From positions 62,001 through 126,000 of the forward strand of contig NZ_JARGNA010000005.1 of assembly GCF_030167905.1 (NCBI RefSeq): 64,000 bases of DNA. The letters run 5' to 3'. The DNA is from Flavobacterium terrisoli (lineage in GTDB: Bacteria; Bacteroidota; Bacteroidia; Flavobacteriales; Flavobacteriaceae). The notes under the pieces were generated by a model, which saw only the letters and a list, made by a program, of their open reading frames with translations, was not told the origin of the DNA and did no database searches. A program made the translations under genes and the position numbers. Numbering within the stretch: the first letter of the stretch is position 1; every line of letters starts with the position of its first letter. Of the stretch, positions 1-64,000 are shown in pieces.

Positions 1-2201
1 CCTGAAATCGCATTAACGGTCAGTGGATAAAAACCAACAGCGGCATTTTGTGTATTGGTCAAAGTCAAAGTAACCGTTCCATTCGCACTAATAGTAGTTG
101 GATTAAAAGAAACATTGATTCCGGCTGGTAAACCCGAAATTGAAAAATTGGTTGTCCCTGTAAATCCTGAAATAGTTTCGTAATCAAAAGTATAATTTAC
201 CACTGCTCCTAAGCAGGCATCAACATTTTGCACACCACTGGTTTCAAATAAGAAGGTTGCTGTTGGTGTTAAAATGGTAAAATTTTGGTTCGATACATCA
301 TAGAAAATATTGCCGTGGCCGCGTACCATGATTCGGTTAGTTGAACCGGGTAAATTGGGTACAGTAATTGTTTGGCTGCCATCATTTGGAACATTCATAG
401 CCAACGGGACTGAAAAATCGAGCCCGCCATTGGTCGACAATAAAATATCGACATTCGCTGTATTGACACCATTTGTTGTGGTTCCTGCTACGTTCCAGGT
501 AACGTTTTGATTGGAAGCAGCAACCCAATTCACAGCAGTGCTTGGTACTGTGATTACAAATGGACCGGCAGTATTGGAAGCCGTAACTTTCATAAAATCG
601 GTTACTGATTCGCCACCATTAATGTTGTTGTCACGTACGGTAAATGCAAAATTATATTCGCGTCCCACAGTTGAAATCACTTCCCAGGTTGGCGCCAGAT
701 TGTTGGCCAAAACATCAGAAAGTTGCGGCATATAACGCACCGGAACATCCGTAATGACCTGCGGTTTGAAATTCGGGCCTTCAGTTGAGGTGGCTACCGG
801 TGGCTGTACAGAAATTTGGCGGTCATATTGTTCCCACATATAGGTTAAAGCATCGTTATTAGCATCCGTGGCTGTTCCGGTTAGGATAAAAGCAGTTCCT
901 TTTGGAATGGTATAATCAGTTCCCGCACTGATTACGGGCGCCGTATTCATGTTTGAAGTGATTGCGGCACAACTGCCTCCGCCGCCATTGATGGTATTTC
1001 TGATTTGGGCAATGCTGCCGGCAAAAAATTGAGCATTTGAATTACTTTGGATGTTCGGGTCACAAATTCCGGCGTAGGCCATAATAGAGCTTCCGCTTCC
1101 CGGTTCATAAGACCAGTTGCTGTCGCGATTGCCGCCACATTCGTTGTTAAAAGTATGGGCGGCACCAAACTGATGTCCCATTTCGTGTGCCACATAATCA
1201 ATGTCAAAAGGATCACCTACAGGCGAGCCCAAACCAGTCGCGCCAAAGGCTTTTCCACCTTCAGAACAAGGTTGTCCACCACCCAATCCGCCGCCGGATG
1301 TTCCTACGCCGTGTCCGAAATCATAATTAGCCGTACCAATGACATTGTCAAGGGTTTCCTGTGTTTCTCCGATAAGCGCACCAACATCATCATTGGTTAA
1401 ATCATCGGCATCGATATAAATTACTTCATCTTCATTGGGAATCAATTGCAGAAAAACCGAAAGATCGCGTTCAAACATCGAGTTGACACGGGTAACAGTA
1501 ATGGTTACTGCGGCTAAAACCGCGGCTTTTTTTTGTGCCAATGTACCTGCCTGAAGACCGGCCGCCGCAATGTGAAATGCCGAATATTCAACGGTGGTTA
1601 CTATACCGGTTCGATAGGTTCTGTAAGCACCATTGTCTTGTGGCAAAGCGTTGATTTCATTGATGTCCAATTTAGATTCTATATCAGCAGTATGGCATTG
1701 GAATGAGCGATTGGTTGTCAATCCTTCGCGGAGATAGCTCACATAATACTTGCCGTCTTTTGAATAGGGTTCGATATACGAAGTACCATTATTGACTGCC
1801 AGTGTCATCGTGTGAAGCCCAAATAAAGTTACGCTGAAGCGAATAACAACCGAACGGTTTTCAACGCCTTGCCCGACATACGATTTATTGTCAGGATAAC
1901 GGGCAGCCAAATCAGGATGCATTACCGGTGCTTCGTAGATGTGAAAATTTTGCATTTTTCCATTGCCATCGGGAAAAGGTAAAATGAGTGTTGAGGTTTG
2001 GCCTCGCATTGGGGCATTTTGAAGCGCTTGTTTGAAAGCAGCAAGATCAAGTTTGTAGTAGTGTTCCGTTTTCGGAATGGAAGTCCGGTCCTTTTGACCT
2101 GAAGTAGCCGCTTCGGTTTGCGAAACGTTGCGCCATATTTCCTGGGCATTGGCACTCAATATGGAAAGAAAGCATAGTAGTGTTAGTAGTTTTTTTGTCA
2201 T
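1..2201 (-). CDS. Secreted reprolysin-like zinc metallopeptidase (partial, C-terminus outside window)
   Basis: An open minus-strand frame runs from ATG at 2201 to the window edge, about 733 codons without a stop. The N-terminus (MTKKLLTLLCFLSILSANAQ) is a Sec signal peptide. The metzincin zinc site HEMGHQFGAAH (HExxHxxGxxH) is at residues 339-349 and a Met-turn (SIMAYAG) at about 372-378, which fits the reprolysin-like M12B families common in Flavobacteria. After the catalytic domain come Ig/fibronectin-like beta repeats (about 420-733). The missing C-terminus may carry a type IX sorting domain, which is inference. It is probably an extracellular protease. It is divergent from the ABC-F gene at 2319. 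Confidence 0.88.
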   Translation of the reverse strand, partial: MTKKLLTLLCFLSILSANAQEIWRNVSQTEAATSGQKDRTSIPKTEHYYKLDLAAFKQALQNAPMRGQTSTLILPFPDGNGKMQNFHIYEAPVMHPDLAARYPDNKSYVGQGVENRSVVIRFSVTLFGLHTMTLAVNNGTSYIEPYSKDGKYYVSYLREGLTTNRSFQCHTADIESKLDINEINALPQDNGAYRTYRTGIVTTVEYSAFHIAAAGLQAGTLAQKKAAVLAAVTITVTRVNSMFERDLSVFLQLIPNEDEVIYIDADDLTNDDVGALIGETQETLDNVIGTANYDFGHGVGTSGGGLGGGQPCSEGGKAFGATGLGSPVGDPFDIDYVAHEMGHQFGAAHTFNNECGGNRDSNWSYEPGSGSSIMAYAGICDPNIQSNSNAQFFAGSIAQIRNTINGGGGSCAAITSNMNTAPVISAGTDYTIPKGTAFILTGTATDANNDALTYMWEQYDRQISVQPPVATSTEGPNFKPQVITDVPVRYMPQLSDVLANNLAPTWEVISTVGREYNFAFTVRDNNINGGESVTDFMKVTASNTAGPFVITVPSTAVNWVAASNQNVTWNVAGTTTNGVNTANVDILLSTNGGLDFSVPLAMNVPNDGSQTITVPNLPGSTNRIMVRGHGNIFYDVSNQNFTILTPTATFLFETSGVQNVDACLGAVVNYTFDYETISGFTGTTNFSISGLPAGINVSFNPTTISANGTVTLTLTNTQNAAVGFYPLTVNAIS

Positions 2202-2264
2202 CGTAGATTTTTTTGAAGCAACTAAGATAAGAATTTATGTTGGCTTTCCTACTTAAATAAATCA

Positions 2265-2294
2265 TTGTCAATACCAGTTTGTATACTATCTTTG
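2265..2294 (+). promoter_or_regulatory. Bacteroidota-type promoter for the ABC-F gene
   Basis: TTG at 2265-2267 is followed after 19 bp by TATCTTTG (TAnnTTTG) at 2287-2294. This matches the Bacteroidota -33/-7 consensus. It lies 24 bp before the ATG at 2319, which supports that start over an in-frame ATG at 2265 that would lie on top of the promoter. Confidence 0.75.
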
Positions 2295-2318
2295 CCGCTT
2301 CAAAATTCAACAATCCAC

Positions 2319-3953
2319 ATGATTACAGTTAACGACATAGCCGTGGAATTTGGCGGCACAACATTATTTAGCGATGTAACTTTTGCTATCAATGAAACCG
2401 ACAAAATTGCCTTGATGGGTAAAAATGGCGCCGGAAAATCAACTTTACTTAAAATTGTAGCCGGAGAAAACAAGCCAACGCGCGGTGCTATAACCGGTCC
2501 GAAAGAAGCCGTAATTGCCTATTTGCCTCAGCATTTGTTGGCTGCCGATAATTGTACCGTGATGGAAGAAGCTTCCAAAGCTTTTGCTGAGGTTTTCAAA
2601 ATGAGAGATGAGATTGACGCAATCAATGAGCAGTTGACCATTCGCACCGATTATGAAAGTGATGACTATATGAAGTTGATTGAACGTGTTTCCGAGTTGA
2701 GTGAGAAATATTATTCGATTGAAGAAGTCAACTATGAAGCGGAAGTAGAGAAAGTTTTGAAAGGATTGGGATTTGTCAGAGAAGATTTTGACCGTTCTAC
2801 ATCAGAGTTTTCCGGAGGCTGGAGAATGCGTATTGAATTGGCGAAAATCCTTTTAAAGCAACCTGATTTGATTTTATTGGATGAGCCGACAAACCACTTG
2901 GATATGGACAGTATTCAATGGTTAGAAGATTTCTTAATCAATCAGGCGAAAGCGGTTATGGTAATTTCCCACGACAGGGCTTTTGTAGATAACATAACCA
3001 ATCGTACCATTGAAGTAACAATGGGAAGAATTTACGATTACAAAGCTAAATATTCGCATTATCTGGAGTTGAGAAAAGACAGAAGAGTCCACCAGCAAAA
3101 AGCCTACGATGAGCAACAGAAATTCATTGCCGATAATCAGGCTTTTATTGATCGTTTCCGAGGTACTTTTTCTAAAACAGATGCCGTTCAATCGCGGGTT
3201 CGAATGTTAGAAAAAATTGTTCCGATTGAAGTGGACGAAATTGATACATCAGCCTTAAAACTGAAGTTTCCACCATCGGCTCGTTCAGGGCAGTATCCTG
3301 TAATCGTTCGCGATTTGGAGAAATCGTATGGCGACCATTTGATTTTTAAGGATGCCAATATGGTGATTGAACGCGGACAAAAAGTCGCTTTCGTTGGGAA
3401 AAACGGAGAAGGAAAATCAACCATGATCAAAGCCATCATGAAGGAAATCGAAATCAACAGCGGTAATGTTGAGGTAGGCCACAATTGCCAGATTGGTTAT
3501 TTTGCCCAAAACCAGGCTGCATTATTGGATGGAGATGCTACCATTTTTGAAACCATTGACAATATTGCTGTTGGTGATGTCAGAACGCAAATCAAGAATA
3601 TTTTAGGCGCCTTCATGTTCCATGGCGATGACATTCAGAAGAAAGTAAAAGTGCTTTCGGGTGGTGAAAAAACGCGATTGGCGATGATCAAATTGTTGTT
3701 GGAACCCGTAAACTTATTGATTCTCGATGAGCCATCGAATCACTTGGATATGAAAACCAAAGACATCATCAAGGATGCCTTGAAAGACTTTGACGGAACG
3801 CTAATTTTAGTTTCTCACGACCGTGATTTCTTGGACGGTTTGGCCGAAAAAGTTTTCGAATTTGGGAACAAACGAGTAAAAGAACATTTTGAAGACATCA
3901 AAGGTTTCTTAGCTCATAAAAAAATGGAAAGCTTAAAAGAAATAGAAAAATAG
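2319..3953 (+). CDS. ABC-F family ATPase
   Basis: Two fused ATP-binding domains without membrane segments mark an ABC-F protein, a family acting at the ribosome E site or in translation factor roles. Seen in the 544-residue product: Walker A GKNGAGKST and GKNGEGKST, signatures SGGWRMR and SGGEKTR, and Walker B LILLDEPTNHLD and LLILDEPSNHLD, with a charged helical linker between domains. The start at 2319 is chosen from the promoter position. There is no long C-terminal coiled coil, unlike the second ABC-F gene at 25562-27427. No evidence ties it to antibiotic resistance. Confidence 0.92.
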   Translation: MITVNDIAVEFGGTTLFSDVTFAINETDKIALMGKNGAGKSTLLKIVAGENKPTRGAITGPKEAVIAYLPQHLLAADNCTVMEEASKAFAEVFKMRDEIDAINEQLTIRTDYESDDYMKLIERVSELSEKYYSIEEVNYEAEVEKVLKGLGFVREDFDRSTSEFSGGWRMRIELAKILLKQPDLILLDEPTNHLDMDSIQWLEDFLINQAKAVMVISHDRAFVDNITNRTIEVTMGRIYDYKAKYSHYLELRKDRRVHQQKAYDEQQKFIADNQAFIDRFRGTFSKTDAVQSRVRMLEKIVPIEVDEIDTSALKLKFPPSARSGQYPVIVRDLEKSYGDHLIFKDANMVIERGQKVAFVGKNGEGKSTMIKAIMKEIEINSGNVEVGHNCQIGYFAQNQAALLDGDATIFETIDNIAVGDVRTQIKNILGAFMFHGDDIQKKVKVLSGGEKTRLAMIKLLLEPVNLLILDEPSNHLDMKTKDIIKDALKDFDGTLILVSHDRDFLDGLAEKVFEFGNKRVKEHFEDIKGFLAHKKMESLKEIEK

Positions 3954-3992
3954 AACGCAGACTGCAGAACGCAGACTTCAGCTATAAACCAG

Positions 3993-4026
3993 AAACCCTG
4001 TTCGTGTGCATCCGGACAGGGTTTCT
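3993..4026. terminator. Possible hairpin between convergent genes
   Basis: AAACCCTGT (3993-4001) and ACAGGGTTT (4016-4024) form a 9 bp stem with a 14 nt loop between the convergent ABC-F gene and the 4069-4437 gene. There is no clear T run on either strand, so termination is tentative. Confidence 0.45.
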
Positions 4027-4068
4027 TCATCAATCAAAACACTCAACATCACTAATTTTTTTTCTTTT

Positions 4069-4437
4069 TCATTTAACTTTTATCATTCTGCCACTATTGA
4101 CTGATATATCTAAATAATTCATAGGTGTCGCTTTTTTATCGTGAACCAAAAAATATATAGTGTCTTTTCCAATCTCATTTGTTTTAAAATCAATTATAAT
4201 ATCAGAATTAAATTCACTTGAAATTGAAGTTAATCTTTCGCTATAAGATATTGTTCCGGTATACGGTAAGAAACGGCTATCTCTCATTGTAAAAGCATTA
4301 CCGTTGAAGGTTATATTGCAGTCTTTTTGATAAGACTTTTGGGTAAATTCAATTTTGTAGGTTCCTTCTAATTTCACTTCTTGAATGTCCAATTTCAGAC
4401 ATGATAAAAAGCAATACAAAGCAATAAAAAATTTCAT
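4069..4437 (-). CDS. Small exported protein of unknown function, last gene of ECF-sigma operon
   Basis: A 122-residue protein. A short hydrophobic N-terminus ends in FLSC, a possible lipobox. The rest is beta-rich with no family I recognise. Its ATG overlaps the stop of the anti-sigma-like gene upstream (TAATG at 4435-4439), so it is translationally coupled and probably belongs to the same regulon. Confidence 0.65.
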   Translation of the reverse strand: MKFFIALYCFLSCLKLDIQEVKLEGTYKIEFTQKSYQKDCNITFNGNAFTMRDSRFLPYTGTISYSERLTSISSEFNSDIIIDFKTNEIGKDTIYFLVHDKKATPMNYLDISVNSGRMIKVK

Positions 4438-5315
4438 TATTTCCCCTTTTTGGCTTTCGGCTTTCCGTTTTTAGTTGAGATAATCACGACGCCTTTTTTG
4501 CCTTTTTCACCATAAATCGAAATGGCTTTTTCATTCTGCAGGACTGAAATAGAATCGATGTCCTGTTCGGTTAGCGGTGCATAAGGACTGGTTGGTTTTG
4601 GTCCGAATAATTCCTGTTCGGTATATTCAATCCCATTGATGATATAAAGCGGATCCGGAAGTTCTATGATAGATTCAATTTCATCCATTTCCACTTCTTT
4701 CACAGTTTGTTTATTGGTTGAGAGATTGTCATAAACCAGCAAAGGTTTTTCTTTTCTGGCACTCGAGACTTTATTTTCTTTGTTCATAAAGACTTCCAAA
4801 TCTTTTGATTTATCATCTCCACGATGGCTAATTTCTTCTGCAGGTGATATAACCGGTGCCTTTTCTACGGTCATATTATAATTGACATCATCCGCTTTTA
4901 AATTTTCAGAAACGGTGATTTCTTCCGAATCTGCCCACGCAACCTGACTGTTGGTGTTGATTTGTACTTTCAGAATGTCACCTGCTTCTTTTTTGATATC
5001 GGGATGGACCGTTTCCGTGCTCACAACTGCTTCTTTTGGCGTTAAGCCTTTTTGAAGTGTATCATTTTCGGTAACAATTTTATCAGTGTTGGTTGTTGGC
5101 TCTCCATTGTTTAAAAACTGATAACCGATTGATATTCCCAGAAGAATCGACGCGGCAACGGCCCATTTTTTCCAAAGTTGGGATGCTTTTTTCAATTCTT
5201 TTTTATCCAGTTTTTCCTCCACGCGGCTCCAGACTTTTTCCATTGAAGCAAAATCGGGCGACTCAGCGTTATCAGCTGCCTTTTTGAATTGATTAAAAAT
5301 ATCTTGATTTTCCAT
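4437..5315 (-). CDS. Probable membrane anti-sigma factor with TonB-plug-like C-terminus
   Basis: A 292-residue protein: cytosolic N-terminus of about 50 residues, one membrane segment (WAVAASILLGISIGYQFL, about 49-66), then a low-complexity periplasmic linker. The C-terminus (about 222-290) reads PLYIINGIEYTE...SISVLQNEKAISIYGEKGKKGVVIIST, which resembles the plug motif of SusC/RagA-type TonB-dependent receptors. The single membrane segment and position 2 bp downstream of an ECF sigma gene suggest an anti-sigma protein; this is inferred from context. The plug-like tail could contact a TonB or receptor component. Confidence 0.7.
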   Translation of the reverse strand: MENQDIFNQFKKAADNAESPDFASMEKVWSRVEEKLDKKELKKASQLWKKWAVAASILLGISIGYQFLNNGEPTTNTDKIVTENDTLQKGLTPKEAVVSTETVHPDIKKEAGDILKVQINTNSQVAWADSEEITVSENLKADDVNYNMTVEKAPVISPAEEISHRGDDKSKDLEVFMNKENKVSSARKEKPLLVYDNLSTNKQTVKEVEMDEIESIIELPDPLYIINGIEYTEQELFGPKPTSPYAPLTEQDIDSISVLQNEKAISIYGEKGKKGVVIISTKNGKPKAKKGK

Positions 5316-5317
5316 GA

Positions 5318-5854
5318 TTACTTTGCTTTTTGATAATAAAGATTGTTGACTAAATCTTTTAATTTGGTCTTCGCTACATTCAATTGTGATTTCGATGTGC
5401 CTTCGGAAATATTGAGCATCATTGCTATTTCTTTATGCCCATAACCTTCTATGACAAAAAGGTTAAAAATAGTTTTGCAACCTTCCGGAATCAAATTGAG
5501 CAAGTTGAGTAAATCTTCTTCCTCCAACGGCGTTTCTTCCGCACTTTTGGGCTGAATGCTAAACGAGGTTTCTTCCAGATACAAATTGAAATTCACGTTG
5601 CGTTTCAACTGTAACAAACATTGATTCACGGTTATTTTTCGTGCCCAGGCTTCAAATGCGCCCACTTCTTTCAACTGATCCAGCTTGGTGAAAATGGTAT
5701 AAAATGCATCGGCTAATACTTCTTCTATTTCTTCTTCTTTTTTTAAATACCGTTTGCACGTCCGATAAAGCTTGGGTGACAAGTATTCATACACTTGACG
5801 CTGCGCTTCACGTTGCATTTTTTTACAGGCTGATATTTGCGTTTCGTTGATCAC
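5318..5854 (-). CDS. ECF-type RNA polymerase sigma factor
   Basis: A 178-residue protein with sigma-70 region 2 (RTCKRYLKKEEEIEEVLADAFYTIFTKL, with FEAWARKITVNQCL) and region 4 (about 115-165; EGYGHKEIAMMLNISEGTSKSQLNVAKTKL helix-turn-helix). It is the first gene of a three-gene minus-strand operon with the membrane protein at 4437-5315, 2 bp away. This order is typical of Bacteroidota ECF/anti-sigma pairs. I saw no clear TAnnTTTG box upstream. Confidence 0.88.
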   Translation of the reverse strand: MINETQISACKKMQREAQRQVYEYLSPKLYRTCKRYLKKEEEIEEVLADAFYTIFTKLDQLKEVGAFEAWARKITVNQCLLQLKRNVNFNLYLEETSFSIQPKSAEETPLEEEDLLNLLNLIPEGCKTIFNLFVIEGYGHKEIAMMLNISEGTSKSQLNVAKTKLKDLVNNLYYQKAK

Positions 5855-5935
5855 TATGGATGTCTTTATAACTAAAGAGTATTATTTGCTTGAAAAGGTT
5901 GGGACGAGGTTGAAAAAAAGTTTTAATAATCAGTT

Positions 5936-6766
5936 TTATTTTGTTTTATCGATAACCAACTTATAAATATCCGACTCCAAAACTTCAGAATCGGTGTCTT
6001 CACAAAGCAGGAATTCAATTTTATCTGCAGATTGTTTATACAAAGTCAGTCCTTCAAATTTATTGGTTGCCGAAATCTGTTGGGTAAATTCTACTTTTAA
6101 AGTTTTAGCATCGATGCGTCCGATGATGCTTCCCAAAACTTCTCCGTCGAGATAAGTGGAAGCGGTATCTTCGGCGGAAGCCAAAAACCAGATTTTATCT
6201 TCTACTAAAATGGCATCGGTGAAAGTGGCCGCTACATTTTTGATTTTGGGTAAGTCAAAAGGAATAAAAGTTAGCGGAGAATCCGGATGGTTTCCTTTTG
6301 AATGAATAATTCCGTTTTTACCATCGATTCCGTTGCCGCGTTGGAAGAAATAGACGTTTTTATCTTGGTCAATCAAACCTTCGATATTCAGTTCGTCGGC
6401 TGTGATTTTGAGTTCTGTTTTGAATCTTTGATAATAGTCGGTTAAATCGCTTTCCTTTATGGTTCCCGATATTGGTCTGTATTTAAAAAGGCGATTTCTT
6501 TTTTCGGTTGAGCCCGAACCGATGATTACGATACTATTTCCTTTTAAAGCGATCGCTTCAAAATCGGGTTTGTCTTTTTTGGCGACATTATCCTGAGCGT
6601 TTTTGACCAGTGCAATTTTGTTCAGCTTTTCCGTTGGAATAGTATATTCGTAAAGAAAAGTGCTGCTGTCTGAGATGAGATAAAGTTTGTCATCGTGATA
6701 CACCAAGCCGGAAGCCGAACCGATTCCGATGATTTTAAACAATAGTGAAAGTTGAAATTTTTCCAT
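5936..6766 (-). CDS. Beta-propeller-like protein of unknown function
   Basis: A 276-residue protein with no signal peptide. Repeating beta-strand segments (SGLVYHDDKLYLISDSST, ...LIDQDKNVYFFQRGNG..., ...DAILVEDKIWFLASAEDT...) suggest a propeller. It may belong to a flavobacterial DUF6929-type family, but this is from memory and unverified. It stands alone between the sigma operon and ppk2. Confidence 0.7.
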   Translation of the reverse strand: MEKFQLSLLFKIIGIGSASGLVYHDDKLYLISDSSTFLYEYTIPTEKLNKIALVKNAQDNVAKKDKPDFEAIALKGNSIVIIGSGSTEKRNRLFKYRPISGTIKESDLTDYYQRFKTELKITADELNIEGLIDQDKNVYFFQRGNGIDGKNGIIHSKGNHPDSPLTFIPFDLPKIKNVAATFTDAILVEDKIWFLASAEDTASTYLDGEVLGSIIGRIDAKTLKVEFTQQISATNKFEGLTLYKQSADKIEFLLCEDTDSEVLESDIYKLVIDKTK

Positions 6767-6827
6767 GTTTGAAATTAAAAGGAGGACAGCCTGTGGCTGT
6801 CAGGTATTTTGCTTTAACAAAACTAAT

Positions 6828-6943
6828 TAATAGCCCCGATTGAAACGACATCCTTTTTGAAGGATTGGCCGTAGCGATAGCGAAGGCACATCATTCTAAA
6901 AGATAGAGTGTAAAGCGGGAACCAGCTCCTAAATTATTATATT
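6828..6943 (+). repeat. Dispersed intergenic repeat, copy 1
   Basis: Between genes lies a block beginning AGCCCCGATTGAAACGACA, then ATCCTTTTTGAAGGAT (a small palindrome), and ending AAAGCGGGAACCAGCTCCTAA. A shorter copy sits inverted at 33150-33232 with the same opening (AGCCCCGATTGTAGAG), the same ATCCTTTTAAAAGGAT palindrome and the same AAAGCGGGAATTA. This block accounts for most of the 200 bp gap before ppk2. Confidence 0.65.
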
Positions 6944-6965
6944 TACAAATATAAACACTTGACTT

Positions 6966-7841
6966 ATGAAAAACATCAATCCGGAAGATTTTAAGGTAAA
7001 AGGGAAAATCGATTTGTCAAAAACACCGACGCGTCTTGATATTGATACCAGTAAGAAGGATGAAGAAACTGCATTGGATGAAATTCAGGTTAAGTTGAGC
7101 AGGAAACAAGATGCCATGTATGCGCACAATCGGCATGCCATTTTAATCTGTTTACAAGGCATGGATACCAGTGGAAAAGACAGTCTGATACGCGAAGTGT
7201 TTAAGGAATTCAATCCGCGTGGCGTTGTAGTGCATAGTTTTAAAACGCCCAATTCGACCGAGTTGGAACACGATTATTTGTGGCGCCATTATTTGGCTTT
7301 GCCCGAAAAAGGGAAATTTGCCGTGTTCAACCGAACACATTATGAAAACGTTTTGGTGACACGTGTGCATCCCGAATATATTTTATTTGAAAATTTACCC
7401 GGAATTGAGAAAGTGGAAGACATTACGCCACAATTTTGGGCCAACCGCATGGAGCAAATCAATAGTTTTGAAAAGCATATTGCCCAAAACGGAACAACCA
7501 TTTTGAAGTTTTATTTTCATATGAGCAAAGACGAGCAAAGAGAGCGTTTGCTGAAGCGTTTGGAAACTCCCGAGGACAATTGGAAGTTTTCTCCCGGCGA
7601 TTTGAAGGAGCGCGAACGTTGGGATGATTACATGAAATATTATGAAGAAGCAATCAACTATACTTCTAAAGACCATGCACCATGGTATGTAGTTCCGGCG
7701 GATGACAAAGGTGTAGCGCGTTATATTGTGGCCCAAACCATTTGGGAAACATTGAAAAAACTGACGGATATCAGTGAACCTGCATTGGATCCAAAAGTAA
7801 AAGCCAATATTGAGGTTTACCGGGAGCAATTGAAAGGATAA
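6966..7841 (+). CDS. ppk2: PPK2-family polyphosphate:nucleotide phosphotransferase
   Basis: The 291-residue protein has a P-loop kinase core: Walker A CLQGMDTSGKDSLIREVF (about 64-81), lid and Walker B region FAVFNRTHYENVLVTRVHPE, and RERWDDYMKYYEEAI. These match single-domain PPK2 enzymes that phosphorylate nucleotides using polyphosphate. The N-terminal KVKGKIDLSKTPTRLD region resembles the family often annotated as 'polyphosphate--nucleotide phosphotransferase'. Nucleotide preference (AMP or ADP) cannot be read here. Monocistronic. Confidence 0.9.
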   Translation: MKNINPEDFKVKGKIDLSKTPTRLDIDTSKKDEETALDEIQVKLSRKQDAMYAHNRHAILICLQGMDTSGKDSLIREVFKEFNPRGVVVHSFKTPNSTELEHDYLWRHYLALPEKGKFAVFNRTHYENVLVTRVHPEYILFENLPGIEKVEDITPQFWANRMEQINSFEKHIAQNGTTILKFYFHMSKDEQRERLLKRLETPEDNWKFSPGDLKERERWDDYMKYYEEAINYTSKDHAPWYVVPADDKGVARYIVAQTIWETLKKLTDISEPALDPKVKANIEVYREQLKG

Positions 7842-7910
7842 AACCAACAATCGCTTATAAAATTATTTTTTCATTGCCTTTTGGCGGATAATTGAAAGTA
7901 TAAAACCTCC

Positions 7911-7918
7911 TATCTTTG
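7911..7918 (+). promoter_or_regulatory. -7 box for the MATE gene
   Basis: TATCTTTG followed by C matches TAnnTTTG and lies 32 bp upstream of the GTG start at 7951. The -33 element is not clear. Confidence 0.55.
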
Positions 7919-7950
7919 CATTCCGAAATTTCGGTATTAAAAAAAGCAAA

Positions 7951-9327
7951 GTGAGTTTAGCACAATACACTAAAGAATTCCGATACAATCTTCAACTGGC
8001 TTACCCTGTGATTTTGGGTATGCTTGGCCATACTTTGATTGGTATTGTCGACAATATCATGGTTGGAAAATTGGGCAGTACCGAATTGGCAGCAGTGTCA
8101 TTAGGGAACAGTTTGATTTTTGTGGCGATGTCCATCGGAATTGGGTTTTCTACGGCAATTACGCCGATTGTTGCCGAAGCTGATGCTGAAAAAGACACCG
8201 GAAAAATCCGTTCGGCTTTTCACCACGGACTGTTTTTGTGTATTATACTGGGCTTTATGCTTTTTGGTTTGGTGGTTTTAGCCAAACCGATTATGGAATT
8301 GTTGCACCAGCCCAAAGAAGTGATTGCTTTGGCCAAACCTTTCTTAACTTGGGTAGCATTCTCATTAGTTCCATTGATTATTTATCAGGGATACAAGCAA
8401 TTCGCAGACGGTTTGTCGATGACCAAAATCTCGATGTATGCGATTGTAATGGCAAATGTATTGCATGTTATTATCAACTATCTTTTGATTTACGGGATTT
8501 GGTTTTTTCCAAAAATGGGCATCATCGGTGCGGCATTGGGAACCGTAATCTCGCGAATTGCAATGGTGGTATTTATGCACATCATTTTATCCCGAAAAGA
8601 AAAATTGAAGCCTTATTTTCAGGACTTTAGTTTTGACGAAATCAAAAAAGCTACGATTAGAAAAATAATCAACTTAGGTTTGCCTTCAGCCATGCAAATG
8701 TTGTTTGAAGTGGTCTTGTTTACCGCTGCAATCTGGCTTTGCGGAAGCATTGGCAAAACGAGTCAGGCCGCCAATCAGATTGCGTTGAGTATGGCGTCGA
8801 TGACCTTTATGTTTGCTATGGGATTGAGTGTGGTTTCAATGATTCGCGTCAGCAACCAAAAAGGCTTAAACGATTACAAACAGCTGATAGTGGTGGCACG
8901 TTCCATTTTTTTATTGGCGATTATCATTGAAATTATTTTCGCCTTCATGTTTGTGGCTTTGCATCAGGTTTTGCCTTATTTGTTCCTGAACATGGAAAAT
9001 GAAACCCAATTGCTGGACAATGCTGAAGTGATTTCGATTGCGACCAAATTGCTTTTGGTAGCCGCAGTGTTCCAAATTTCAGATGGAATACAGGTTGTAG
9101 TGCTTGGCGCATTGCGTGGCCTGCAGGATGTGAAGATTCCGATGTATATTACTTTTGTGGCTTATTGGGTTATTGGCTTCCCGATTTCCTATTATTTGGG
9201 TCTGAAAACCGATTTAGGTGCTGTTGGTGTTTGGATTGGATTGATTGGCGGATTAACAGCGGCCGCAATATTTTTGTATCTTCGTTTTCATTATTTAACC
9301 AAGAAGCTATTGAGACAAAACTCATAA
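7951..9327 (+). CDS. MATE family multidrug efflux transporter
   Basis: A 458-residue integral membrane protein with about 12 hydrophobic segments. The N-terminal YNLQLAYPVILGMLGHTLIGIVDN is the typical MATE start, and the two homologous halves are visible (second begins LGLPSAMQMLFEVVLF). MATE proteins export cationic drugs in exchange for Na+ or H+. The start codon is GTG. Substrate unknown. Confidence 0.9.
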   Translation: MSLAQYTKEFRYNLQLAYPVILGMLGHTLIGIVDNIMVGKLGSTELAAVSLGNSLIFVAMSIGIGFSTAITPIVAEADAEKDTGKIRSAFHHGLFLCIILGFMLFGLVVLAKPIMELLHQPKEVIALAKPFLTWVAFSLVPLIIYQGYKQFADGLSMTKISMYAIVMANVLHVIINYLLIYGIWFFPKMGIIGAALGTVISRIAMVVFMHIILSRKEKLKPYFQDFSFDEIKKATIRKIINLGLPSAMQMLFEVVLFTAAIWLCGSIGKTSQAANQIALSMASMTFMFAMGLSVVSMIRVSNQKGLNDYKQLIVVARSIFLLAIIIEIIFAFMFVALHQVLPYLFLNMENETQLLDNAEVISIATKLLLVAAVFQISDGIQVVVLGALRGLQDVKIPMYITFVAYWVIGFPISYYLGLKTDLGAVGVWIGLIGGLTAAAIFLYLRFHYLTKKLLRQNS

Positions 9328-9376
9328 TTTGAAGAAAAAAGAATATAGAAAATAGATAATAGACGCTATTGTTATG

Positions 9377-9384
9377 TATTTTTG
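9377..9384 (+). promoter_or_regulatory. -7 box for small acidic protein gene
   Basis: TATTTTTG matches TAnnTTTG, 39 bp before the ATG at 9424. It sits within an imperfect inverted repeat (ATAGAAAATAGATAAT near 9345 against CTCTATTTTCTATAATC near 9398) that could also end MATE transcription. Confidence 0.5.
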
Positions 9385-9423
9385 TCTTTATTCTTTTCTC
9401 TATTTTCTATAATCTAAAATAAC

Positions 9424-9651
9424 ATGGAATTACCAAAATTCGTACTCGCAGATAACTCAGATTACCCGGATGATATTTTTGTCATTCACCTTGATTTTCC
9501 TCGTTTTATCATCAATTTAAAAGACGATGAAGTAGAATTTATGGAAGACCTGGAAGGGGAAGATGAAACCGAATTAGAAGCCGAAATGGAGCATCTGATT
9601 ACGCTCGCCGGAGAGTTCTACGACAAAGAAATGGAAGCTTACGAGGAATAG
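9424..9651 (+). CDS. Small acidic conserved protein
   Basis: A 75-residue, strongly acidic protein (MELPKFVLADNSDYPDDIFV...DEVEFMEDLEGEDETELEAEMEH). No signal peptide, cysteines or membrane segment. It resembles a short conserved protein seen in many Flavobacteriaceae; function unknown. Own -7 box upstream, so probably monocistronic. Confidence 0.75.
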   Translation: MELPKFVLADNSDYPDDIFVIHLDFPRFIINLKDDEVEFMEDLEGEDETELEAEMEHLITLAGEFYDKEMEAYEE

Positions 9652-9699
9652 TACTCAGTGTTCAGTTGGCAGTGTTCAGTAAGAAACGGCGACTGAAAA

Positions 9700-10785
9700 C
9701 TATTTAAAGTATTTCTCTAACAAAATCATAGCCGCTGCAAAGGGTGACAACTCATCGTTTTGCACGGCTTTTTTGTTTTCTTCCAAAAGCTTTGCAATTT
9801 CGGGATGATTGTAGAAGTTGTTTTTCAACTGCTCGTTGATGGTTTCCATCATCCAATATTGGTTTTGTTCCTTGCGTTTTTCCGCAAAATAATTGTTGGA
9901 TTTCACCAAGTCAAAATAGCCGGAAATCGTTTGCCAAACGTCATCAATGCCTGTTTTTTCATAAGCGCTGCAAGTCGAAACTGTTGGAATCCAACCAGAA
10001 CTTTTAGCAGGGAATAAATGCAACGCACGGTTGAATTCGGTTTTAGCCAACTTGGCTTTGGCGACATTATCACCATCGGCTTTGTTGATGACAATCGCAT
10101 CGGCCATTTCCATAATCCCGCGTTTGATGCCTTGTAATTCATCGCCGGCACCGGAAATTTTAAGCAGTAAAAAGAAATCAACCATGCTGTGAACAGCAGT
10201 TTCGCTTTGGCCAACGCCCACGGTTTCAATCACAATCGTGTCAAATCCGGCGGCTTCGCAAAGGATAATGGTTTCCCTGGTTTTTCGGGCTACGCCGCCA
10301 AGCGTTTCACCCGAAGCACTCGGTCGGATATAAGCGTTTTTGTCTTTGACCAATTCTTCCATACGGGTTTTGTCACCCAAAATACTGCCATGAGAAATTG
10401 TGCTGCTTGGATCAACTGCCAAGACCGCGACTTTTTTGCCTAAGGAAGTCAGGTGTTTTCCAAAAGCTTCGATAAACGTACTTTTTCCAACACCCGGAAC
10501 GCCGGTTATCCCAATTCGAACCGATTTATTGGCATGAGGCAGACAAGCACTAATGATTTCATTGGCTTTTGCCAAATGCGCCACATTGGTACTTTCCACC
10601 AAAGTAATCGCACGACTCAAAGCCGAAATATCGCCTTCCAAAATGCCTTTGACCAATGCTGCAGGACTGGGTTGGATTTTACGGCTGCGGACTACTTTGG
10701 CCAAAGAAGACTGGCTGAAACTTTCCGGTTGCGGAATGCCATCTTTTTCGTGTAAGGCGCTTTTTTTATGGGATTGATTGCTCAA
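9700..10785 (-). CDS. meaB: Methylmalonyl-CoA mutase-associated GTPase MeaB
   Basis: The 361-residue protein has Walker A GITGVPGVGKSTFIEAFG, switch region SILGDKTRMEELV, IETVGVGQSETAV and the G4 motif NKADGDN, as in MeaB/ArgK G-proteins that load and protect adenosylcobalamin in methylmalonyl-CoA mutase. The adenosyltransferase at 21375-21944 is in the same window and would supply that cofactor; the mutase genes are not seen. The start is TTG at 10785: an in-frame stop lies 8 codons upstream and there is no nearby ATG. Confidence 0.92.
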   Translation of the reverse strand: MSNQSHKKSALHEKDGIPQPESFSQSSLAKVVRSRKIQPSPAALVKGILEGDISALSRAITLVESTNVAHLAKANEIISACLPHANKSVRIGITGVPGVGKSTFIEAFGKHLTSLGKKVAVLAVDPSSTISHGSILGDKTRMEELVKDKNAYIRPSASGETLGGVARKTRETIILCEAAGFDTIVIETVGVGQSETAVHSMVDFFLLLKISGAGDELQGIKRGIMEMADAIVINKADGDNVAKAKLAKTEFNRALHLFPAKSSGWIPTVSTCSAYEKTGIDDVWQTISGYFDLVKSNNYFAEKRKEQNQYWMMETINEQLKNNFYNHPEIAKLLEENKKAVQNDELSPFAAAMILLEKYFK

Positions 10786-10926
10786 AGGAAAATCGTTTGG
10801 GTAAATTTAGTAAAATAATATTGGACCAAAAATGGAAAAGCCGCAATTTTTAAGAAACCTTTAGCGCTCAATTTTCGGCGGTTTGTTTTTTTTGCCGTTC
10901 CTTTGCAAAATAATTCAATACCTCGA

Positions 10927-11838
10927 ATGGATAACATTCTACTAGTTTTTCTCTGCCTAATCATGGGTTTGGCGATGCAAAGAGTTGCCGCTTTCCCTAA
11001 AAACGGACATTTAGCCCTAAACCAATTCGTAATCTATATCGCTTTGCCGGCTTTGGCATTGTATTATATTCCCAAAGTTTCGATTTCAACCGACTTGTTG
11101 TATCCGCTTGGCATTGCCTGGATTGGATTCTTGTTGTCGTTTGTTTTTTTCTATGTCATCGGAAAGAGAATGGGTTGGCCCAATCGATTAATTGGCTGTT
11201 TGGTCATAACGGCAGGTTTGGGAAATACGTCATTCGTTGGCTTCCCTATCATTCAGGCGTTGTATGGAGAAGAAGGTTTGAAAACAGCGATTATTGTAGA
11301 CCAACCGGGTTCGTTTGTCGTCATGGCAACACTTGGGATTATCACCGCCGGAATTTTTTCCAAAGGTGAACCGAGCCGAAACGAAATCATCAAAAAAATA
11401 TTGTTCTTTCCACCGTTTATTGCGTTTGCTTTGGCTTGTTTGATGAATGTGCTGAAACTGGATTTTAATGACCATTTCCAAACGGTTTTTCAAAAATTAG
11501 GGGCAACGGTTACACCTGTAGCTTTGTTGGCTGTTGGTTTGCAATTGAAAATCGACAAAGAAAGCCAGCACTGGAAATTCCTCCGATTGGGATTGTTGTT
11601 CAAGCTGATTATCACACCGGCCGTTTTCTTTTTGTTGTATAAAATTATCTTAGGCGGAAAAGGCGTAGCTGTCGATGTTTCCATTATGGAATCGGCGATG
11701 GCACCAATGATTACGGGAGCGATTTTGGCTTCCAATTACGGATTAAAACCCAAATTGAGCAGCATGATGGTCGGCATCGGAATTCCGTTGTCGTTTATAT
11801 CGCTGGCTTTTTGGTATTTTATTTTAAATGCTTTTTAA
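10927..11838 (+). CDS. AEC family (auxin efflux carrier-like) transporter
   Basis: A 303-residue membrane protein with about 10 hydrophobic segments in two similar halves (LALNQFVIYIALPALALYYIP..., ...SMMVGIGIPLSFISLAFWYF). AEC proteins move organic anions; substrate unknown. ATG at 10927 is preferred over an in-frame ATG at 10903 because the TTCCTTTG promoter-like box is at about 10890-10897. Its stop abuts the MFS start (TAAATG), so the two are probably co-transcribed. Confidence 0.85.
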   Translation: MDNILLVFLCLIMGLAMQRVAAFPKNGHLALNQFVIYIALPALALYYIPKVSISTDLLYPLGIAWIGFLLSFVFFYVIGKRMGWPNRLIGCLVITAGLGNTSFVGFPIIQALYGEEGLKTAIIVDQPGSFVVMATLGIITAGIFSKGEPSRNEIIKKILFFPPFIAFALACLMNVLKLDFNDHFQTVFQKLGATVTPVALLAVGLQLKIDKESQHWKFLRLGLLFKLIITPAVFFLLYKIILGGKGVAVDVSIMESAMAPMITGAILASNYGLKPKLSSMMVGIGIPLSFISLAFWYFILNAF

Positions 11839-13047
11839 ATGGACACTATTGTAAATGTATCGTCTAAAAATAAGGATTTGGCCCAAAAAACGGTCTATTC
11901 GATTCTTTTTTCCATCAGTTTTGCGCATTTGCTTAACGATTTAATCCAGGCGATTATTCCGTCAGTGTATCCCATTTTAAAGCAGAATTACAATTTGTCT
12001 TTTTCCCAAATTGGTTTAATCACCTTTGCATTCCAATTAACTGCTTCCATATTCCAGCCGTTTGTGGGTTATTATACCGACAAACACCCAAAACCATTTT
12101 CCCAGATTTATGGGATGTTGTTTTCGTTAGCCGGAATTATCTCCATTTCATTCGCCAATAATTTTTATTGGATATTGCTTTCGGTAATGTTGATTGGAAC
12201 CGGCTCCTCCATTTTCCATCCCGAATCGGCTCGTATTTCCAATATGGCTGCCGGTGGAAGACGTGGTTTGGCACAGTCTATTTTTCAGGTTGGCGGTAAT
12301 TTTGGAACCGCACTCGGACCTTTATTAGTGGCTCTGATTGTGGTGCCGCATTCCCAAAAGTACATTCTTTGGTTTATCATAGCCGCTACGTTAGGATTGG
12401 CCATTATCAGTAAAATTTCGTTTTGGTATCGTGACAGATTGATTAACAGACAGCAGAAAAAAGTCGTCTTTGCCGATTTTCAAAGGTTAACCAAAAGCAA
12501 AGTGAAATGGGCCATTGCGATTTTGTTGATTGTTATTTTTTCCAAATTTTTCTACTCGGCGAGTTTGTCCACCTATTATACTTTTTATGTGATTGACAAG
12601 TTCCATCTTTCTATCAGGGAAGCGCAATACCACATGTTCATTTATCTGATTGCCTATGCTGCCGGAACCATATTGGGCGGACCTTTAGGAGATAAAATCG
12701 GGCGTAAATATGTGATTTGGCTGTCGGTTTTTGGGGCAGCGCCATTTGCGTTATTATTGCCTTATGTGAATTTATTCTGGACCGATGTTTTGATGGTCAT
12801 CATCGGAATTATTATTTCTTCGGCTTTCCCGGCGATATTGGTTTATGCCCAGGAATTACTACCTAGAAAACTCGGAATGGTTTCCGGCTTGTTCTATGGT
12901 TTTGCTTTCGGAATGGGCGCGTTGGGCTCGGCTTTGCTGGGCACTTTAGCCGATTACACTTCAATTCAATACGTGTACCACGTTTGTTCGTTTTTGCCGT
13001 TAATCGGGATCATTTGTTATTTCCTTCCGAATCTGAAGAAACGATAG
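11839..13047 (+). CDS. MFS transporter, fosmidomycin-resistance (Fsr)-like
   Basis: A 402-residue 12-segment major facilitator protein. AHLLNDLIQAIIPSVYPILK, GYYTDKHPKP and the conserved GTGSSIFHPESARISNMAAGGRRG match the Fsr branch, which includes fosmidomycin exporters. The second A-like loop GGPLGDKIGRKYV is present. It starts directly after the AEC stop codon (zero spacing). Actual substrate unknown. Confidence 0.88.
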   Translation: MDTIVNVSSKNKDLAQKTVYSILFSISFAHLLNDLIQAIIPSVYPILKQNYNLSFSQIGLITFAFQLTASIFQPFVGYYTDKHPKPFSQIYGMLFSLAGIISISFANNFYWILLSVMLIGTGSSIFHPESARISNMAAGGRRGLAQSIFQVGGNFGTALGPLLVALIVVPHSQKYILWFIIAATLGLAIISKISFWYRDRLINRQQKKVVFADFQRLTKSKVKWAIAILLIVIFSKFFYSASLSTYYTFYVIDKFHLSIREAQYHMFIYLIAYAAGTILGGPLGDKIGRKYVIWLSVFGAAPFALLLPYVNLFWTDVLMVIIGIIISSAFPAILVYAQELLPRKLGMVSGLFYGFAFGMGALGSALLGTLADYTSIQYVYHVCSFLPLIGIICYFLPNLKKR

Positions 13048-13199
13048 TAATAAAATTAATGGCCGAAATTATACTATTTATAAATTTGGTTGGCCTTTTT
13101 TACTAATTTTACAATTAACAACTGATTCACAAAACTTTAACGCTGTTGTTAAGCTCCAATTCTTTATCGATTCCTACATTTGATTTTAAAATATAAGAT

Positions 13200-13838
13200 A
13201 TGGGAACATTACGTTTAGGAGATGTCGCTCCAAATTTTGATGCCAAAACTTCTTTAGGCGATTTGAATTTTTATGATTATTTAGGCGATGGCTGGGGAAT
13301 TCTGTTTTCGCATCCTGCCGATTTCACACCGGTTTGTACCACCGAATTGGGTACAGTAGCCAATTATTTGCCCGAATTTCAAAAGAGGAATGTTAAAGTA
13401 TTGGCACTAAGTGTTGACAGTTTGGCCAAACATACCGATTGGATTAAGGATATTGAAGAAACCCAAAATGTAACGCTGACGTATCCGATTATTGCCGATG
13501 AGAACAAGGAAATTGCCAACTTGTACGATATGATTCATCCCAATGCGAGTGAGACTTTTACCGTGCGTTCGGTGTTTGTCATTGGAGCAGATAAAAAAGT
13601 AAAACTGACACTGACGTATCCGGCATCTACCGGAAGAAATTTTGAGGAATTACTTAGAGTTATAGACAGCTTGCAACTGACTGCCAATTACAGCGTAGCA
13701 ACACCAGCCAACTGGAAAGACGGTGAAGATGTAGTGATTGTGCCAGCGATAAAAGATGAAGACATTCCGGCCAAATTCCCAAAAGGGTTTACCCGAATAA
13801 AATATTATTTGAGAATGACGCCGCAACCAAATAAATAG
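13200..13838 (+). CDS. 1-Cys peroxiredoxin (Prx6 type)
   Basis: The 212-residue protein has the active site SHPADFTPVCTTELG with peroxidatic Cys46 and Thr43, and a later Arg in TVRSVFVIG. Its long C-terminal arm (NWKDGEDVVIVPAI...ARIKYYLRMTPQ-like) is typical of the Prx6 group. It reduces peroxides and organic hydroperoxides. A TACATTTG -7 box is at 13175-13182. The GlcD-type oxidase follows 34 bp downstream and may be co-transcribed. Confidence 0.92.
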   Translation: MGTLRLGDVAPNFDAKTSLGDLNFYDYLGDGWGILFSHPADFTPVCTTELGTVANYLPEFQKRNVKVLALSVDSLAKHTDWIKDIEETQNVTLTYPIIADENKEIANLYDMIHPNASETFTVRSVFVIGADKKVKLTLTYPASTGRNFEELLRVIDSLQLTANYSVATPANWKDGEDVVIVPAIKDEDIPAKFPKGFTRIKYYLRMTPQPNK

Positions 13839-13872
13839 TATTTTTGAGGAATAGATTTAGCTATTTTTCAAC

Positions 13873-15288
13873 ATGAATTCTACATACCAATTACCACAAA
13901 GTTTGATTGACCAACTCCAAGCAGTTGTCGGTCAGGCTTTTCTTTTTTTAGACCAGGAAACCAGAAACCATTATGGTCACGATGAAACGGAAGACTATGT
14001 TTTTCCGCCAAGCGTGGTTGTAAAACCGGCAAATGCAAAGGAAGTTTCGGCCATCTTAAAATTGGCCAACGATTATAAAATCCCAACGACACCAATTGGT
14101 GCACGAACCGGTTTGAGCGGTGGCGCTTTGAGCATTTACCAAGGCATTGGTTTGTCGATGGAACGACTGGATAAAATCCTGGAAATCGATGAGCAAAATC
14201 TACAGGTAACTGTTGAACCCGCTGTGATTACCCAAGTGTTACGGGAAGCAGTTTCTGAAAAAGGATTGTTTTATCCTGTCGACCCAAGCAGTATGGGAAG
14301 TTGCTGGATTGGTGGTAACATTGCCGAAAATTCAGGTGGTGCAAGAGCCGTGAAATATGGTGTTACTAAAGATTATGTGTTGAACCTGGAAGTGGTTTTG
14401 CCCAATGGTGAAATCATTTGGACAGGAGCAAATACTTTAAAGAACTCTACCGGTTATAATCTGACCCAATTGATGGTAGGCAGCGAAGGAACGCTTGGTG
14501 TAATCACCAAAGCCGTTTTAAAGCTGTTGCCGCAGCACAATCACAACGTTTTAATGTTGGTTCCGTTTTACAAAGCCAACGAAGCCTGTGAAGCGGTTTC
14601 TGCTATTTTCAGGGCCGGAATTGTACCGAGTGCTTTGGAGTTTATGGAGCGCGATGCGATTGACTGGTCGTTGCAATATGTGGAAGGGATTAGTGTGCCG
14701 ATTAAACCTGAACACCAAGCGCATTTGCTGATTGAAGTCGATGGGAATTATCCTGAGGTTTTAATGCAGGAAGCCGAGAAAATTTTATCAGTGGTGGAAC
14801 AATTTGAAATCGATGAAGTTTTGTTTGCCGATACTGAAGACGAAAAGAATGCCTTGTGGAAAATGCGTCGTTCGGTTGCGGAAGCAGTGAAATCGAATTC
14901 TATTTACAAAGAAGAAGACACGGTTGTGCCAAGATATATGCTACCCGAATTGCTTTCGGGAATCAAAAGGATAGGAGCGAAGCATGGCTTTAAATCGGTG
15001 TGCTATGGTCATGCCGGCGATGGCAATCTGCACGTCAACATCATCAAAGGCGATATGAGCGATGACAATTGGAAAACCCAGGTTCCGGTTGGTATCCGTG
15101 AAATATTTGAATTGACGGTTTCCTTAAAAGGCACATTGTCGGGTGAACACGGCATCGGTTTTGTGCAGAAGAACTTTATGGATATTGCTTTTTCGCGAAC
15201 GCATTTGGAATTAATGGAAAGCATCAAACGTGTGTTTGACCCAAACAACATCTTAAATCCCGGGAAGATTTTCCCAGACGAATTATAA
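13873..15288 (+). CDS. FAD-linked oxidase, GlcD/D-lactate dehydrogenase type
   Basis: A 471-residue protein with a PCMH-type FAD domain (PTTPIGARTGLSGGALSIYQ, SSMGSCWIGGNIAENSGG, VGSEGTLGVITKAVL) and a C-terminal FAD-oxidase domain with GHAGDGNLHVNI and SGEHGIGFVQK. Members oxidise D-2-hydroxyacids such as glycolate or D-lactate; which one cannot be decided. Followed by a strong hairpin terminator. Confidence 0.9.
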   Translation: MNSTYQLPQSLIDQLQAVVGQAFLFLDQETRNHYGHDETEDYVFPPSVVVKPANAKEVSAILKLANDYKIPTTPIGARTGLSGGALSIYQGIGLSMERLDKILEIDEQNLQVTVEPAVITQVLREAVSEKGLFYPVDPSSMGSCWIGGNIAENSGGARAVKYGVTKDYVLNLEVVLPNGEIIWTGANTLKNSTGYNLTQLMVGSEGTLGVITKAVLKLLPQHNHNVLMLVPFYKANEACEAVSAIFRAGIVPSALEFMERDAIDWSLQYVEGISVPIKPEHQAHLLIEVDGNYPEVLMQEAEKILSVVEQFEIDEVLFADTEDEKNALWKMRRSVAEAVKSNSIYKEEDTVVPRYMLPELLSGIKRIGAKHGFKSVCYGHAGDGNLHVNIIKGDMSDDNWKTQVPVGIREIFELTVSLKGTLSGEHGIGFVQKNFMDIAFSRTHLELMESIKRVFDPNNILNPGKIFPDEL

Positions 15289-15292
15289 AATA

Positions 15293-15320
15293 AAAGTCCC
15301 GATTGCTCGGGACTTTTTTT
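15293..15320 (+). terminator. Rho-independent terminator
   Basis: AAAGTCCCGA, a 4 nt loop, TCGGGACTTT, then T's, right after the oxidase stop codon. The T-run overlaps the stop of the small minus-strand gene at 15319. Confidence 0.85.
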
Positions 15321-15429
15321 AATCTCTTTTCGGATTTTGTTTTTTGTTTCTTTTCTCCTCTTTTTTTTCTTTTGCAGTCTTCAGAGGTTCTTTTTTGACC
15401 GCTTTCTGCACGTCTTTTCCTTTTGCCAT
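15319..15429 (-). CDS. Tiny lysine-rich protein (36 aa)
   Basis: ATG at 15429 to TAA at 15319 encodes 36 residues beginning MAKGKDVQKAVKKEPLKTAK and continuing with a KEEKRNKK-type basic tail. Extremely basic, with no hydrophobic stretch. I recall similar very short basic proteins in Bacteroidota, which supports it being real, but this is not verified. Possibly nucleic-acid or ribosome associated (inference). Confidence 0.6.
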   Translation of the reverse strand: MAKGKDVQKAVKKEPLKTAKEKKEEKRNKKQNPKRD

Positions 15430-15475
15430 GGTATATAGTTTTTAGGTTGGTATAATGATTTAAGTAAAGATAAAA

Positions 15476-16063
15476 CTATTTATTTAATCCTAAAGCTGTT
15501 TTTGTTTTTTCATCAAATAACGAATTGAAAGTAGCCAATTGTTCGGGATTGTCGAAATTAAAAAACTTCCATTCGCCATTGGTCGTTTCGTCTGAAATCG
15601 CCACGTAAGTGGAAATCTTCTTTACATTAAAACTATTTCGTGTTGGTTCAAAAGTGACATCTTTGGTGTTGTTGATTTCCTGAAGCCATGCTTTCTTTTC
15701 TGCTGCTTGTTCGGAAGTCAGTTTGTTTTCAAAAAAATACCTTTTCGGAATGCGAATGGTAATGACACAAAATGATTTACCGCCGACTTGTTTGACCGGT
15801 CCGAATTGAAGCGGAACTGTTTGCAATTGGTAGCGCAAACGGTATTCTTCATTTTCATAATGCAGCTCCGTTTTTTCAAGGAAAACAGTTTTGCCCATAT
15901 TCTCCACCATTTTAGGATAGGAAAGTTGTGCAATGCCTTCAAAATCCATCAGAAAATTAGCCTCGTAAAGTTTTTGAGCCGAAGTTTTTAAGGCTTCTGT
16001 ACTTTGCGAAAAGCAATTGAAGGTGAGGAAGAAAAATAGAAATGAAAAATGTTTTAGTCTCAT
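15476..16063 (-). CDS. Exported protein of unknown function, paralog 1
   Basis: A 195-residue protein starting MRLKHFSFLFFFLTFNCFSQ (signal peptide). It shares architecture with its upstream neighbour: (E/T)ALK..AQK(L/I)Y near the N-terminus, G(G/Q)..FC.I in the middle, and TF.P..N.F...K........IS...T..EWKF(F/I)N.D near the end. The two are a tandem duplication. ATG at 16063 is chosen, 4 bp after the neighbour's stop; an upstream start would overlap it. Confidence 0.75.
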   Translation of the reverse strand: MRLKHFSFLFFFLTFNCFSQSTEALKTSAQKLYEANFLMDFEGIAQLSYPKMVENMGKTVFLEKTELHYENEEYRLRYQLQTVPLQFGPVKQVGGKSFCVITIRIPKRYFFENKLTSEQAAEKKAWLQEINNTKDVTFEPTRNSFNVKKISTYVAISDETTNGEWKFFNFDNPEQLATFNSLFDEKTKTALGLNK

Positions 16064-16067
16064 CGTG

Positions 16068-16646
16068 TTACATGCCAAGTTCTTTGATTACTTTTTCGCT
16101 GAATAGTTTGGTAACCAATACATTTTTTTTATCGCGGTTGATGAATTTCCATTCGTTCTTAGTCAAAGCATCGGAAATGCCAATCATTGTAGCTTTTTTG
16201 GAAATGGTAAAAGTATTTGTTTCCGGTTTGAAGGTCACGTTGTCAGATTCCATGGCTTCTTTCATCAGGTCAATCATCATTTGAATTTCTTCTCCTTCTA
16301 CTTTTTCAGTAAGCGTTAACTCCATTCCAAGATTATGGTCAATCAGGCAAAAGGTTTGACCATCTATTTTCTTGATTTCGCCAAATTTAAAATCGGGTTC
16401 AAGATTCAACAGTTTTATTTTCATTTGCTCATTGCCACTAAAAGTCTGGGCGAGCATTTCACTCATTTGTTCTCTGGAAACGATGTCAAAAAGTTTTGGA
16501 TAAGTACTGTCCAATATGGCATCATAATCCAATGTGGTTGTTGCGATATAAATCTTTTGTGCGCCATTCTTTAAAGCCGTTAAATCCTGAGCGAATGTCA
16601 GTTGGACAAACAGTAAAGCGATGACGATAGTTAGTTTTAATTTCAT
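16068..16646 (-). CDS. Exported protein of unknown function, paralog 2
   Basis: A 192-residue protein with signal peptide MKLKLTIVIALLFVQLTFAQ. Paralogous to the 15476-16063 product (DLTALKNGAQKIYIATTTLDYDAILDSTYPKL; C-terminal ISDALTKNEWKFINRD). Small secreted or periplasmic protein, family not recognised. The two genes probably form an operon. Confidence 0.75.
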   Translation of the reverse strand: MKLKLTIVIALLFVQLTFAQDLTALKNGAQKIYIATTTLDYDAILDSTYPKLFDIVSREQMSEMLAQTFSGNEQMKIKLLNLEPDFKFGEIKKIDGQTFCLIDHNLGMELTLTEKVEGEEIQMMIDLMKEAMESDNVTFKPETNTFTISKKATMIGISDALTKNEWKFINRDKKNVLVTKLFSEKVIKELGM

Positions 16647-16679
16647 GATTTTGTTTTTGGTTTATTCAAATATATAAAA

Positions 16680-16709
16680 AATCCCCAACAGCCTGAACCG
16701 TTGAGGATT
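16680..16709 (-). terminator. Terminator of the AraC-type regulator gene
   Basis: On the minus strand AATCCTCAAC..GTTGGGGATT followed by TTTTTTATATA lies 20 bp past the regulator stop. It is nearly the same hairpin as the one after secA at 17439. Confidence 0.75.
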
Positions 16710-16729
16710 GTATTTATCTGTAACAGATT

Positions 16730-17293
16730 TTATAATTCTTCCAATTGAATACGTTTTTTGTACTGTTTGATTTGTTTAAAATAACTTGGCGTTAGTCCCG
16801 TCACTTTTTTAAATTGGTTTGACAAATGAGAAACACTGCTGTATTCCATTAGATAGCTGATTTCAGTAAGTGACAATTCATCATACAAAAGCAATTCTTT
16901 TACACGCTCTATTTTGTTCAGTATGATGTAATTGACAATGGTGGTTCCTGTAACTTCTGAAAAAAGATTCGACAGATGGGTATAATTATAGTCTAATTCT
17001 TTACTCAAATAATCTGAAAAATTCACTTTAGGGTATTTTTCGGAATAATGAACCAATTCTACAATGACATTTTTGGTTCTTTCGATAAGCAATGATTTTT
17101 TATCATCTATCAGTTCGAGCCCTTTTTTTAATAATGCTTTGCGGAGTGATTCTCTATCCTCGGCATGAATGTTTTTTTTGAGGTTAACTTCGCCTAAATC
17201 AATGGTAGTGTGCTTCAATTTTAATTTGTCCAATTCCTCTTTCACTGCCATTTTGCAACGAAGCGAAACCATGTATTTAATGTGTATTTTCAA
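16730..17293 (-). CDS. AraC-family regulator with HMA-like N-terminus
   Basis: A 187-residue protein. The C-terminal 100 residues are an AraC-type double helix-turn-helix (YLSKELDYNYTHLSNLFSEVTGTT; LTEISYLMEYSSVSHLSNQFKKVTGLTPSYFK). The N-terminus (MKIHIKYMVSLRCKMAVKEEL...) looks like a heavy-metal-associated ferredoxin-like fold with only one of the usual two cysteines. A metal- or thiol-sensing role is inference. Flanked by its own terminator. Confidence 0.82.
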   Translation of the reverse strand: MKIHIKYMVSLRCKMAVKEELDKLKLKHTTIDLGEVNLKKNIHAEDRESLRKALLKKGLELIDDKKSLLIERTKNVIVELVHYSEKYPKVNFSDYLSKELDYNYTHLSNLFSEVTGTTIVNYIILNKIERVKELLLYDELSLTEISYLMEYSSVSHLSNQFKKVTGLTPSYFKQIKQYKKRIQLEEL

Positions 17294-17438
17294 GGTAGTT
17301 GAATAAATGGAAGAATAATTCTTTCCGATTCTTGTAAAGATACTCTATTTAAGCGCGCAAAGGTAATTTACTTTATAATAGGCACTTTGCATATTCCTGA
17401 CTTTGATTTATACATTTCACAGTATTTTGATAAACAAA

Positions 17439-17468
17439 AATCCCCAACAGTTCGAATTGTTGGGGATT
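17439..17468 (-). terminator. Terminator of secA
   Basis: An 11 bp perfect stem (AATCCCCAACA / TGTTGGGGATT) followed on the minus strand by TTTTTG, 45 bp past the secA stop. Same design as the hairpin at 16680-16709. Confidence 0.82.
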
Positions 17469-17478
17469 GTATTATTTA

Positions 17479-17512
17479 TGAGACACTTCGACTGCGCTCA
17501 GTGTGACAAATG
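17479..17512. repeat. Short dispersed repeat (CGACTGCGCTC type)
   Basis: GAGACACTTCGACTGCGCTC continuing AGTGTGACA lies just after secA; CACTTCGACTGC/GCTCAGTGTG is itself partly palindromic. A relative with CTCGACTGCGCTCGGATTGACA is at 25501-25560. Confidence 0.45.
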
Positions 17513-17513
17513 C

Positions 17514-20500
17514 TTAGTCATGTACCAAAACCCATTCGCCTGAAGCTAACATGCTTTCGGCTTTTTTGTATTTGGTCGTTTCCGTTTTGCCACTCATCAC
17601 ATGTTTAATCGTCACAGTGTCGTTACGGTTGATTTTCGGAGTTTCTCTCACGATGGTTTCCGTTACTTGTGGTCTGTGTTGTGCTGCCTGACTGGCTTCA
17701 CGGTTGGCACTTTCACTACTTTCGATTTCGTCTTTGCTTTCGGTGTAATTTTGTTTTTCACGAACCTGACGCGCTTCCTGAATGTTTTGGTTTTGCTGTG
17801 GCAAATCACCTTTAAACAAGAATGAAATCACTTCTTTATTCACGCCGTCTAACATGGTGCTAAACAATTTGAACGCTTCCAATTTGTAAATCAACAACGG
17901 ATCTTTTTGTTCGTGAACCGCTAACTGTACCGATTGTTTTAACTCATCCATTTTGCGTAAGTGCTTTTTCCAGGCTTCATCGACAATGGCTAAGGTGATA
18001 TTTTTTTCGAAATCGGCTACCAATTGGGCACCATTTGAATCAAATGCTTTTTTCAAATCGGTTACCACATTCAGTGTTTTGATTCCATCTGAAAACGGCA
18101 CAATGATGCGTTCAAATTTGTTGCCTTCTTTTTGGTATACATCCGCAATGATTGGGAAAGCTTCACGGGCACTTCTTTCTGTTTTCTCGGTATAATAAGC
18201 CAAAGCTGCTTTATAAACCTTACCCGTAATTTCCATTTCGGATAATTTCTCAAATTCAGTTGCCGAAATTGGCGAGGTAATCGAGAAGTAACGGATTAAT
18301 TCAAATTCGAAGTTTTTGAAATCATTTTTGCTTTTGTTTTCGCTTACGATCAATTCGCAGGTGTCATACATCATATTGGCAATATCCAATTTCAAACGTT
18401 CTCCGAATAAGGCATGGCGACGACGTTTGTAAACTACTTCACGTTGGGCATTCATAACGTCATCATATTCCAATAAACGTTTACGGGTACCAAAGTTGTT
18501 TTCCTCTACTTTTTTCTGAGCACGCTCAATAGACTTGGTCATCATTGAATGCTGAATCACTTCACCTTCTTTCAATCCCATTCTGTCCATGATTTTCGCT
18601 ACTCTGTCTGAACCGAACAAACGCATCAGGTTATCTTCCAAAGACACATAAAACTGTGAGCTTCCCGGATCTCCCTGACGACCGGCACGACCACGCAACT
18701 GACGGTCAACACGACGCGAATCGTGACGTTCCGTACCGATGATGGCCAAACCTCCGGCAGCTTTAACTTCAGGCGTTAACTTGATATCGGTACCACGACC
18801 TGCCATATTCGTTGCGATTGTAACTACACCGGGTTTTCCTGCTTCGGCTACAATTTCGGCTTCTTTTTTGTGCATTTTTGCGTTCAATACGTTGTGGGCT
18901 ACACCGCGCATTTTCAACATACGGCTTAATAATTCTGAAATCTCTACCGAGGTTGTTCCAATCAATACCGGACGACCGGCTTGTGATAATTGGGTTACAT
19001 CTTCGATTACCGCATTGAATTTCTCGCGAACTGAGCGGTAAATCAAATCTTCTTTGTCTATTCTTGAAATGCCTTTATTGGTTGGGATTTCCACTACGTC
19101 TAATTTGTAAATCTGCCATAACTCACCAGCTTCAGTCACCGCGGTTCCGGTCATACCGGCCAATTTGCTGTACATACGGAAATAGTTCTGTAATGTAATG
19201 GTCGCAAAGGTTTGGGTTGCGGCTTCAATCGTAACCTGCTCTTTGGCTTCAATCGCCTGGTGTAATCCGTCAGAATAACGACGGCCATCCATAATACGAC
19301 CGGTTTGCTCGTCAACGATTAGGATTTTGTTGTCCATGATTACATATTCCACGTCTTTTTCAAACAAGGTATACGCTTTCAATAATTGCGTCAAAGTGTG
19401 GATTCTTTCTGATTTTACGCCGAAATCCTGGAATAATTTCTCTTTGGCTTCCGCTTCTTTGTCTTTGCCTAAGTCTTGCTTTTCGATGTTGGCGATTTCA
19501 GTTCCAATATCCGGTAAAATAAAGAAATCGTCTGAAGTATCTTTTGACAGGAATTTGATTCCGTTATCGGTTAATTCTACCTGATTGTTTTTCTCTTCGA
19601 TTACAAAATACATGGCTTCGTCCACTTCCGGCATTTTGCGGTTGTTGTCCTGCATGTATTCGTTTTCGGTTTTTTGAAGCAGTTGTTTGATTCCTTCTTC
19701 ACTCAAAAACTTGATTAAAGCTTTGTTTTTTGGTAACGAACGGTAAGCTCTCAACAATTGGAATCCACCGTCTTTAGTATTGCCTTCCTTGATTAAACGT
19801 TTGGCTTCGGTTAAAAATCCGTTAGACAATTGACGTTGTAAGTTATAAAGGTTTTCGATTTTTGGTTTTAGTTCGTTGAACTCATGACGGTCACCATCGG
19901 GCACCGGACCAGAGATAATCAATGGTGTTCTCGCATCATCAATCAATACCGAATCCACCTCATCGACAATCGCATAATTGTGTTTTCTCTGTACCAAATC
20001 TTCAGGAGAATGCGCCATATTATCACGCAGGTAATCAAAACCAAATTCGTTATTGGTTCCATAAGTAATATCCGCTTCGTAGGCTTTTCTACGGGCATCT
20101 GAGTTAGGTGAGTGATTATCGATACAATCCACAGTCAATCCGTGGAATTCGAATAATGGCGCTTTCCACGTGCTGTCACGTTTGGCCAAATAATCATTCA
20201 CGGTTACCAGGTGAACCCCGTTTCCGGTTAAGGCATTTAAGTAAAGTGGCAAGGTAGCCACCAATGTTTTTCCTTCACCCGTTTGCATCTCGGCAATTTT
20301 ACCTTCGTGCAATACGATACCACCAATCAACTGTACGTCGTAGTGAATCATGTCCCAGGTGATTTCTTTTCCGGCAGCATTCCATTGGTTGGCCCAAACA
20401 GCTTGATCACCCTCTAAAGTGATATAGGATTTAGTAGCGGAAAGCTCTCTGTCTCTTGGTGTAGCCGAAACGGTAATTGTGGAATTTTCTTTGAAACGGC

Positions 20501-20861
20501 GTGCGGTTTCTTTGATAACGGCAAAAGCATCCGGAAGGATTTCAGCCAATACTTTTTCTGAGATTTCGTAAGCTTCTTTTTCCAAAGCGTCAATAGCGTT
20601 GTAGATATCTTCCCTTAAGTCGATATCGGCGGTGTTTTCAGCTTCTGCTTTTTTGGCTTCAATCTCCGCGTCTTGTTTGGCGCGGGCTTGCTTTATTTTT
20701 TCTTTGAACTCAGCAGTTTTGGCTCTCAGTTCATCATGTGACAAAGCTGCTAAAACAGGTTCTAAGGCTTTTATTTTATTGATATAAGGCTGTGTCGCTT
20801 TGACATCTTTCTGTGATTTATCGCCTATAAATGCCTTGATAATGCTATTAATGAAACTCAT
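17514..20861 (-). CDS. secA: Preprotein translocase ATPase SecA
   Basis: The 1115-residue motor drives protein export through SecYEG. Seen: Walker A MQTGEGKT (GEGKT at 195-199), [71 protein letters not shown] long insertion in the first nucleotide domain accounts for the extra length over E. coli SecA, as usual in Bacteroidota. The C-terminus ([17 protein letters not shown]) lacks the zinc-binding cysteine motif. Confidence 0.98.
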
Positions 20862-20909
20862 AATGGGTTTGTGTTTATTTTATGTTTTATTTCCCCTGTT
20901 TAAGGAGTG

Positions 20910-20917
20910 CAAATTTA
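20910..20917 (-). promoter_or_regulatory. -7 box of secA
   Basis: TAAATTTG followed by C on the minus strand, about 48 bp before the secA ATG. Matches TAnnTTTG. Confidence 0.55.
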
Positions 20918-20926
20918 AACAAAAAA

Positions 20927-20948
20927 AAAGCCCTAAATGGACTTTTTT
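20927..20948 (-). terminator. Terminator of DUF2795 gene
   Basis: On the minus strand AAAGTCC ATTTA GGGCTTT then a run of T's, 22 bp past the stop of the 20970-21191 gene. The stem is short with one G-T pair. Confidence 0.6.
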
Positions 20949-20969
20949 TCTGGTGTAATCGTTTATTTT

Positions 20970-21191
20970 TTAATATTCATCCTCGTTCCAAAGGTAATCT
21001 TCGTCTGTTGGATAATCCGGCCAAATTTCTTCCATAGATTCATAAATTTCACCTTCGTCTTCTATAGATTGTAAATTCTCCACTACTTCAAGCGGAGCAC
21101 CGGTTCTGATAGCATAATCAATAAGTTCATCTTTGGTAGCTGGCCAAGGTGCATCACTTAAATAGGATGCTAATTCTAATGTCCAATACAT
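20970..21191 (-). CDS. DUF2795-type small protein
   Basis: A 73-residue cytosolic protein (MYWTLELASYLSDAPWPATK...ELIDYAIRTGAPLEVVENLQSI...) with the ATKDEL..YA...GAP..V..NL pattern of DUF2795 proteins and an acidic tail (PTDEDYLWNEDEY). Function unknown. Own terminator downstream. The 183 bp gap upstream contains only short direct repeats of TCTGCCTTCT. Confidence 0.8.
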   Translation of the reverse strand: MYWTLELASYLSDAPWPATKDELIDYAIRTGAPLEVVENLQSIEDEGEIYESMEEIWPDYPTDEDYLWNEDEY

Positions 21192-21374
21192 CTTCTGTCG
21201 ATTTTAGTTTATGCAAAAATAAATTTTATACTGAAAAAGTCAAGTAAAAATCAATTTATTTTAAAAAAAAGTTAAGAACGTCTTTTTAGACCACAGATTT
21301 TAGACCTCAGATGTCAGATTGTATTAAAAATACATCATTAAAATTTCTGCTTTCTGCCTTCTGAAATCTGCCTT

Positions 21375-21944
21375 CTATTTCCTCGGAATCCATTTTACTT
21401 CATCCGCTTGAAGGTCAAAAGACAACTTCCGTGCCAAGACAAAAAGGTAGTCAGAAAGTCGGTTCAGGTACTTGATAACCTGCTCATCGGTAGGCTCAAT
21501 TTCATGTAAATGTACCGCCAAACGCTCGGCTCTGCGGCACACACAGCGCGCAATGTGACAATATGACACGGTAGTATGACCGCCTGGCAAGACAAAGTGT
21601 GTCATAGGTGGTAGCGCGGTTTCCATACTGTCAATTTCATTTTCCAAAAGAACAATGTCTTCTTCGGAAATGCGGTTGATGTTTAATCGCGGTTGACCGT
21701 TCTTTAGGGTTTCTTTTTCGGGTGGTGTGGCCAAAATGGCACCAACGGTAAACAAGCGGTCCTGGACTTCAATCAGAATGTTTTTATACAATGGATTGAT
21801 GTCTTGGTCGCGTATCAGTCCGATATGGGAATTGAGTTCGTCAACAGTGCCGTAACTTTCGATACGGATATGGTGTTTTGGGACACGGGTTCCGCCAAAA
21901 AGTGCGGTGGTTCCTTTGTCGCCGGTTTTGGTGTAGACTTTCAT
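21375..21944 (-). CDS. Cob(I)yrinic acid a,c-diamide adenosyltransferase, PduO type
   Basis: A 189-residue protein. MKVYTKTGDKGTTALFGGTRVPK binds ATP, IESYGTVDELNSHIG and CRRAERLAVHL are PduO-family signatures, and LNRLSDYLFVLAR closes the trimer interface. It converts corrinoid to adenosylcobalamin, the cofactor of methylmalonyl-CoA mutase; meaB is elsewhere in the window. Confidence 0.92.
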   Translation of the reverse strand: MKVYTKTGDKGTTALFGGTRVPKHHIRIESYGTVDELNSHIGLIRDQDINPLYKNILIEVQDRLFTVGAILATPPEKETLKNGQPRLNINRISEEDIVLLENEIDSMETALPPMTHFVLPGGHTTVSYCHIARCVCRRAERLAVHLHEIEPTDEQVIKYLNRLSDYLFVLARKLSFDLQADEVKWIPRK

Positions 21945-22043
21945 CTCATTAGATTTTATTTGTCATTGGTATTCGATGCAACTCGCCATTGAGGCTCGTT
22001 TCGTTTTTTAATGGTACTAAGGCGCTAAGGTACTGAGATTTTT

Positions 22044-22904
22044 TTATTTTGAGATTAAATCTAAAATAGCATTAACAAAGCGTTGTTGTGAACCTTTGCT
22101 GTGGTTAAAATACAAATCGGGCTCGATGCATTCCACTTCCATCAGGTAAAGTTGATTGTCAATGACAATGCCATCAACACGGGCGTACAGTAGTTTTTCT
22201 TTAAATGTATTAACCACTTTTTGTGCCTGATGAATTAAATCCTGTGTTGGCTGAATGGCTGAATAATTTCCGCCAAATTGGATTTGCACCCTGAAATCAC
22301 CATTGGCAGGTTTTTTATTGACACAGTGCGAGAATTTTTTATTGAAGAAAATAAAAGAAGTTTCTCCTTCAGTCACTATTTCGGGCATGAATTTTTGCAG
22401 CAGTAATTCTTTTTCAGCGGCTATTGGCTGGTATAGCGTGTTGATTTGTTCCAGTTGCGCTATTTCAAAAACCTCCGTAAGATAAGAACCGCCTGAATAA
22501 GCCGGTTTCAGGACTGCTTTTGACCAGTTTTCAGGAATGATGTTGGCTAAATCTAAACTCGTGGTCCTGTCTATAAAAACAGTCGGAAGTATTTTAATGC
22601 CTTGGTTTTCTAAATCCCGAAGATAAAATTTGTGTTTGTTCTTTTGAATGATTTCAATGGCATTCAGGGTTTTAATTTCCGAAGACTGAATGTAATCAAG
22701 CCAGGCATTGAATTGTTCTTCTTTTTCAAAATAATCCCAGGTATTCCTGAAAATCAGATAATCAAAATCGGTCCAAATGATGGTTGGATTATCCCAAACA
22801 GTAGCAGTAGCAATAACACCGTGTTTGGCTAATTCCGGAATTAAAAGCTGATCGGTATCGTATAAATCAGGGAACTTTTTACAAGTTAATAAGGCAATTT
22901 TCAT
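22044..22904 (-). CDS. ATP-grasp domain protein
   Basis: A 286-residue protein similar to RimK/glutathione-synthetase type ATP-grasp enzymes: N-terminal pre-grasp region, KNKHKFYLRDLENQGIKILPT, AVLKPAYSGGSYLT (phosphate-binding region), LLLQKFMPEIVTEGETSFIF, and the metal-binding YARVDGIVIDNQLYLMEVECIEPDLYF. Likely ligates a carboxylate to an amine; substrate unknown. Stop is 2 bp from the next minus-strand gene, consistent with an operon with the ABC ATPase. Confidence 0.85.
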   Translation of the reverse strand: MKIALLTCKKFPDLYDTDQLLIPELAKHGVIATATVWDNPTIIWTDFDYLIFRNTWDYFEKEEQFNAWLDYIQSSEIKTLNAIEIIQKNKHKFYLRDLENQGIKILPTVFIDRTTSLDLANIIPENWSKAVLKPAYSGGSYLTEVFEIAQLEQINTLYQPIAAEKELLLQKFMPEIVTEGETSFIFFNKKFSHCVNKKPANGDFRVQIQFGGNYSAIQPTQDLIHQAQKVVNTFKEKLLYARVDGIVIDNQLYLMEVECIEPDLYFNHSKGSQQRFVNAILDLISK

Positions 22905-22906
22905 TT

Positions 22907-23605
22907 TTACAAATGATCCGGATTTGGATTATCGCTTTCGATGATACCATCGCGCAAACGGATAATACGGTGGGCATATTTGGCGATGTCTTCTTCGTGG
23001 GTTACCAAAATCACCGTGTTACCATTTTTGTGGATGTCATTGAACAGGTTCATGATTTCGACAGAGGTTTTGCTGTCGAGGTTACCGGTTGGCTCATCGG
23101 CCAAAATGATAGAAGGTTTGTTGACCAAAGCTCTGGCAATAGCCACACGCTGGCGTTGTCCACCCGAAAGTTGATTCGGTTGGTGGTCCATACGGTCGGC
23201 TAAACTGACTTGTGTTAGTACTTCAGTAGCGCGTACATTTCTTTCGCTTTTGGAATATCCGGCATAAATCATCGGCAAGGCTACATTGTCTAATGCGGTT
23301 GTTCTTGGCAAAAGATTAAAGGTTTGGAATACAAAACCAATTTCCCGGTTTCGGATATCGGCCAAATCATCGTCATGCATTTGACTGACATCTTTGCCAT
23401 TTAAAACATAAGTTCCTGAAGTAGGCGTGTCCAAACAACCCAAAAGGTTCATCAGTGTGGATTTTCCCGAACCTGATGGTCCCATAAGTGCGACATATTC
23501 GCCTTTGTTGATTTGTAAATCAATGCCTCTTAAAACGTAAATGGTTTCACTGCCTAATTGAAAATCGCGTTTGAGGTTCTTTATGTTGATTAATGGATTT
23601 GCCAT
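22907..23605 (-). CDS. ABC transporter ATP-binding protein (MacB/LolD type)
   Basis: A 232-residue nucleotide-binding subunit: Walker [11 protein letters not shown]-loop [16 protein letters not shown], signature [15 protein letters not shown], Walker [17 protein letters not shown]-loop [11 protein letters not shown]. The FNLLPR and EPTGNLD forms are typical of the MacB/LolD/FtsE group. No permease is adjacent; only an ATP-grasp gene downstream and a tiny membrane protein upstream. Confidence 0.93.
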
Positions 23606-23662
23606 TTTTGATGTTCGATTTTTGGAGAGTTTATTTCAGAATTTAAAAGTAGGATAATTATT

Positions 23663-23794
23663 TTAATTGATAGCCAAGTAAAGCCATTTTCCAAATTGGT
23701 ATCCGGATTTCGCAATATAAAAGACTAACAGCAAAATGATCATCGGTAATAATACCTTAAAGAATTTCGATTTTAAAAAGCCCTGAATTTCCAT
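23663..23794 (-). CDS. Tiny membrane protein (43 aa)
   Basis: ATG at 23794, stop at 23663. The product begins MEIQGFLKSKFFKVLLPMII, has one membrane segment (VLLPMIILLLVFYIA) and ends in a KSGYQFGKWLYLAIN-type tail. It fills part of the 370 bp gap upstream of the ABC ATPase and may be co-transcribed with it. Short, so confidence is moderate. Confidence 0.55.
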   Translation of the reverse strand: MEIQGFLKSKFFKVLLPMIILLLVFYIAKSGYQFGKWLYLAIN

Positions 23795-23977
23795 AACGGT
23801 TAAATTTAAGTATAGCTATGAGTAGGCTCGAATAGCCTTTTGTTACATTGTTTCGGGACTAAATGCAAAGAAGCTGCAAGTGAAGCGATGGAATTATATA
23901 ATTTTTCCTGATAAATGTGTAACCCGTCAATTCTAGAAGTGATGTAAATTTACACAAACATTAAAACTTATGTTATT

Positions 23978-24655
23978 ATGAAAAAATATGCAATAAGATT
24001 AGGATTGCTTTCGATGGTTGTTTTGGGATTTGTTTCCTGTAAAAACGAAGAAAGTGAATTGGCAGAGCAAAAAGTAAAAGCTCTGGAAAGTTATATCGAT
24101 TCTTTGAAAACGGTAAATGAAGCCGAAATGGAAGCCAACTGGGATAAAATTTCCGAAGATTATGACCGAAAAATTGCAGAAGCTAATGAAGCTGTAACCA
24201 ATTTGAAAGAAGAGGAAGCCAAAGAAAAAACACAAGCGAGAGTTGATGTTGCTTCTGTAACCTATGTTGGTTTTAAAGATGCTGTTGTGGCCAAACAAGA
24301 AACTAGTAAAGTCACAGTCAATCCAAATCAGTTGTTGAGAGACAGATTATTCGGTGCAGGTAAATTGGGCGAAGACATGAATTTCAGTTGGGTAAATAAA
24401 GACAATATCTTAGACGTTTACCAACAGTTCTATGATTCTTATAAAGCCAATAAAGAAGATTTTACCAGAGAAGATTATGATGAAATAAAATTGTTGTATG
24501 AAGCTTTGGATAGTAGAAAAAATACCGTTGAAAAAGAAGGATTATCTTCAGAGGACAATGGTAAAATTGCTTCTATTAAGTTTAAATTTTCTCCAATGTT
24601 TAAAACCAACAGAATCGGAGCGAAAGCAAGAGAAAATGAAGAAGCTAAAGAATAA
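23978..24655 (+). CDS. Coiled-coil lipoprotein of unknown function
   Basis: A 225-residue protein with signal MKKYAIRLGLLSMVVLGFVSC: lipobox GFVSC, lipidated Cys21. Residues about 25-85 form a charged heptad-like helix; the rest is helical and acidic. It may match a Bacteroidota DUF6565-type lipoprotein (memory, unverified). A TAAATTTA box at about 23947-23954 could be its -7 element. Followed by a strong terminator. Confidence 0.75.
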   Translation: MKKYAIRLGLLSMVVLGFVSCKNEESELAEQKVKALESYIDSLKTVNEAEMEANWDKISEDYDRKIAEANEAVTNLKEEEAKEKTQARVDVASVTYVGFKDAVVAKQETSKVTVNPNQLLRDRLFGAGKLGEDMNFSWVNKDNILDVYQQFYDSYKANKEDFTREDYDEIKLLYEALDSRKNTVEKEGLSSEDNGKIASIKFKFSPMFKTNRIGAKARENEEAKE

Positions 24656-24686
24656 TTATTTGAATTAAATTGTTGATTCGGAAGAA

Positions 24687-24717
24687 ATGACAATCAGGGA
24701 TGGTTGTCATTTTTTTT
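24687..24717 (+). terminator. Rho-independent terminator
   Basis: ATGACAA, 10 nt loop, TTGTCAT, T7, 31 bp after the lipoprotein stop. It overlaps the 3' end of the convergent methyltransferase gene. Confidence 0.82.
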
Positions 24718-25486
24718 ATGCCCTAATCACAAAATGTTCTTTCTCCTGTTCGGCTCTGAAGAACACCAATCCCCATTGAAAAGTATCAATCGTGACGGTC
24801 ACTTTCGGATGGTTTTTTATGATTTCCCAAGCATCTTTCATATCTGCTGACCAATGAATGTCATCAAAAATCCAAACAGTTTCGTTAGTAATCGTTGGCA
24901 ATAACAATTCGAAATACTCCAGCGTGGCTTGTTTTGAATGATTGCCGTCGAAATAAATAAGTTTCCACTTGTCAGTCGCAGTTTTCAGATAGTTTGAAAA
25001 TTCAGTATTTACCGAATTTATATTTTCAAATTCAAATTCCTCAAATTGTTTTTTGGCCACAGCCAAAGTGGTTGAACAACCTTCCAATGTTGTGATTTGA
25101 CCATTTTTATTTCCTAGTGAAAGGGCAGCAGTCGCCAATCCTAATGAAGTTCCAATTTCGAGAATGCTGCCAGGTTGAAAATAGTTGGTAATTCTAAACA
25201 ATAATTCCGCTCGCTTCACCGTAATTCCCGCAGTTTTGGCAATTTGATTGATGGCTCTGGTGTTGCTTTTGAAAACTTTGGAACCGGCACCAAAGTCGGT
25301 TACTTCAATTGTGTTGCTATTTTCTAAAAGTGATTTCCTGTACTTTTTCAGAATAAAATATTCAGGATATAGTTTCTTGTCATAAAGACATTTGGTCACC
25401 AAATCAAACACAAATGGCGAATGGACTCCATGTTCGTTTTTGGAGTGCCAAAGGAAGTTGAGATATGATTTAATGAGTTGTAACAT
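24716..25486 (-). CDS. Class I SAM-dependent methyltransferase
   Basis: A 256-residue Rossmann-fold methyltransferase: motif I ILEIGTSLGLATAALSLG, acidic strand-2 end TTLEGCS, WKLIYFDGNHSKQATLEYFELLLP in the O-methyltransferase-like region, and WIFDDIHWSADM (metal-ligand-like DD). Resembles the Methyltransf_24 group. Substrate unknown. Confidence 0.85.
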   Translation of the reverse strand: MLQLIKSYLNFLWHSKNEHGVHSPFVFDLVTKCLYDKKLYPEYFILKKYRKSLLENSNTIEVTDFGAGSKVFKSNTRAINQIAKTAGITVKRAELLFRITNYFQPGSILEIGTSLGLATAALSLGNKNGQITTLEGCSTTLAVAKKQFEEFEFENINSVNTEFSNYLKTATDKWKLIYFDGNHSKQATLEYFELLLPTITNETVWIFDDIHWSADMKDAWEIIKNHPKVTVTIDTFQWGLVFFRAEQEKEHFVIRA

Positions 25487-25500
25487 CTTAATAATCTATG

Positions 25501-25560
25501 TCATTTCGAATGTAATGAGAAATCTCATTATGAGATTCCTCGACTGCGCTCGGATTGACA
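25501..25560. repeat. Dispersed palindromic repeat
   Basis: TGTCATTTCGAATGTAATGA, then AAATCTCATTATGAGATTCC, then CGACTGCGCTCGGATTGACA. The ends TGTCA and TGACA are complementary and GAAATCTCAT/ATGAGATTCC pair, so it folds into a long hairpin. A shorter relative is at 17479-17512. Possibly a miniature intergenic repeat family. Confidence 0.55.
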
Positions 25561-25561
25561 A

Positions 25562-27427
25562 TTAAAGTTCCATTTTTGATGAAAGTTCAAACCAACGTTC
25601 TTCTTTTTCCTCTAATTTATTGATAATCGCCTGCAGTTCGTTGGCTTTCTTCGTGATATCAGCATCAGCTACTTTACCTTCGGCGAAGAGGTTTTCGATT
25701 TGCTTTTTCTCGTATTCCAAATCCTTGATTTCGCGTTCGATTTTGTTGAATTCTTTCTGCTCGTTGAAATTCAAGCCCGAAGTTGTTGGGTTGTTTTGTT
25801 TCCAATTGACCTTTTCTGTAGAAACGTTTGACAAACCTTTTGGCTCAGCCGAATCTTCATACGCCCTGAAATCGGAATAATTTCCGGGGAAATCCTCAAT
25901 CTGTCCTTCGCCTCTGAAGATGAATAAATGGTCCACAATTTTATCCATAAAATAACGGTCGTGAGAAACCACCAATAAACAGCCCGGATAATCCAATAGG
26001 AAGCTTTCCAAAACATTCAACGTCACAATGTCCAAATCATTCGTCGGCTCATCGAGAATCAAAAAGTTTGGATTTTGAATTAGCACCGTGCACAAATACA
26101 GTCGTTTCAATTCGCCACCGCTTAATTTTTCTACGAAGTCGTATTGTTTTTTGGCATCGAATAAGAAACGTTCCAACAATTGCGAAGCCGAAATGATTTT
26201 CCCTTTCGTCAGCGGAATGTATTCGCCATATTCTTTGATGATGTCAATGACTTTTTGTCCCGGTTTCGGATTGATACCGCTTTGCGTATAATAGCCCACT
26301 TTTATGGTGTCGCCAATGACTACTTTTCCGGCATCGGGAACCATGGTTTTGGTTAAGATATTCAGGAAAGTCGATTTTCCGGTACCGTTTTTACCAATGA
26401 TACCTATGCGTTCACCACGTTGGAAGTCATAGGTGAAGTTGTCCAAAATAACCTTGTCCTTGAATTTTTTGTAGAGTTTGTGCAGCTCGATAATCTTGCT
26501 GCCCATGCGCTCCATGTTGATTTCAAGCTCGACTACGTTTTCTTTTCTTCGGCTTTCGGCAACTTCCTTGATTTTGTAGAAGTCATCCTGACGCGATTTT
26601 GATTTGGTCGTTCTCGCTTTCGGTTGGCGGCGCATCCAAGCCAATTCTTTGACAAAAAGGTTTTGTGCCTTGTCAATCGTAGAGTTTTCCATGGCGATGC
26701 GTTCCTCTTTTTTTTGCAAATAATAAGAGTAATTACCTTTGTATTGGTATAATTTTCCGTTGTCGAGTTCTATGATTTCATTACACACGCGTTCCAAAAA
26801 GAAACGGTCGTGCGTTACCATAAACAACGTGATGTTTTCTTTGGCAAAATAACTTTCCAGCCATTCAATCATTTCCAAATCCAAGTGATTCGTCGGCTCA
26901 TCCAATATCAGTAAATCAGGGCGATTGATCAGGATAATGGCCAAAGACAGACGTTTTTTTTGTCCACCCGAAAGTGATTTTACTTTCAGTTTTAAATCGT
27001 CTAGTTTTAATTTGGAAAGAATTTGTTTGAATTGCGTTTCAAAATCCCAGGCATTGTGGCGGTCCATTTCGTCAAAAGCCAATTGGTATTTCTCTTCATC
27101 TTCGGGGTTTTCCAACGCTTTTTCGTATTGCTCAATCACATGCAGGATTTCGTTGTCCGAAGCAAAAATACTTTCTTCAATCGTCAGTTCTTCCTGAAGC
27201 ATATTGTTTTGAGACAGAAACGCCATTTTCAACCCTTTTCGAAGCACGATTTGTCCCGTATCAGGCTCATCATCGCCATTGATCATTCTCATGATTTGGG
27301 TTTTTCCCGAACCATTTTTGGCAATAAAGGCAATTTTCTGGTCTTTGTTGATGCCAAAGGAAAGGTTAGCAAACAAGGTTCTTTCGCCAAAGGACTTCGA
27401 TATATTTTCTACTGAAAGGTAATTCAC
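25562..27427 (-). CDS. ABC-F ATPase with C-terminal coiled coil (Uup-like)
   Basis: 621 residues with two ATP-binding domains: Walker A AKNGSGKT and GKNGTGKS, signatures LSGGQKKRL and LSGGELKRL, Walker B LLILDEPTNHLD and FLILDEPTNDLD. The C-terminal 90 residues (EQKEFNKIEREIKDLEYEKK...ITKKANELQAIINKLEEKEE) form the coiled coil typical of Uup. The first P-loop reads AKNGSGKT with Ala in place of the usual Gly, a minor oddity. Confidence 0.92.
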   Translation of the reverse strand: MNYLSVENISKSFGERTLFANLSFGINKDQKIAFIAKNGSGKTQIMRMINGDDEPDTGQIVLRKGLKMAFLSQNNMLQEELTIEESIFASDNEILHVIEQYEKALENPEDEEKYQLAFDEMDRHNAWDFETQFKQILSKLKLDDLKLKVKSLSGGQKKRLSLAIILINRPDLLILDEPTNHLDLEMIEWLESYFAKENITLFMVTHDRFFLERVCNEIIELDNGKLYQYKGNYSYYLQKKEERIAMENSTIDKAQNLFVKELAWMRRQPKARTTKSKSRQDDFYKIKEVAESRRKENVVELEINMERMGSKIIELHKLYKKFKDKVILDNFTYDFQRGERIGIIGKNGTGKSTFLNILTKTMVPDAGKVVIGDTIKVGYYTQSGINPKPGQKVIDIIKEYGEYIPLTKGKIISASQLLERFLFDAKKQYDFVEKLSGGELKRLYLCTVLIQNPNFLILDEPTNDLDIVTLNVLESFLLDYPGCLLVVSHDRYFMDKIVDHLFIFRGEGQIEDFPGNYSDFRAYEDSAEPKGLSNVSTEKVNWKQNNPTTSGLNFNEQKEFNKIEREIKDLEYEKKQIENLFAEGKVADADITKKANELQAIINKLEEKEERWFELSSKMEL

Positions 27428-27436
27428 TTTTGAGGT

Positions 27437-27464
27437 ATAAGTTATAAGTTATGAGTTATGAGTT
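27437..27464. repeat. Four tandem 7-bp repeats
   Basis: ATAAGTT twice then ATGAGTT twice lie between the divergent ABC-F and glycosyltransferase genes. The rest of the intergenic region is AT-rich. Confidence 0.6.
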
Positions 27465-27551
27465 AAATGGAAACCATAACTTTTCGGCAAAAGTAACTCA
27501 AATTTCTAACAATCTAAAGGCGCAGCCGCATCTAATAATCTAACAATCTAT

Positions 27552-27559
27552 TATATTTG
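27552..27559 (+). promoter_or_regulatory. -7 box very close to the glycosyltransferase ATG
   Basis: TATATTTG followed by CCCA and then ATG at 27564. With the start site usually a few bp past this box, the mRNA would have almost no 5' leader. Confidence 0.6.
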
Positions 27560-27563
27560 CCCA

Positions 27564-28724
27564 ATGCAACTATCGGTCATCATCCTTAATTATAATGTGC
27601 GCTTCTTTTTGGAGCAGTGTGTTTTGAGTGTGCAAAAAGCCATTCAAAACCTGGAGGCCGAAATCATTGTCATCGACAACAATTCTTCCGATGACAGTTG
27701 CGCGATGATGAAGCAGCGTTTTCCTCATATAAAATTGATTGAGAACAAAGAAAATTCTGGTTTCCCCAAAGGCAATAACATTGCGGTTAAAGAAGCCAAA
27801 GGTGCGTATTTGTGCATCTTAAATCCCGATACTGTTGTAAGCGAAGATACTTTTGAAAAAGTCTTGGCTTTCGCCAAAAACCAAACCGATTTAGGAATTG
27901 TTGGCTGTAAGCTTATTGACGGAACCGGAAACTTTCTGCCGGAAAGCAAACGCGGCATTCCAACACCTTGGGTGGCGTTTACCAAGATTTTCGGACTGTA
28001 TAAAATCTTCCCAAACTCATTGCTGTTTAATAAATATTATGCCCAGCATCTAACCGAAAATCAAACCGGAAAAGTGGATATTCTGGTCGGTGCTTTTATG
28101 GTCATGAAACGCGAATTGTATAATGCCTTGGAAGGTTTTGACGAAAACTGTTTTATGTATGCCGACGATATCGATTTGTCGTATCGGGCTTTGTTATTGC
28201 AAAAGCAGAACTTTTATTTCCACGAAACAACCGTGATTCATTACAAAGGTGAAAGCACCATAAAGGATGCGACCTATATGAAGCATTTCCGAGAGTTTAT
28301 GAATTTTTTCTACCAAAAACATTTCAAACAATCGGTATTCTTTAACCTGATGGCGCGATTTGGTGCGTTTTATTTTTCGATAGTCAAGCTTTTTAAAGGA
28401 AAAGCCAAAGTCAAAGCCAAACCCAATCAATACATTTTAGTTTCTGATAATGAAGCGGTAAAGGAAAAATTAGCCCTTAAATTGCAAAAAAGTATCGAAA
28501 GAACGCAATTGGAAAACGGGAAAATAGTAATTTCGCAAACGATTTCGAAGTACAGAAATGCGGAGGTAATTTTAGATACCAATTATACCGGTTTTAAACA
28601 GGCCATCGCTTTTTTGGAAGAGAATAACAATAACTCGCTTACTTTTAAATTGTTACCCATCGAAAGCAATTTCATCATAGGAAGCAACAGCAGTAACGAT
28701 AGAGGAGAAGTAATTAATTTATAG
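27564..28724 (+). CDS. Family 2 glycosyltransferase (rhamnosyltransferase-like)
   Basis: A 386-residue GT-A enzyme: LSVIILNYNVRFFLEQCVLSV, EIIVIDNNSSDDS, GFPKGNNIAVKEAKG, LCILNPDTVV (DxD-like), GAFMVMKRELYNALEGFDENCFMYADDIDLSYR. This matches the WbbL/rhamnosyltransferase group that transfers sugars to lipid carriers or polysaccharides. About 110 residues beyond the catalytic domain are unrecognised. Confidence 0.87.
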   Translation: MQLSVIILNYNVRFFLEQCVLSVQKAIQNLEAEIIVIDNNSSDDSCAMMKQRFPHIKLIENKENSGFPKGNNIAVKEAKGAYLCILNPDTVVSEDTFEKVLAFAKNQTDLGIVGCKLIDGTGNFLPESKRGIPTPWVAFTKIFGLYKIFPNSLLFNKYYAQHLTENQTGKVDILVGAFMVMKRELYNALEGFDENCFMYADDIDLSYRALLLQKQNFYFHETTVIHYKGESTIKDATYMKHFREFMNFFYQKHFKQSVFFNLMARFGAFYFSIVKLFKGKAKVKAKPNQYILVSDNEAVKEKLALKLQKSIERTQLENGKIVISQTISKYRNAEVILDTNYTGFKQAIAFLEENNNNSLTFKLLPIESNFIIGSNSSNDRGEVINL

Positions 28725-28753
28725 AAAAACACGAAAATCGCTTTTTCTTTTAT

Positions 28754-28761
28754 TAATTTTG
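28754..28761 (+). promoter_or_regulatory. -7 box of the E2 gene
   Basis: TAATTTTG followed by C, 37 bp upstream of ATG 28799; fits TAnnTTTG. Confidence 0.6.
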
Positions 28762-28798
28762 CAGTCGAAACAACAAAATACAACTTTAGATTATCAAT

Positions 28799-30088
28799 AT
28801 GGCAAAGTTTGAATTGAAATTACCCAAAATGGGAGAAAGCGTTGCAGAAGCAACAATTACCAATTGGTTGAAAAGCGTTGGCGAAAAAATTGAGGCCGAT
28901 GAAGCTGTTTTGGAAATCGCTACCGACAAAGTAGATAGCGAAGTACCAAGTGAAGTTTCGGGTGTTTTAACCGAGATTTTATTCCAGGTAAATGATGTGG
29001 TAAAAGTTGGTCAGACCATTGCGATTATCGAAACAGAAGGCGGAGCTGTTGAAGCGCCAAAGGCTGAGGCTGTTGCCGCACCGGTTGCAGAAGTTGCCAA
29101 AACAGTTGAAGTTGCCGCAGCCACTGCCGCACCTGCCGATTTCAAATCATCGGATAAATTCTTCTCGCCATTGGTCAAAAACATTGCTACGGCTGAAGGG
29201 ATTTCGCTTACGGAATTGGAAAACATTGCCGGTTCAGGAAAAGACGGAAGAGTAACCAAAGAAGACATTTTAAATTATATCAAGAATAGAGGAAGCCAAC
29301 CAGCTGCTGCTCCGGTTGCTGCTCCAAAACCAGCTTCAGCTCCTGTTGCTGCACAAGCCGTTCCGGTTTCTGTAAACGGCGGAGACGAGATTGTGGAAAT
29401 GGACAGAATGCGCAAGCTGATTTCCGGTTATATGGTCGCTTCGGTACAAACCTCGGCGCACGTGCAATCGTTTATCGAAGTGGATGTGACCAATATTGTA
29501 AAATGGAGAGATCGCGTTAAAAATGCCTTTGAGAAAAGAGAAGGTGAGAAGTTAACTTTTACGCCAATCTTTATGGAAGCGGTTGCAAAAGCGCTGAAAG
29601 ATTTCCCTGGAATGAATATTTCGGTAGATGGTGATTTTATTATAAAAAGAAAAAATATAAACTTGGGTATGGCGGCTGCATTGCCAAATGGAAACTTAAT
29701 CGTTCCGGTAATTAAAAATGCAGACCAGCTGAACTTGGTTGGCATGGCCAAAGCCGTAAACGATTTAGGAAATCGCGCGAAAGCCGGAAAACTAAAACCA
29801 GACGATACGCAAGGCGGAACTTATACGGTGACAAACGTTGGAACTTTCGGTTCGGTGTTTGGAACGCCAATTATCAACCAGCCACAAGTAGGAATCTTAG
29901 CTTTGGGTGCCATCAGAAAAGTGCCTGCGGTAATTGAAACTCCGGAAGGTGATTTTATCGGAATCCGTCAAAAAATGTTCCTGTCGCACAGTTATGACCA
30001 CAGGGTTGTAGATGGTGCATTGGGCGGAAGCTTTGTAAAACGAGTAGCTGAATATCTGGAAGCGTTTGATACCAACAGAGAATATTAA
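28799..30088 (+). CDS. 2-oxo acid dehydrogenase E2 (dihydrolipoyl acyltransferase)
   Basis: A 429-residue E2: lipoyl domain 1-76 with the lipoylated lysine in EIATDKVDSEV, an Ala/Pro linker, peripheral subunit-binding domain (SPLVKNIATAEGISLTELENIAGSGKDGRVTKEDIL region, about 117-155), a second linker, and the acyltransferase core ending with SHSYDHRVVDGALGG (catalytic His and Asp). Closest in style to the branched-chain or general 2-oxoacid E2 of Bacteroidota. E1 and E3 genes are not adjacent. Confidence 0.93.
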   Translation: MAKFELKLPKMGESVAEATITNWLKSVGEKIEADEAVLEIATDKVDSEVPSEVSGVLTEILFQVNDVVKVGQTIAIIETEGGAVEAPKAEAVAAPVAEVAKTVEVAAATAAPADFKSSDKFFSPLVKNIATAEGISLTELENIAGSGKDGRVTKEDILNYIKNRGSQPAAAPVAAPKPASAPVAAQAVPVSVNGGDEIVEMDRMRKLISGYMVASVQTSAHVQSFIEVDVTNIVKWRDRVKNAFEKREGEKLTFTPIFMEAVAKALKDFPGMNISVDGDFIIKRKNINLGMAAALPNGNLIVPVIKNADQLNLVGMAKAVNDLGNRAKAGKLKPDDTQGGTYTVTNVGTFGSVFGTPIINQPQVGILALGAIRKVPAVIETPEGDFIGIRQKMFLSHSYDHRVVDGALGGSFVKRVAEYLEAFDTNREY

Positions 30089-30094
30089 AATAGA

Positions 30095-30122
30095 AAACCC
30101 CGACTAACCAGTCGGGGTTTTT
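30095..30122. terminator. Bidirectional terminator
   Basis: AAACCCCGAC, 6 nt loop, GTCGGGGTTT then TT. It serves the E2 gene, and the stop codon (30104-30106) of the convergent gene lies inside the hairpin. Confidence 0.82.
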
Positions 30123-30631
30123 GCTTCTGTTACTGCAGGCTCTTCTTTTGGTTCGGTTTCTTTTGGTTCGGTTTCTTTTGGCTCCTCTTTGGGAACTTCT
30201 TTTACTTCATCTTTTAAGGTAATCACGGTTTTGTCCTTAAACAGGTATTCACCTTTCTTATAGACTTCTTCATTGGCCAAAATGATCTCATAGGAGTAAA
30301 CGCCTTTGGGCAACTGATAGAAGCATTCTTTACTGTCTTTTTGGATCACCAATTCTTTTTTGATTTCTTCTCCTTCTTCGGTTTGGCGCGTAATGACAAT
30401 GGTAATTTTCTCCGACATCTTGTTTTTGATGCAAACACTCTCCACGGTCATAGCGTTGGTGTGTTTTTTGGAAGAAGAGAAAATGGTGATTAGGCCGCTG
30501 ACTAATATTTCGCTGCCCTTAACTATGGCAGTAAGGTCGGATTGGGCAAAAGACATCATAGGGAATGCTAATAATACTGTCAATGCCGATTTGAATTTGT
30601 TTGGTGCTTTACGTTTTACAATTGGGTTCAT
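30104..30631 (-). CDS. Exported protein with Glu-Pro-Lys repeat tail
   Basis: A 175-residue protein with a signal-like N-terminus (FKSALTVLLAFPMMSFAQ). The middle is beta-rich (ISEKITIVITRQTEEGE...). The C-terminus is a low-complexity EPKE-TEPKE-TEPKE repeat (about 148-170). No family recognised; likely periplasmic or surface. Confidence 0.7.
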   Translation of the reverse strand: MNPIVKRKAPNKFKSALTVLLAFPMMSFAQSDLTAIVKGSEILVSGLITIFSSSKKHTNAMTVESVCIKNKMSEKITIVITRQTEEGEEIKKELVIQKDSKECFYQLPKGVYSYEIILANEEVYKKGEYLFKDKTVITLKDEVKEVPKEEPKETEPKETEPKEEPAVTEAKTPTG

Positions 30632-30889
30632 TATACAAGTGGTTTTGAGATTACGTAAAGCTGTCCATCCTTTTTTAGTTTAAGATTAGTAGCGTAAAGT
30701 TGCGATGAATAGGCCTAAATTCCTAAAAGAAAAGTGGTAATCTCCAAAAGAGAACCGCTAATTGTTAAAAGTTTTATTATTAAAATAACAGGACAAATCA
30801 TATACTAAAATGGTAAATCTCTCGTTATTATATAGTTGTCACGCAACACCGACCATTCTCAACCACTTTTAACCACTTATTATTGCACT

Positions 30890-31225
30890 ATGACGACCGG
30901 AACCAAAATCAGATACCTTAGAGAAAAGAAAAAAATATCACAGGAAGCATTGGCTTATGCTGTTGGTGTCAGCCAGGTGACCATTGGCAACTGGGAACAA
31001 GGCAAAAGCATCAAGCATGAATATATCAAAAAACTGGCCGATGCGCTCGAGATTTCTATTGATTATTTATTCGAAGAAAACCAAAGCAACAGTATTGAAG
31101 TGGTTTCTAAAGCTGAACCGCAAAATGATGGTTTCGAAATCATTATCAAAGCGCCCAATCATTTCTTTGAAGACCTTCACAAAAAAATGGATTTGCTGAT
31201 TAATAAATTTGATTCGCCCAAATAG
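30890..31225 (+). CDS. XRE-type helix-turn-helix regulator
   Basis: A 111-residue protein. Residues 3-60 are an HTH_3 domain (IRYLREKKKISQEALAYAVG, VSQVTIGNWEQGKS, LADALEISIDYLFEE). ATG at 30890 is preferred because the domain starts at residue 3; 18 upstream in-frame codons look non-coding. It ends with a hairpin terminator. Targets unknown. The 258 bp upstream shows no further gene. Confidence 0.85.
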   Translation: MTTGTKIRYLREKKKISQEALAYAVGVSQVTIGNWEQGKSIKHEYIKKLADALEISIDYLFEENQSNSIEVVSKAEPQNDGFEIIIKAPNHFFEDLHKKMDLLINKFDSPK

Positions 31226-31250
31226 TTTTGAGTTCAAATAATTATAAATC

Positions 31251-31280
31251 AACCCTTTCGAAAACAGAAAGGGTTTTTTT
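31251..31280 (+). terminator. Rho-independent terminator
   Basis: AACCCTTTC, 7 nt loop, GAAAGGGTT then T's, 26 bp past the regulator stop. Confidence 0.85.
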
Positions 31281-31335
31281 ATAGTCAAATCATAAATCTT
31301 TATTAAAATATCGATAAACGGTAACTTCAATATTT

Positions 31336-31343
31336 TATATTTG
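31336..31343 (+). promoter_or_regulatory. -7 box of the exonuclease gene
   Basis: TATATTTG, 18 bp before ATG 31362; fits TAnnTTTG. Confidence 0.55.
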
Positions 31344-31361
31344 TGAGCATAAATTTTAAAA

Positions 31362-32132
31362 ATGGAATTAAAACTCAACAGACCTATTTGCTTTTTCGAT
31401 CTTGAAACCACCGGAATTGATGTCGCCAAAGACAGAATCGTAGAAATTTCGATTTTCAAAGTCTATCCTAACGGAAATAAAGAAAGCAAAACCTGGCTGG
31501 TGAATCCTACCATTCCAATTCCGCCTCAAGCCACAGCAGTACACGGTATTTCTAATGAAAAAGTGGCTAATGAGCCAACCTTCAGGGAACTTGCAGGCCA
31601 AATCCACAACATGATTAAGGATTCAGATTTGGCCGGATTTAATTCTGACCGATTTGATATACCATTGTTGGCAGAAGAACTGTTACGCGCCGAAGTCGAC
31701 TTTGATATGAAGAATCGCGTTTCGGTTGATGTACAGACGATCTTCCACAAAAAGGAAGAGCGAACGTTGAGTGCGGCCTATAAATTTTATTGCAATGGCA
31801 GCCTTGAAAATGCACACAGTGCGGAAGCAGATACGATGGCGACTTACGAAATCCTGAAAGCACAATTAGACCGATATGAAGATTTGGAGAATGACATGAA
31901 AACACTTTCCGAATTTACAACCCGTAAAAAATCAGTTGATTTTGCCGGTTTTATTGCACTCAATGCGGAAGGCCAGGAGATATTTACTTTTGGCAAACAC
32001 AAAGGCGCTTTGGTGGATGAGGTTTTAGACAAAGAACCGGGTTATTTTGGTTGGATTCAAAATGCCGAGTTTCCATTGTACACTAAAAAGGTTTTGACCG
32101 GAATTAAATTAAGAAAATTAAACACAAAATAA
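31362..32132 (+). CDS. DEDD-family 3'-5' exonuclease (DnaQ-like)
   Basis: A 256-residue protein: Exo I FFDLETTGID, Exo II GFNSDRFDIPLL, Exo III HSAEADTMATYEIL (HxAxxD, so DEDDh). The last 70 residues (TFGKHKG..VDEVLDKEPGYFGWIQNAEFPLYTKK) are the small C-terminal motif seen on many Bacteroidota exonucleases. Acts on DNA or RNA 3' ends. First gene of a possible set with the FAH and Hpt genes. Confidence 0.9.
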   Translation: MELKLNRPICFFDLETTGIDVAKDRIVEISIFKVYPNGNKESKTWLVNPTIPIPPQATAVHGISNEKVANEPTFRELAGQIHNMIKDSDLAGFNSDRFDIPLLAEELLRAEVDFDMKNRVSVDVQTIFHKKEERTLSAAYKFYCNGSLENAHSAEADTMATYEILKAQLDRYEDLENDMKTLSEFTTRKKSVDFAGFIALNAEGQEIFTFGKHKGALVDEVLDKEPGYFGWIQNAEFPLYTKKVLTGIKLRKLNTK

Positions 32133-32174
32133 AGCTCTGCCACTCAGTGACTCAGCTGCTCAGTTACTTTAAAA

Positions 32175-32786
32175 ATGAAGATTATCTGTGTCGGAAGAAA
32201 TTATGTCAAACACATAGAGGAACTCAATAATGAGCGCCCCGATGAACCTGTCATCTTTTTAAAACCGGATACGGCTGTTTTACCGGCGAAATCACCGTTT
32301 GTAATTCCCGAATTCAGCAATGACATTCACCATGAAGTAGAGATTTTGGTCAAGATCAATAAAGTAGGTAAATACATAGACACCAAGTACGCGCACAAGT
32401 ATTATGATGAGATAGGATTGGGTATCGATTTTACGGCCAGAGATTTGCAGAACAGGCTGAAAGAGAAGGGTTTACCTTGGGAAATTGCCAAAGGATTTGA
32501 CGGTTCAGCGATGATTGGTGACTTTACACCGATAAATAATTTTAATTCGGTGGAAAATATTACTTTTGAACTGACCAATAACGGAATAACCGTTCAAAAA
32601 GGAAATACAAGCCACATGTTGTGGAAGATTGATGAAATTATCTCACATATTTCACAGTATTTCACCCTGAAAAAAGGAGATATTATTTTTACAGGAACGC
32701 CCGAAGGAGTAGCCAAAGTGGCACCAAACGATATCCTCGAAGGATTTATAGACAATAAAAAAGTATTAAGATTACACATTAAATAA
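32175..32786 (+). CDS. Fumarylacetoacetate hydrolase family protein
   Basis: A 203-residue FAH-fold enzyme: MKIICVGRNYVKHIEELNNE, metal-ligand region HHEVEILVKI, GIDFTARDLQ, KGFDGSAMIGDF, IIFTGTPEGVAKV. Small members act as oxaloacetate decarboxylases or acylpyruvases; the substrate cannot be chosen. Its stop overlaps the Hpt start (TAATG). Confidence 0.9.
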   Translation: MKIICVGRNYVKHIEELNNERPDEPVIFLKPDTAVLPAKSPFVIPEFSNDIHHEVEILVKINKVGKYIDTKYAHKYYDEIGLGIDFTARDLQNRLKEKGLPWEIAKGFDGSAMIGDFTPINNFNSVENITFELTNNGITVQKGNTSHMLWKIDEIISHISQYFTLKKGDIIFTGTPEGVAKVAPNDILEGFIDNKKVLRLHIK

Positions 32787-33130
32787 TGGCAATAAACTAC
32801 AACCTTGCGAAAGTCTATGCACTTTCAGACAATGATCCCGAATTTGTGATGCAAATTATCAATTTGTTCGTCACCGAAGTGCCGGAAGACATGAAACAAA
32901 TTGATTTAGGAATCAAAGAAAAAGATCATAAATTGGCTTATGCCTATGCACACAAGATAAAGCCAACGCTTGATTTATTGGGCATGTCAGTGGCTTTTGA
33001 AGAAATTCTTCAAGTCGAGGCCTGGACCAAAAGAGAAGGAAAACGCAAAGAAATCAACGACACGTTTGCCAGCATTCAGAGTCAGGTTGAAAAAGCGATT
33101 AAAGAAATCAAGAAAGATTTCGAAGTTTAA
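32786..33130 (+). CDS. Histidine phosphotransfer (Hpt) domain protein
   Basis: A 114-residue four-helix Hpt protein with the phospho-acceptor region KLAYAYAHKIKPTLDLLGM (His about 57, HKxKP form). An orphan phosphorelay intermediate: no kinase or response regulator is nearby. It overlaps the FAH gene by 1 bp, so it is co-translated. Confidence 0.85.
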   Translation: MAINYNLAKVYALSDNDPEFVMQIINLFVTEVPEDMKQIDLGIKEKDHKLAYAYAHKIKPTLDLLGMSVAFEEILQVEAWTKREGKRKEINDTFASIQSQVEKAIKEIKKDFEV

Positions 33131-33149
33131 AATTTAGAAGCGAACAGTT

Positions 33150-33232
33150 CGGGAATTATCGGCAATGGTAATTCCCGCTTTTCGTTACAATCCTTTTAAA
33201 AGGATTTTCTCTACAATCGGGGCTAGATTTGG
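33150..33232 (-). repeat. Dispersed intergenic repeat, copy 2
   Basis: Read on the minus strand: AGCCCCGATTGTAGAGAAA, ATCCTTTTAAAAGGAT, TGTAACGAAAAGCGGGAATTA. Same family as 6828-6943, shorter in the middle. It fills the gap before cinA. Confidence 0.65.
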
Positions 33233-33275
33233 ATTCCATAAATCCTAAATCAAAATTCCTAAATCCTTAATCGAG

Positions 33276-34526
33276 ATGAAAGCAACCATAGTCACCATCG
33301 GCGACGAAATACTCATCGGGCAAATTGTTGACACCAATTCGGGTTATATCGCCAAAGCATTAGATAAAATTGGGGTACAAACCCACGAAATGCTTTCCAT
33401 ATCCGATGATAAACAGCACATTTTAGATACTTTCGCAGCCTTACAGGACAAAGTTGACTTTGTCATCATTACCGGCGGCTTGGGACCAACAAAAGACGAT
33501 ATCACCAAACTCACTTTCTGTGATTATTTCGAAGACGAATTCGTTAGAAATCAAGCTGTCGAAGACCATATCGTGGCGTTGTTTGCCAAGCTGAATTTCA
33601 ATCCGACGCAAATCAACAAAGACCAGGCGTTGTTGCCTTCCAAAGCGCAGGTTTTAAAAAATAATTATGGCACGGCTTCAGGCATGTGGATGCAAAAAGG
33701 CAAAACGGTTTTTGTTTCGATGCCCGGCGTTCCTTATGAAATGAAAGGCATTGTCAATGAAGAATTGATTCCGAAAATCGTTGCCGAATTTAAAAGGCCA
33801 TACATCGTTCACAAGACCATTTTAACTTATGGACAAGGCGAAAGTTTGGTCGCCGAACGCATCGAAGACTGGGAAAATAATTTACCTGATTTTATCAAAT
33901 TGGCCTATTTGCCCAGCCCGGGAAGAGTGCGTTTAAGATTAACTGCTCGTGGAGAAAATAAAGCCATTTTGGAAAGCGCCATTCAGGAAAATGTAACGGC
34001 TTTGACCAAAATCATTGGCGATATCATCGTTGGTTTTGATGATGACGAAACCATCGAGGTTTTAATCGGAAAAATGCTTACCGAACAAGGAAAAACCATC
34101 GCTACAGCCGAAAGCTGTACCGGTGGAAAAATAGCGCAAATGTTGACCTCAGTAGCCGGTGCTTCCAACTATTTCCGAGGAAGTGTGGTCAGTTATTCCA
34201 AGGAAGCCAAGATAAACGTGCTAGGCATTGACTCTGAGCTGATTAAGGCGCATGATGTGGTCAGTGCGGAAGTGGCTTCGGCTATGGCGCTCAACATTCA
34301 GAAAATCATGAAAACGGACTATGCTTTGGCCACAACCGGTAACGCCGGACCAGCTTCTGAACCGGGAAAAGCGGAAGTGGGCACAGTTTTTATTGCTTTG
34401 GCCACACCGAGTGAAGTATTGGTGTCCGAATTTAATTTTGGCCAACCCCGTGAAAAAGTGATAGATAGAACGGCAAACAAAGCGCTGGAATTGTTGCAAA
34501 AAGAAATTTTAAAAAATCTGCAATAA
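33276..34526 (+). CDS. cinA: CinA (competence/damage-inducible protein A family)
   Basis: A 416-residue two-domain protein. N-terminus 1-170 is MoCF/COG1058 type ([34 protein letters not shown]). C-terminus is nicotinamide-nucleotide amidohydrolase ([50 protein letters not shown]). Acts in pyridine-nucleotide salvage. Sits just upstream of the ribosomal protein cluster, a common Bacteroidota order. Confidence 0.94.
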
Positions 34527-34530
34527 TTTT

Positions 34531-34562
34531 TTTGTTACAATGATTTATTTTGCGTAAGTTTG
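34531..34562 (+). promoter_or_regulatory. Two-box promoter of rpmB operon
   Basis: TTTG at 34531-34534, 20 bp spacer, TAAGTTTG at 34555-34562, 36 bp before the rpmB ATG. One of the clearest Bacteroidota promoters in the window. Confidence 0.75.
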
Positions 34563-34598
34563 CACCCTGATTTTGAATAACGATAAAAGAAAAGCATA

Positions 34599-34835
34599 AT
34601 GTCAAGAGTTTGTGACCTTACAGGTAAAAGAGCGATGGTAGGAAATAACGTTTCTCACGCTATGAACAAAACTAAGAGAAAATTTTCTGTTAACTTAGTT
34701 AAAAAACGTTTCTATCTTGCTGAAGAAGACAGATGGGTTACGTTAAGAGTAGCTGCGTCTACAATTAAAACAATCAATAAAAATGGATTGGCTGCTGTTT
34801 TGAAAAAAGCAAAAGTTGAAGGATTTATTAAATAA
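34599..34835 (+). CDS. rpmB: 50S ribosomal protein L28
   Basis: A 78-residue protein with [28 protein letters not shown] and [15 protein letters not shown], typical of bacterial L28. Followed at 25 bp by rpmG. Confidence 0.97.
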
Positions 34836-34860
34836 TCTATCCAAATAAAAAATAAGTAAG

Positions 34861-35043
34861 ATGGCAAAGAAAGGTAATAGAATACAAGTTATTTTAGAGT
34901 GTACTGAGCACAAAGGAACAGGTCTTCCTGGAACTTCTCGTTACATTACAAACAAAAACAAAAAGAATACTCCGGACAGATTAGAGATTAAAAAATTTAA
35001 TCCAATCTTAAAAAGAATGACTGTTCACAAAGAGATTAAATAA
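34861..35043 (+). CDS. rpmG: 50S ribosomal protein L33
   Basis: A 60-residue protein: [19 protein letters not shown]...[23 protein letters not shown]...TVHKEIK. It has a single cysteine, so it is not the four-cysteine zinc form. Confidence 0.97.
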
Positions 35044-35088
35044 TTAGAGGTTTTAATATTTAAAATTTCATAATAAACAATATAAGTC

Positions 35089-35241
35089 ATGGCAAAGAAA
35101 ACCGTTGCAACGTTACAAACAGCTTCAAAAAGATTAACCAAAGCTATTAAAATGGTTAGATCTCCAAAAACAGGTGCATATACTTTCCAGGAAAGCATTA
35201 TGACACCGGAAGAAGTAGATAGTTTCCTTAACAAGAAATAA
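35089..35241 (+). CDS. DUF4295 small basic protein
   Basis: ATG at 35089 to TAA at 35239-35241: 50 residues starting MAKKTVATLQTASKRLTKAI and ending EEVDSFLNKK. This matches the DUF4295 proteins that in Bacteroidota follow rpmG and precede ftsY; probably ribosome associated (inference from context). Confidence 0.85.
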   Translation: MAKKTVATLQTASKRLTKAIKMVRSPKTGAYTFQESIMTPEEVDSFLNKK

Positions 35242-35261
35242 TTCAACAAACGCTATATATC

Positions 35262-35292
35262 AAAGCTACTTTCATTCGGAAGTAGCTTTTTT
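35262..35292 (+). terminator. Terminator of rpmB-rpmG-DUF4295 operon
   Basis: AAAGCTACTT, 8 nt loop, AAGTAGCTTT then T's, 20 bp past the DUF4295 stop. Confidence 0.82.
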
Positions 35293-35297
35293 ATTTT

Positions 35298-35305
35298 TAT
35301 ATTTG
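35298..35305 (+). promoter_or_regulatory. -7 box of ftsY
   Basis: TATATTTG followed by CC, 31 bp before ATG 35337, directly after the terminator. Confidence 0.6.
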
Positions 35306-35336
35306 CCGAACAAATTCGAATTTACAACCCACTATA

Positions 35337-36290
35337 ATGAGTTTTTTCAAAAGAATATTCTCCTCCGAAAAAAAAGAAACCCTGGACAAAGGTTTAGAGC
35401 AAACTAAAACTTCCTTTTTTTCCAAATTAACCAAAGCCGTTGCCGGAAAATCTAAAGTTGATGATGAGGTTTTAGACAACTTGGAAGAAGTGCTTGTGTC
35501 TTCTGATGTAGGTGTGAATACCACGCTTAAAATCATCGAAAGAATCGAAGCGCGTGTGGCTCAAGATAAGTATTTAGGAACTGATGAACTGAATTTGATT
35601 CTTCGCGAGGAAATCGCCGGTTTATTATCGGAAACCAAATCAGGTGAAGAAAGTGAATTTACCATTCCGGCCAATAAAAAACCTTATGTTTTGATGGTCG
35701 TTGGCGTTAATGGTGTTGGTAAAACAACTACGATTGGAAAACTGGCACACCAATTCAACAAAGCAGGTTATAAAGTGGTTTTGGGTGCAGCCGATACTTT
35801 TCGTGCAGCAGCGATTGACCAATTGCAAATATGGGCTGACAGAGTTGGCGTTCCATTGGTAAAACAACAAATGGGAAGCGATCCTGCTTCGGTGGCTTTT
35901 GATACGCTGCAAAGTGCGGTAACGCAAAACGCCGATGTTGTAATAATTGACACTGCGGGTCGTTTACACAATAAAGTGAATCTGATGGCTGAGTTGACCA
36001 AAGTAAAGCGTGTGATGCAAAAAGTGGTTGAAGATGCGCCACATGATGTAATGTTGGTTTTGGATGGTTCAACCGGTCAAAATGCTTTTGAACAAGCCAA
36101 GCAGTTTACAGCGGCAACAGAAGTTTCCTGTCTTGCGGTAACCAAGTTAGACGGAACTGCCAAAGGCGGAGTCGTTATCGGGATATCAGACCAGTTTCAG
36201 ATACCGGTAAAATACATTGGAGTAGGTGAAGGTATTGAAGATTTGCAGGTTTTTAATAAATTTGAATTCGTAGATTCGTTTTTTAAATAA
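35337..36290 (+). CDS. ftsY: Signal recognition particle receptor FtsY
   Basis: A 317-residue SRP GTPase with short basic N-terminus and NG domain: G1 GVNGVGKTTTIGKLA, DTFRAAAIDQL, G3 DTAGRLHNK, G4 TKLDGTAKGG, and closing GVGEGIEDLQVF. The acidic A domain of E. coli FtsY is absent, as usual in Bacteroidota. Docks SRP-ribosome complexes at the membrane. Confidence 0.97.
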   Translation: MSFFKRIFSSEKKETLDKGLEQTKTSFFSKLTKAVAGKSKVDDEVLDNLEEVLVSSDVGVNTTLKIIERIEARVAQDKYLGTDELNLILREEIAGLLSETKSGEESEFTIPANKKPYVLMVVGVNGVGKTTTIGKLAHQFNKAGYKVVLGAADTFRAAAIDQLQIWADRVGVPLVKQQMGSDPASVAFDTLQSAVTQNADVVIIDTAGRLHNKVNLMAELTKVKRVMQKVVEDAPHDVMLVLDGSTGQNAFEQAKQFTAATEVSCLAVTKLDGTAKGGVVIGISDQFQIPVKYIGVGEGIEDLQVFNKFEFVDSFFK

Positions 36291-36295
36291 AAAGT

Positions 36296-36478
36296 ATGAA
36301 TAAAGTTTTATCTTTCTTTAGAGAAACAGCCCCAATAAAATTAATCGCCATCAGCCTTGGGATTGCGGCATTGAGTTATTTTATAGAAAAACCACTTCCC
36401 AATATCTTTATGGGATTGCGTCTTATCGCTTTTCTGTTGTTTGTATATGGTGTTATCCGTTTGCTCAACAAAAAATAG
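36296..36478 (+). CDS. Small two-helix membrane protein
   Basis: A 60-residue protein with two hydrophobic segments (LIAISLGIAALSYFI and LRLIAFLLFVYGVIRLL). It begins 5 bp after the ftsY stop, so it is probably co-transcribed. No family recognised. Confidence 0.65.
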   Translation: MNKVLSFFRETAPIKLIAISLGIAALSYFIEKPLPNIFMGLRLIAFLLFVYGVIRLLNKK

Positions 36479-36479
36479 T

Positions 36480-37559
36480 TTACTCATATAAATCATTGAT
36501 TTTATCCCATAGTTCATTATCAAATCCTGATAAAGCAAAAGTTGGATTATCAGGGTTCGCGACATCACCCATCCGGATAATAACCATTTTTTTGCTTGGA
36601 ATCACATAGATTTTCTGATCATTTTTCCCCAAAGCGCAATACATATCACTTGGCGCATTTGGAATCAATGTTCCAGGAAATTGCAATTGCAATCCCGGCA
36701 AATGATAACTTGCTTTACCGTTTAGCCACCACAAATAGCCATAACCCAAATTAATATTCTGAGAAGTATTCGAGGCTTGGTTAAAGTAAGTTTCACTAAC
36801 TACTGTAGTTCCGTTCCATTTTCCTTTATTCAAAGCCATCAGGCCAAAACGAGCCATGTTTCTGCTGGTACTCCAATAGACGCTTAAACCGTCACCACTG
36901 TCAATCCATGCGCCACCGGTCATGCCTAATTTGTCTCTTAATTTGATGTTGAAATAATTGACCCAGGTTTGTCCGCTGGCCTGTGCCACTACATCCTGTA
37001 ATTTGACATACACATTATGGTAAGCCCAACGCGTTCCGGCATCGGCGACATATTGCAGGTTGGCAGGCTCAACATTATCTCCCAAAGCATCATTCAATCC
37101 CGAATTCATCGACAATAGATTTTTACAGGTGATCATGTTTTCCTTTGCTAATGGTGCACTGGTCCAACCGGTTCCTAAATAATCCGAAACTTTATTATTG
37201 ATGTTTAAGATTCCTTCATCCTGAGCAATTCCGGTTACGGTGGAAGTCAGGGTTTTTCCGGCGCTTGCCCAATACCATGGAGATGTTGCAGTATGTCCGT
37301 TGAAATAGTTTTCCATCACAATCCTTCCGTTTACCAAAATGATAAATGATTTGGAATGTTTCAGTTCCAGATAATCCAATAGTGGTTGAACCTGACTCTG
37401 ATTCCAGCCCAAACTGGCAATAGATTTGGTTTCCCAGGTATTGCTTCCGTCATTTGGAGGAAAGTACATTTGCTCAACAACCGGTTCACCTTCTGAGGAA
37501 TCTGAACTGCAACTAACCATAATGGGTAAAACAAAGGCAAGTAAGAATATCTTTTTCAT
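36480..37559 (-). CDS. Serine hydrolase lipoprotein (class C beta-lactamase fold)
   Basis: A 359-residue protein: lipobox MVSC (Cys17), SxxK motif WYWASAGKTLTS (SAGK), YxN region AYHNVYVKLQ, late region WWLNGKASYHLPG. Beta-lactamase/DD-peptidase fold; such proteins are usually esterases or peptidases. Convergent with the small membrane protein gene. Confidence 0.88.
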   Translation of the reverse strand: MKKIFLLAFVLPIMVSCSSDSSEGEPVVEQMYFPPNDGSNTWETKSIASLGWNQSQVQPLLDYLELKHSKSFIILVNGRIVMENYFNGHTATSPWYWASAGKTLTSTVTGIAQDEGILNINNKVSDYLGTGWTSAPLAKENMITCKNLLSMNSGLNDALGDNVEPANLQYVADAGTRWAYHNVYVKLQDVVAQASGQTWVNYFNIKLRDKLGMTGGAWIDSGDGLSVYWSTSRNMARFGLMALNKGKWNGTTVVSETYFNQASNTSQNINLGYGYLWWLNGKASYHLPGLQLQFPGTLIPNAPSDMYCALGKNDQKIYVIPSKKMVIIRMGDVANPDNPTFALSGFDNELWDKINDLYE

Positions 37560-37687
37560 ATTTTGGAATTTGACTTAGGACTTTAAATATACAGAAAGGT
37601 TTAATGGGAATAAGAATTATCTTTTTTATTTAGAATAATTTTAAACATAAAAATATTACATTTAACTTTAAATTTAAATATCATTGT

Positions 37688-38899
37688 ATGAAGAACATTT
37701 TATGTTGCGCGTTTTTTTTCTTGATGACTTCCATAAGTTTTGCTCAGGATGCATTCGAAAAAGGTTATTACATTAACAGTAAAGGAGTAAAAGTTGAGGG
37801 TTATCTGCAGATTGTAAATTTTGAAAATATAAATGCAACAGAAAAATTAACTTTCAAAAAAGATCTAAAAGAGGAAGTTGTTAAATTGAGCACGGACGAA
37901 ATTGTTGAATTTGGCGTAGGCGAAGAGTTAAAGTTTCAAAAAGCTACTTTTCAGATGGACGACATGAGTTTTCATAAAGACTTTACCTATCAGAAAGAAC
38001 TTCAGTTAAAAACCGTTACTCTGTTCCTGAACGTATTAATAGAAGGTGAAGCTACGCTTTACTCCTATGATGGAGGCAATGACCTTAAATATTTTTATAG
38101 CCTAAAAAGCAAAGGCAGCAGTATATCACAATTGACATATAAGAAATATATCAGTGGTGAAACAATAAAAGAGAATAATGATTACAAAGAGACACTCTTT
38201 AAGGAAGTAAAATGTGAAAGCCAGACTTTTAATGAATATGTAAGTTTAAAATACGAAAAAGAAAAATTACTGCCAATTTTTGAAAAATTCAATAAGTGCA
38301 ACAACAGTGACTTTAAAGTGTATAAAAATAAATTTGAAAAGAAAGTTGATATTAATATAATTGCAATGGTTGGTGTCAACCGATTTGATTCCGAGTTTTT
38401 TGGTTTTGGTTTTGGTGGCGAATTTGAAGTCGTTACACCTTCGGAGAAACTGTCTTTTTTCGGCAAATTAAAATTTGAATCAGTGAATGCCGAATTCAGG
38501 GATAGCCATTATTCAGCGATGGATTTTAATTTAAACGAAAACATCTATGATGCCAATTACAAAGCATTTGATTTGATTTTCGGAATAAGATATACTTTCA
38601 AAATCAATAATAATCATAAAATATTTGTAAGCGGCGCCGGAGGAGTAAACAGCCCAAAAGTAACAGGTACACTCATTAAAAGAGTAACCAATGGTTCGGG
38701 TTCATACGAAACCAAATACAACATTAATTATAGTGAAATTGATTTTTTTCCAAGTTTGGGTCTGGGCTATTTATACAAAGGCAAATATGGAATTGATTTA
38801 GAATTTGACATTCAAAAGACTGTTTTTAGAGAGTTAGGATACGACTTCACTGTAAAATATAATAAAATCGGACTCAACTTGAGATACATTTTTAATTAG
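37688..38899 (+). CDS. Exported protein with outer-membrane beta-barrel-like C-terminus
   Basis: A 403-residue protein with signal MKNILCCAFFFLMTSISFAQ. The N-terminal half resembles proteins with a 'DAFEKGYYINSKGVKVEGYL' start found in Flavobacteria; the C-terminal 180 residues have alternating aromatic strands (FFGFGFGGEFEVV, LIFGIRYTFKINN, LGLGYLYKGKYGIDLEFDIQ, IGLNLRYIFN) ending in F-N, as in outer-membrane barrels. Function unknown. Confidence 0.78.
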   Translation: MKNILCCAFFFLMTSISFAQDAFEKGYYINSKGVKVEGYLQIVNFENINATEKLTFKKDLKEEVVKLSTDEIVEFGVGEELKFQKATFQMDDMSFHKDFTYQKELQLKTVTLFLNVLIEGEATLYSYDGGNDLKYFYSLKSKGSSISQLTYKKYISGETIKENNDYKETLFKEVKCESQTFNEYVSLKYEKEKLLPIFEKFNKCNNSDFKVYKNKFEKKVDINIIAMVGVNRFDSEFFGFGFGGEFEVVTPSEKLSFFGKLKFESVNAEFRDSHYSAMDFNLNENIYDANYKAFDLIFGIRYTFKINNNHKIFVSGAGGVNSPKVTGTLIKRVTNGSGSYETKYNINYSEIDFFPSLGLGYLYKGKYGIDLEFDIQKTVFRELGYDFTVKYNKIGLNLRYIFN

Positions 38900-38942
38900 T
38901 AAATTAGCAGTCCCAAACTTGTAATTACTAAATATAGGGTTG

Positions 38943-39374
38943 ATGAAAAGAATCTTTTTTTTGCTGTTGGTTTGCTTCGCCGGTTCGCTTACGCTTGTGT
39001 CCTGTAATGGCGATGTCAAAAAGGAAAATTTGTCAAAACTCAACGGTTATTGGGAAATCAAGCAAGTGACTTTGGCTAATGGTGAAACCAAAGATTACAA
39101 AGTCAATGAAACCATCGATTTCTTTGAACTCAAAGATAAAGTTGGCTTTCGCCAAAAAGTAATGCCGCAATTTGACGGGACTTTTAAAACCAACGGGATC
39201 AAAGAAAAGTTAAAGGTTTTTGAAGTTGACAATGCCTATTTCATAGAATGCAAAACCGATTATGGCCAATGGAACGAAGAGATTCTTAGGTTGGAAGATT
39301 CGACTTTGGTTTTAAAAAACAAACAGAACCTAATTTACACTTATAAAAAGTTCAAACCTTTTTCTATACACTAA
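38943..39374 (+). CDS. Lipocalin-like lipoprotein
   Basis: A 143-residue protein with lipobox LTLVSC (Cys about 21) and a lipocalin-like beta domain (LNGYWEIKQVTLANGE...). The ATG at 38943 is preferred to TTG at 38940. Its stop overlaps the next ATG (TAATG), so it is coupled to the DUF721 gene. Confidence 0.78.
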   Translation: MKRIFFLLLVCFAGSLTLVSCNGDVKKENLSKLNGYWEIKQVTLANGETKDYKVNETIDFFELKDKVGFRQKVMPQFDGTFKTNGIKEKLKVFEVDNAYFIECKTDYGQWNEEILRLEDSTLVLKNKQNLIYTYKKFKPFSIH

Positions 39375-39670
39375 TGGCAAAACGACTCAGCAACGAAAGT
39401 TCGATAAGCGACGTTTTAAAAGCGTTTATTGAAACCAACAAACTCCAAGCCGGAATAGACAAAATAGATGTTCAGGAAGCCTGGAAATCGCTGATGGGCA
39501 ATGGTGTTAACAGTTATACCAAAGAAGTGGCGCTAAAAGGTTCGACACTTTATGTTTCGCTGACTTCAGCCGTTTTGCGCGAAGAGTTGAGTTATGGCAA
39601 ACAGAAAATCATTACGATGATTAATGAAGAACTCCGCAAGGAAGTTGTAAAGGATATAATCCTTCGCTAA
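39374..39670 (+). CDS. DUF721 (DciA-like) protein
   Basis: A 98-residue protein: ISDVLKAFIETNKLQAGIDKIDVQEAWKSLMG...LKGSTLYVSLTSAVLREELSYGKQKIITMINEEL. This is the DUF721 pattern; DciA members recruit replicative helicase in many bacteria. Whether this one does is inference. Confidence 0.85.
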   Translation: MAKRLSNESSISDVLKAFIETNKLQAGIDKIDVQEAWKSLMGNGVNSYTKEVALKGSTLYVSLTSAVLREELSYGKQKIITMINEELRKEVVKDIILR

Positions 39671-40110
39671 GTATTGGTTTCCAAGTCTTTAATGTAGTCT
39701 TCATATTCGTAGAAGAAAATCTCAAATTGTGACATGGTTTCGTTGAAAAATTCAAATATTTCAGGCCAGTAACTTCGGTTGTTGAGGCTTACGCCCAATT
39801 TTTCAACCCAAATCCTACTGATTACTTTCCCGCTTTCCAAATAGAAATTGCGCTCCAAAATGGCTTCCGGAAGGTATTCTTCTTCTAAAATTGTCTTGAG
39901 TGATTCTATTTTTTCAAAATAAATTTTGCGCTTTTCTTCATCTTTTGGTTCAATATCCAATAGCACTTGTGCTTTCTTATTATCGATATAGAATTTGAAA
40001 GTAACGTCTTTAATCTTAGTGTCATACAGCAACCATTTTCTCGGATATGCTTCTGCAAATGCGGTCCAGAATTCTTTTTTGATGCGTTGGGCTTCTTCTT
40101 TGCTGTACAT
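39667..40110 (-). CDS. DUF4268 protein
   Basis: A 147-residue cytosolic protein: YSKEEAQRIKKEFWTAFAEAYPRKW, VLLDIEPKDEEKR, SRIWVEKLGVSLNNRSYWPEIFEFF. DUF4268 pattern, function unknown (distantly nuclease-like in some families). It overlaps the convergent DUF721 gene by 4 bp. Confidence 0.82.
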   Translation of the reverse strand: MYSKEEAQRIKKEFWTAFAEAYPRKWLLYDTKIKDVTFKFYIDNKKAQVLLDIEPKDEEKRKIYFEKIESLKTILEEEYLPEAILERNFYLESGKVISRIWVEKLGVSLNNRSYWPEIFEFFNETMSQFEIFFYEYEDYIKDLETNT

Positions 40111-40177
40111 TTTATTGGAGTAAAAATTGGTATTCGTTGTTTTTTTAAGGTAACTTTATATTTCTAAACTATGTGTC

Positions 40178-40816
40178 ATGCACTTTGAAGAGTTCCTAAA
40201 ATACACGCCAAAAATACAAAATGTCGAGCTACCGGCAACGAATGCTCATGCAAAAATGGCTCCTGCCAACCGATTGGATTTAATCAAAGCTATAGATTTT
40301 AGTAAAGTCACTCCAAAACAGGCCGCGGTGATGATGCTCTTTTATCCAAAGAACAGTCAAGCCCATTTGGCACTAATTCTTCGCACCAGTTACAATGGAG
40401 TACATTCGTCCCAAATAGCATTCCCAGGAGGAAAAGTAGAAGACATTGATCTTGATTTAAAGGAAACCGCATTGAGGGAAACGCATGAGGAAATTGGCGT
40501 TCATCCCGAGCATATCAAAGTGATCCGCCCATTTACCGAAGTGTATATTCCGCCGAGTAATTTTATGGTTTATCCTTATTTGGGTTACAGTGAAAGCGAA
40601 TTGGAGTTTGTGCTTCAGGACGATGAAGTGGCCGGTTTGGTTGAATTTCCTTTTGCCGATTTTATGGATGACAGCATTGTGGTCAATATGACTATGGTTA
40701 CCTCTTATGCCGGTTCCATAAAAGTTCCCGGTTTTCAGGTGAAGGAACATTTTGTTTGGGGCGCAACCGCTATGATGTTGAGCGAGTTGAAAGAAACCCT
40801 CAAAATGGTTTTATAA
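40178..40816 (+). CDS. NUDIX hydrolase, CoA pyrophosphatase-like
   Basis: A 212-residue protein with the Nudix box starting GGKVEDIDLDLKETALRETH and ending EEIG, preceded by HSSQIAFPGG, which is the UPF0035/CoA-diphosphatase signature. Likely cleaves CoA or related nucleotide diphosphates. Confidence 0.9.
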   Translation: MHFEEFLKYTPKIQNVELPATNAHAKMAPANRLDLIKAIDFSKVTPKQAAVMMLFYPKNSQAHLALILRTSYNGVHSSQIAFPGGKVEDIDLDLKETALRETHEEIGVHPEHIKVIRPFTEVYIPPSNFMVYPYLGYSESELEFVLQDDEVAGLVEFPFADFMDDSIVVNMTMVTSYAGSIKVPGFQVKEHFVWGATAMMLSELKETLKMVL

Positions 40817-40829
40817 GTTTTTGTTTTTG

Positions 40830-40837
40830 TAGATTTG
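40830..40837 (+). promoter_or_regulatory. -7 box of acyltransferase gene
   Basis: TAGATTTG followed by C, then a short leader with the hairpin CCCGAATAGTCGGG (40841-40854) before ATG 40871. Confidence 0.55.
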
Positions 40838-40870
40838 CAACCCGAATAGTCGGGATTAAAAAATGAATTT

Positions 40871-41701
40871 ATGGGATTATTTAAAAGAAATCCTTTTGGT
40901 CATATACTCTTTATCAAAAAATGGTTAATCCGCATCTTCGGAGTACTCACACACCGTCGTTACCGTGGTTTTAACGAATTGCATATTGATGGATCGGAAA
41001 TCATCAAAGGCTTACCCGATAAAAATGTTTTGTTTATTTCCAATCACCAGACCTATTTCGCCGATGTAGTAGCCATGTTTCACGTGTTCAATGCCAGCCT
41101 TTCTGGCCGCGTGGACAGTATTAAAAACGTAGGCTATCTATGGCAACCCAAAATGAATATCTATTATGTAGCTGCCAGCGAAACCATGAAAGCCGGTTTG
41201 CTGCCCAGGATTTTGGCTTATGTTGGAGCCATTACTGTAGAAAGAACTTGGCGTTCGGGAGGAAAAGATGTCACAGAAAAGCGCGAAGTCAATCCTAATG
41301 ATACTGAAAATATCCGCATAGCCCTTGAAGATGGTTGGGTGATTACCTTTCCGCAAGGCACAACCAAATCCTTTAAACCCGTTCGCAAAGGAACAGCACA
41401 TATCATCAAACAACACAAACCTATCGTAGTGCCTATCGTTATTGACGGTTTCCGCAGGGCGTATGACAAAAAAGGACTGCGTGTCAAAAAGAAGAACATT
41501 CTGCAATCGTTTATCATCAAGGAACCTTTGGTGATTGATTATGAAAATGAAACCATCGAACAAATCGTGGAAAAAGTAGAATATGCCATCGAGCAGCATC
41601 CGTCATTCTTAAAAGTAATTCCGGCCGAGGAAATTGAAGAACAGGAACGACTGAATAAACTCAGAGAATGGCAAGTCGATAAAAATCAAATCTCTCAATA
41701 A
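40871..41701 (+). CDS. PlsC-like 1-acyl-glycerol-3-phosphate acyltransferase family
   Basis: A 276-residue protein: acyltransferase motif ISNHQTYFADV (NHx4D), ITFPQGTTKSFKPVRKGTAHI (EGT-like motif with QGT), VPIVIDGFRRAYD. Catalyses acyl transfer in phospholipid synthesis or a related lipid; exact acceptor unknown. A membrane-proximal N-terminus precedes the domain. Confidence 0.87.
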   Translation: MGLFKRNPFGHILFIKKWLIRIFGVLTHRRYRGFNELHIDGSEIIKGLPDKNVLFISNHQTYFADVVAMFHVFNASLSGRVDSIKNVGYLWQPKMNIYYVAASETMKAGLLPRILAYVGAITVERTWRSGGKDVTEKREVNPNDTENIRIALEDGWVITFPQGTTKSFKPVRKGTAHIIKQHKPIVVPIVIDGFRRAYDKKGLRVKKKNILQSFIIKEPLVIDYENETIEQIVEKVEYAIEQHPSFLKVIPAEEIEEQERLNKLREWQVDKNQISQ

Positions 41702-41724
41702 CGAGGGTTTTTTTTGTTTGCAAA

Positions 41725-42105
41725 TTATTGGGCAAAAGCAATGATATGTCCATCAAAATCCATGACATAGCCAACAGTATGTCCCCAATCCCTATCTGAA
41801 AATTCGCTGACTAAAACAGCCCCGGCATTCAAAGCGGTGGTAAACAAACTAAAGGCATTTTCACTGCGAATGTATAATTCACATCGTGGTATGCCGTTTC
41901 CAATATTGGGATGTGGTGTTTTAGGCACAATAATTTTGGCAATACCGGTTTCAGGCATAATTCCCAGTTTTAAATTGGCACCCAAATCAAATTCGGTCAT
42001 GCCCGGAACATCAAGGCTTGGTGATTTGAAAAGCCGGGCATAAAAAGTTTTACTTTTTTCCTGATCTGCTACATACAAAATGATCTCAAATTGGTCTGGT
42101 ATCAT
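41725..42105 (-). CDS. VOC (glyoxalase/bleomycin-resistance fold) protein
   Basis: A 126-residue protein with the paired beta-alpha-beta pattern: EIILYVADQEKSKTFYARLF at the start and SDRDWGHTVGYVMDFDGHIIAFAQ at the end. Function unknown. First of several small cytosolic genes (VOC, SRPBCC, DUF1801, SRPBCC) on this strand. Confidence 0.85.
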   Translation of the reverse strand: MIPDQFEIILYVADQEKSKTFYARLFKSPSLDVPGMTEFDLGANLKLGIMPETGIAKIIVPKTPHPNIGNGIPRCELYIRSENAFSLFTTALNAGAVLVSEFSDRDWGHTVGYVMDFDGHIIAFAQ

Positions 42106-42120
42106 GGGTTGAAATGGATT

Positions 42121-42648
42121 TTATTTTTCAAGTATGTTTTTCAAATTGTCCAAACTGTTATCCATGTCTTTGGCCAGCATTTTTTCTATCATCGGGAGCA
42201 TGATGTTCATTGGATATTTGATGGTGCTACTATTGCTCCAGGTGACTTTGGTTTGATTTTCGGAAATAGGCTCAATAATCATATTGGCATAAGCGATGCC
42301 TGCAAAAGGCCTTACGAAGCGAATCTCTGTTTCAATATTTTTTCCTTCTGTGATGGTTTTGATTTCCTGTTCGCCTTCACCGGCTTTTTTTCCATTCCAG
42401 CCATAAATAAACCCAACGGTTCCGTCTGTTCCTTTGAATTCCCGTTGCATATCGGGTTCAACCATGACCCATTTGTTGAAATTGTCCTGATTCTTGAGCA
42501 GTTTGACATAGTCAAAAACTGTTTGCAACGGCGCGTTGATGATTATGTTTCGATTAATGTTATAGTCCTTTCTACTGAAAAGTGCTATGATTAAGAGCAA
42601 GACGATTAGGCCTGTCACAACGAATAAAATGATGATTAATGTGTTCAT
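42121..42648 (-). CDS. SRPBCC family protein with N-terminal membrane anchor
   Basis: A 175-residue protein. An N-terminal hydrophobic helix (IIILFVVTGLIVLLLIIALF) is followed by a START/Bet-v-1-like domain (NIIINAPLQTVFDYVKLLKNQDNFNKW...TKVTWSNSSTIKYPMNIMLPMIEKMLAKDMDNSLDNLK). Likely binds a hydrophobic ligand. Confidence 0.85.
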   Translation of the reverse strand: MNTLIIILFVVTGLIVLLLIIALFSRKDYNINRNIIINAPLQTVFDYVKLLKNQDNFNKWVMVEPDMQREFKGTDGTVGFIYGWNGKKAGEGEQEIKTITEGKNIETEIRFVRPFAGIAYANMIIEPISENQTKVTWSNSSTIKYPMNIMLPMIEKMLAKDMDNSLDNLKNILEK

Positions 42649-42681
42649 TTTTGATTGTTTTTATGATTGATAATAAAGAAT

Positions 42682-43122
42682 TTATTTTTGGTTTGACATT
42701 GAGTTGTCCGGGTATAATTTTATGGTGTGATTTATCGAATTTTTAGTCATCGTAATCATAACATCGAGGTCAATATCGTCCAGTTTTTTGGCATAAACAC
42801 AAGCTTTAGAACTTTTGTGTTTACCAAGTTGCGAAAGCAACTCATCACGGTTTTCAAATTCGGTGGCAAAATACAGTACCAATGAATCTTTTCGTGGTGA
42901 AAATGCAGCCAGAGGCATATCACCTTCATGACCGCTGGCATATTTGTAATGACAATTGCCAAAGCCAATGATGGTTGGCCCCCACATTTTGGGTTCGCTT
43001 CCGGTGATGGCTTTAAAAATTTCGATAAGCCTGAAACTGTCTTTGCGTTTGATTTCGTTTTCAACCTTGTTGACAAATTCAGTAACGTTTACGTCGGTTT
43101 CTGTGGTTTTGTTTTTGGCCAT
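42682..43122 (-). CDS. DUF1801 protein
   Basis: A 146-residue protein with the DUF1801/YdhG pattern: ITGSEPKMWGPTIIGFGNCHYKYASGHEG, LAAFSPRKDSLVLYF, HKSSKACVYAKKLDDID. Small cytosolic protein, biochemical role unknown. Confidence 0.87.
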   Translation of the reverse strand: MAKNKTTETDVNVTEFVNKVENEIKRKDSFRLIEIFKAITGSEPKMWGPTIIGFGNCHYKYASGHEGDMPLAAFSPRKDSLVLYFATEFENRDELLSQLGKHKSSKACVYAKKLDDIDLDVMITMTKNSINHTIKLYPDNSMSNQK

Positions 43123-43325
43123 GCTTTTTAATCTTAATGGGTATTTTGCTCCTAGTAAATGTATTAAAAATGTTTAAATGCTAAATGCCCAACGAGAACA
43201 ATAAGCTGATAAAACAACAATTTAACCCAACTCAAAAATAATTATGCAAGTTATATTCATAATTCTACAACACTGCTCCGGAGTGTATGGTCTAATTTCG
43301 CCTCTAACATTATAAATAAATTAAA

Positions 43326-43745
43326 ATGAAAAATCGAAGTGTATTACTCGCCCTAGTATTAAGCATCGGACTATTTGCCACTTCTTGTAGCAAAGATAAT
43401 GACGGCGAAACCCTCGCGCCTTTACCGGCAAAATGGAATCTTACTAAGGTAGGCACAACTTTAAACGGACAAGAAACACTGATTGATGCGCCACAAAATG
43501 AAGACGGCTGCAACAAAGATTATCTGGATCTGAATATTGACAATACGGCTAGCAAAGGTGATTATGATTCTACCGTTTCGGCCTGTGCGTTAGATGCTAA
43601 TCCCGGAATTTATTCGAGATCACATAACAATTTGACTACTGTTTTTGATGGTGTGACTAAAGTGCAGGACATTGTTAACCTGACGCTTACTGAGTTAAAA
43701 TTGAAAGATGCCAATGGTGTTATTGAAGTCTATGTCAAAGACTAA
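43326..43745 (+). CDS. Lipocalin-like lipoprotein
   Basis: A 139-residue protein with lipobox LFATSC (Cys about 21), KDNDGE linker and LPAKWNLTKVGTTLNGQE typical of Flavobacterial lipocalin-like domains; conserved Cys in EDGCNKDYLDL and VSACALD. Surface or periplasmic lipoprotein of unknown ligand. The 203 bp gap upstream holds a small hairpin (ACACTGCTCCGGAGTGT). Confidence 0.8.
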   Translation: MKNRSVLLALVLSIGLFATSCSKDNDGETLAPLPAKWNLTKVGTTLNGQETLIDAPQNEDGCNKDYLDLNIDNTASKGDYDSTVSACALDANPGIYSRSHNNLTTVFDGVTKVQDIVNLTLTELKLKDANGVIEVYVKD

Positions 43746-43766
43746 TTAAGTTAGTGTATAAAAGAG

Positions 43767-43794
43767 AATCCCCTTCGAAAGTTGGGGATTTTTG
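43767..43794 (+). terminator. Rho-independent terminator
   Basis: AATCCCC, 10 nt loop, GGGGATT then TTTTG, 22 bp past the lipoprotein stop. Confidence 0.8.
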
Positions 43795-43802
43795 TTTTGT
43801 GT

Positions 43803-43852
43803 TATGCGGTGTAGTTGTTGCACAAGAGGGGAGCGAACTGCTGTTATAAGTG
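43803..43852 (-). repeat. Degenerate attC-like remnant (distal edge of cassette array)
   Basis: The stretch GCGGTGTAGTTGTTGCAC and, after a short centre, GCGAACTGCTGTTATAAGTG looks like the two arms of the array palindromes with the centre deleted. The right end follows the array rule GTTA-N6-G (TTATAAGTGG). This suggests that the SRPBCC gene at 43893 was once a cassette. Confidence 0.4.
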
Positions 43853-43892
43853 GTGTTTGTTTCTTTGTATTTTTAAGTTATTCCTGAGATTG

Positions 43893-44351
43893 TTATTTTT
43901 CACAAAGTTCTTTCAGCTTATCGAGTGCTTTTGGATAGGCCTCGTTCATATAATCCAAAAAATCCTCAGTGGTGTCTAAGTCAACAGTAACGGTTGTGGT
44001 TCCGTTGTTTTCTTCGAAGGTATAGTTTTCAAATCCGTTGGCCCATTTTTCCACTTCCGGTCCTTCAGTAATTTCCTTATCCGCTTGAACAAGGCCATAA
44101 TGTTGGATCGAAACAAATCGGTTGGCAATGTTATCCGCTATCCTCGAAACCATGCCTCCTTTTTCTCCTTTTTCATCTACTCCAATGAATTGAATTTTAT
44201 TTCCCTTGTCCCAATTTCCTTCATAGGTTGATGTTGGGTTAAACGCAGCTGTCCATTGTTCATAAGTAGATTTACTGCTGATGCCAAGCATAAAATCATA
44301 AACTTTGGTCACAGGAGCATTGATGTTTACGGTGAATTGTAACTTTTTCAT
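43893..44351 (-). CDS. SRPBCC (AHSA1-like) protein, possible fossil cassette gene
   Basis: A 152-residue cytosolic protein: QFTVNINAPVTKVYDFMLGISSKSTYEQWTAAFNPTS, IQFIGVDEKGEKGGMVSRIADNIANRFVSIQHYG. START-like ligand-binding fold. It is flanked by degenerate palindromes at 43803-43852 and 44411-44530, so it may be the oldest cassette of the array (inference). Confidence 0.85.
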   Translation of the reverse strand: MKKLQFTVNINAPVTKVYDFMLGISSKSTYEQWTAAFNPTSTYEGNWDKGNKIQFIGVDEKGEKGGMVSRIADNIANRFVSIQHYGLVQADKEITEGPEVEKWANGFENYTFEENNGTTTVTVDLDTTEDFLDYMNEAYPKALDKLKELCEK

Positions 44352-44410
44352 ACTATTACTATTTGTTTAAATTAATCTTTTGAGTTCTTATTTCAGTTGC
44401 TTAATACAGT

Positions 44411-44530
44411 TTATAAAGTTCTGTGAATTTGCGTAGTAGCAATAAATTTAATATTAATTATTCAGTTACAAAATGTTTTTTTTGGACCTTGGAACGAAGC
44501 GAGAACAAGATAGCAAACCACGGTTAGCAT
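44411..44530 (-). repeat. attC-like site A (degenerate), end of cassette 1
   Basis: The left arm TTTGCGTAGTAGCAA matches the arms of sites J and K (GGCGTAGTAGC); the core is TATAAAGT instead of TAACGT. The right arm ATAGCAAACCACGGTTAGCAT keeps GTTA-N6-G (TTAGCATGAG). Pairing has decayed, as expected at the old end of an array. Confidence 0.55.
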
Positions 44531-44609
44531 GAGACTTAATACAAATTAATGCCTTTATAGTTAAATTTATATTTTTTCCTTCCAGTGTTTTTAATTGTGT
44601 AGATAAGCT

Positions 44610-45914
44610 TTATTCGGCTGTTTTGAAGTTAATTTCATAAGGTTTTAACTGAATGGCACTTTTATTTCTATAACCGTCTGTCACTAACATCTGATACTGT
44701 TTATTTGGCTCTAATTTCACAATGTATGTTACAGATTTTCCATTATCTGAAAAATTAGCAGAAATGATTTTTGGATAAAATTCTTTTCCTAATTTTCCAA
44801 AATCCATACTCCTGAATCGAGTATCCATTTCTTGAGAAAAATTTATGGTAATCTCTGTAAGGGTTGGATTTACATTTTGCTGCCCATTTTTGAATTCTTT
44901 GATGCTTGTAACAAAAGGTCTTGAATTTTCAAAGTTCCTTTTTAATTCATCTATAGATTTCGAAAAGTACTCAGTTTTATCGACAAATTTCTCTATTTCA
45001 TCTTGCTTGTTAAAGTCCAGTTCAATTAACTTTCTGATTGCTTCTTTTTTATCTTTTGATTGATTGTAATATTTCTCAGCAATTGCATAACCCACATAAT
45101 ATCCTAAATCTCTCGTTTTAAACTGATTTTCCAAATCATTCCAAATCCAATTGTAATGCCAATAAGAAAACATTTCATTTTCAAAGGCATTCCTTATTTT
45201 TTTATCATTTACTTTTCCAAATTCAATTGCCGGTGTTGGAGATTTTGTTGAAAGTGCTATTACAGGAATAAATTCAGCAATTCCTTCAAATAAACTTTGG
45301 GATAATAAATCATAGCCTCCTTCTGTCTTTTGTTGTGTATGAACATATTCGTGAATATTTAAGAACACAACATTTTTAATCGGATTTTGTTTTAAATAAT
45401 TTGTAAAGTAATCAAGTTTTTTTGGAAATTCATGTGAAACAATGTTTTCATCTCCAAGTGCCATTTCACTACCTATTAATACTGAACCATCCATAATTGT
45501 TCCGGGTGTTCTAAACGCTCCAATTGTGAAATATATTTTAGCGGGTTTTAAGTTTGGATATATTGCCTTTAATTTATCAATTCCTAATTCAAGCTCTTTT
45601 GATAACGATTTAGATTTAAAGGTGTTTTCCCTAATTGAGTTCCAAAACAATGGATAGTTATTTATTACATCAACATATGATTTTGAATCATATCTCCTTG
45701 CAATCATGATGTTTGTTAAGCCGGAAGTTCCTTTTTCAATATATAGTTTTGTTATGTATTCTTTTTGTAGGGTTGTATCTTTTGTTGTTACGATTTTATC
45801 GTATGCAACCCAAAAGTTATCAATGTCTGATGTGATAATGTTTTGATTTTGTGCTTGTATTTTTCCTATTGATATTGAAAAAACACATATTGCTAAGATT
45901 ATTTTATATTTCAT
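44610..45914 (-). CDS. Cassette 1: exported putative metalloprotease with Ig-like tail
   Basis: A 434-residue protein with signal MKYKIILAICVFSISIGKIQAQ. A zinc motif IHEYVHTQQ (HExxH) lies at about residue 190, with LFEGIAEFIPVIAL downstream giving a possible third ligand (E in GIAEF), as in DUF2268-like predicted Zn proteases. The last 100 residues (NPTLTEITINFSQEMDT...YIVKLEPNKQYQMLVTDGYRNKSAIQLKPYEINFKT) look like a bacterial Ig-like domain. ATG 45914 is used; the open frame runs further upstream only because it reads through palindrome B. Confidence 0.78.
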   Translation of the reverse strand: MKYKIILAICVFSISIGKIQAQNQNIITSDIDNFWVAYDKIVTTKDTTLQKEYITKLYIEKGTSGLTNIMIARRYDSKSYVDVINNYPLFWNSIRENTFKSKSLSKELELGIDKLKAIYPNLKPAKIYFTIGAFRTPGTIMDGSVLIGSEMALGDENIVSHEFPKKLDYFTNYLKQNPIKNVVFLNIHEYVHTQQKTEGGYDLLSQSLFEGIAEFIPVIALSTKSPTPAIEFGKVNDKKIRNAFENEMFSYWHYNWIWNDLENQFKTRDLGYYVGYAIAEKYYNQSKDKKEAIRKLIELDFNKQDEIEKFVDKTEYFSKSIDELKRNFENSRPFVTSIKEFKNGQQNVNPTLTEITINFSQEMDTRFRSMDFGKLGKEFYPKIISANFSDNGKSVTYIVKLEPNKQYQMLVTDGYRNKSAIQLKPYEINFKTAE

Positions 45915-45950
45915 AAGATGTTGTTTTGCACAATTTAGGCGGGTATAGTC

Positions 45951-46084
45951 ACTAACGTTCCGCCGCTTGTAATAGTTGCGACGATTTATTACTGATGATT
46001 CCAAATATAAAATTCCTTTTTGATTTCCTCTAGGAAATCGGGGAGAAGCCCAAGCCACGCAGTTGCTACAAACTGCTGTTAGCA
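45951..46084 (-). repeat. attC-like site B, end of cassette 2
   Basis: Left CACTAAC-GTTCC-GCCGCTTGTAATAGTTGC, right GCAGTTGCTACAAACTGC-T-GTTAGCAG. The centre has an inner hairpin GATTTCC-tct-AGGAAATC and a minus-strand TATATTTG (46002-46009). Confidence 0.8.
46002..46009 (-). promoter_or_regulatory. Possible -7 box inside site B
   Basis: CAAATATA on the plus strand reads TATATTTG on the minus strand, pointing at cassette 1. The same box sits in sites E (47807-47814) and I (50168-50175). No clear -33 box. Confidence 0.4.
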
Positions 46085-46093
46085 GACGGTTTT

Positions 46094-46639
46094 TTATTTT
46101 TCTGAGTATAATAATCCCCAGTATCCAACTTTCATTTTTTTGTTGAACTTTTCACCAATTAAATATGGTTTATTTACTTTCAATTTAACACTCCGATTTA
46201 ATTTTGGATCTTGTATTTTAATATAATGTCTTATCGTTCCACTACTTTCCATTGAATAATAATCTACAATCTTGGCATTCAAAACAATTGTTTCATTTTC
46301 TCCCAAAGAGTCATTTGTCAACATTATAATTGAAAGCGTTGTTGCATATAAAACGACTGTCATTCCAATAGTTAATGTAATAATGCGAAAAATAGTTCTA
46401 ACGTTTGTCCATATTTTTTTTGTATACTTTTTCCCTTCATGCTGAACAAGAAACTTTAAATATATAATTAAACAAACAGGAAACATAATTAGGAGAATTG
46501 GTAATGAAAAGTATTTCATTGTTATCTCATGGGCAAGATTAGTTTCAACGTAATCAAATGAATTAAAAGCAACAATAACTGTCAAAATACAAATAGTCAA
46601 AAGAGTAAAAAATAATATTTTGAATTTGTTCATTGTCAT
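46094..46639 (-). CDS. Cassette 2: membrane protein of unknown function
   Basis: A 181-residue protein with three hydrophobic segments (ILFFTLLTICILTVIVAF, FSLPILLIMFPVCLIIYLKFL, IITLTIGMTVVLYATTLSIIM) and a C-terminal beta-rich soluble part (NETIVLNAKIVDYYSMESSGTIRHYIKI...). No family recognised. The stop lies about 10 bp before site B. Its start flank (TTATAGCCAA) does not match its own end flank but equals that of cassette 3. Confidence 0.7.
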   Translation of the reverse strand: MTMNKFKILFFTLLTICILTVIVAFNSFDYVETNLAHEITMKYFSLPILLIMFPVCLIIYLKFLVQHEGKKYTKKIWTNVRTIFRIITLTIGMTVVLYATTLSIIMLTNDSLGENETIVLNAKIVDYYSMESSGTIRHYIKIQDPKLNRSVKLKVNKPYLIGEKFNKKMKVGYWGLLYSEK

Positions 46640-46662
46640 TTATGATGATAGTTGTGTAAATT

Positions 46663-46799
46663 GGCTATAACGTTCCGCAGATTGTAGCAGCTGCATAAAT
46701 TTATAACTAAAGTTTCCAAGTACAAAATAACTTTTGGAAATCCGCTAGGATTTCCGGCAAACCCAAACCTAGCAGTTGCTACAAACTGCTGTTATAGCC
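46663..46799 (-). repeat. attC-like site C, end of cassette 3
   Basis: Left GGCTATAAC-GTTCC-GCAGATTGTAGCAGCTGC, right GCAGTTGCTACAAACTGC-T-GTTATAGCC. Inner hairpin GGAAATCC-gcta-GGATTTCC at about 46737-46756. Type I arms, close to site H. Confidence 0.85.
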
Positions 46800-46804
46800 A
46801 GTTT

Positions 46805-47155
46805 TTATCTCACTAGACTGTCAATTATTACTATCAAAATCATTATTCCAACTACTATTCCGCCAACTTTTAGATACAACTTCATCGCTTTCTTTTCGTC
46901 TCGATAATCCGCTGTTGGGATTGTTTCGGTATGCGCAATTATTCCGTTTTCTGTGAAAATTTTATCAAGCTTTATTCTGTCTGCGTCTAATATGAAATAT
47001 CTAATTCCATTTTCAAACATTGGCTGATTTTCAACGTCACAATAATATTCAACGTTTTGCTTTTCCATTTCGTTTTCAAACGTTATTTTATCTTTCGGTA
47101 AAACATAAATTTTGAAATGGCTTTTGAATAATATTTCCGGCTTTTCCATTTGCAT
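46805..47155 (-). CDS. Cassette 3: small C-tail-anchored membrane protein
   Basis: A 116-residue protein. The cytosolic N-terminus (KPEILFKSHFKIYVLPKDKITFENEMEKQNVEYY...) has an ACT/ferredoxin-like look; the C-terminus is one membrane segment (VGGIVVGIMILIVIIDSLV). No known family. Cassette ends TTATAGCCAATTTT (start) and TTATAGCCAGTTTT (end) match except at position 10. Confidence 0.7.
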   Translation of the reverse strand: MQMEKPEILFKSHFKIYVLPKDKITFENEMEKQNVEYYCDVENQPMFENGIRYFILDADRIKLDKIFTENGIIAHTETIPTADYRDEKKAMKLYLKVGGIVVGIMILIVIIDSLVR

Positions 47156-47173
47156 TTAGTTTCTAATAAAATT

Positions 47174-47312
47174 GGCTATAACGTTTCGCGGCTAGTGGTT
47201 TTTTGCGAAGCCAGCGAACTGCGTACTGTCAGCTAAGATAGAATTTTTACGTGAAAAACCAACGTGAAACCACGAAAATCCAGCAATGGCCACTAACCGC
47301 TGTTAGTAGCTG
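47174..47312 (-). repeat. attC-like site D, end of cassette 4
   Basis: Left GGCTATAAC-GTTTC-GCGGCTAGTGG, right CCACTAACCGC-T-GTTAGTAGC. Type II arms; centre contains AAGCCAGCGAACTG and repeated ACGTG/CACG motifs. Confidence 0.82.
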
Positions 47313-47332
47313 GTTTTTTGAGTTATTATTTT

Positions 47333-47719
47333 TTAATCCATTGCGAATTCCATAATCTTTGACAGCGCTAATGTCAATGCAATTATATAAATGAAAAAAG
47401 TAATCAACAAAGATTTCCATTCAATTCCGTTCTCTCTTTTTATAAAGTAAGTTAATGCTATAATTATCCAAGCTAAAAAGCTAAAAACTGTTCCAGTCCA
47501 ACTGTAAATTATGCAATATTGGTAAACGTCATAAAACTTAAATTCGAACGGATTAATTCCTGAAATGTTTCTATATCCATTAATTAATCCAGCATGTGTG
47601 TAAAAAGTAAGTAATGAAACAATAAAAAGTGCCGGGAAAAATACTAAAACATAAAAAGTCAACTTCCAAAACTTTCGAGTTTTCCATTTTCTATTTTCTA
47701 TGTTGATAGTATGTTCCAT
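47333..47719 (-). CDS. Cassette 4: three-helix membrane protein
   Basis: A 128-residue protein with three hydrophobic segments (LTFYVLVFFPALFIVSLLTFY, YCIIYSWTGTVFSFLAWIIIAL, LLITFFIYIIALTLALSKIM). No family recognised. Cassette flanks TTAGTAGCTAGTTTT / TTAGTAGCTGGTTTT match over 15 nt except position 10. Confidence 0.7.
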   Translation of the reverse strand: MEHTINIENRKWKTRKFWKLTFYVLVFFPALFIVSLLTFYTHAGLINGYRNISGINPFEFKFYDVYQYCIIYSWTGTVFSFLAWIIIALTYFIKRENGIEWKSLLITFFIYIIALTLALSKIMEFAMD

Positions 47720-47751
47720 TTTAAGATATAAGCTGTTAGGATAGGAAAACT

Positions 47752-47892
47752 AGCTACTAACGTGCCGCAGATTGTGATAGTTGCGACGATTTATTACTGA
47801 TGATTACAAATATAAAATTCCTTTTTGAGTTTTCAGAGAAAACTCGGGATAATCCCAAGCTTCGCAATTATCACAAACTGCTGTTAGCAACC
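47752..47892 (-). repeat. attC-like site E, end of cassette 5
   Basis: Left AGCTACTAAC-GTGCC-GCAGATTGTGATAGTTGC, right GCAATTATCACAAACTGC-T-GTTAGCAACC. Inner hairpin GAGTTTTC-aga-GAAAACTC. Minus-strand TATATTTG at 47807-47814. The stop codon of cassette 5 is inside its R'' core. Confidence 0.85.
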
Positions 47893-48297
47893 GTTTTTCC
47901 GTTTAAATTGCTTATATCCAATAACATCTTTTCGGATTTCTTTTTTCCACTTTTTGCCATATGTTGAGCATAAATGTTTTAGAATGACATTATTGTATGC
48001 TGTTGATATTTTCTCGTCAGTTCCGCTGCAACCAAAATCATAATAACTTACACCATATAATTTTCTAAACGGTTCATCACCAATATATACAATTGGAGCA
48101 ATTCCGCTTTGTAATAGAAGAAATGGTGTTTTAGCTTTTATATCATCATTTGCTAGATTTTCCGCTTCCACTACAGTTTGCGCAAAATGAATTTTTGCGG
48201 CGCCACTTTCATTATATTGTTTATCAGTCAATCTTTCATTTTGGGCTAAACAATTTAATCCGAAAAGGAACAGAAATATAGACATTGTCGTTTTCAT
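47884..48297 (-). CDS. Cassette 5: exported protein of unknown function
   Basis: A 137-residue protein with signal MKTTMSIFLFLFGLNCLAQ. Mature part: ERLTDKQYNESGAAKIHFAQTVVEAENLANDDIK, VYIGDEPFRKLYGVSYYDFGCSG, two or three cysteines that could form disulfides. The last codons CGT/GGT-TGC-TAA use the palindrome's TAAC core as the stop. No known family. Confidence 0.72.
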   Translation of the reverse strand: MKTTMSIFLFLFGLNCLAQNERLTDKQYNESGAAKIHFAQTVVEAENLANDDIKAKTPFLLLQSGIAPIVYIGDEPFRKLYGVSYYDFGCSGTDEKISTAYNNVILKHLCSTYGKKWKKEIRKDVIGYKQFKRKNGC

Positions 48298-48312
48298 AAA
48301 TATGTTCTAAAT

Positions 48313-48447
48313 GGTTGCTAACGTTCCGCGGCTTTGCGCTGTAGCGGCAATTTAAGAAAAAATATAAAGCGAAAGACAAGGTTTCAGGAATCCGTTAGGA
48401 TTCCGGCGCAATGCTAACGAGCTATTGCGCGAAACCGCTGTTATATG
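48313..48447 (-). repeat. attC-like site F, end of cassette 6
   Basis: Left GGTTGCTAAC-GTTCC-GCGGCTTTGCGCTGTAG, right CTATTGCGCGAAACCGC-T-GTTATATG. Inner hairpin GGAATCC-gtta-GGATTCC, a covarying shorter version of that in site C. Confidence 0.83.
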
Positions 48448-48456
48448 TAGTGCCAG

Positions 48457-48984
48457 CTATATTTTTTTTGCCTTTGATGAGTTTTCATTACCAATCCAAA
48501 TATAACTCTCTGAGAATTTATTCTTTTCAAAAAAGAATTGAAAGTATGGAAACTCAGTTTTACCAGTTGAAAATTGAATATAAAAATACTCGGAATTAAA
48601 TGCTTGGGGTTTGTCACCAGACCATAACAGGTTAACACTTAGTAAATTTATTCCAGTTATCTTTTCAACTTTATTTTTAGGAACAAATAGACTTCTTTTC
48701 ATATATTCAATTTCTATTTTCTGACATTTGTAGTTTACAAATTCAAAGGAAACCACTTCTCCTGTTTCGAATACTAAATCAGCATTGGTTAATTTTTTTT
48801 TCTTGGTTGCTATTAATTCACCGTACTTTTCAAGTTTAACTTTCTCTGAGTTTTTAATTTCAATTCTTTCTTTAGCAAAATACAATACGTAGATCTTTGG
48901 TCTTTCAATTCTGTCTTTGTGTGCATAAATTGAGTTGCAATTCAATGCGAATATTAAAGCGATTATGATTTTTAGATGTTTCAT
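48457..48984 (-). CDS. Cassette 6: exported protein of unknown function
   Basis: A 175-residue protein with signal MKHLKIIIALIFALNCNSIYA. Beta-rich mature part (PKIYVLYFAKERIEIKNSEKVKL..., VEKITGINLLSVNLLWSGDKPQAFNSEYFYIQF). ATG 48984 is chosen; the open frame upstream passes through palindrome G. Flanks TTATATGCAATGCC / TTATATGTAGTGCC. Confidence 0.7.
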   Translation of the reverse strand: MKHLKIIIALIFALNCNSIYAHKDRIERPKIYVLYFAKERIEIKNSEKVKLEKYGELIATKKKKLTNADLVFETGEVVSFEFVNYKCQKIEIEYMKRSLFVPKNKVEKITGINLLSVNLLWSGDKPQAFNSEYFYIQFSTGKTEFPYFQFFFEKNKFSESYIWIGNENSSKAKKI

Positions 48985-48994
48985 GTGAGGCATT

Positions 48995-49130
48995 GCATAT
49001 AACGTCCCGCGGCTTGCCGCAGTGGCGGTGATATTAATGTATAGTTGTAAAGATATCAAAATTTCCGGCTGTCGATTTTCCGGCTGAGGAAAATCGGAAC
49101 CAGCCATTGTTGCAAACCGCTGTTATGAGC
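48995..49130 (-). repeat. attC-like site G, end of cassette 7
   Basis: Left GCATATAAC-GTCCC-GCGGCTTGCCGCAGTGGC, right GCCATTGTTGCAAACCGC-T-GTTATGAGC. Inner hairpin CGATTTTCC-ggctga-GGAAAATCG. Confidence 0.83.
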
Positions 49131-49132
49131 AG

Positions 49133-49453
49133 TTATTTTGCCCAATTGAATAACTTGGTAACAGCCCAACTTATTTCATCTTGTTCGCAACGATATTCAC
49201 TAATTTCTCCAAACTTTTCAAACTCTGATATATTAAATCCATCTTCAATGTCATTATACCAAATCACTTTGTTTTTATAAACTGCAACTACCCAAAATCC
49301 ACCGCATTCATCACCCAGTTCTTTTTCGGCCCATTTTTTCGGCTCAACTTTAATTGATTTCCAAAACTCCATAATTTCTCCTTCCAAATCATTTTCGGTT
49401 CTTTGAATTTCGATATTAAGTTCACTTAATGAAATCGGTGTCCATTCTGCCAT
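49133..49453 (-). CDS. Cassette 7: small cytosolic protein
   Basis: A 106-residue protein with no signal: WTPISLSELNIEIQRTENDLEGEIMEFWKSIKVEPKKW...GFWVVAVYKNKVIWYNDIEDGFNISEF. Rich in Trp and acidic residues; might be an immunity- or adaptor-like protein, but no family is recognised. Flanks TTATGAGCAATTATT / TTATGAGCAGTTATT agree over 15 nt except position 10. Confidence 0.75.
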   Translation of the reverse strand: MAEWTPISLSELNIEIQRTENDLEGEIMEFWKSIKVEPKKWAEKELGDECGGFWVVAVYKNKVIWYNDIEDGFNISEFEKFGEISEYRCEQDEISWAVTKLFNWAK

Positions 49454-49469
49454 AGCGTGATTAATAATT

Positions 49470-49614
49470 GCTCATAACGTTCCCCAGATTGTAGCAGCTG
49501 CATAAATTTATTACTAATGTTTCCAAGTACAAAATAACTTTTTGGAAATCCGGTAGGATTTCCGGCTAACCCAAACCTTGCAGTTGCTACAAACTGCTGT
49601 TATAAGTAGGCCGC
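49470..49614 (-). repeat. attC-like site H, end of cassette 8
   Basis: Left GCTCATAAC-GTTCC-CCAGATTGTAGCAGCTGC, right GCAGTTGCTACAAACTGC-T-GTTATAAGTAGG. Inner hairpin GGAAATCC-ggta-GGATTTCC. Very similar to site C although the cassettes are unrelated. Confidence 0.85.
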
Positions 49615-49620
49615 GTACTC

Positions 49621-50076
49621 CTATATTATTGCGGTAATTTTACACCAATCAATTATTTTTAAATCACTTATAATTAAAACATAATACCAAATATGTTCAT
49701 GTTTCTCTAAAAGATATATAACCACAACCTTTTTCTTTGGTGTTAATTCAAAAGATTGGTAAATATGCATTGAAAGTTTTGATTTTCCAGAGCCAAATTT
49801 TCTGTTTTCTGTGTTGAGTTTGATGGCTTCTTCTGTTTCTGCGAAGCCATTAGACTGAATAGTTATATTTTCTTCGTTATTCAAGCAACTAGCATTAAAA
49901 ATCAACCCTGAAGTTTGTTTTTCTGTCGAACCTGAAAATTTAATTTTACGGTACTTTAATTCTTCTTTTTTCAAAATGTTTTCAAAAAAATAATCCGCTG
50001 CAATCTGTTCATCTTTTTTCTGTGAAAAACAAGTTTCAAATGATAATAGTAATAAAAGCAAAAATGTGATTTTCAT
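49621..50076 (-). CDS. Cassette 8: exported protein of unknown function
   Basis: A 151-residue protein with signal MKITFLLLLLLSFETCFSQ. Mature part QIAADYFFENILKKEELKYRKIKFSG..., C-terminal YVLIISDLKIIDWCKITAII. Flanks TTATAAGTAAGCCGC / TTATAAGTAGGCCGC match over 15 nt except position 10, the clearest case of private terminal complementarity. Confidence 0.72.
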   Translation of the reverse strand: MKITFLLLLLLSFETCFSQKKDEQIAADYFFENILKKEELKYRKIKFSGSTEKQTSGLIFNASCLNNEENITIQSNGFAETEEAIKLNTENRKFGSGKSKLSMHIYQSFELTPKKKVVVIYLLEKHEHIWYYVLIISDLKIIDWCKITAII

Positions 50077-50106
50077 TTCAAAAGTTCTTTTAAAGATAAT
50101 CGTCGA

Positions 50107-50254
50107 GCGGCTTACTTATAACGTGCCGCAGATTGCTACAGTTGCGACGATTTATTACTGTTGATTCCAAATATAAAACTCCTTTTTGAATTTTCGGAGA
50201 AAATTCGGGAAGAACCCAAGCCTAGCAATTGTAGCAAACTGCTGTTAGCAACGG
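50107..50254 (-). repeat. attC-like site I, end of cassette 9
   Basis: Left CTTACTTATAAC-GTGCC-GCAGATTGCTACAGTTGC, right GCAATTGTAGCAAACTGC-T-GTTAGCAACG. Note compensatory swaps against site H (GCTACAG with TTGTAGC). Inner hairpin GAATTTTC-gga-GAAAATTC. Minus-strand TATATTTG at 50168-50175. Contains the stop codon of cassette 9. Confidence 0.85.
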
Positions 50255-50637
50255 TTTATAAAACTTTTAAGCAACTCAAGATTACTTTTTGAATATCCTG
50301 CAAAGTATATGTTTTCCGTTTTCTCAAGTTTCTCAATTTTTAATACACCATGATTTTTATCCCATTTTGATATTTTTATATCTCTAATAGATTTCAATGA
50401 AATTTTTTCGGCATCAAAGTAAAGATGATTTTCATCAAAATAGATTCTTTTATAGTTCTGTTTTTTTACGAAAACAAAGAATCCAGTTATTAAAAATCCT
50501 AGTGCGGCGATTGAAGCCTGTATATAATTTTTGCCTATTAAAAATATTATGGAAATCACTGCGAAAAACAAAACTCCAAAGTGGACATAAAATTGGATTT
50601 GGTTTTTGGAATCAGTGAGTTCTATTTGTTTGTTCAT
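50245..50637 (-). CDS. Cassette 9: two-helix membrane protein with PH-like domain
   Basis: A 130-residue protein with two adjacent hydrophobic segments (FYVHFGVLFFAVISIIFLIG, YIQASIAALGFLITGFFVFV) followed by a beta-rich PH-like domain (YKRIYFDENHLYFDAEKISLKSIRDIKISKWD...). The ATG at 50637 is preferred over TTG 50646. The stop TAA is part of the palindrome core (TGC TAA C). Confidence 0.72.
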   Translation of the reverse strand: MNKQIELTDSKNQIQFYVHFGVLFFAVISIIFLIGKNYIQASIAALGFLITGFFVFVKKQNYKRIYFDENHLYFDAEKISLKSIRDIKISKWDKNHGVLKIEKLEKTENIYFAGYSKSNLELLKSFINRC

Positions 50638-50661
50638 TTTTTGCAAAATATTTCTGTAAAT

Positions 50662-50790
50662 CGTTGCTAACGTGCCGCCGCTTGGCGTAGTAGCAGCAAG
50701 TTAAAGAAAAATGTAATAAGAAATGCAGAAGTTCAGAGTATTTTCCAAGAAAGACAAACGAGCTATTGCGCCAAACGGCTGTTAGCAAAC
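50662..50790 (-). repeat. attC-like site J, end of cassette 10
   Basis: Left CGTTGCTAAC-GTGCC-GCCGCTTGGCGTAGTAGC, right GCTATTGCGCCAAACGGC-T-GTTAGCAAAC. Type II arms; the GCCG/CGGC pair replaces GCGG/CCGC of other sites, a compensatory change. No strong inner hairpin. Confidence 0.83.
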
Positions 50791-50797
50791 GTTTTTT

Positions 50798-51538
50798 TTA
50801 TTCAGTCAATTCATAAAATTTAAATCGACCGTTTTTTTTATTTTCTTTTTCAAGACCTCTAGAATCCTTATGCTTTGGAATACTAAAAATGCTGTTTTCG
50901 ATTTCCTTATTCTTTATTTCAACTAACTTATATTCTGAGTATAATTCTGTATTTTTAACTTGCAATTTGTAATAGTAAATTATTGAGTTATTTAATTCAG
51001 TTGCTATTTCTTTTGGGTGTATTTGCTCTCCCATGGCCCGTAATATATTACGATTGTCAGCTAGTTTATATTGATTGGCGTCAGAATATACATAAGTTTC
51101 TTTTCCATATTCTCTCTTTACGAAAAGCTTCTTCAATTCATGATCTTTCTTGTCGAAATTAATAATTGTATCAGACTTTGATAAAGAAATTATTTTTCCA
51201 AAATGAGAGTTTTCTTGATTATATAGTTTTCCAAAATTCAAATTATCTTCATTCATGGATAGTTTTTTTGATTTACTCCAGTTGTCTTTATAGATTACAT
51301 AGATTTTCTTTAAGGAATCAATAAAAATTGATTTTTCATAATCTTTTTGGTTAGTTAGTTTTATGTAATTCTTGTTCTTATATGTTATTTTGAGAGTATC
51401 GAAATATTTATTAGAATCAGAAAAATTCTTCTCGTTCATTCTCATATTATAATGATAAATCAATTCACCCTCAAATATTTTTTCAGGCGATAAAATATTA
51501 ATTAATAATATAAAAACTATAGTTGTAAATATTCTCAT
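50798..51538 (-). CDS. Cassette 10: exported protein of unknown function
   Basis: A 246-residue protein with signal MRIFTTIVFILLINILSPEKIF. The beta-rich mature part (FEGELIYHYNMRMNEKNF..., YIKLTNQKDYEKSIFIDSLKKIYVIYKDN, ELYSEYKLVEIKNKEIENSIFSIP) resembles the GLPGLI-type proteins of Bacteroidota in layout, but this is weak. ATG 51538 is used rather than TTG 51544. Confidence 0.7.
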   Translation of the reverse strand: MRIFTTIVFILLINILSPEKIFEGELIYHYNMRMNEKNFSDSNKYFDTLKITYKNKNYIKLTNQKDYEKSIFIDSLKKIYVIYKDNWSKSKKLSMNEDNLNFGKLYNQENSHFGKIISLSKSDTIINFDKKDHELKKLFVKREYGKETYVYSDANQYKLADNRNILRAMGEQIHPKEIATELNNSIIYYYKLQVKNTELYSEYKLVEIKNKEIENSIFSIPKHKDSRGLEKENKKNGRFKFYELTE

Positions 51539-51547
51539 TTCCAAAAT

Positions 51548-51686
51548 GTTTGCTAACGTGCCGCCGCTTGGCGTAGTAGCGAAGTCAGCGAGCTGATTAT
51601 TTTCGGTTAAAGTTAAACATTTTCGTGAAGAATAGAAGTGAAGTTAAAACAAAACAAGCTATTATGCCAAACGGCTGTTAGCGCGC
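51548..51686 (-). repeat. attC-like site K, end of cassette 11
   Basis: Left GTTTGCTAAC-GTGCC-GCCGCTTGGCGTAGTAGC, right GCTATTATGCCAAACGGC-T-GTTAGCGCGC. Left arm identical to site J; centre differs. Confidence 0.83.
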
Positions 51687-51708
51687 GTTTAATTTTCAAA
51701 CTTGGTTT

Positions 51709-51987
51709 CTAACCTTGGTTTACATAAACTCCTTCTTCTCCAGTTTCTATATTTTTTATCAAAAGTCTGAAACCAAAACAGAAAACTACCTTTGCTTTTC
51801 CGCTGCTACCATAAACTATTCCGTCTTCCATTTTCATGTTACCTTGATCAAACCAATCTCCAATGTGCATTCCACTGCTATATTTCCATGTCTGACTTTG
51901 AATATAATATGATGAATTAAGGTAAAGAATGATACCTAGAACAATTGCAGTTAAAGCTAAACTTATTTTAAAAATTCGTGTTTTCAT
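51709..51987 (-). CDS. Cassette 11: small membrane-anchored protein
   Basis: A 92-residue protein with one N-terminal hydrophobic segment (ISLALTAIVLGIILYLN) and an exported tail (SGMHIGDWFDQGNMKMEDGIVYGSSGKAKVVFCFGFRLLIKN). Unknown function. Flanks TTAGCGCTCATTTAATT / TTAGCGCGCGTTTAATT agree over 17 nt with two differences, including position 10. Confidence 0.68.
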   Translation of the reverse strand: MKTRIFKISLALTAIVLGIILYLNSSYYIQSQTWKYSSGMHIGDWFDQGNMKMEDGIVYGSSGKAKVVFCFGFRLLIKNIETGEEGVYVNQG

Positions 51988-52021
51988 TTTCAGACTTTTT
52001 GTGCAAACGTGGGAATTAAAT

Positions 52022-52153
52022 GAGCGCTAACGTTCCGCGGCTTCGCGACAGTTGTGAAGCCAGCGAACGAATTATTTTCTGTTAAAGATAAATGTTTTTC
52101 GTGAACACGTAAAAGTAAAAACCAACAATTGCGCGAAACCGCTGTTATAGGCC
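52022..52153 (-). repeat. attC-like site L, end of cassette 12
   Basis: Left GAGCGCTAAC-GTTCC-GCGGCTTCGCGACAGTTG, right CAATTGCGCGAAACCGC-T-GTTATAGGCC. Inner hairpin TTTTTCGTG-aa-CACGTAAAA at about 52096-52115. Confidence 0.83.
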
Positions 52154-52157
52154 GTTT

Positions 52158-53057
52158 TTATTTTTTTCCACTCCTTTTTGTCATTTCAGGAACTCCATCA
52201 CCAGGCGAAATATGTGTAATTACCTGAGCATCTTTTACAAGTCTTTGGATTATTTTGGAAATCGGCTCTTTTGTTCTTATACTCTCATCATATGCTTGCT
52301 GTATAATTTCTCCGCTTATCGTCTGTCCTTCTGGTGCGATGACTATAGTTTGTCTATTAAATGGAGCTGTTGCACTATCGTCAGCTCTAATCATTTCCTT
52401 ATCTAATTCTTCAAGAAATTCTTCATTTTCAAGCACACTCATTCCTGCATTAAGTGAACCTTGATTAATAAGTAATTCATTTCCCATTTGTTTTTGAAGT
52501 TCTATCATAAATAGATCTTGATCACTAAAAGGAATATGAAAATCGTTGAATCTTAAAAAAATTTGGTTATCAACTTTCATTTGAATGTGAAAATGAGGTT
52601 CAGCACCAACTTTTGCAGCGGCGTGACCTTCTAAATCAGTATTTCCAACACTAAATGACCATTCAAGATTTTTATAACGAAATGTAGACTCTAAATATGA
52701 AGTTGATGAAGTTTCATCTTTCAAATCGTTTATATTAGTTAAGAAAACTTCACTGTTTGCTAACCAACGAAAATAGCTGTCAAGTTGAAAAAATCCAATT
52801 GGTTTTTTTAGATAAGATTCAAAGTGTTTTTTTCGAATACCTTTTGGATATGTGAACCAATGGAAGCAATGCACAGAATCTTTAAAAGAATTCATGTTCA
52901 TTCCACAAAGAAAGCACTTTCCTTTTTTTAAGTTGTTAATGAAGTCTTCATGGACACGTTTGTTTTCTTCATCTTGCTGTCTGTTCTTTTCGGCAATGTA
53001 ATCTTCTCCAAGATTATTGAAGTATGTTTTTAAATCTTGATTTTTATATCGATTCAT
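52158..53057 (-). CDS. Cassette 12: cytosolic protein with zinc-finger-like N-terminus
   Basis: The largest non-exported cassette product, 299 residues. A CFLCGMNMNSF...CFHWF cluster (Cys about 48, 51; Cys/His about 64-66) suggests a zinc site. The middle reads SYLESTFRYKNLEWSFSVGNTDLEGHAAAKVGAEPHFHIQM, with many histidines, and the C-terminus is helical (ISGEIIQQAYDESIRTKEPISKIIQRLVKDAQ). No family recognised; it could be a nuclease or toxin-like protein, which is speculation. Flanks TTATAGGCCATTTT / TTATAGGCCGTTTT. Confidence 0.75.
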   Translation of the reverse strand: MNRYKNQDLKTYFNNLGEDYIAEKNRQQDEENKRVHEDFINNLKKGKCFLCGMNMNSFKDSVHCFHWFTYPKGIRKKHFESYLKKPIGFFQLDSYFRWLANSEVFLTNINDLKDETSSTSYLESTFRYKNLEWSFSVGNTDLEGHAAAKVGAEPHFHIQMKVDNQIFLRFNDFHIPFSDQDLFMIELQKQMGNELLINQGSLNAGMSVLENEEFLEELDKEMIRADDSATAPFNRQTIVIAPEGQTISGEIIQQAYDESIRTKEPISKIIQRLVKDAQVITHISPGDGVPEMTKRSGKK

Positions 53058-53073
53058 GTCGTTCGGTTAAAAT

Positions 53074-53206
53074 GGCCTATAACGTGCCGCGGCTTGGCGG
53101 CAGTTGCGATGCCAGCGGACTGATAATTTTCTGTTAAAGATAAACGTTTTTCGTGAACACATAAAAATTAAAACCAGCAATTGCGCCAAACCGCTGTTAC
53201 TGGCTG
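53074..53206 (-). repeat. attC-like site M, end of cassette 13 (newest)
   Basis: Left GGCCTATAAC-GTGCC-GCGGCTTGGCGGCAGTTG, right CAATTGCGCCAAACCGC-T-GTTACTGGC. Inner hairpin TTTTTCGTG-aa-CACATAAAAA, like site L. It is the site nearest the recombinase. Confidence 0.85.
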
Positions 53207-53211
53207 GCATT

Positions 53212-53730
53212 TTATTCCTGCTGAATCCACTCAAACTCTCCATTTTTCATATAGATAATTCCTCCGCCACAACTTTCCTCTGCGTGAATAAAAATGCCGT
53301 CATTAATTAATTTTATTTTGTCTTGTTCTTTTATTTGATCTTCAGCCAAAATATCTCCATTTTCATCAACGTTATTTGCATAAACTTCGCCTTTTGGTGC
53401 TTTCTCAAAAATCCCAACCCAATCCAGTTCATCAAATCCTTGCCCCAAAATATCATTTCCCATTCCGAAATATTTGGTTTCTTTTCCATTTCCAAATATT
53501 ATTCGCAAGCCAGATTTTTTATTTCGTGTGCTTTGAACAATTTCTACAATGTCATTCTTTTTGTCTCCATCCAAATCGCAAATAATTTTATTGACCTTAT
53601 GCGTTTTAGAAATAGAAATAGTATCAATTTTTTTATTAGCAATTTTTTTTGCCGCTAAGTTTTCAGTTTTTACTTCTCTTTTACATGAAAAGAAAAGTAA
53701 AATGAAAATTAAAAGAAGAATGTCTTTCAT
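53212..53730 (-). CDS. Cassette 13: lipoprotein with FG-GAP-like repeat
   Basis: A 172-residue protein with lipobox ILLFFSC (Cys about 16). Mature part has KIICDLDGDKKNDIVEIVQS, a calcium-binding FG-GAP/dockerin-like DxDxD loop, then LRIIFGNGKETKYFGMG and C-terminal GGGIIYMKNGEFEWIQQE. Surface lipoprotein, role unknown. First cassette after the attI-like region, so the one most exposed to the array promoter. Confidence 0.75.
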   Translation of the reverse strand: MKDILLLIFILLFFSCKREVKTENLAAKKIANKKIDTISISKTHKVNKIICDLDGDKKNDIVEIVQSTRNKKSGLRIIFGNGKETKYFGMGNDILGQGFDELDWVGIFEKAPKGEVYANNVDENGDILAEDQIKEQDKIKLINDGIFIHAEESCGGGIIYMKNGEFEWIQQE

Positions 53731-53745
53731 GAAGATAGGTTTAAT

Positions 53746-53835
53746 GCTTGCCAGTAACTAGTTTATAGGCGCTACAAAGTAGCGGGTTTACATCCTAATT
53801 TGGGTTGATAGGCGCTATTTTGTGGCGCTTTATGT
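53746..53835 (-). other. attI-like recombination region
   Basis: The cassette 13 boundary on the minus strand reads AAACTAG|TTACTGGCAAGC, so G|TTA is kept at the array entrance. Beside it are a perfect palindrome CGCTAC-AAA-GTAGCG (53770-53784) and three direct GGCGCT copies (53768-53773, 53811-53816, 53824-53829; two extended to ATAGGCGCTA at 53765 and 53808). This mirrors attI sites, which combine an inverted simple site with direct repeats, and differs in sequence from the attC-like palindromes. Confidence 0.6.
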
Positions 53836-53836
53836 T

Positions 53837-53868
53837 CAAATATAATTGTTTTTTTACAAATCATCAAA
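53837..53868 (-). promoter_or_regulatory. Candidate array promoter (Pc-like)
   Basis: On the minus strand TTTG (53865-53868) lies in the last codons of the recombinase gene, then 20 bp, then TATATTTG (53837-53844). It has both Bacteroidota boxes at correct spacing and points into the cassettes, about 105 bp before cassette 13. Confidence 0.7.
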
Positions 53869-54897
53869 CGGGCTCTTGATTTGTTGAAGACTCTTCGTGC
53901 TCACATGGGTATAAATCTCTGTCGTTTTACTGCTGCTGTGACCTAACAGTTCCTGTATATATCTTAAATCAGTGCCGCTTTCCAACAAATGGGTCGCGTA
54001 GCTGTGGCGCAACCAATGCAAAGTCACCGGCTTATCAATTTTGGCCTTTTCCACTGCATTCTTTAGTACCTGTTGCAAACTACGGGCATCATAGGGTTGG
54101 CCTATTTTTTGTCCCTCAAAAAGATAAGTCTTCGGTTTGTAAATCCTAAAATAACTTCGTAGCATTTCCAATATTTTAGGGCTCAATGGCGCTATCCTGT
54201 CTTTCTTGCCTTTCGCATTTTTAATCAATACTATATTCCTCTTGGAATCTATGTCTTGTGGTTTCAGTGCCAATAATTCACCACACCGCAATCCGCAACT
54301 GTAAATCAAACTCAGCATCGCTTTGTGCTTTATATTGCTATGGGCTTCCAGAATTAATTTCACTTCTTCTTTGCTCAGAACATTAGGCAATACCTTGGCG
54401 CGTTTGGGCCGATGAATCCTTTCAATATCCACTTTTCGATTGCCGATGGTCGTAAAAAACAGTTTGATGGCATTAACGATTTGATTTTGATACGAAGCCG
54501 ATAACTGCTTTTTTAAAATGTAATCATTGTTGTAAAGGATTAAATCGTCATTGTCAATTTCACTAATGGCTTTTTGATTGTAAAAAGCCAATAAGGATTT
54601 GGCAGCATCCAAATAAGTTGCGATGGTATTTTCGCTATACCTTTTGGAACGAAGCCAACGCCTGAAATTCTCCAAACCTCTCAACCCTTCTTCATTGGGC
54701 ATGGTGTCAGCGAGTAGGGGCAGCCCAAATCGCTTTCGGTTCTCATCAGTATCGGGCACATGCCACACCTTTAATGACTGACTCCATCTTGAACCGGCTA
54801 TGGCTTTTATTCTGGCAATCAGTACTTCATCTTTGTCAAATGACACGGCAATTCGTTTCTCACCACCATGGGTTATCATTTTAGCACTCCATTGCAT
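53854..54897 (-). CDS. Tyrosine recombinase (Xer/phage-like integrase) of the cassette array
   Basis: A 347-residue enzyme. Residues 1-60 form an extra N-terminal domain (ITHGGEKRIAVSF...WSQSLKVWHVPDT); about 70-155 is the SAM-like core-binding domain; 170-347 is catalytic with R204 (SCGLRCGELL), K in AKGKKDR (229-233), H294 and R297 (LHWLRHSYATH), H320 (LLGHSSSKT) and nucleophile Y329 (IYTHVS). The roughly 20-residue insertion before the HxxR box that marks integron integrases IntI is absent: only TYLFEGQKIGQPYDARSLQQVLKNAVEKA lies there. The end KSPFDDL resembles the SPLD tail of many integrases. It is co-directional with the cassettes. Confidence 0.9.
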   Translation of the reverse strand: MQWSAKMITHGGEKRIAVSFDKDEVLIARIKAIAGSRWSQSLKVWHVPDTDENRKRFGLPLLADTMPNEEGLRGLENFRRWLRSKRYSENTIATYLDAAKSLLAFYNQKAISEIDNDDLILYNNDYILKKQLSASYQNQIVNAIKLFFTTIGNRKVDIERIHRPKRAKVLPNVLSKEEVKLILEAHSNIKHKAMLSLIYSCGLRCGELLALKPQDIDSKRNIVLIKNAKGKKDRIAPLSPKILEMLRSYFRIYKPKTYLFEGQKIGQPYDARSLQQVLKNAVEKAKIDKPVTLHWLRHSYATHLLESGTDLRYIQELLGHSSSKTTEIYTHVSTKSLQQIKSPFDDL

Positions 54898-55062
54898 CTT
54901 GTTAATCTTTTTATAAAAGTAAGAAAAATAACCTTTAATATTATAAAAGAGCCATTAATAATGGTTTGTTTCTTTTTATACTGTTTATATCTTTTCTATG
55001 CCCTTATCCCTAAAACAAACTCACTTTAACTTTATTTTACCAAGCTCCCGTTTTAATATTGT

Positions 55063-55070
55063 TATTTTTG
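55063..55070 (+). promoter_or_regulatory. -7 box of the 55075 gene
   Basis: TATTTTTG followed by CCCT and then ATG at 55075; the transcript would be nearly leaderless. The 177 bp between the divergent recombinase and this gene also hold the palindrome CCATTAATAATGG and nothing else seen. Confidence 0.55.
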
Positions 55071-55074
55071 CCCT

Positions 55075-55431
55075 ATGTCTGCAAAGCAATTCATAGTATT
55101 GGGTAAGTTATGGGTACTATTACTGTTTGGTAATAGCGCCTTTGCCAATACTGTGATGCCGTTTGGAGAGCAGCAGGAATCCAAAGCCGTAACGCTGTAT
55201 AAAGCCGTAGAGACGCTTCACAAAGATGGTTTGCAACCTCAGGTGCCGTCGGTAAGAATAATCTCTGAGCAACAAGCCAAATCTTTTAGTCTTGGTTATC
55301 CGGTAATCGGGCTTTATGAAAGCGTCCGTTTGGTTCCGGGCTATGTGGGCCCAACCGTAGTCTTACTTCAGGATGCGGATCGCTGTAAAAGTGTTTCCCG
55401 TTTCTTGTTTCCCTATCATTTTTTCTGGTAA
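55075..55431 (+). CDS. Small exported protein of unknown function
   Basis: A 118-residue protein with signal peptide (FIVLGKLWVLLLFGNSAFA). The short mature part QEQQ-like SKAVTLYKAVETLHKDGLQPQVPSVRIISEQQAK has no recognised family. Immediately outside the array, divergent from the recombinase. Confidence 0.6.
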   Translation: MSAKQFIVLGKLWVLLLFGNSAFANTVMPFGEQQESKAVTLYKAVETLHKDGLQPQVPSVRIISEQQAKSFSLGYPVIGLYESVRLVPGYVGPTVVLLQDADRCKSVSRFLFPYHFFW

Positions 55432-55507
55432 AGCTGTAATCGTTTAATCGACAGTATTACAATTCATCGTTTCCCTTTTGGGATAACGATACAACTTTAT
55501 TTTAAAA

Positions 55508-55993
55508 ATGATACCCATGGAAACATCAGTAATTATTATTGGTCTGGTCTTTATTTTGATCATAGCCATACCGCTCTATTTTGTCTTGAAATCCAAGAAA
55601 ATAGACCAAAATCAAATTGACTCCCTTTTTGCCCAATACAGTCAGAACAACCGTTACCGCTTTCAGTTGGTAGCCTCACACGAACGCAAAGCCTTAGCGC
55701 TTGACCCTCAAAACCGAGGGCTGCTTTTTATGGATTTTAACCTTAACGAACCTTATGTCGCTTTCCGCGATTTGACTAACATTCAGAATTGCGCCATAGC
55801 CATCGGGAACCCGCAGGGCAGAAGCAATGTGTTGAAAAAGGTAGAATGGATTTTTATGTCCAATAAAGGAACCGCGCAGGATGATGGTGTTCTTTTCCAT
55901 GATGGAGACAAGCCTTATATCGTTCCGGTGTATCCGCATGAAGAACTCAAATTGGCGGAGCAATGGCAGGAAGTGATTAATAAGCATCTTTAA
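55508..55993 (+). CDS. Membrane-anchored protein of unknown function
   Basis: A 161-residue protein with one N-terminal membrane helix (SVIIIGLVFILIIAIPLYFVL) and a cytosolic PH-like beta domain (RFQLVASHERKALALDPQNRGLLFMDF...VAFRDLTNIQNCAIAIG...). Possibly co-transcribed with the preceding gene, ending at the hairpin at 56001. Confidence 0.7.
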   Translation: MIPMETSVIIIGLVFILIIAIPLYFVLKSKKIDQNQIDSLFAQYSQNNRYRFQLVASHERKALALDPQNRGLLFMDFNLNEPYVAFRDLTNIQNCAIAIGNPQGRSNVLKKVEWIFMSNKGTAQDDGVLFHDGDKPYIVPVYPHEELKLAEQWQEVINKHL

Positions 55994-56000
55994 AAGAAAA

Positions 56001-56026
56001 AGCCCTGAGAAATCAGGGCTTTTATT
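56001..56026. terminator. Bidirectional terminator
   Basis: AGCCCTGA-GAAA-TCAGGGCT with T's on both sides, between the convergent 55508 gene and the TraB-like gene. Confidence 0.85.
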
Positions 56027-56030
56027 ATCT

Positions 56031-56888
56031 TTAATTCACAGGCTCTACTTTAAACCCGGCTTTTCGGAGCAGCGCAATCACACCCTTTTCTCCACCTAAG
56101 TGCGCAGCACCAACACCAAAGAATGTTGATTTCTCTTTTGCGATTTTATCAATTCGGCTAATCCAGTTTTGGTTTCGGTTGTTGAGCAATTCATCAACAT
56201 ATTTGGAAGTCATCACATTATCCGATTTTTTAGTAAAATCAACCATCGCTTCAATGTTCTCCGATTTGTACATATCGAGCATGGCATTCATTTCTGTAGT
56301 GTCTCTTTTCAGATTGCTTTTGGCGGTTTTTACCAATTCGTCCATTTGGTCTTTATACGAAATGGCATCAAACACATCGAGTTGCTCAGAAACGGTTTCC
56401 AATCCAATGACTTCTTCATTCTGGGCTTTGCTTATTTTTTGCAGCTCTGTCTCTACCGATTGCATTTCGCAAGGCAGCATTTTTGGATACAACATCGCCG
56501 AAACCATAAAAGGCTTTACGGTATTAAGCATTTCGGCAGAAAAGCCCACTTCGGCTTTCAAAAAATCATCCACAATTTTAAAGTCTTCTGCTGAAGCCAA
56601 TGATTTCATCGTAACGCCGTCTTTCATCATCATTTTCATCATCATTTCGCCCTGCATATTGGGATCATCCATATCCAGTTCCAAACACAATTGCTGGGTA
56701 TTATCGAGTGCAGTTTTAACTTTCGCAGACAATGTAGCATCACAAGTGATGTGAATGGTTCCAAATAAATAAGACGGTTTGGAAAGGCCATTGCCTGATA
56801 TTTTCCACAACAAGGTGTTATTCTTGTTGGTTTGGGCATTAGCAAAACCAGCCAATAAGGCGAGTAGAAGCAGGGCTATTTTTTTCAT
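56031..56888 (-). CDS. TraB/GumN family exported protein
   Basis: A 285-residue protein with signal MKKIALLLLALLAGFANAQ. TraB/GumN motifs: LLWKISGNGLSKPSYLFGTIHI, CLELDMDDP, VIGLETVSEQLDVFDAI, and FFGVGAAHLGGEKGVIALLRKAGFKV. The GxH pairs (GTIH, GAAHLGG) fit the proposed metalloprotease-like site. ATG 56888 is used. It starts 1 bp after the upstream gene's end, so they form an operon. Confidence 0.88.
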   Translation of the reverse strand: MKKIALLLLALLAGFANAQTNKNNTLLWKISGNGLSKPSYLFGTIHITCDATLSAKVKTALDNTQQLCLELDMDDPNMQGEMMMKMMMKDGVTMKSLASAEDFKIVDDFLKAEVGFSAEMLNTVKPFMVSAMLYPKMLPCEMQSVETELQKISKAQNEEVIGLETVSEQLDVFDAISYKDQMDELVKTAKSNLKRDTTEMNAMLDMYKSENIEAMVDFTKKSDNVMTSKYVDELLNNRNQNWISRIDKIAKEKSTFFGVGAAHLGGEKGVIALLRKAGFKVEPVN

Positions 56889-56889
56889 G

Positions 56890-57528
56890 TTATAAGTCGA
56901 TTTTTTTAAGCTCTTTGTAATTGCCTTGTAATTTACGCAACAGTATGCCGTAAAGTAAGCGGTAGAACAACCAGAAGATTCCAACAAAGACCACTGTGGT
57001 TAAGATAATGATGCAAATCGTAATCGATAAGGTACGATAACTGTCTTCGTGGGCAATCTTGTCTTTTAGCGCATTCATTTTAGGATTGTAAACAAAAGCC
57101 ATCACAAAGCCCATAATGGTACTGACAAATATCATGCTCAGATTATACCAAACATAGTATTGTACGGTCTTACGCGTTCTTAAAATATCCTGCATCAACT
57201 GTTTGGTTGAGGTTATCGTAGAGATTTTAGTGTAGTTTTTATAAAAACAATAAATAAACCCAACAACAACAACATAATTGAGATAGGTGAACGCTTTCAA
57301 ATAAATTGAAAAGTTCTCGGCGTGCAGACTCTTAATGGCCTCATCAGTATTAAACAATATGTTGACCAAGGCCCATGCCGCAAATTCCAATACGCTAATA
57401 ACCAATATCCATTTTACAATAGATGATGATTTCTTATGCAGCATGTTGTAAATCTCACTTTCCGTAACCTGCTCAAAAGAATGGGTATCCTTTTTCCAGG
57501 CTTTTTTTAATAAATCCAACTCATCCAT
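56890..57528 (-). CDS. Four-helix membrane protein paired with ECF sigma
   Basis: A 212-residue protein with a short N-terminal helical domain (MDELDLLKKAWKKDTHSFEQVTESEIYNML) and four hydrophobic segments. It is 5 bp downstream of an ECF sigma gene, so it may be the anti-sigma factor of that system; no classic zinc motif is seen, so this is from context. Confidence 0.75.
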   Translation of the reverse strand: MDELDLLKKAWKKDTHSFEQVTESEIYNMLHKKSSSIVKWILVISVLEFAAWALVNILFNTDEAIKSLHAENFSIYLKAFTYLNYVVVVGFIYCFYKNYTKISTITSTKQLMQDILRTRKTVQYYVWYNLSMIFVSTIMGFVMAFVYNPKMNALKDKIAHEDSYRTLSITICIIILTTVVFVGIFWLFYRLLYGILLRKLQGNYKELKKIDL

Positions 57529-57533
57529 ATTCC

Positions 57534-58028
57534 TTAGGGATTTAATATTTTTTTTAATTTTCCTTTGATTCTGTTCATTTTCACTCGTGCATTGACTTCA
57601 CTGATCCCCAATGTCTCCGATATTTCGGTGTAATCCTTATCTTCAAGATAGAGAAACACCAAAGCTTTTTCAATATCATTCAACTGTTGCACCGCCTGGT
57701 ACATCAACTTGATTTGTTCTTCTTCTTCTAAATTGTAATCTTCCTGACTTAAGAAATGTTTTTGTCCTTCGTAAGTAACCGTTGCTACGGTTCTGGTATT
57801 TTTTCTGTAGAGTGTAATTGCAGTATTCAGCGCTACGCGATAAGCCCAGGTCGAAAATTTAGATTCACCTCTAAATTTTGGGAACGCTTTCCAAAGCTGA
57901 ATGGTAATTTCCTGAAACAAGTCATTGTGTGCATCTTCGCCATTGGTGTATAACCGACATATCTTGTGGATAATGTTCTGGTTTTCCTTTAGCTGTTTTA
58001 CAAATGATTGTTCTAAGTTGTCACTCAT
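57534..58028 (-). CDS. ECF-type RNA polymerase sigma factor
   Basis: A 164-residue protein: region 2 NGEDAHNDLFQEITIQLWKAFPKFRGESKFSTWAYRVALNTAI and region 4 LEDKDYTEISETLGISEVNARVKMNRIKGKLK. Operon with the membrane protein and TraB-like genes. Confidence 0.92.
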   Translation of the reverse strand: MSDNLEQSFVKQLKENQNIIHKICRLYTNGEDAHNDLFQEITIQLWKAFPKFRGESKFSTWAYRVALNTAITLYRKNTRTVATVTYEGQKHFLSQEDYNLEEEEQIKLMYQAVQQLNDIEKALVFLYLEDKDYTEISETLGISEVNARVKMNRIKGKLKKILNP

Positions 58029-58113
58029 AGCTCGTTAGTAGTGCAAGCGGTTGTTTTGTTACACTTAGTAAAACTACATTTTTTATTATACAAATTCAAG
58101 TTTCTAATTTCCT

Positions 58114-58121
58114 TATCTTTG
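58114..58121 (+). promoter_or_regulatory. -7 box of the cvfB-like gene
   Basis: TATCTTTG, 23 bp before ATG 58145; fits TAnnTTTG. Confidence 0.6.
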
Positions 58122-58144
58122 TAACCTAAATTACAAGCACAAAA

Positions 58145-58984
58145 ATGAAAATAGGGCACTACAATACACTTACGATTGCACGCGAAACCAAAGTTGGACT
58201 TTTTTTAACCGATGGTACTGCCGATGTATTGCTTCCGGTGAAATATGTTCCAAAGGAGTATACTATCGGGGATGAAATCATAGTGTTTGTTTACCTTGAC
58301 CATGAAGAAAGACCGGTGGCTACGACATTGGAACCTTATATACTGATGGATGAATTTGGCTTATTGCGCGTCAACTTTGTCAATAAGTTTGGTGCTTTTT
58401 TGGATTGGGGATTGGAAAAAGATTTGTTTGTTCCATTTAAGGAACAAGCGCGCCCAATGGAAAAAGGAAAACGTTATTTGGTCTTTGCCTATATCGATGA
58501 GAAAACCAACAGGATTGTGGCATCGAGTAAAACCAATCAGTTTTTGAGCAATGAGAATCTGACCGTTGCCGTTGGTGATGAAGTTGATTTAATCATTTCG
58601 CATATTACCGAAGTTGGGATTAATGTTATCATCAATGACCAACACAAAGGTTTGCTCTATAAAGATCAGGTGTATGACGATATCCGAACCGGAGACCGAA
58701 TGACCGGTTATATCAAAAACATCCGCCCTGATAATAAGATTGATGTTACGCTGCACAAATTCGGTTACAGCAATGTGGAACCCAATGCCGAGAAAATCCT
58801 GTATGAACTGAGAGCCAGCCGCGGCTTTTTAAGATTGACGGACAACAGTCATCCAGAAGACATCAAAACCGTACTAAAGATGAGTAAAAAGACCTTTAAG
58901 AAAGCCATTGGAGCGCTTTACAAGGAAAAGCGCATCGAGATTAAGGAAGACGGGATTTACCTGGTAAAGGAAATAACCATCTAA
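58145..58984 (+). CDS. CvfB-like S1 RNA-binding protein
   Basis: A 279-residue protein with tandem S1-like beta barrels (NKFGAFLDWGLEKDLFVPFKEQARPM; EVGINVIINDQHKGLLYKDQVY with YIKNIRPDNKIDVTLH) and a C-terminal winged helix (LKMSKKTFKKAIGALYKEKRIEIKEDGIYLV). This is the YitL/CvfB architecture, an RNA-binding regulator. Confidence 0.9.
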   Translation: MKIGHYNTLTIARETKVGLFLTDGTADVLLPVKYVPKEYTIGDEIIVFVYLDHEERPVATTLEPYILMDEFGLLRVNFVNKFGAFLDWGLEKDLFVPFKEQARPMEKGKRYLVFAYIDEKTNRIVASSKTNQFLSNENLTVAVGDEVDLIISHITEVGINVIINDQHKGLLYKDQVYDDIRTGDRMTGYIKNIRPDNKIDVTLHKFGYSNVEPNAEKILYELRASRGFLRLTDNSHPEDIKTVLKMSKKTFKKAIGALYKEKRIEIKEDGIYLVKEITI

Positions 58985-58987
58985 AGT

Positions 58988-60211
58988 TTATTCTCCCAGT
59001 TCGAGTTCCGTTGGCACCGGAGTTTCTATTTCAGTTTTCTTTTTATAAAAAAGGCTGCTTACCATACTCAAGGTAGCATAAGGCCTGTTGGAGTATTTAT
59101 TCCCCAAACAAATAACCGTTACGGTATCTTTTTTTACCGGTATAAAGGAAGTATTATTGCCATGCCACCAGCCGTTGTGGTACACCATTTTTTCGCCGTT
59201 TGGTGGTAAAAAACGCATGCGCATTCCCAAACCATAATCCTTAATTGGCTTGGCAACTTTGCCGGCGCTATAACCAAAGTAGGCTTCCTGCAATAATTCG
59301 GGTTTGATAAAATCAGGAGAATAAGTGGCTAAGTCAAACTTCACCAAATCTCTCGGTGTGGAATAGATGTTTTTATCACCATACAAATTATCATATTGAT
59401 CCCAAGGGAAAATAGTACTCGATCGGTATGATTTGCAAACGGTGTCCCTGTCGGTTTCATAATTGAACACAAAAGTATTTTTCATGCCAAGCGGTTTGAA
59501 AATCAGGGTTTGCATGGCATCGCGATAGTTCTGGCCGGTGGCTCTTTCAATGATGAGTGCCAAAATCACATAATTGGTGTTGCAATAATCAAATCGGGCA
59601 TTGTCGGCAAATATCGGTCTGAATTTTTGCTTGACCATCAAATCCAAAATATCCTGATTGGTCAAAACCTTTTTTCGGTTCCAGCCTTTTTTCATAATGC
59701 CCGGAAAGTTGGAGTAATGTGGCAAACCGCTTCTGTGATTGAGCAGCGTTCTGATGGTGGTGTTCTTATAGGGGAATTTCGGAATCCAATCGGTGACTTT
59801 CTGGTCGAGCATGATGTTGTCACCCTGAACCAGTTTCAGGATGGCAGTTGCGGTTAATACCTTACTCACAGAAGCCAGGTGAATCGAAGTATTAGCATCA
59901 ATTTTTCTGCCGGTTTTGGTGTTAGCCAAACCTTTATAATCTTCATAAATGATGCGGCCGTTTTTGGCCACAATAAAACTTCCGCTATAGTAAAGTGAAT
60001 TAATGTTTTTTTGATAAAACGAATCAATTTTTGATTTTTTTTCGTTGATGTATTCTTCTGAAACCTTACCAAATTTGATGTTAAACGGAATGGTAATCAG
60101 TGTACTGTCATGGCTTTGACTGCCATCCGAATACGAATATCGGTTTCCGGTTGTCGGACCGGAAAAGTAGAGTAGTGTGGTTAGAAAAATGGAAATCAGC
60201 GTAATCTTCAT
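58988..60211 (-). CDS. Exported serine hydrolase (class C beta-lactamase fold)
   Basis: A 407-residue protein with N-terminal signal MKITLISIFLTTLLYFSGP. SxxK in HLASVSKVLTATA, YxN in DYCNTNYVILALII, and MVYHNGWWHGNNTS as a third motif (HxG-type). Similar to D,D-peptidase/esterase serine hydrolases. Differs from the lipoprotein paralog at 36480. Confidence 0.9.
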   Translation of the reverse strand: MKITLISIFLTTLLYFSGPTTGNRYSYSDGSQSHDSTLITIPFNIKFGKVSEEYINEKKSKIDSFYQKNINSLYYSGSFIVAKNGRIIYEDYKGLANTKTGRKIDANTSIHLASVSKVLTATAILKLVQGDNIMLDQKVTDWIPKFPYKNTTIRTLLNHRSGLPHYSNFPGIMKKGWNRKKVLTNQDILDLMVKQKFRPIFADNARFDYCNTNYVILALIIERATGQNYRDAMQTLIFKPLGMKNTFVFNYETDRDTVCKSYRSSTIFPWDQYDNLYGDKNIYSTPRDLVKFDLATYSPDFIKPELLQEAYFGYSAGKVAKPIKDYGLGMRMRFLPPNGEKMVYHNGWWHGNNTSFIPVKKDTVTVICLGNKYSNRPYATLSMVSSLFYKKKTEIETPVPTELELGE

Positions 60212-60296
60212 GATTGCAATAATACCAATATTTAGCCGAAATTAAAACCCAAAAAATCTAAATCCGTGTTAATCTTTTACAACTTTTGTTAACAAA

Positions 60297-60323
60297 AAAC
60301 CGCCTCTGGATTGAGGCGGTTTT
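60297..60323 (-). terminator. Terminator of tonB
   Basis: AAACCGCCTC, 6 nt loop, GAGGCGGTTT, followed on the minus strand by TTTTG, just past the tonB stop. Confidence 0.85.
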
Positions 60324-60329
60324 AAGGAA

Positions 60330-61178
60330 TTAAATTTTAACTTTTATTGGTAACATAAATAAGGTTCTCACCGGTTCTCCGTCTTTCATGCCGGGAGTCC
60401 ATTTTACTTTTAAAGCTCTCAGGATTCTGATGGCTTCTTTTTCCATATTTGGGTCAGTACTGCGGATGGCTTTGATATCGGTTAGTGTTCCGTCTTTTTC
60501 AATCACAAATGACATGATAACACTCATCGATATTTCTCCGCTGTCATCAATTTCAGGACGTGTAAAGGTTCGTTGTACATATTTATAGAATGCTGGCATT
60601 CCACCTGGGTATTCAGGAAGTACATCTAAATTGTTGGTAGTTACCACAGGGCCAGGACCTTTTCCTTTACCATCACCACCTTCTTTACCTGTACCGGTTG
60701 GACTACCGCCTGTATTTACAGGGGTAAGGTTTCCTTTTGAATCGCCGCCATTAGGATTTGGATCATCATTTCTTTTGCCCAGGTCTACATTTTTGGTAAT
60801 GTCATCAGGATTGTCTGTTGATTTTACAATAACAGGATCAACTAAATCCTTGGAAGTTACCTTTTCTGTTGGTTCGTCTTCTACCGGTGGCACTACAATG
60901 TCGCTTTTAGGTTCTTCGTTTTTCTCCGGCGGATAATTATAGGCATCAACCTGGATGATAACATCCGGATTACCGGGAAGCTCTTTTGCGGCATCGCCAA
61001 AAGAAGTTAGAAATAGGCCGAGACCAATGGCACCGCAAAAAAAGGTGATGCCACTTATTAGGGCTATTAAAGAAGTTTTAGAATTTTCCTGACGCAATTG
61101 ATACGCGCCATAGGCTTTGTTTTTGCCATCAAAAACCAGATCTATCCAGTTTTTTTCATAAATACTAACGTTTGACAT
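60330..61178 (-). CDS. TonB family energy transducer
   Basis: A 282-residue protein: cytosolic N-terminus NWIDLVFDGKNKAYGAYQLRQ (Bacteroidota TonB signature), one membrane helix (LIALISGITFFCGAIGLGLFL), a Pro/Asp/Gly-rich periplasmic linker, and a C-terminal TonB domain (LPEYPGGMPAFYKYVQRTF...MSVIMSFVIEKDGTLTDIKAIRSTDPNMEKEAIRILRALKVKWTPGMKDGEPV). Couples proton force to outer-membrane receptors. Confidence 0.93.
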   Translation of the reverse strand: MSNVSIYEKNWIDLVFDGKNKAYGAYQLRQENSKTSLIALISGITFFCGAIGLGLFLTSFGDAAKELPGNPDVIIQVDAYNYPPEKNEEPKSDIVVPPVEDEPTEKVTSKDLVDPVIVKSTDNPDDITKNVDLGKRNDDPNPNGGDSKGNLTPVNTGGSPTGTGKEGGDGKGKGPGPVVTTNNLDVLPEYPGGMPAFYKYVQRTFTRPEIDDSGEISMSVIMSFVIEKDGTLTDIKAIRSTDPNMEKEAIRILRALKVKWTPGMKDGEPVRTLFMLPIKVKI

Positions 61179-61352
61179 AATTTATATGGTTTTAGAGTTA
61201 AGTATTTATACTACATAAGCAAGGTGTTTAATTATATAACGCAGCAAACATCAAAATAGTATAAATAATGTTAAATATTTATTATATAGATGATGTTTTC
61301 CCTTAAAAGGTTGGGAAGGTTCAGATAAATTTTGAAAAAAAAAAAATCAGAA

Positions 61353-61904
61353 TTATTTTTTGCTCTCGATGATTTCTGCCAAGAGTTTTTTGGCGCGAAG
61401 CAATTTGATTTTAACGTTGCTCAACGGTTCGTTCAACTGTTCGGCAATTTCCTGATAACTCATTTCCTGAAAATAGCGAAGCTGAATCACTTCCTGATAG
61501 TGCGGTTTCAATTCTTTGATGAATTGGAGTAGGCGGGATAAGTTTTGTTCGGTAATCAATTCATCTTCGGCAGATGGAGAACTATCGGCAACATTATAAG
61601 CCTGTTGATCTTCCTCATCGGTGATTTCAACAAAAAGCGTTGATTTCTTTTTGCGAAGCAAATCAATATGGACATTTTTGGCAATGGCAATCAGCCAGGT
61701 GTTGAATTGGAATTCGGGATTGTAAGTGGCGATTTTGTCAAAGGCTTTAGAGAAGGTTTCGATGGTAATGTCTTCCGAATCGGTTTCGTTTTCGGTGCGT
61801 TTAAGCATAAAGCCATACACTTCGTTCCAGTAATGGTCGAGCAAATAAGTAAAGGCAACCTGGTCGCCTTTCTTAGCCATCTCTATGTATTTGTTTATTT
61901 CCAA
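61353..61904 (-). CDS. ECF-type RNA polymerase sigma factor
   Basis: A 183-residue protein: region 2 TIETFSKAFDKIATYNPEFQFNTWLIAIAKNVHIDLLR, region 4 LKPHYQEVIQLRYFQEMSYQEIAEQLNEPLSNVKIKLLRAKKLL. TTG 61904 is proposed as start (LEINKYIEMAKKGDQ), since it overlaps the upstream glycosyltransferase by 10 bp and gives the usual family length; ATG 61880 is the alternative, and ATG 61985 would overlap by 91 bp. Confidence 0.88.
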   Translation of the reverse strand: MEINKYIEMAKKGDQVAFTYLLDHYWNEVYGFMLKRTENETDSEDITIETFSKAFDKIATYNPEFQFNTWLIAIAKNVHIDLLRKKKSTLFVEITDEEDQQAYNVADSSPSAEDELITEQNLSRLLQFIKELKPHYQEVIQLRYFQEMSYQEIAEQLNEPLSNVKIKLLRAKKLLAEIIESKK

Positions 61905-63001
61905 TGTACCGGTTTTGAGAACGTATTGGTGATGAATACGTTCAATTGGGTGAAAATTAAAACAATTTCTATTATTGGGAACCAATACATCACATCTTTT
62001 TCTTTTAATTTACCCGCTGCAAATCCCATGGCTAACCACGCAAATAAATATCGGAAACCGATAATGCTGACTACAGCAATCCATTGAAACTGGAATGCTA
62101 AAAGCACAATCGGCAGCAACAAAAACAACAATTGAGAAGCATAGAAGATGCTCAACTGGTTTCTGTCGAACATTTTATAATGCTTGGCAGTCGATACATG
62201 ACGGCGTTTTTGGGTAAACCATTCTTTAAAGGAAGTTTTTGGTTCCGAATAGGTAAAGCTGTCCTGCATATAACAAACCGCAGTGTTGTCGGAGGTCGCA
62301 GCTTGGTTGATAAACAAATCGTCATCTCCGGAACGCAATTTCATATGATCCATAAATCCTCTTACCTTGAAAAATTCCTCGCGTTTGTAAGCCATATTGC
62401 GTCCTACGCCCATATACGGTTTCCCGATTTTGGCCCAGGCAAAAAATTGGGTTGCTGTCAATAAAGTTTCAAAGCGGATGATTTTATTCAAAAAGGAATT
62501 GGCTATTTTTTCATATGCACCATAACCCAGAACAATGTTCTTCTGAGGCGTGAACTGGGCGCTCATATTGGCAATCCATTCTTTTGAGTTTGGATAACAA
62601 TCGGCATCGGTGAACAATAGGTATTCATATTTGGCGGCTTTGATTCCAAGAGTTAAGGCGAATTTTTTATTACCCCAAAAGGCTTCGTTGTTTTCAACCT
62701 TAACCAATTTGACATTGGAATACTGCTTTTCAAATTCTTCAAAAAGTTCCAAAGTGTTATCACTTGAAGCATCGTCAATCAAAACAATTTCAAAAGTATG
62801 GTAGTTTTGTTCGGCCAAAAGCGGCACAAACTTTTTTACGTTTTCTTCTTCATTTTTGGCGCAAACAATTACTGAAATAGGGATTCTATTTGGCGTTGCC
62901 GTTTGTGGTTTAGCAAATGAAAATTTGCCAAAAACTACAATATAATAGATGAATTGAACAACAACAACCGCAATGAACAGACAGAATAGAGTTAATAACA
63001 T
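61895..63001 (-). CDS. Membrane-linked family 2 glycosyltransferase
   Basis: A 368-residue protein: N-terminal membrane helix, GT2 domain (PISVIVCAKNEEENVKKFVPLL, EIVLIDDASSDNTLELF, LLFTDADCYPNSKEW, SGDDDLFINQ, FTQKRRHVSTAKHY with QxxRW-like motif) and two or three C-terminal membrane helices. Likely builds or extends a surface glycan. Overlaps the sigma gene downstream. Confidence 0.9.
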   Translation of the reverse strand: MLLTLFCLFIAVVVVQFIYYIVVFGKFSFAKPQTATPNRIPISVIVCAKNEEENVKKFVPLLAEQNYHTFEIVLIDDASSDNTLELFEEFEKQYSNVKLVKVENNEAFWGNKKFALTLGIKAAKYEYLLFTDADCYPNSKEWIANMSAQFTPQKNIVLGYGAYEKIANSFLNKIIRFETLLTATQFFAWAKIGKPYMGVGRNMAYKREEFFKVRGFMDHMKLRSGDDDLFINQAATSDNTAVCYMQDSFTYSEPKTSFKEWFTQKRRHVSTAKHYKMFDRNQLSIFYASQLLFLLLPIVLLAFQFQWIAVVSIIGFRYLFAWLAMGFAAGKLKEKDVMYWFPIIEIVLIFTQLNVFITNTFSKPVHWK

Positions 63002-63029
63002 AGGCTTTTTTCGACATTAAAAAGGATTG

Positions 63030-63060
63030 CAAATGTAGGTATTCTAACGCCAATAGTCAA
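63030..63060 (-). promoter_or_regulatory. Promoter of the glycosyltransferase gene
   Basis: Minus strand TTG (63058-63060), 20 bp, TACATTTG (63030-63037), 28 bp before the ATG at 63001. Confidence 0.65.
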
Positions 63061-63078
63061 GGGATTTTGAACAAATTC

Positions 63079-63690
63079 CTAACGGTTTTTTTTCATTTCT
63101 TCGGCTATGGCAATTGCCTGACTGTCATTGGTTTTTTCCAGTTCGGTGATGATGTTTTGGTAGTTTTTGTCATCGCGGTTTTGGGACAGCTTTTTCTTGG
63201 CTTCAATACCGGTAATTTCAATTTCGAAAGCAACAATGCCTCGGGCTTCGCGCATCGTTTTTTCGGATAGATTTTCGACACGAACGGGTTTTTCCGATTT
63301 GGCTTCGTATTTATCAACCAACTTTTTAAGCGAATTGACCGCTTGCTCATGATTGTAAAGCGTCACTTTCCCGTAAACATGAACAGCCAGGTAATTCCAC
63401 GTTGGCACATTTTCATGGTCATACCAGGAAGAGGAAATGTAGGTATGCACACCTTGAAAAATGGCCAGCACTTCGTCATTGGTTTTAAAACTTTCCGCCT
63501 GTGGATTGGCTTTGGAAATATGCCCGACCAAAATTTGTTTTCCGTCGGCATTGGTGTCTAAAATCAGCGGTGTATGCGTTGCCCACAATTTTCCATTGGT
63601 TTGATTGACCAAAATCGCAAAGCCGTTTTGATGCAGAAAGTTTTGAATGTCTTCCTGATTTTCGTTTTTATATAGTTCGGGTATATACAT
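63079..63690 (-). CDS. PaiB-like FMN-binding protein
   Basis: A 203-residue protein of the PaiB (FMN-binding negative transcriptional regulator) family: MYIPELYKNENQEDIQNFLHQNGFAILV, LWATHTPLILD, GHISKANPQ, FQGVHTYISSSWYDHENVPTWNYLAVHVYGKV, EITGIEAKKKLSQNR. Starts 2 bp after the GNAT stop; operon. Confidence 0.9.
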   Translation of the reverse strand: MYIPELYKNENQEDIQNFLHQNGFAILVNQTNGKLWATHTPLILDTNADGKQILVGHISKANPQAESFKTNDEVLAIFQGVHTYISSSWYDHENVPTWNYLAVHVYGKVTLYNHEQAVNSLKKLVDKYEAKSEKPVRVENLSEKTMREARGIVAFEIEITGIEAKKKLSQNRDDKNYQNIITELEKTNDSQAIAIAEEMKKNR

Positions 63691-63692
63691 CG

Positions 63693-64000
63693 TTATTTTT
63701 TATTTTCAATTTGGTATAAAACGCCGTCGTGTAAATGAAATTCAAATTTGCCGACGAATGTCATGCCTATTTTTTCTAATACTTTTATCGAACCAACATT
63801 CAGTTCCATGGCTCTTCCGACAATTTTGGAAAGCTGCAACTGATTAAAGCCATAATCAATGCAGGCTTTGGCTGTTTCGGTAGCGTAACCTTGGGTCCAA
63901 TATTTTCTGAAGAAACGAAAACCCAGGTCAACTTCATCCAAATCGGGTGAGTATTTCAAACCACACCAACCTAAAAACGCATCACTTTTTTTGTCAATCA
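63693..64000 (-). CDS. GNAT N-acetyltransferase (partial, N-terminus outside window)
   Basis: The open frame continues past the right edge. Visible: GWCGLKYSPDLDEVDLGFRFFRKYWTQGYATETAKACIDYGFNQL (RxxGxA-like acetyl-CoA loop as YWTQGYATE) and VGSIKVLEKIGMTFVGK. RimJ/RimL-type acetyltransferase fold; substrate unknown. The true start is beyond 64000. Confidence 0.85.
   Translation of the reverse strand, partial: IDKKSDAFLGWCGLKYSPDLDEVDLGFRFFRKYWTQGYATETAKACIDYGFNQLQLSKIVGRAMELNVGSIKVLEKIGMTFVGKFEFHLHDGVLYQIENKK

Follow-up and report, generated by a model that had tools for sequence, protein, structure and literature searches.

The locus analysed here raises the question of whether a cassette array can be an integron when its recombinase lacks the insertion that is presumed to define IntI. 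The window, the whole stretch of DNA that was analysed, is 64,000 nucleotides of a Flavobacterium terrisoli contig. A first-pass annotation described thirteen closed units on the minus strand; the single-gene array on that strand is present, with 12 cassettes carrying intact hairpin sites of 124-136 bp, followed by a decayed site and a half-site, and two units are degraded. The attI-like region that it placed next to the recombinase is found there and is itself palindromic, and a promoter-like sequence with two boxes is present as well (Table 1). Our answer is that this is very probably an integron-like array, in which the adjoining recombinase likely cuts and joins single-gene hairpin cassettes at G|TTA, with the attI-like site as their point of entry. 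The observed parts of this answer are the hairpin sites, the palindromic attI, the matching of cassette ends, the shared cassettes that cuts delimit and the association of the sites with the recombinase.

Table 1. Features of the array, in the order from the recombinase to the distal end
Feature	Position	Strand	Comment
Tyrosine recombinase gene, 347 aa	53854..54897	minus	likely cassette integrase; without IntI insertion
Recombinase N-terminal extra domain, aa 1-65	54703..54897	minus	predicted beta-beta-alpha-beta-beta-alpha, weakly HARP-like
Predicted array promoter	53837..53868	minus	TTTG (53868-53865) N20 TATATTTG (53844-53837)
attI-like site	53747..53830	minus	palindrome, then CTATAAACTAG|TTA, cut at 53758|53757
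Cassette 1 gene, 172 aa	53212..53730	minus	without Pfam match; cassette also in genome G683, 78%
Recombination site 1	53076..53202	minus	covariance models R1/R2
Cassette 2 gene, 299 aa	52158..53057	minus	cassette also in genome G672, 77%
Recombination site 2	52024..52150	minus	covariance models R1/R2
Cassette 3 gene, 92 aa	51709..51987	minus	ORF
Recombination site 3	51550..51683	minus	covariance models R1/R2
Cassette 4 gene, 248 aa	50798..51544	minus	ORF
Recombination site 4	50664..50787	minus	covariance models; like site at C16:115401, same genome
Cassette 5 gene, 133 aa	50245..50646	minus	ORF
Recombination site 5	50115..50250	minus	covariance models R1/R2
Cassette 6 gene, 151 aa	49621..50076	minus	ORF
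Recombination site 6	49471..49605	minus	covariance models R1/R2
Cassette 7 gene, 106 aa	49133..49453	minus	ORF
Recombination site 7	48996..49128	minus	covariance models R1/R2
Cassette 8 gene	48457..48987	minus	listed ORF starts farther upstream, within site 7
Recombination site 8	48315..48446	minus	covariance models R1/R2
Cassette 9 gene, FEKKY-domain protein, 137 aa	47884..48297	minus	NF052319 6.9e-27
Recombination site 9	47754..47889	minus	covariance models R1/R2
Cassette 10 gene, 128 aa	47333..47719	minus	ORF
Recombination site 10	47175..47308	minus	covariance models R1/R2
Cassette 11 gene, 116 aa	46805..47155	minus	ORF
Recombination site 11	46664..46797	minus	covariance models R1/R2
Cassette 12 gene, 181 aa	46094..46639	minus	sole non-matching ends among 12
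Recombination site 12	45949..46084	minus	covariance models R1/R2
Cassette 13 gene	44610..45914	minus	decayed site closes unit; weak Big_5, E 0.0028, under cut-off
Decayed 13th site (TAACCG...AGAACTTTA)	44408..44529	minus	by sequence; missed by R2 at E 0.01
Last unit, 152 aa	43893..44351	minus	weak Polyketide_cyc2, under cut-off
Half-site (TTATAACAGCAGTTCGC), distal array end	43823..43849	minus	sequence

The sites are imperfect palindromes, as had been claimed, with 22 consensus pairs across the 12 window sites, 11 of them with compensatory changes. In an alignment of 115 sites fitted to the model, 96.2% of cells pair, compared with 73.7% after shuffling, and covariation is 0.549 compared with 0.132, a value as high being reached in 0 of 500 shuffles. 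The palindromes are far beyond chance, and pairing is conserved over sequence. The loop varies in length and sequence between sites while the 22-pair stem persists. The AAC core is present in 248 and the GTT core in 244 of 262 sites, and both are present in all 96 sites of the held-out arrays. Site sequences are up to 96% alike between species. Folding energy alone gives mixed evidence for the palindromes; of 6 window sites folded one at a time, 2 reach z below -4 and 4 stay between -0.4 and -1.9. Sites modelled in the circular form fold better than array sites (bottom strand mean -28.9 versus -22.8 kcal/mol, 12 sites), and the bottom strand folds better than the top strand in 11 of these 12. 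From these energies we infer that the bottom strand may be the one used. An Rfam search gave only two chance-level matches. With a simple exact pattern, only 2 sites were found genome-wide, no more than with the reversed pattern as control; covariance models took its place in the site search.

The first 15 nt of a cassette are complementary, except for one fixed mismatch, to the 15 nt of its own site that end in AAC, and do not pair with the site of the neighbouring cassette. Of the 12 window cassettes, 11 have ends that match for 8-10 nt counted from GTT, and none of 100,000 permutations is as good; cassette 12 violates the rule, and in 2 of the 12 sites the site's own halves match nearly as well as the cassette ends (runs 8 and 10). 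Over the first set of 148 cassettes the mean match is 5.33 of 6 informative bases, compared with 2.51 within a site and 2.19 at random. A match at 5 or 6 of the 6 is found for 134 of them (random 4-8%), and still for 122 of 135 with two duplicate loci removed. The held-out test consists of two arrays of 54 and 42 sites, and here 93 of 94 cassettes match at 5 or 6 of 6. Complementarity in these arrays stops after position 14, and the start base at position 10 is A in 94 of 94, with an opposite base that never matches. Canonical integrons of the same phylum, a positive control, show end matching over about 10-11 nt in 13 cassettes, which were obtained with locus-specific motifs (one general pattern for canonical attC gave 6 cassettes and another none). 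The two ends of a cassette appear to derive from one split site, as after insertion of a circle cut at G|TT.

In the attI-like region, 89.5% of cells pair over 34 loci, compared with 52.5% in shuffles, and covariation exceeds shuffles on three of five measures only. Related loci do not keep the same gene order beyond this region. Where homology anchored in the recombinase crosses attI, it mostly breaks off at the cut; 241 of 275 such alignments end -3 to +20 nt from it, and 14 extend past +60 nt. F. lacisediminis and Flavobacterium UBA7663 share flanks of 5.8 and 4.9 kb (89.0% and 85.6%) that diverge at the attI cut, with the UBA7663 comparison past the cut limited to the ~740 nt left of its contig. 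Anatomy and comparison point to the attI beside the recombinase as the entry point. The array promoter is predicted by comparison with a promoter consensus. A -7-like box lies at most 35 nt from the recombinase stop codon in 51 of 66 loci, compared with 6.2% in shuffles, and in 38 of those 51 TTTG is found at N18-22 from the box.

The claim that the recombinase lacks the IntI insertion holds. The corresponding segment is 38-41 residues in 68 of 68 family rows, the window protein included, and 80 residues in 23 of 23 IntI rows, including IntI1; alignment with 2a3v, as a check on the insertion, leaves 62 residues versus 20 there. The window recombinase scores 207.8 bits against TIGR02249, the curated integron-integrase profile (cut-off 265), and 120.5 bits against NF011946 (cut-off 435). 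Its best full-length profile and structure are XerA/Xer (NF040815; PDB 5hxy), and VchIntIA is the second-best structural match. The residues that we take to be catalytic (R204, K229/K232, H294, R297, H320 and Y329) show no variation across the aligned sequences (31 of 31). Two separate Xer-like proteins are encoded in the same genome, with 35% and 32% identity to the recombinase. In a quick tree rooted on the genome's own two XerC/D-like proteins, 16 IntI rows form one clade (SH-aLRT 100); the window family lies outside it and has this clade as its nearest group.

The sites track the window-type recombinase, not IntI. Among 395 sampled genomes of the phylum, the recombinase is found in 113 (E 1e-50) and sites in 149 (E 1e-6). 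Sites occur in 90 of the 113 genomes with the recombinase and in 59 of the 282 without it (Fisher 1.2e-27; 3.4e-21 for 246 genomes), so palindromes scattered without a recombinase are not the rule. Of the 77 genomes that carry IntI alone, 5 have sites, a lower share than the 54 of 205 among genomes that lack both enzymes. At E 1e-6, 23 of the 113 genomes with the recombinase show no sites, in a search limited to 8 (phylum) or 13 (order) scored candidates per genome, with stricter filters that lose weak matches. The proposed covariance-model scan does place sites near recombinase homologs; 201 of 229 sites are codirectional with and 3' of the recombinase in 48 loci, and the other 28 belong to 7 loci in which the shared direction is absent. 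Codirection, claimed for the window, is correct there and fails as a family-wide rule in 7 of 55 loci. Arrays of 54 and 42 sites begin directly behind the recombinase in two genomes (G707 and G736). The window's own genome has further sites on contigs C16, C14, C11 and C10, without a close recombinase. In 10 canonical integron loci, model R2 gave 2 weak matches.

These data bear on the reading that the array represents an ordinary integron with no more than divergence in its IntI and attC, and hence adds only a branch to a known family. We consider it unlikely. It would explain the shared plan, the GTT/AAC cores, the kind of end matching, the nearness of the IntI clade in the Xer-rooted tree and the rank of VchIntIA, and a classification paper calls the IntI insertion not fully conserved in its integron-like subgroup (PMC8138268). 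Yet the insertion, elsewhere described as IntI-specific and necessary (PMC9668308), is missing from every family row, the TIGR02249 score is under its cut-off, and the two families form separate clades. Genomes with IntI alone have sites more rarely than those with neither enzyme, and canonical loci hardly respond to R2.

In the integron-like mechanism that we propose, the cassette would be a free circle whose bottom strand folds into a hairpin, and the outer stem would be 15-16 bp long. Inward of this stem would follow a one-sided 4-nt bulge (TKCC), 4 bp, a C.A mismatch and ~13 bp. The recombinase would bind the folded hairpin and carry out a single-strand exchange with attI at the junction of G and TT, so that the outer stem would be divided between both ends of the inserted cassette. 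Transcription into the array would start at a promoter just past the recombinase stop codon, and promoter-like boxes within the sites may assist it. Without the IntI insertion, the enzyme would have another way to recognise the hairpin, and its extra N-terminal domain is a candidate for this role.

XerA, XerC/D and XerH act on duplex DNA, and the attI of class 1 integrons is not known to be palindromic. Xer-like recombination on double-stranded sites, in which the palindromes would be paired binding sites and not single-strand hairpins, fits these relatives and an attI that is palindromic with covarying arms, unlike that of class 1. We judge it improbable, since the loops vary while stem pairing is kept, and the flanks are constrained to mutual pairing and not to a fixed sequence, the fixed mismatch included. 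The one-sided bulge and the bottom-strand folding advantage also argue for the folded single strand.

The cassette genes do not belong to one conserved operon; 146 cassette proteins fall in 133 Pfam families, none with more than 3 members, and the matches include Shedu, AbiU and reverse-transcriptase defence proteins. The longest ORF opposes the array direction in 26 of 185 cassettes. Two cassettes are near-identical between species, one of 859 bp (loci L048 and L208, 99.3%) and one of 1067 bp (L026 and L217, from different families, 96.4%). Both begin at a cut point and end 14-21 nt beyond the next one. In the search of window cassettes against other genomes, the query starts at the attI cut base and the match start is uninformative on the boundary; against plasmids there is one weak 73% site match. 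Unrelated genes with conserved palindromes support the earlier interpretation of gene capture by one recombinase, and the cassettes were likely gathered by the neighbouring enzyme. That the palindromes are instead passive REP- or MITE-like intergenic repeats, spread by another agent with the recombinase as bystander, is scarcely credible: sites in genomes with neither enzyme and their likeness between species would suit it, but such repeats would not be expected to give each gene unit complementary far ends, to be shared as gene-plus-site units starting at cuts, or to be found in 48 loci 3' of a single recombinase family, and these observations contradict it.

A broader reading of the integron-like array is possible, and we offer it tentatively, as a whole. 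The system would be a second great integron class in Bacteroidota, with an integrase family that split from IntI before or without the insertion. A fused HARP-like domain would read single-strand hairpins, the sites would carry their own promoters and a strand-choosing mismatch, attI would be a hairpin, and arrays would reach at least 54 cassettes, anti-phage genes included. Integron finders require the IntI domain and canonical attC, and for that reason would have missed the class. The N-terminal domain is predicted to be weakly HARP-like. AlphaFold2 gives a block at residues 1-60 with pLDDT 83-91, for which the top two Foldseek rows are SMARCAL1 HARP (4o66; E 0.29 and 0.33). Two relatives match Pfam HARP with 19.3 bits (E 8.3e-4) and 13.5 bits (E 0.054), short of the cut-off of 25, and the window recombinase itself has no HARP match. 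A profile search of the domain against solved structures gave nothing convincing, and with VIA-align the best Z is 4.0, to unrelated proteins, with HARP absent from those rows.

A RefSeq survey reports that integrons are rare in Bacteroidetes, that earlier cases were integrases without cassettes and then one complete integron in Salinibacter, and that the lack in some clades is intriguing (PMC9024848). Our literature search, with preprints and most subscription journals outside its scope, found no description of the system. The first-pass claim of no described Bacteroidota system agrees with this as far as papers go; the generic NCBI profile NF040815 already labels such proteins 'site-specific tyrosine recombinase/integron integrase', so the protein itself is already in databases. 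A large gene-capture system has probably been overlooked by integron searches in this phylum. It separates the requirements of an integron (cassette ends that match, a folded site and attI) from its presumed definition, the IntI insertion, and this allows a direct test of the origin of hairpin recognition. Its cassette genes are a newly opened store, with defence-protein matches among them.

Chromosomal integrons with IntI and attC, such as the Vibrio superintegrons, are the closest comparison. They, with three canonical IntI arrays of the same phylum (L221, L222 and L226) among the examples, resemble the window in their recombinase, attI and tandem single-gene cassettes, in AAC...GTT cores, matching cassette ends and arrays of dozens of sites, and in CALIN-like orphan arrays elsewhere in the genome. 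Spacer polarity in the gene direction is the same. The differences are that the window-type recombinase is usually codirectional with its cassettes and in many family members has the extra N-terminal domain, and that attI is a covarying palindrome. Spacers in the gene direction are 1 and 5 nt, compared with 2-3 and 6 in the canonical sites here; the outer arm is 15 nt with a fixed mismatch, compared with about 11 nt; and a strand-specific mismatch stands where canonical attC has extra bases. Xer enzymes resolve chromosome dimers at dif. The window family instead adjoins cassette arrays, and many sites next to the gene speak against a chromosome-dimer role with a single dif. CALIN are described as attC clusters without integrase (PMC9024848). 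Similar groups of sites, in arrays or pairs, are present on C16 (two), C14 and C10 with no recombinase close by, but these orphan hairpins are of the window type and not canonical attC. Judged by its sequence, the system would work like an integron while it fails the defining feature of IntI, the insertion near patch III.

The window array follows a fixed order on the minus strand. Promoter-like sequence behind the recombinase leads to a palindrome ending CTATAAACTAG/TTA (the slash marks the cut) and then to a row of single-gene units. The first-pass annotation described thirteen units, each closed by an imperfect palindrome of 120–150 bp. The size holds, as does the closure of 12 units by 12 intact sites (124–136 bp); the site of the thirteenth is decayed, and a half-site lies at the array end.

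Features of the window array
Feature	Coordinates	Strand
Tyrosine recombinase, 347 aa	53854–54897	minus
Decayed thirteenth site	near 44529–44408	minus
Half-site, array end	near 43849	minus

A unit inserted as a circle cut between G and TT should have ends that were once partners in one hairpin, while the two halves of an array site derive from different units. In the window, the start of a unit pairs with its own end over 8–10 nt in 11 of 12 units; within-site runs are 4–6 nt in 10 of 12 sites, and 8 and 10 nt in the remaining two. None of 100,000 permutations matches equally well. Across 148 cassettes, the two ends of a cassette agree at 5.33 of 6 informative bases, compared with 2.51 for the two halves of a site and 2.19 at random. 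Scores of 5 or 6 are reached by 134 of the 148, and by 122 of 135 once two duplicate loci are dropped. Two held-out arrays outside the model, those of genomes G707 (recombinase, then 54 sites across ~35 kb) and G736 (recombinase, then at least 42 sites), give 93 of 94 cassettes scoring 5 or 6, against 8% at random. Counting from the G, complementarity in these cassettes persists as far as position 14 and is at chance level beyond it. Position 10 is the exception: all 94 starts have A there, no partner base matches, and 85 of the 94 ends have C. On the top strand this pair is a mismatch, on the bottom strand a T.G wobble.

Window-type sites are real structures. The case is made by covariation, single-site folding being mixed (2 of 6 window sites clearly beat shuffles, 4 do not). 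RNAalifold finds 22 pairs in the 12 window sites, 11 with compensatory changes. For 115 sites from many genomes, in an alignment fitted to the model, paired cells reach 96.2% versus 73.7% shuffled and covariation 0.549 versus 0.132, with 0 of 500 shuffles as high. The bottom strand carries TAACG, followed by a 4-nt bulge on one side (TKCC), GCNG, a C.A mismatch and then ~13 bp before a variable loop; in the gene direction a site reads TAAC-A-GCNG ... CNGC-GGMAC-GTTA. Bottom strands of window sites average −28.9 kcal/mol in the modelled circular form versus −22.8 in the array, and fold better than the top in 11 of 12 modelled circular sites. The sites would be used as single strands, with a choice of strand.

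Recombinase-anchored alignments mostly end early: 1127 of 1402 stop before attI, mainly near the stop codon. Of those passing through attI, 241 stop −3 to +20 nt from the cut, 20 at +21 to +60 and 14 beyond. Flavobacterium lacisediminis and Flavobacterium UBA7663 share flank blocks of 5.8 kb (89.0%) and 4.9 kb (85.6%). The first reaches the attI cut and the sequences differ beyond it (~740 nt of the second contig left), so this related pair does not keep the same gene order, the counter-case named in the first-pass annotation. F. fragile shares one near-identical unit with genome G064 (859 bp, 99.3%) and another with a genome of another family (L026/L217; 1067 bp, 96.4%); both start exactly at a cut and end 14–21 nt beyond the next cut, the L026 end point being taken from a site found by a separate site-model search. 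Genome G683 holds a 78% match to window cassette 1, and G672 a 77% match to cassette 2. Homologues of the cassette 1 gene occur at ~73–75% in G671, G656, G018, G176 and others; these matches cover the gene without its site and may represent a non-cassette form.

Site matches cluster beside recombinase homologues, a check proposed at first pass: 201 of 229 sites in recombinase loci lie downstream in the recombinase direction (48 loci), and 28 belong to arrays of other orientation (7 loci). Within the order (246 genomes), sites occur in 58 of 71 genomes with the recombinase versus 31 of 175 without (Fisher 3.4e-21). When 395 genomes of the phylum are grouped by enzyme, sites are present in 20 of the 28 that carry both, in 70 of the 85 that carry the recombinase but not IntI, in 5 of the 77 that carry IntI but not the recombinase and in 54 of the 205 that carry neither, per-genome site counts being lower bounds (best 8 or 13 candidates per genome). 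Palindromes thus go mostly with the recombinase and also occur without it. Among matching genomes, canonical IntI passes its cut-off in 1 of 44 from the same class and in 104 of 139 from other classes (row count). We infer a role for the extra domain of the recombinase.

The longest recombinase frame is short (178–263 aa) in loci L025, L027, L063, L064 and L066, which keep attI-like sequence. Public contigs of L010, L015, L017, L034, L049 and others break off where the array begins, at most ~200 nt past the recombinase, as though arrays disrupted assembly. One copy of the system is plasmid-borne (L179, NZ_CP041688.1 12001–25041, Chryseobacterium sp. SNU WT5, 66 kb, typed non-mobilizable). A recombinase at 42% identity (L068, 2432–3568, Candidatus Alkanophagales MAG; best HARP match, E 8.3e-4) lies on a 3.7-kb contig labelled archaeal, possibly through contamination.

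attI is itself a palindrome whose arms vary among species with pairing kept (89.5% of cells versus 52.5% shuffled; covariation 0.931 versus 0.252); two of five attI measures are no higher than shuffles. In 51 of 66 loci a TAnnTT[T/A/C]G box lies at most 35 nt from the stop codon (shuffles: 6.2%), and 38 of these loci also carry TTTG 18–22 nt upstream of it. These boxes resemble the Bacteroidota promoter consensus and would act as promoters. TAnnTTTG occurs in site loops on 24% of top and 1.8% of bottom strands (shuffles 7.0%; 282 sites), an excess suggesting that sites, too, may promote expression of the gene that follows.

Cassettes have a median length of 836 bp; the longest ORF runs in the array direction in 158 of 185, against it in 26, and one has no ORF. 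The genes are unrelated, as first described: 146 proteins match 133 Pfam families, with at most three members each among the matches listed (25 families). Defence matches include SduA (2), AbiU (2), AbiP2/DRT and AriAB.

Several features recall known systems. IS elements targeting attC exist, and repeated insertions at about one place in window-type sites are reminiscent of them (L014, 13394–14434, 16071–17153 and 19058–20098; near-identical 1.24-kb copies in L180/L181, ~102–146 nt from cuts). Three scanned proteins match IS110 transposases. The window's own genome has further arrays at C16:114658–119400 (L106), C16:52121–60899 (L107), C14:157589–158486 (L108) and C10:372526–373339 (L111), and single sites at C14:92245 and C11:371436; window-type with no close recombinase nearby, they resemble CALINs. 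A canonical attC from an IntI array in this phylum (L222, reverse complement) reads TAAC-AAG-GCG ... CGC-TGGGTC-GTTA, with the same polarity as window-type sites but unlike spacers, and the site model gives two matches, both weak, in 10 canonical IntI loci. The ends of 13 canonical IntI cassettes match through ~position 10, whereas window-type cassettes match to position 14, which validates the test and sets the window-type system apart. Cassette gain and loss follow the pattern of an integron; by its integrase, the system falls outside the IntI-defined family.
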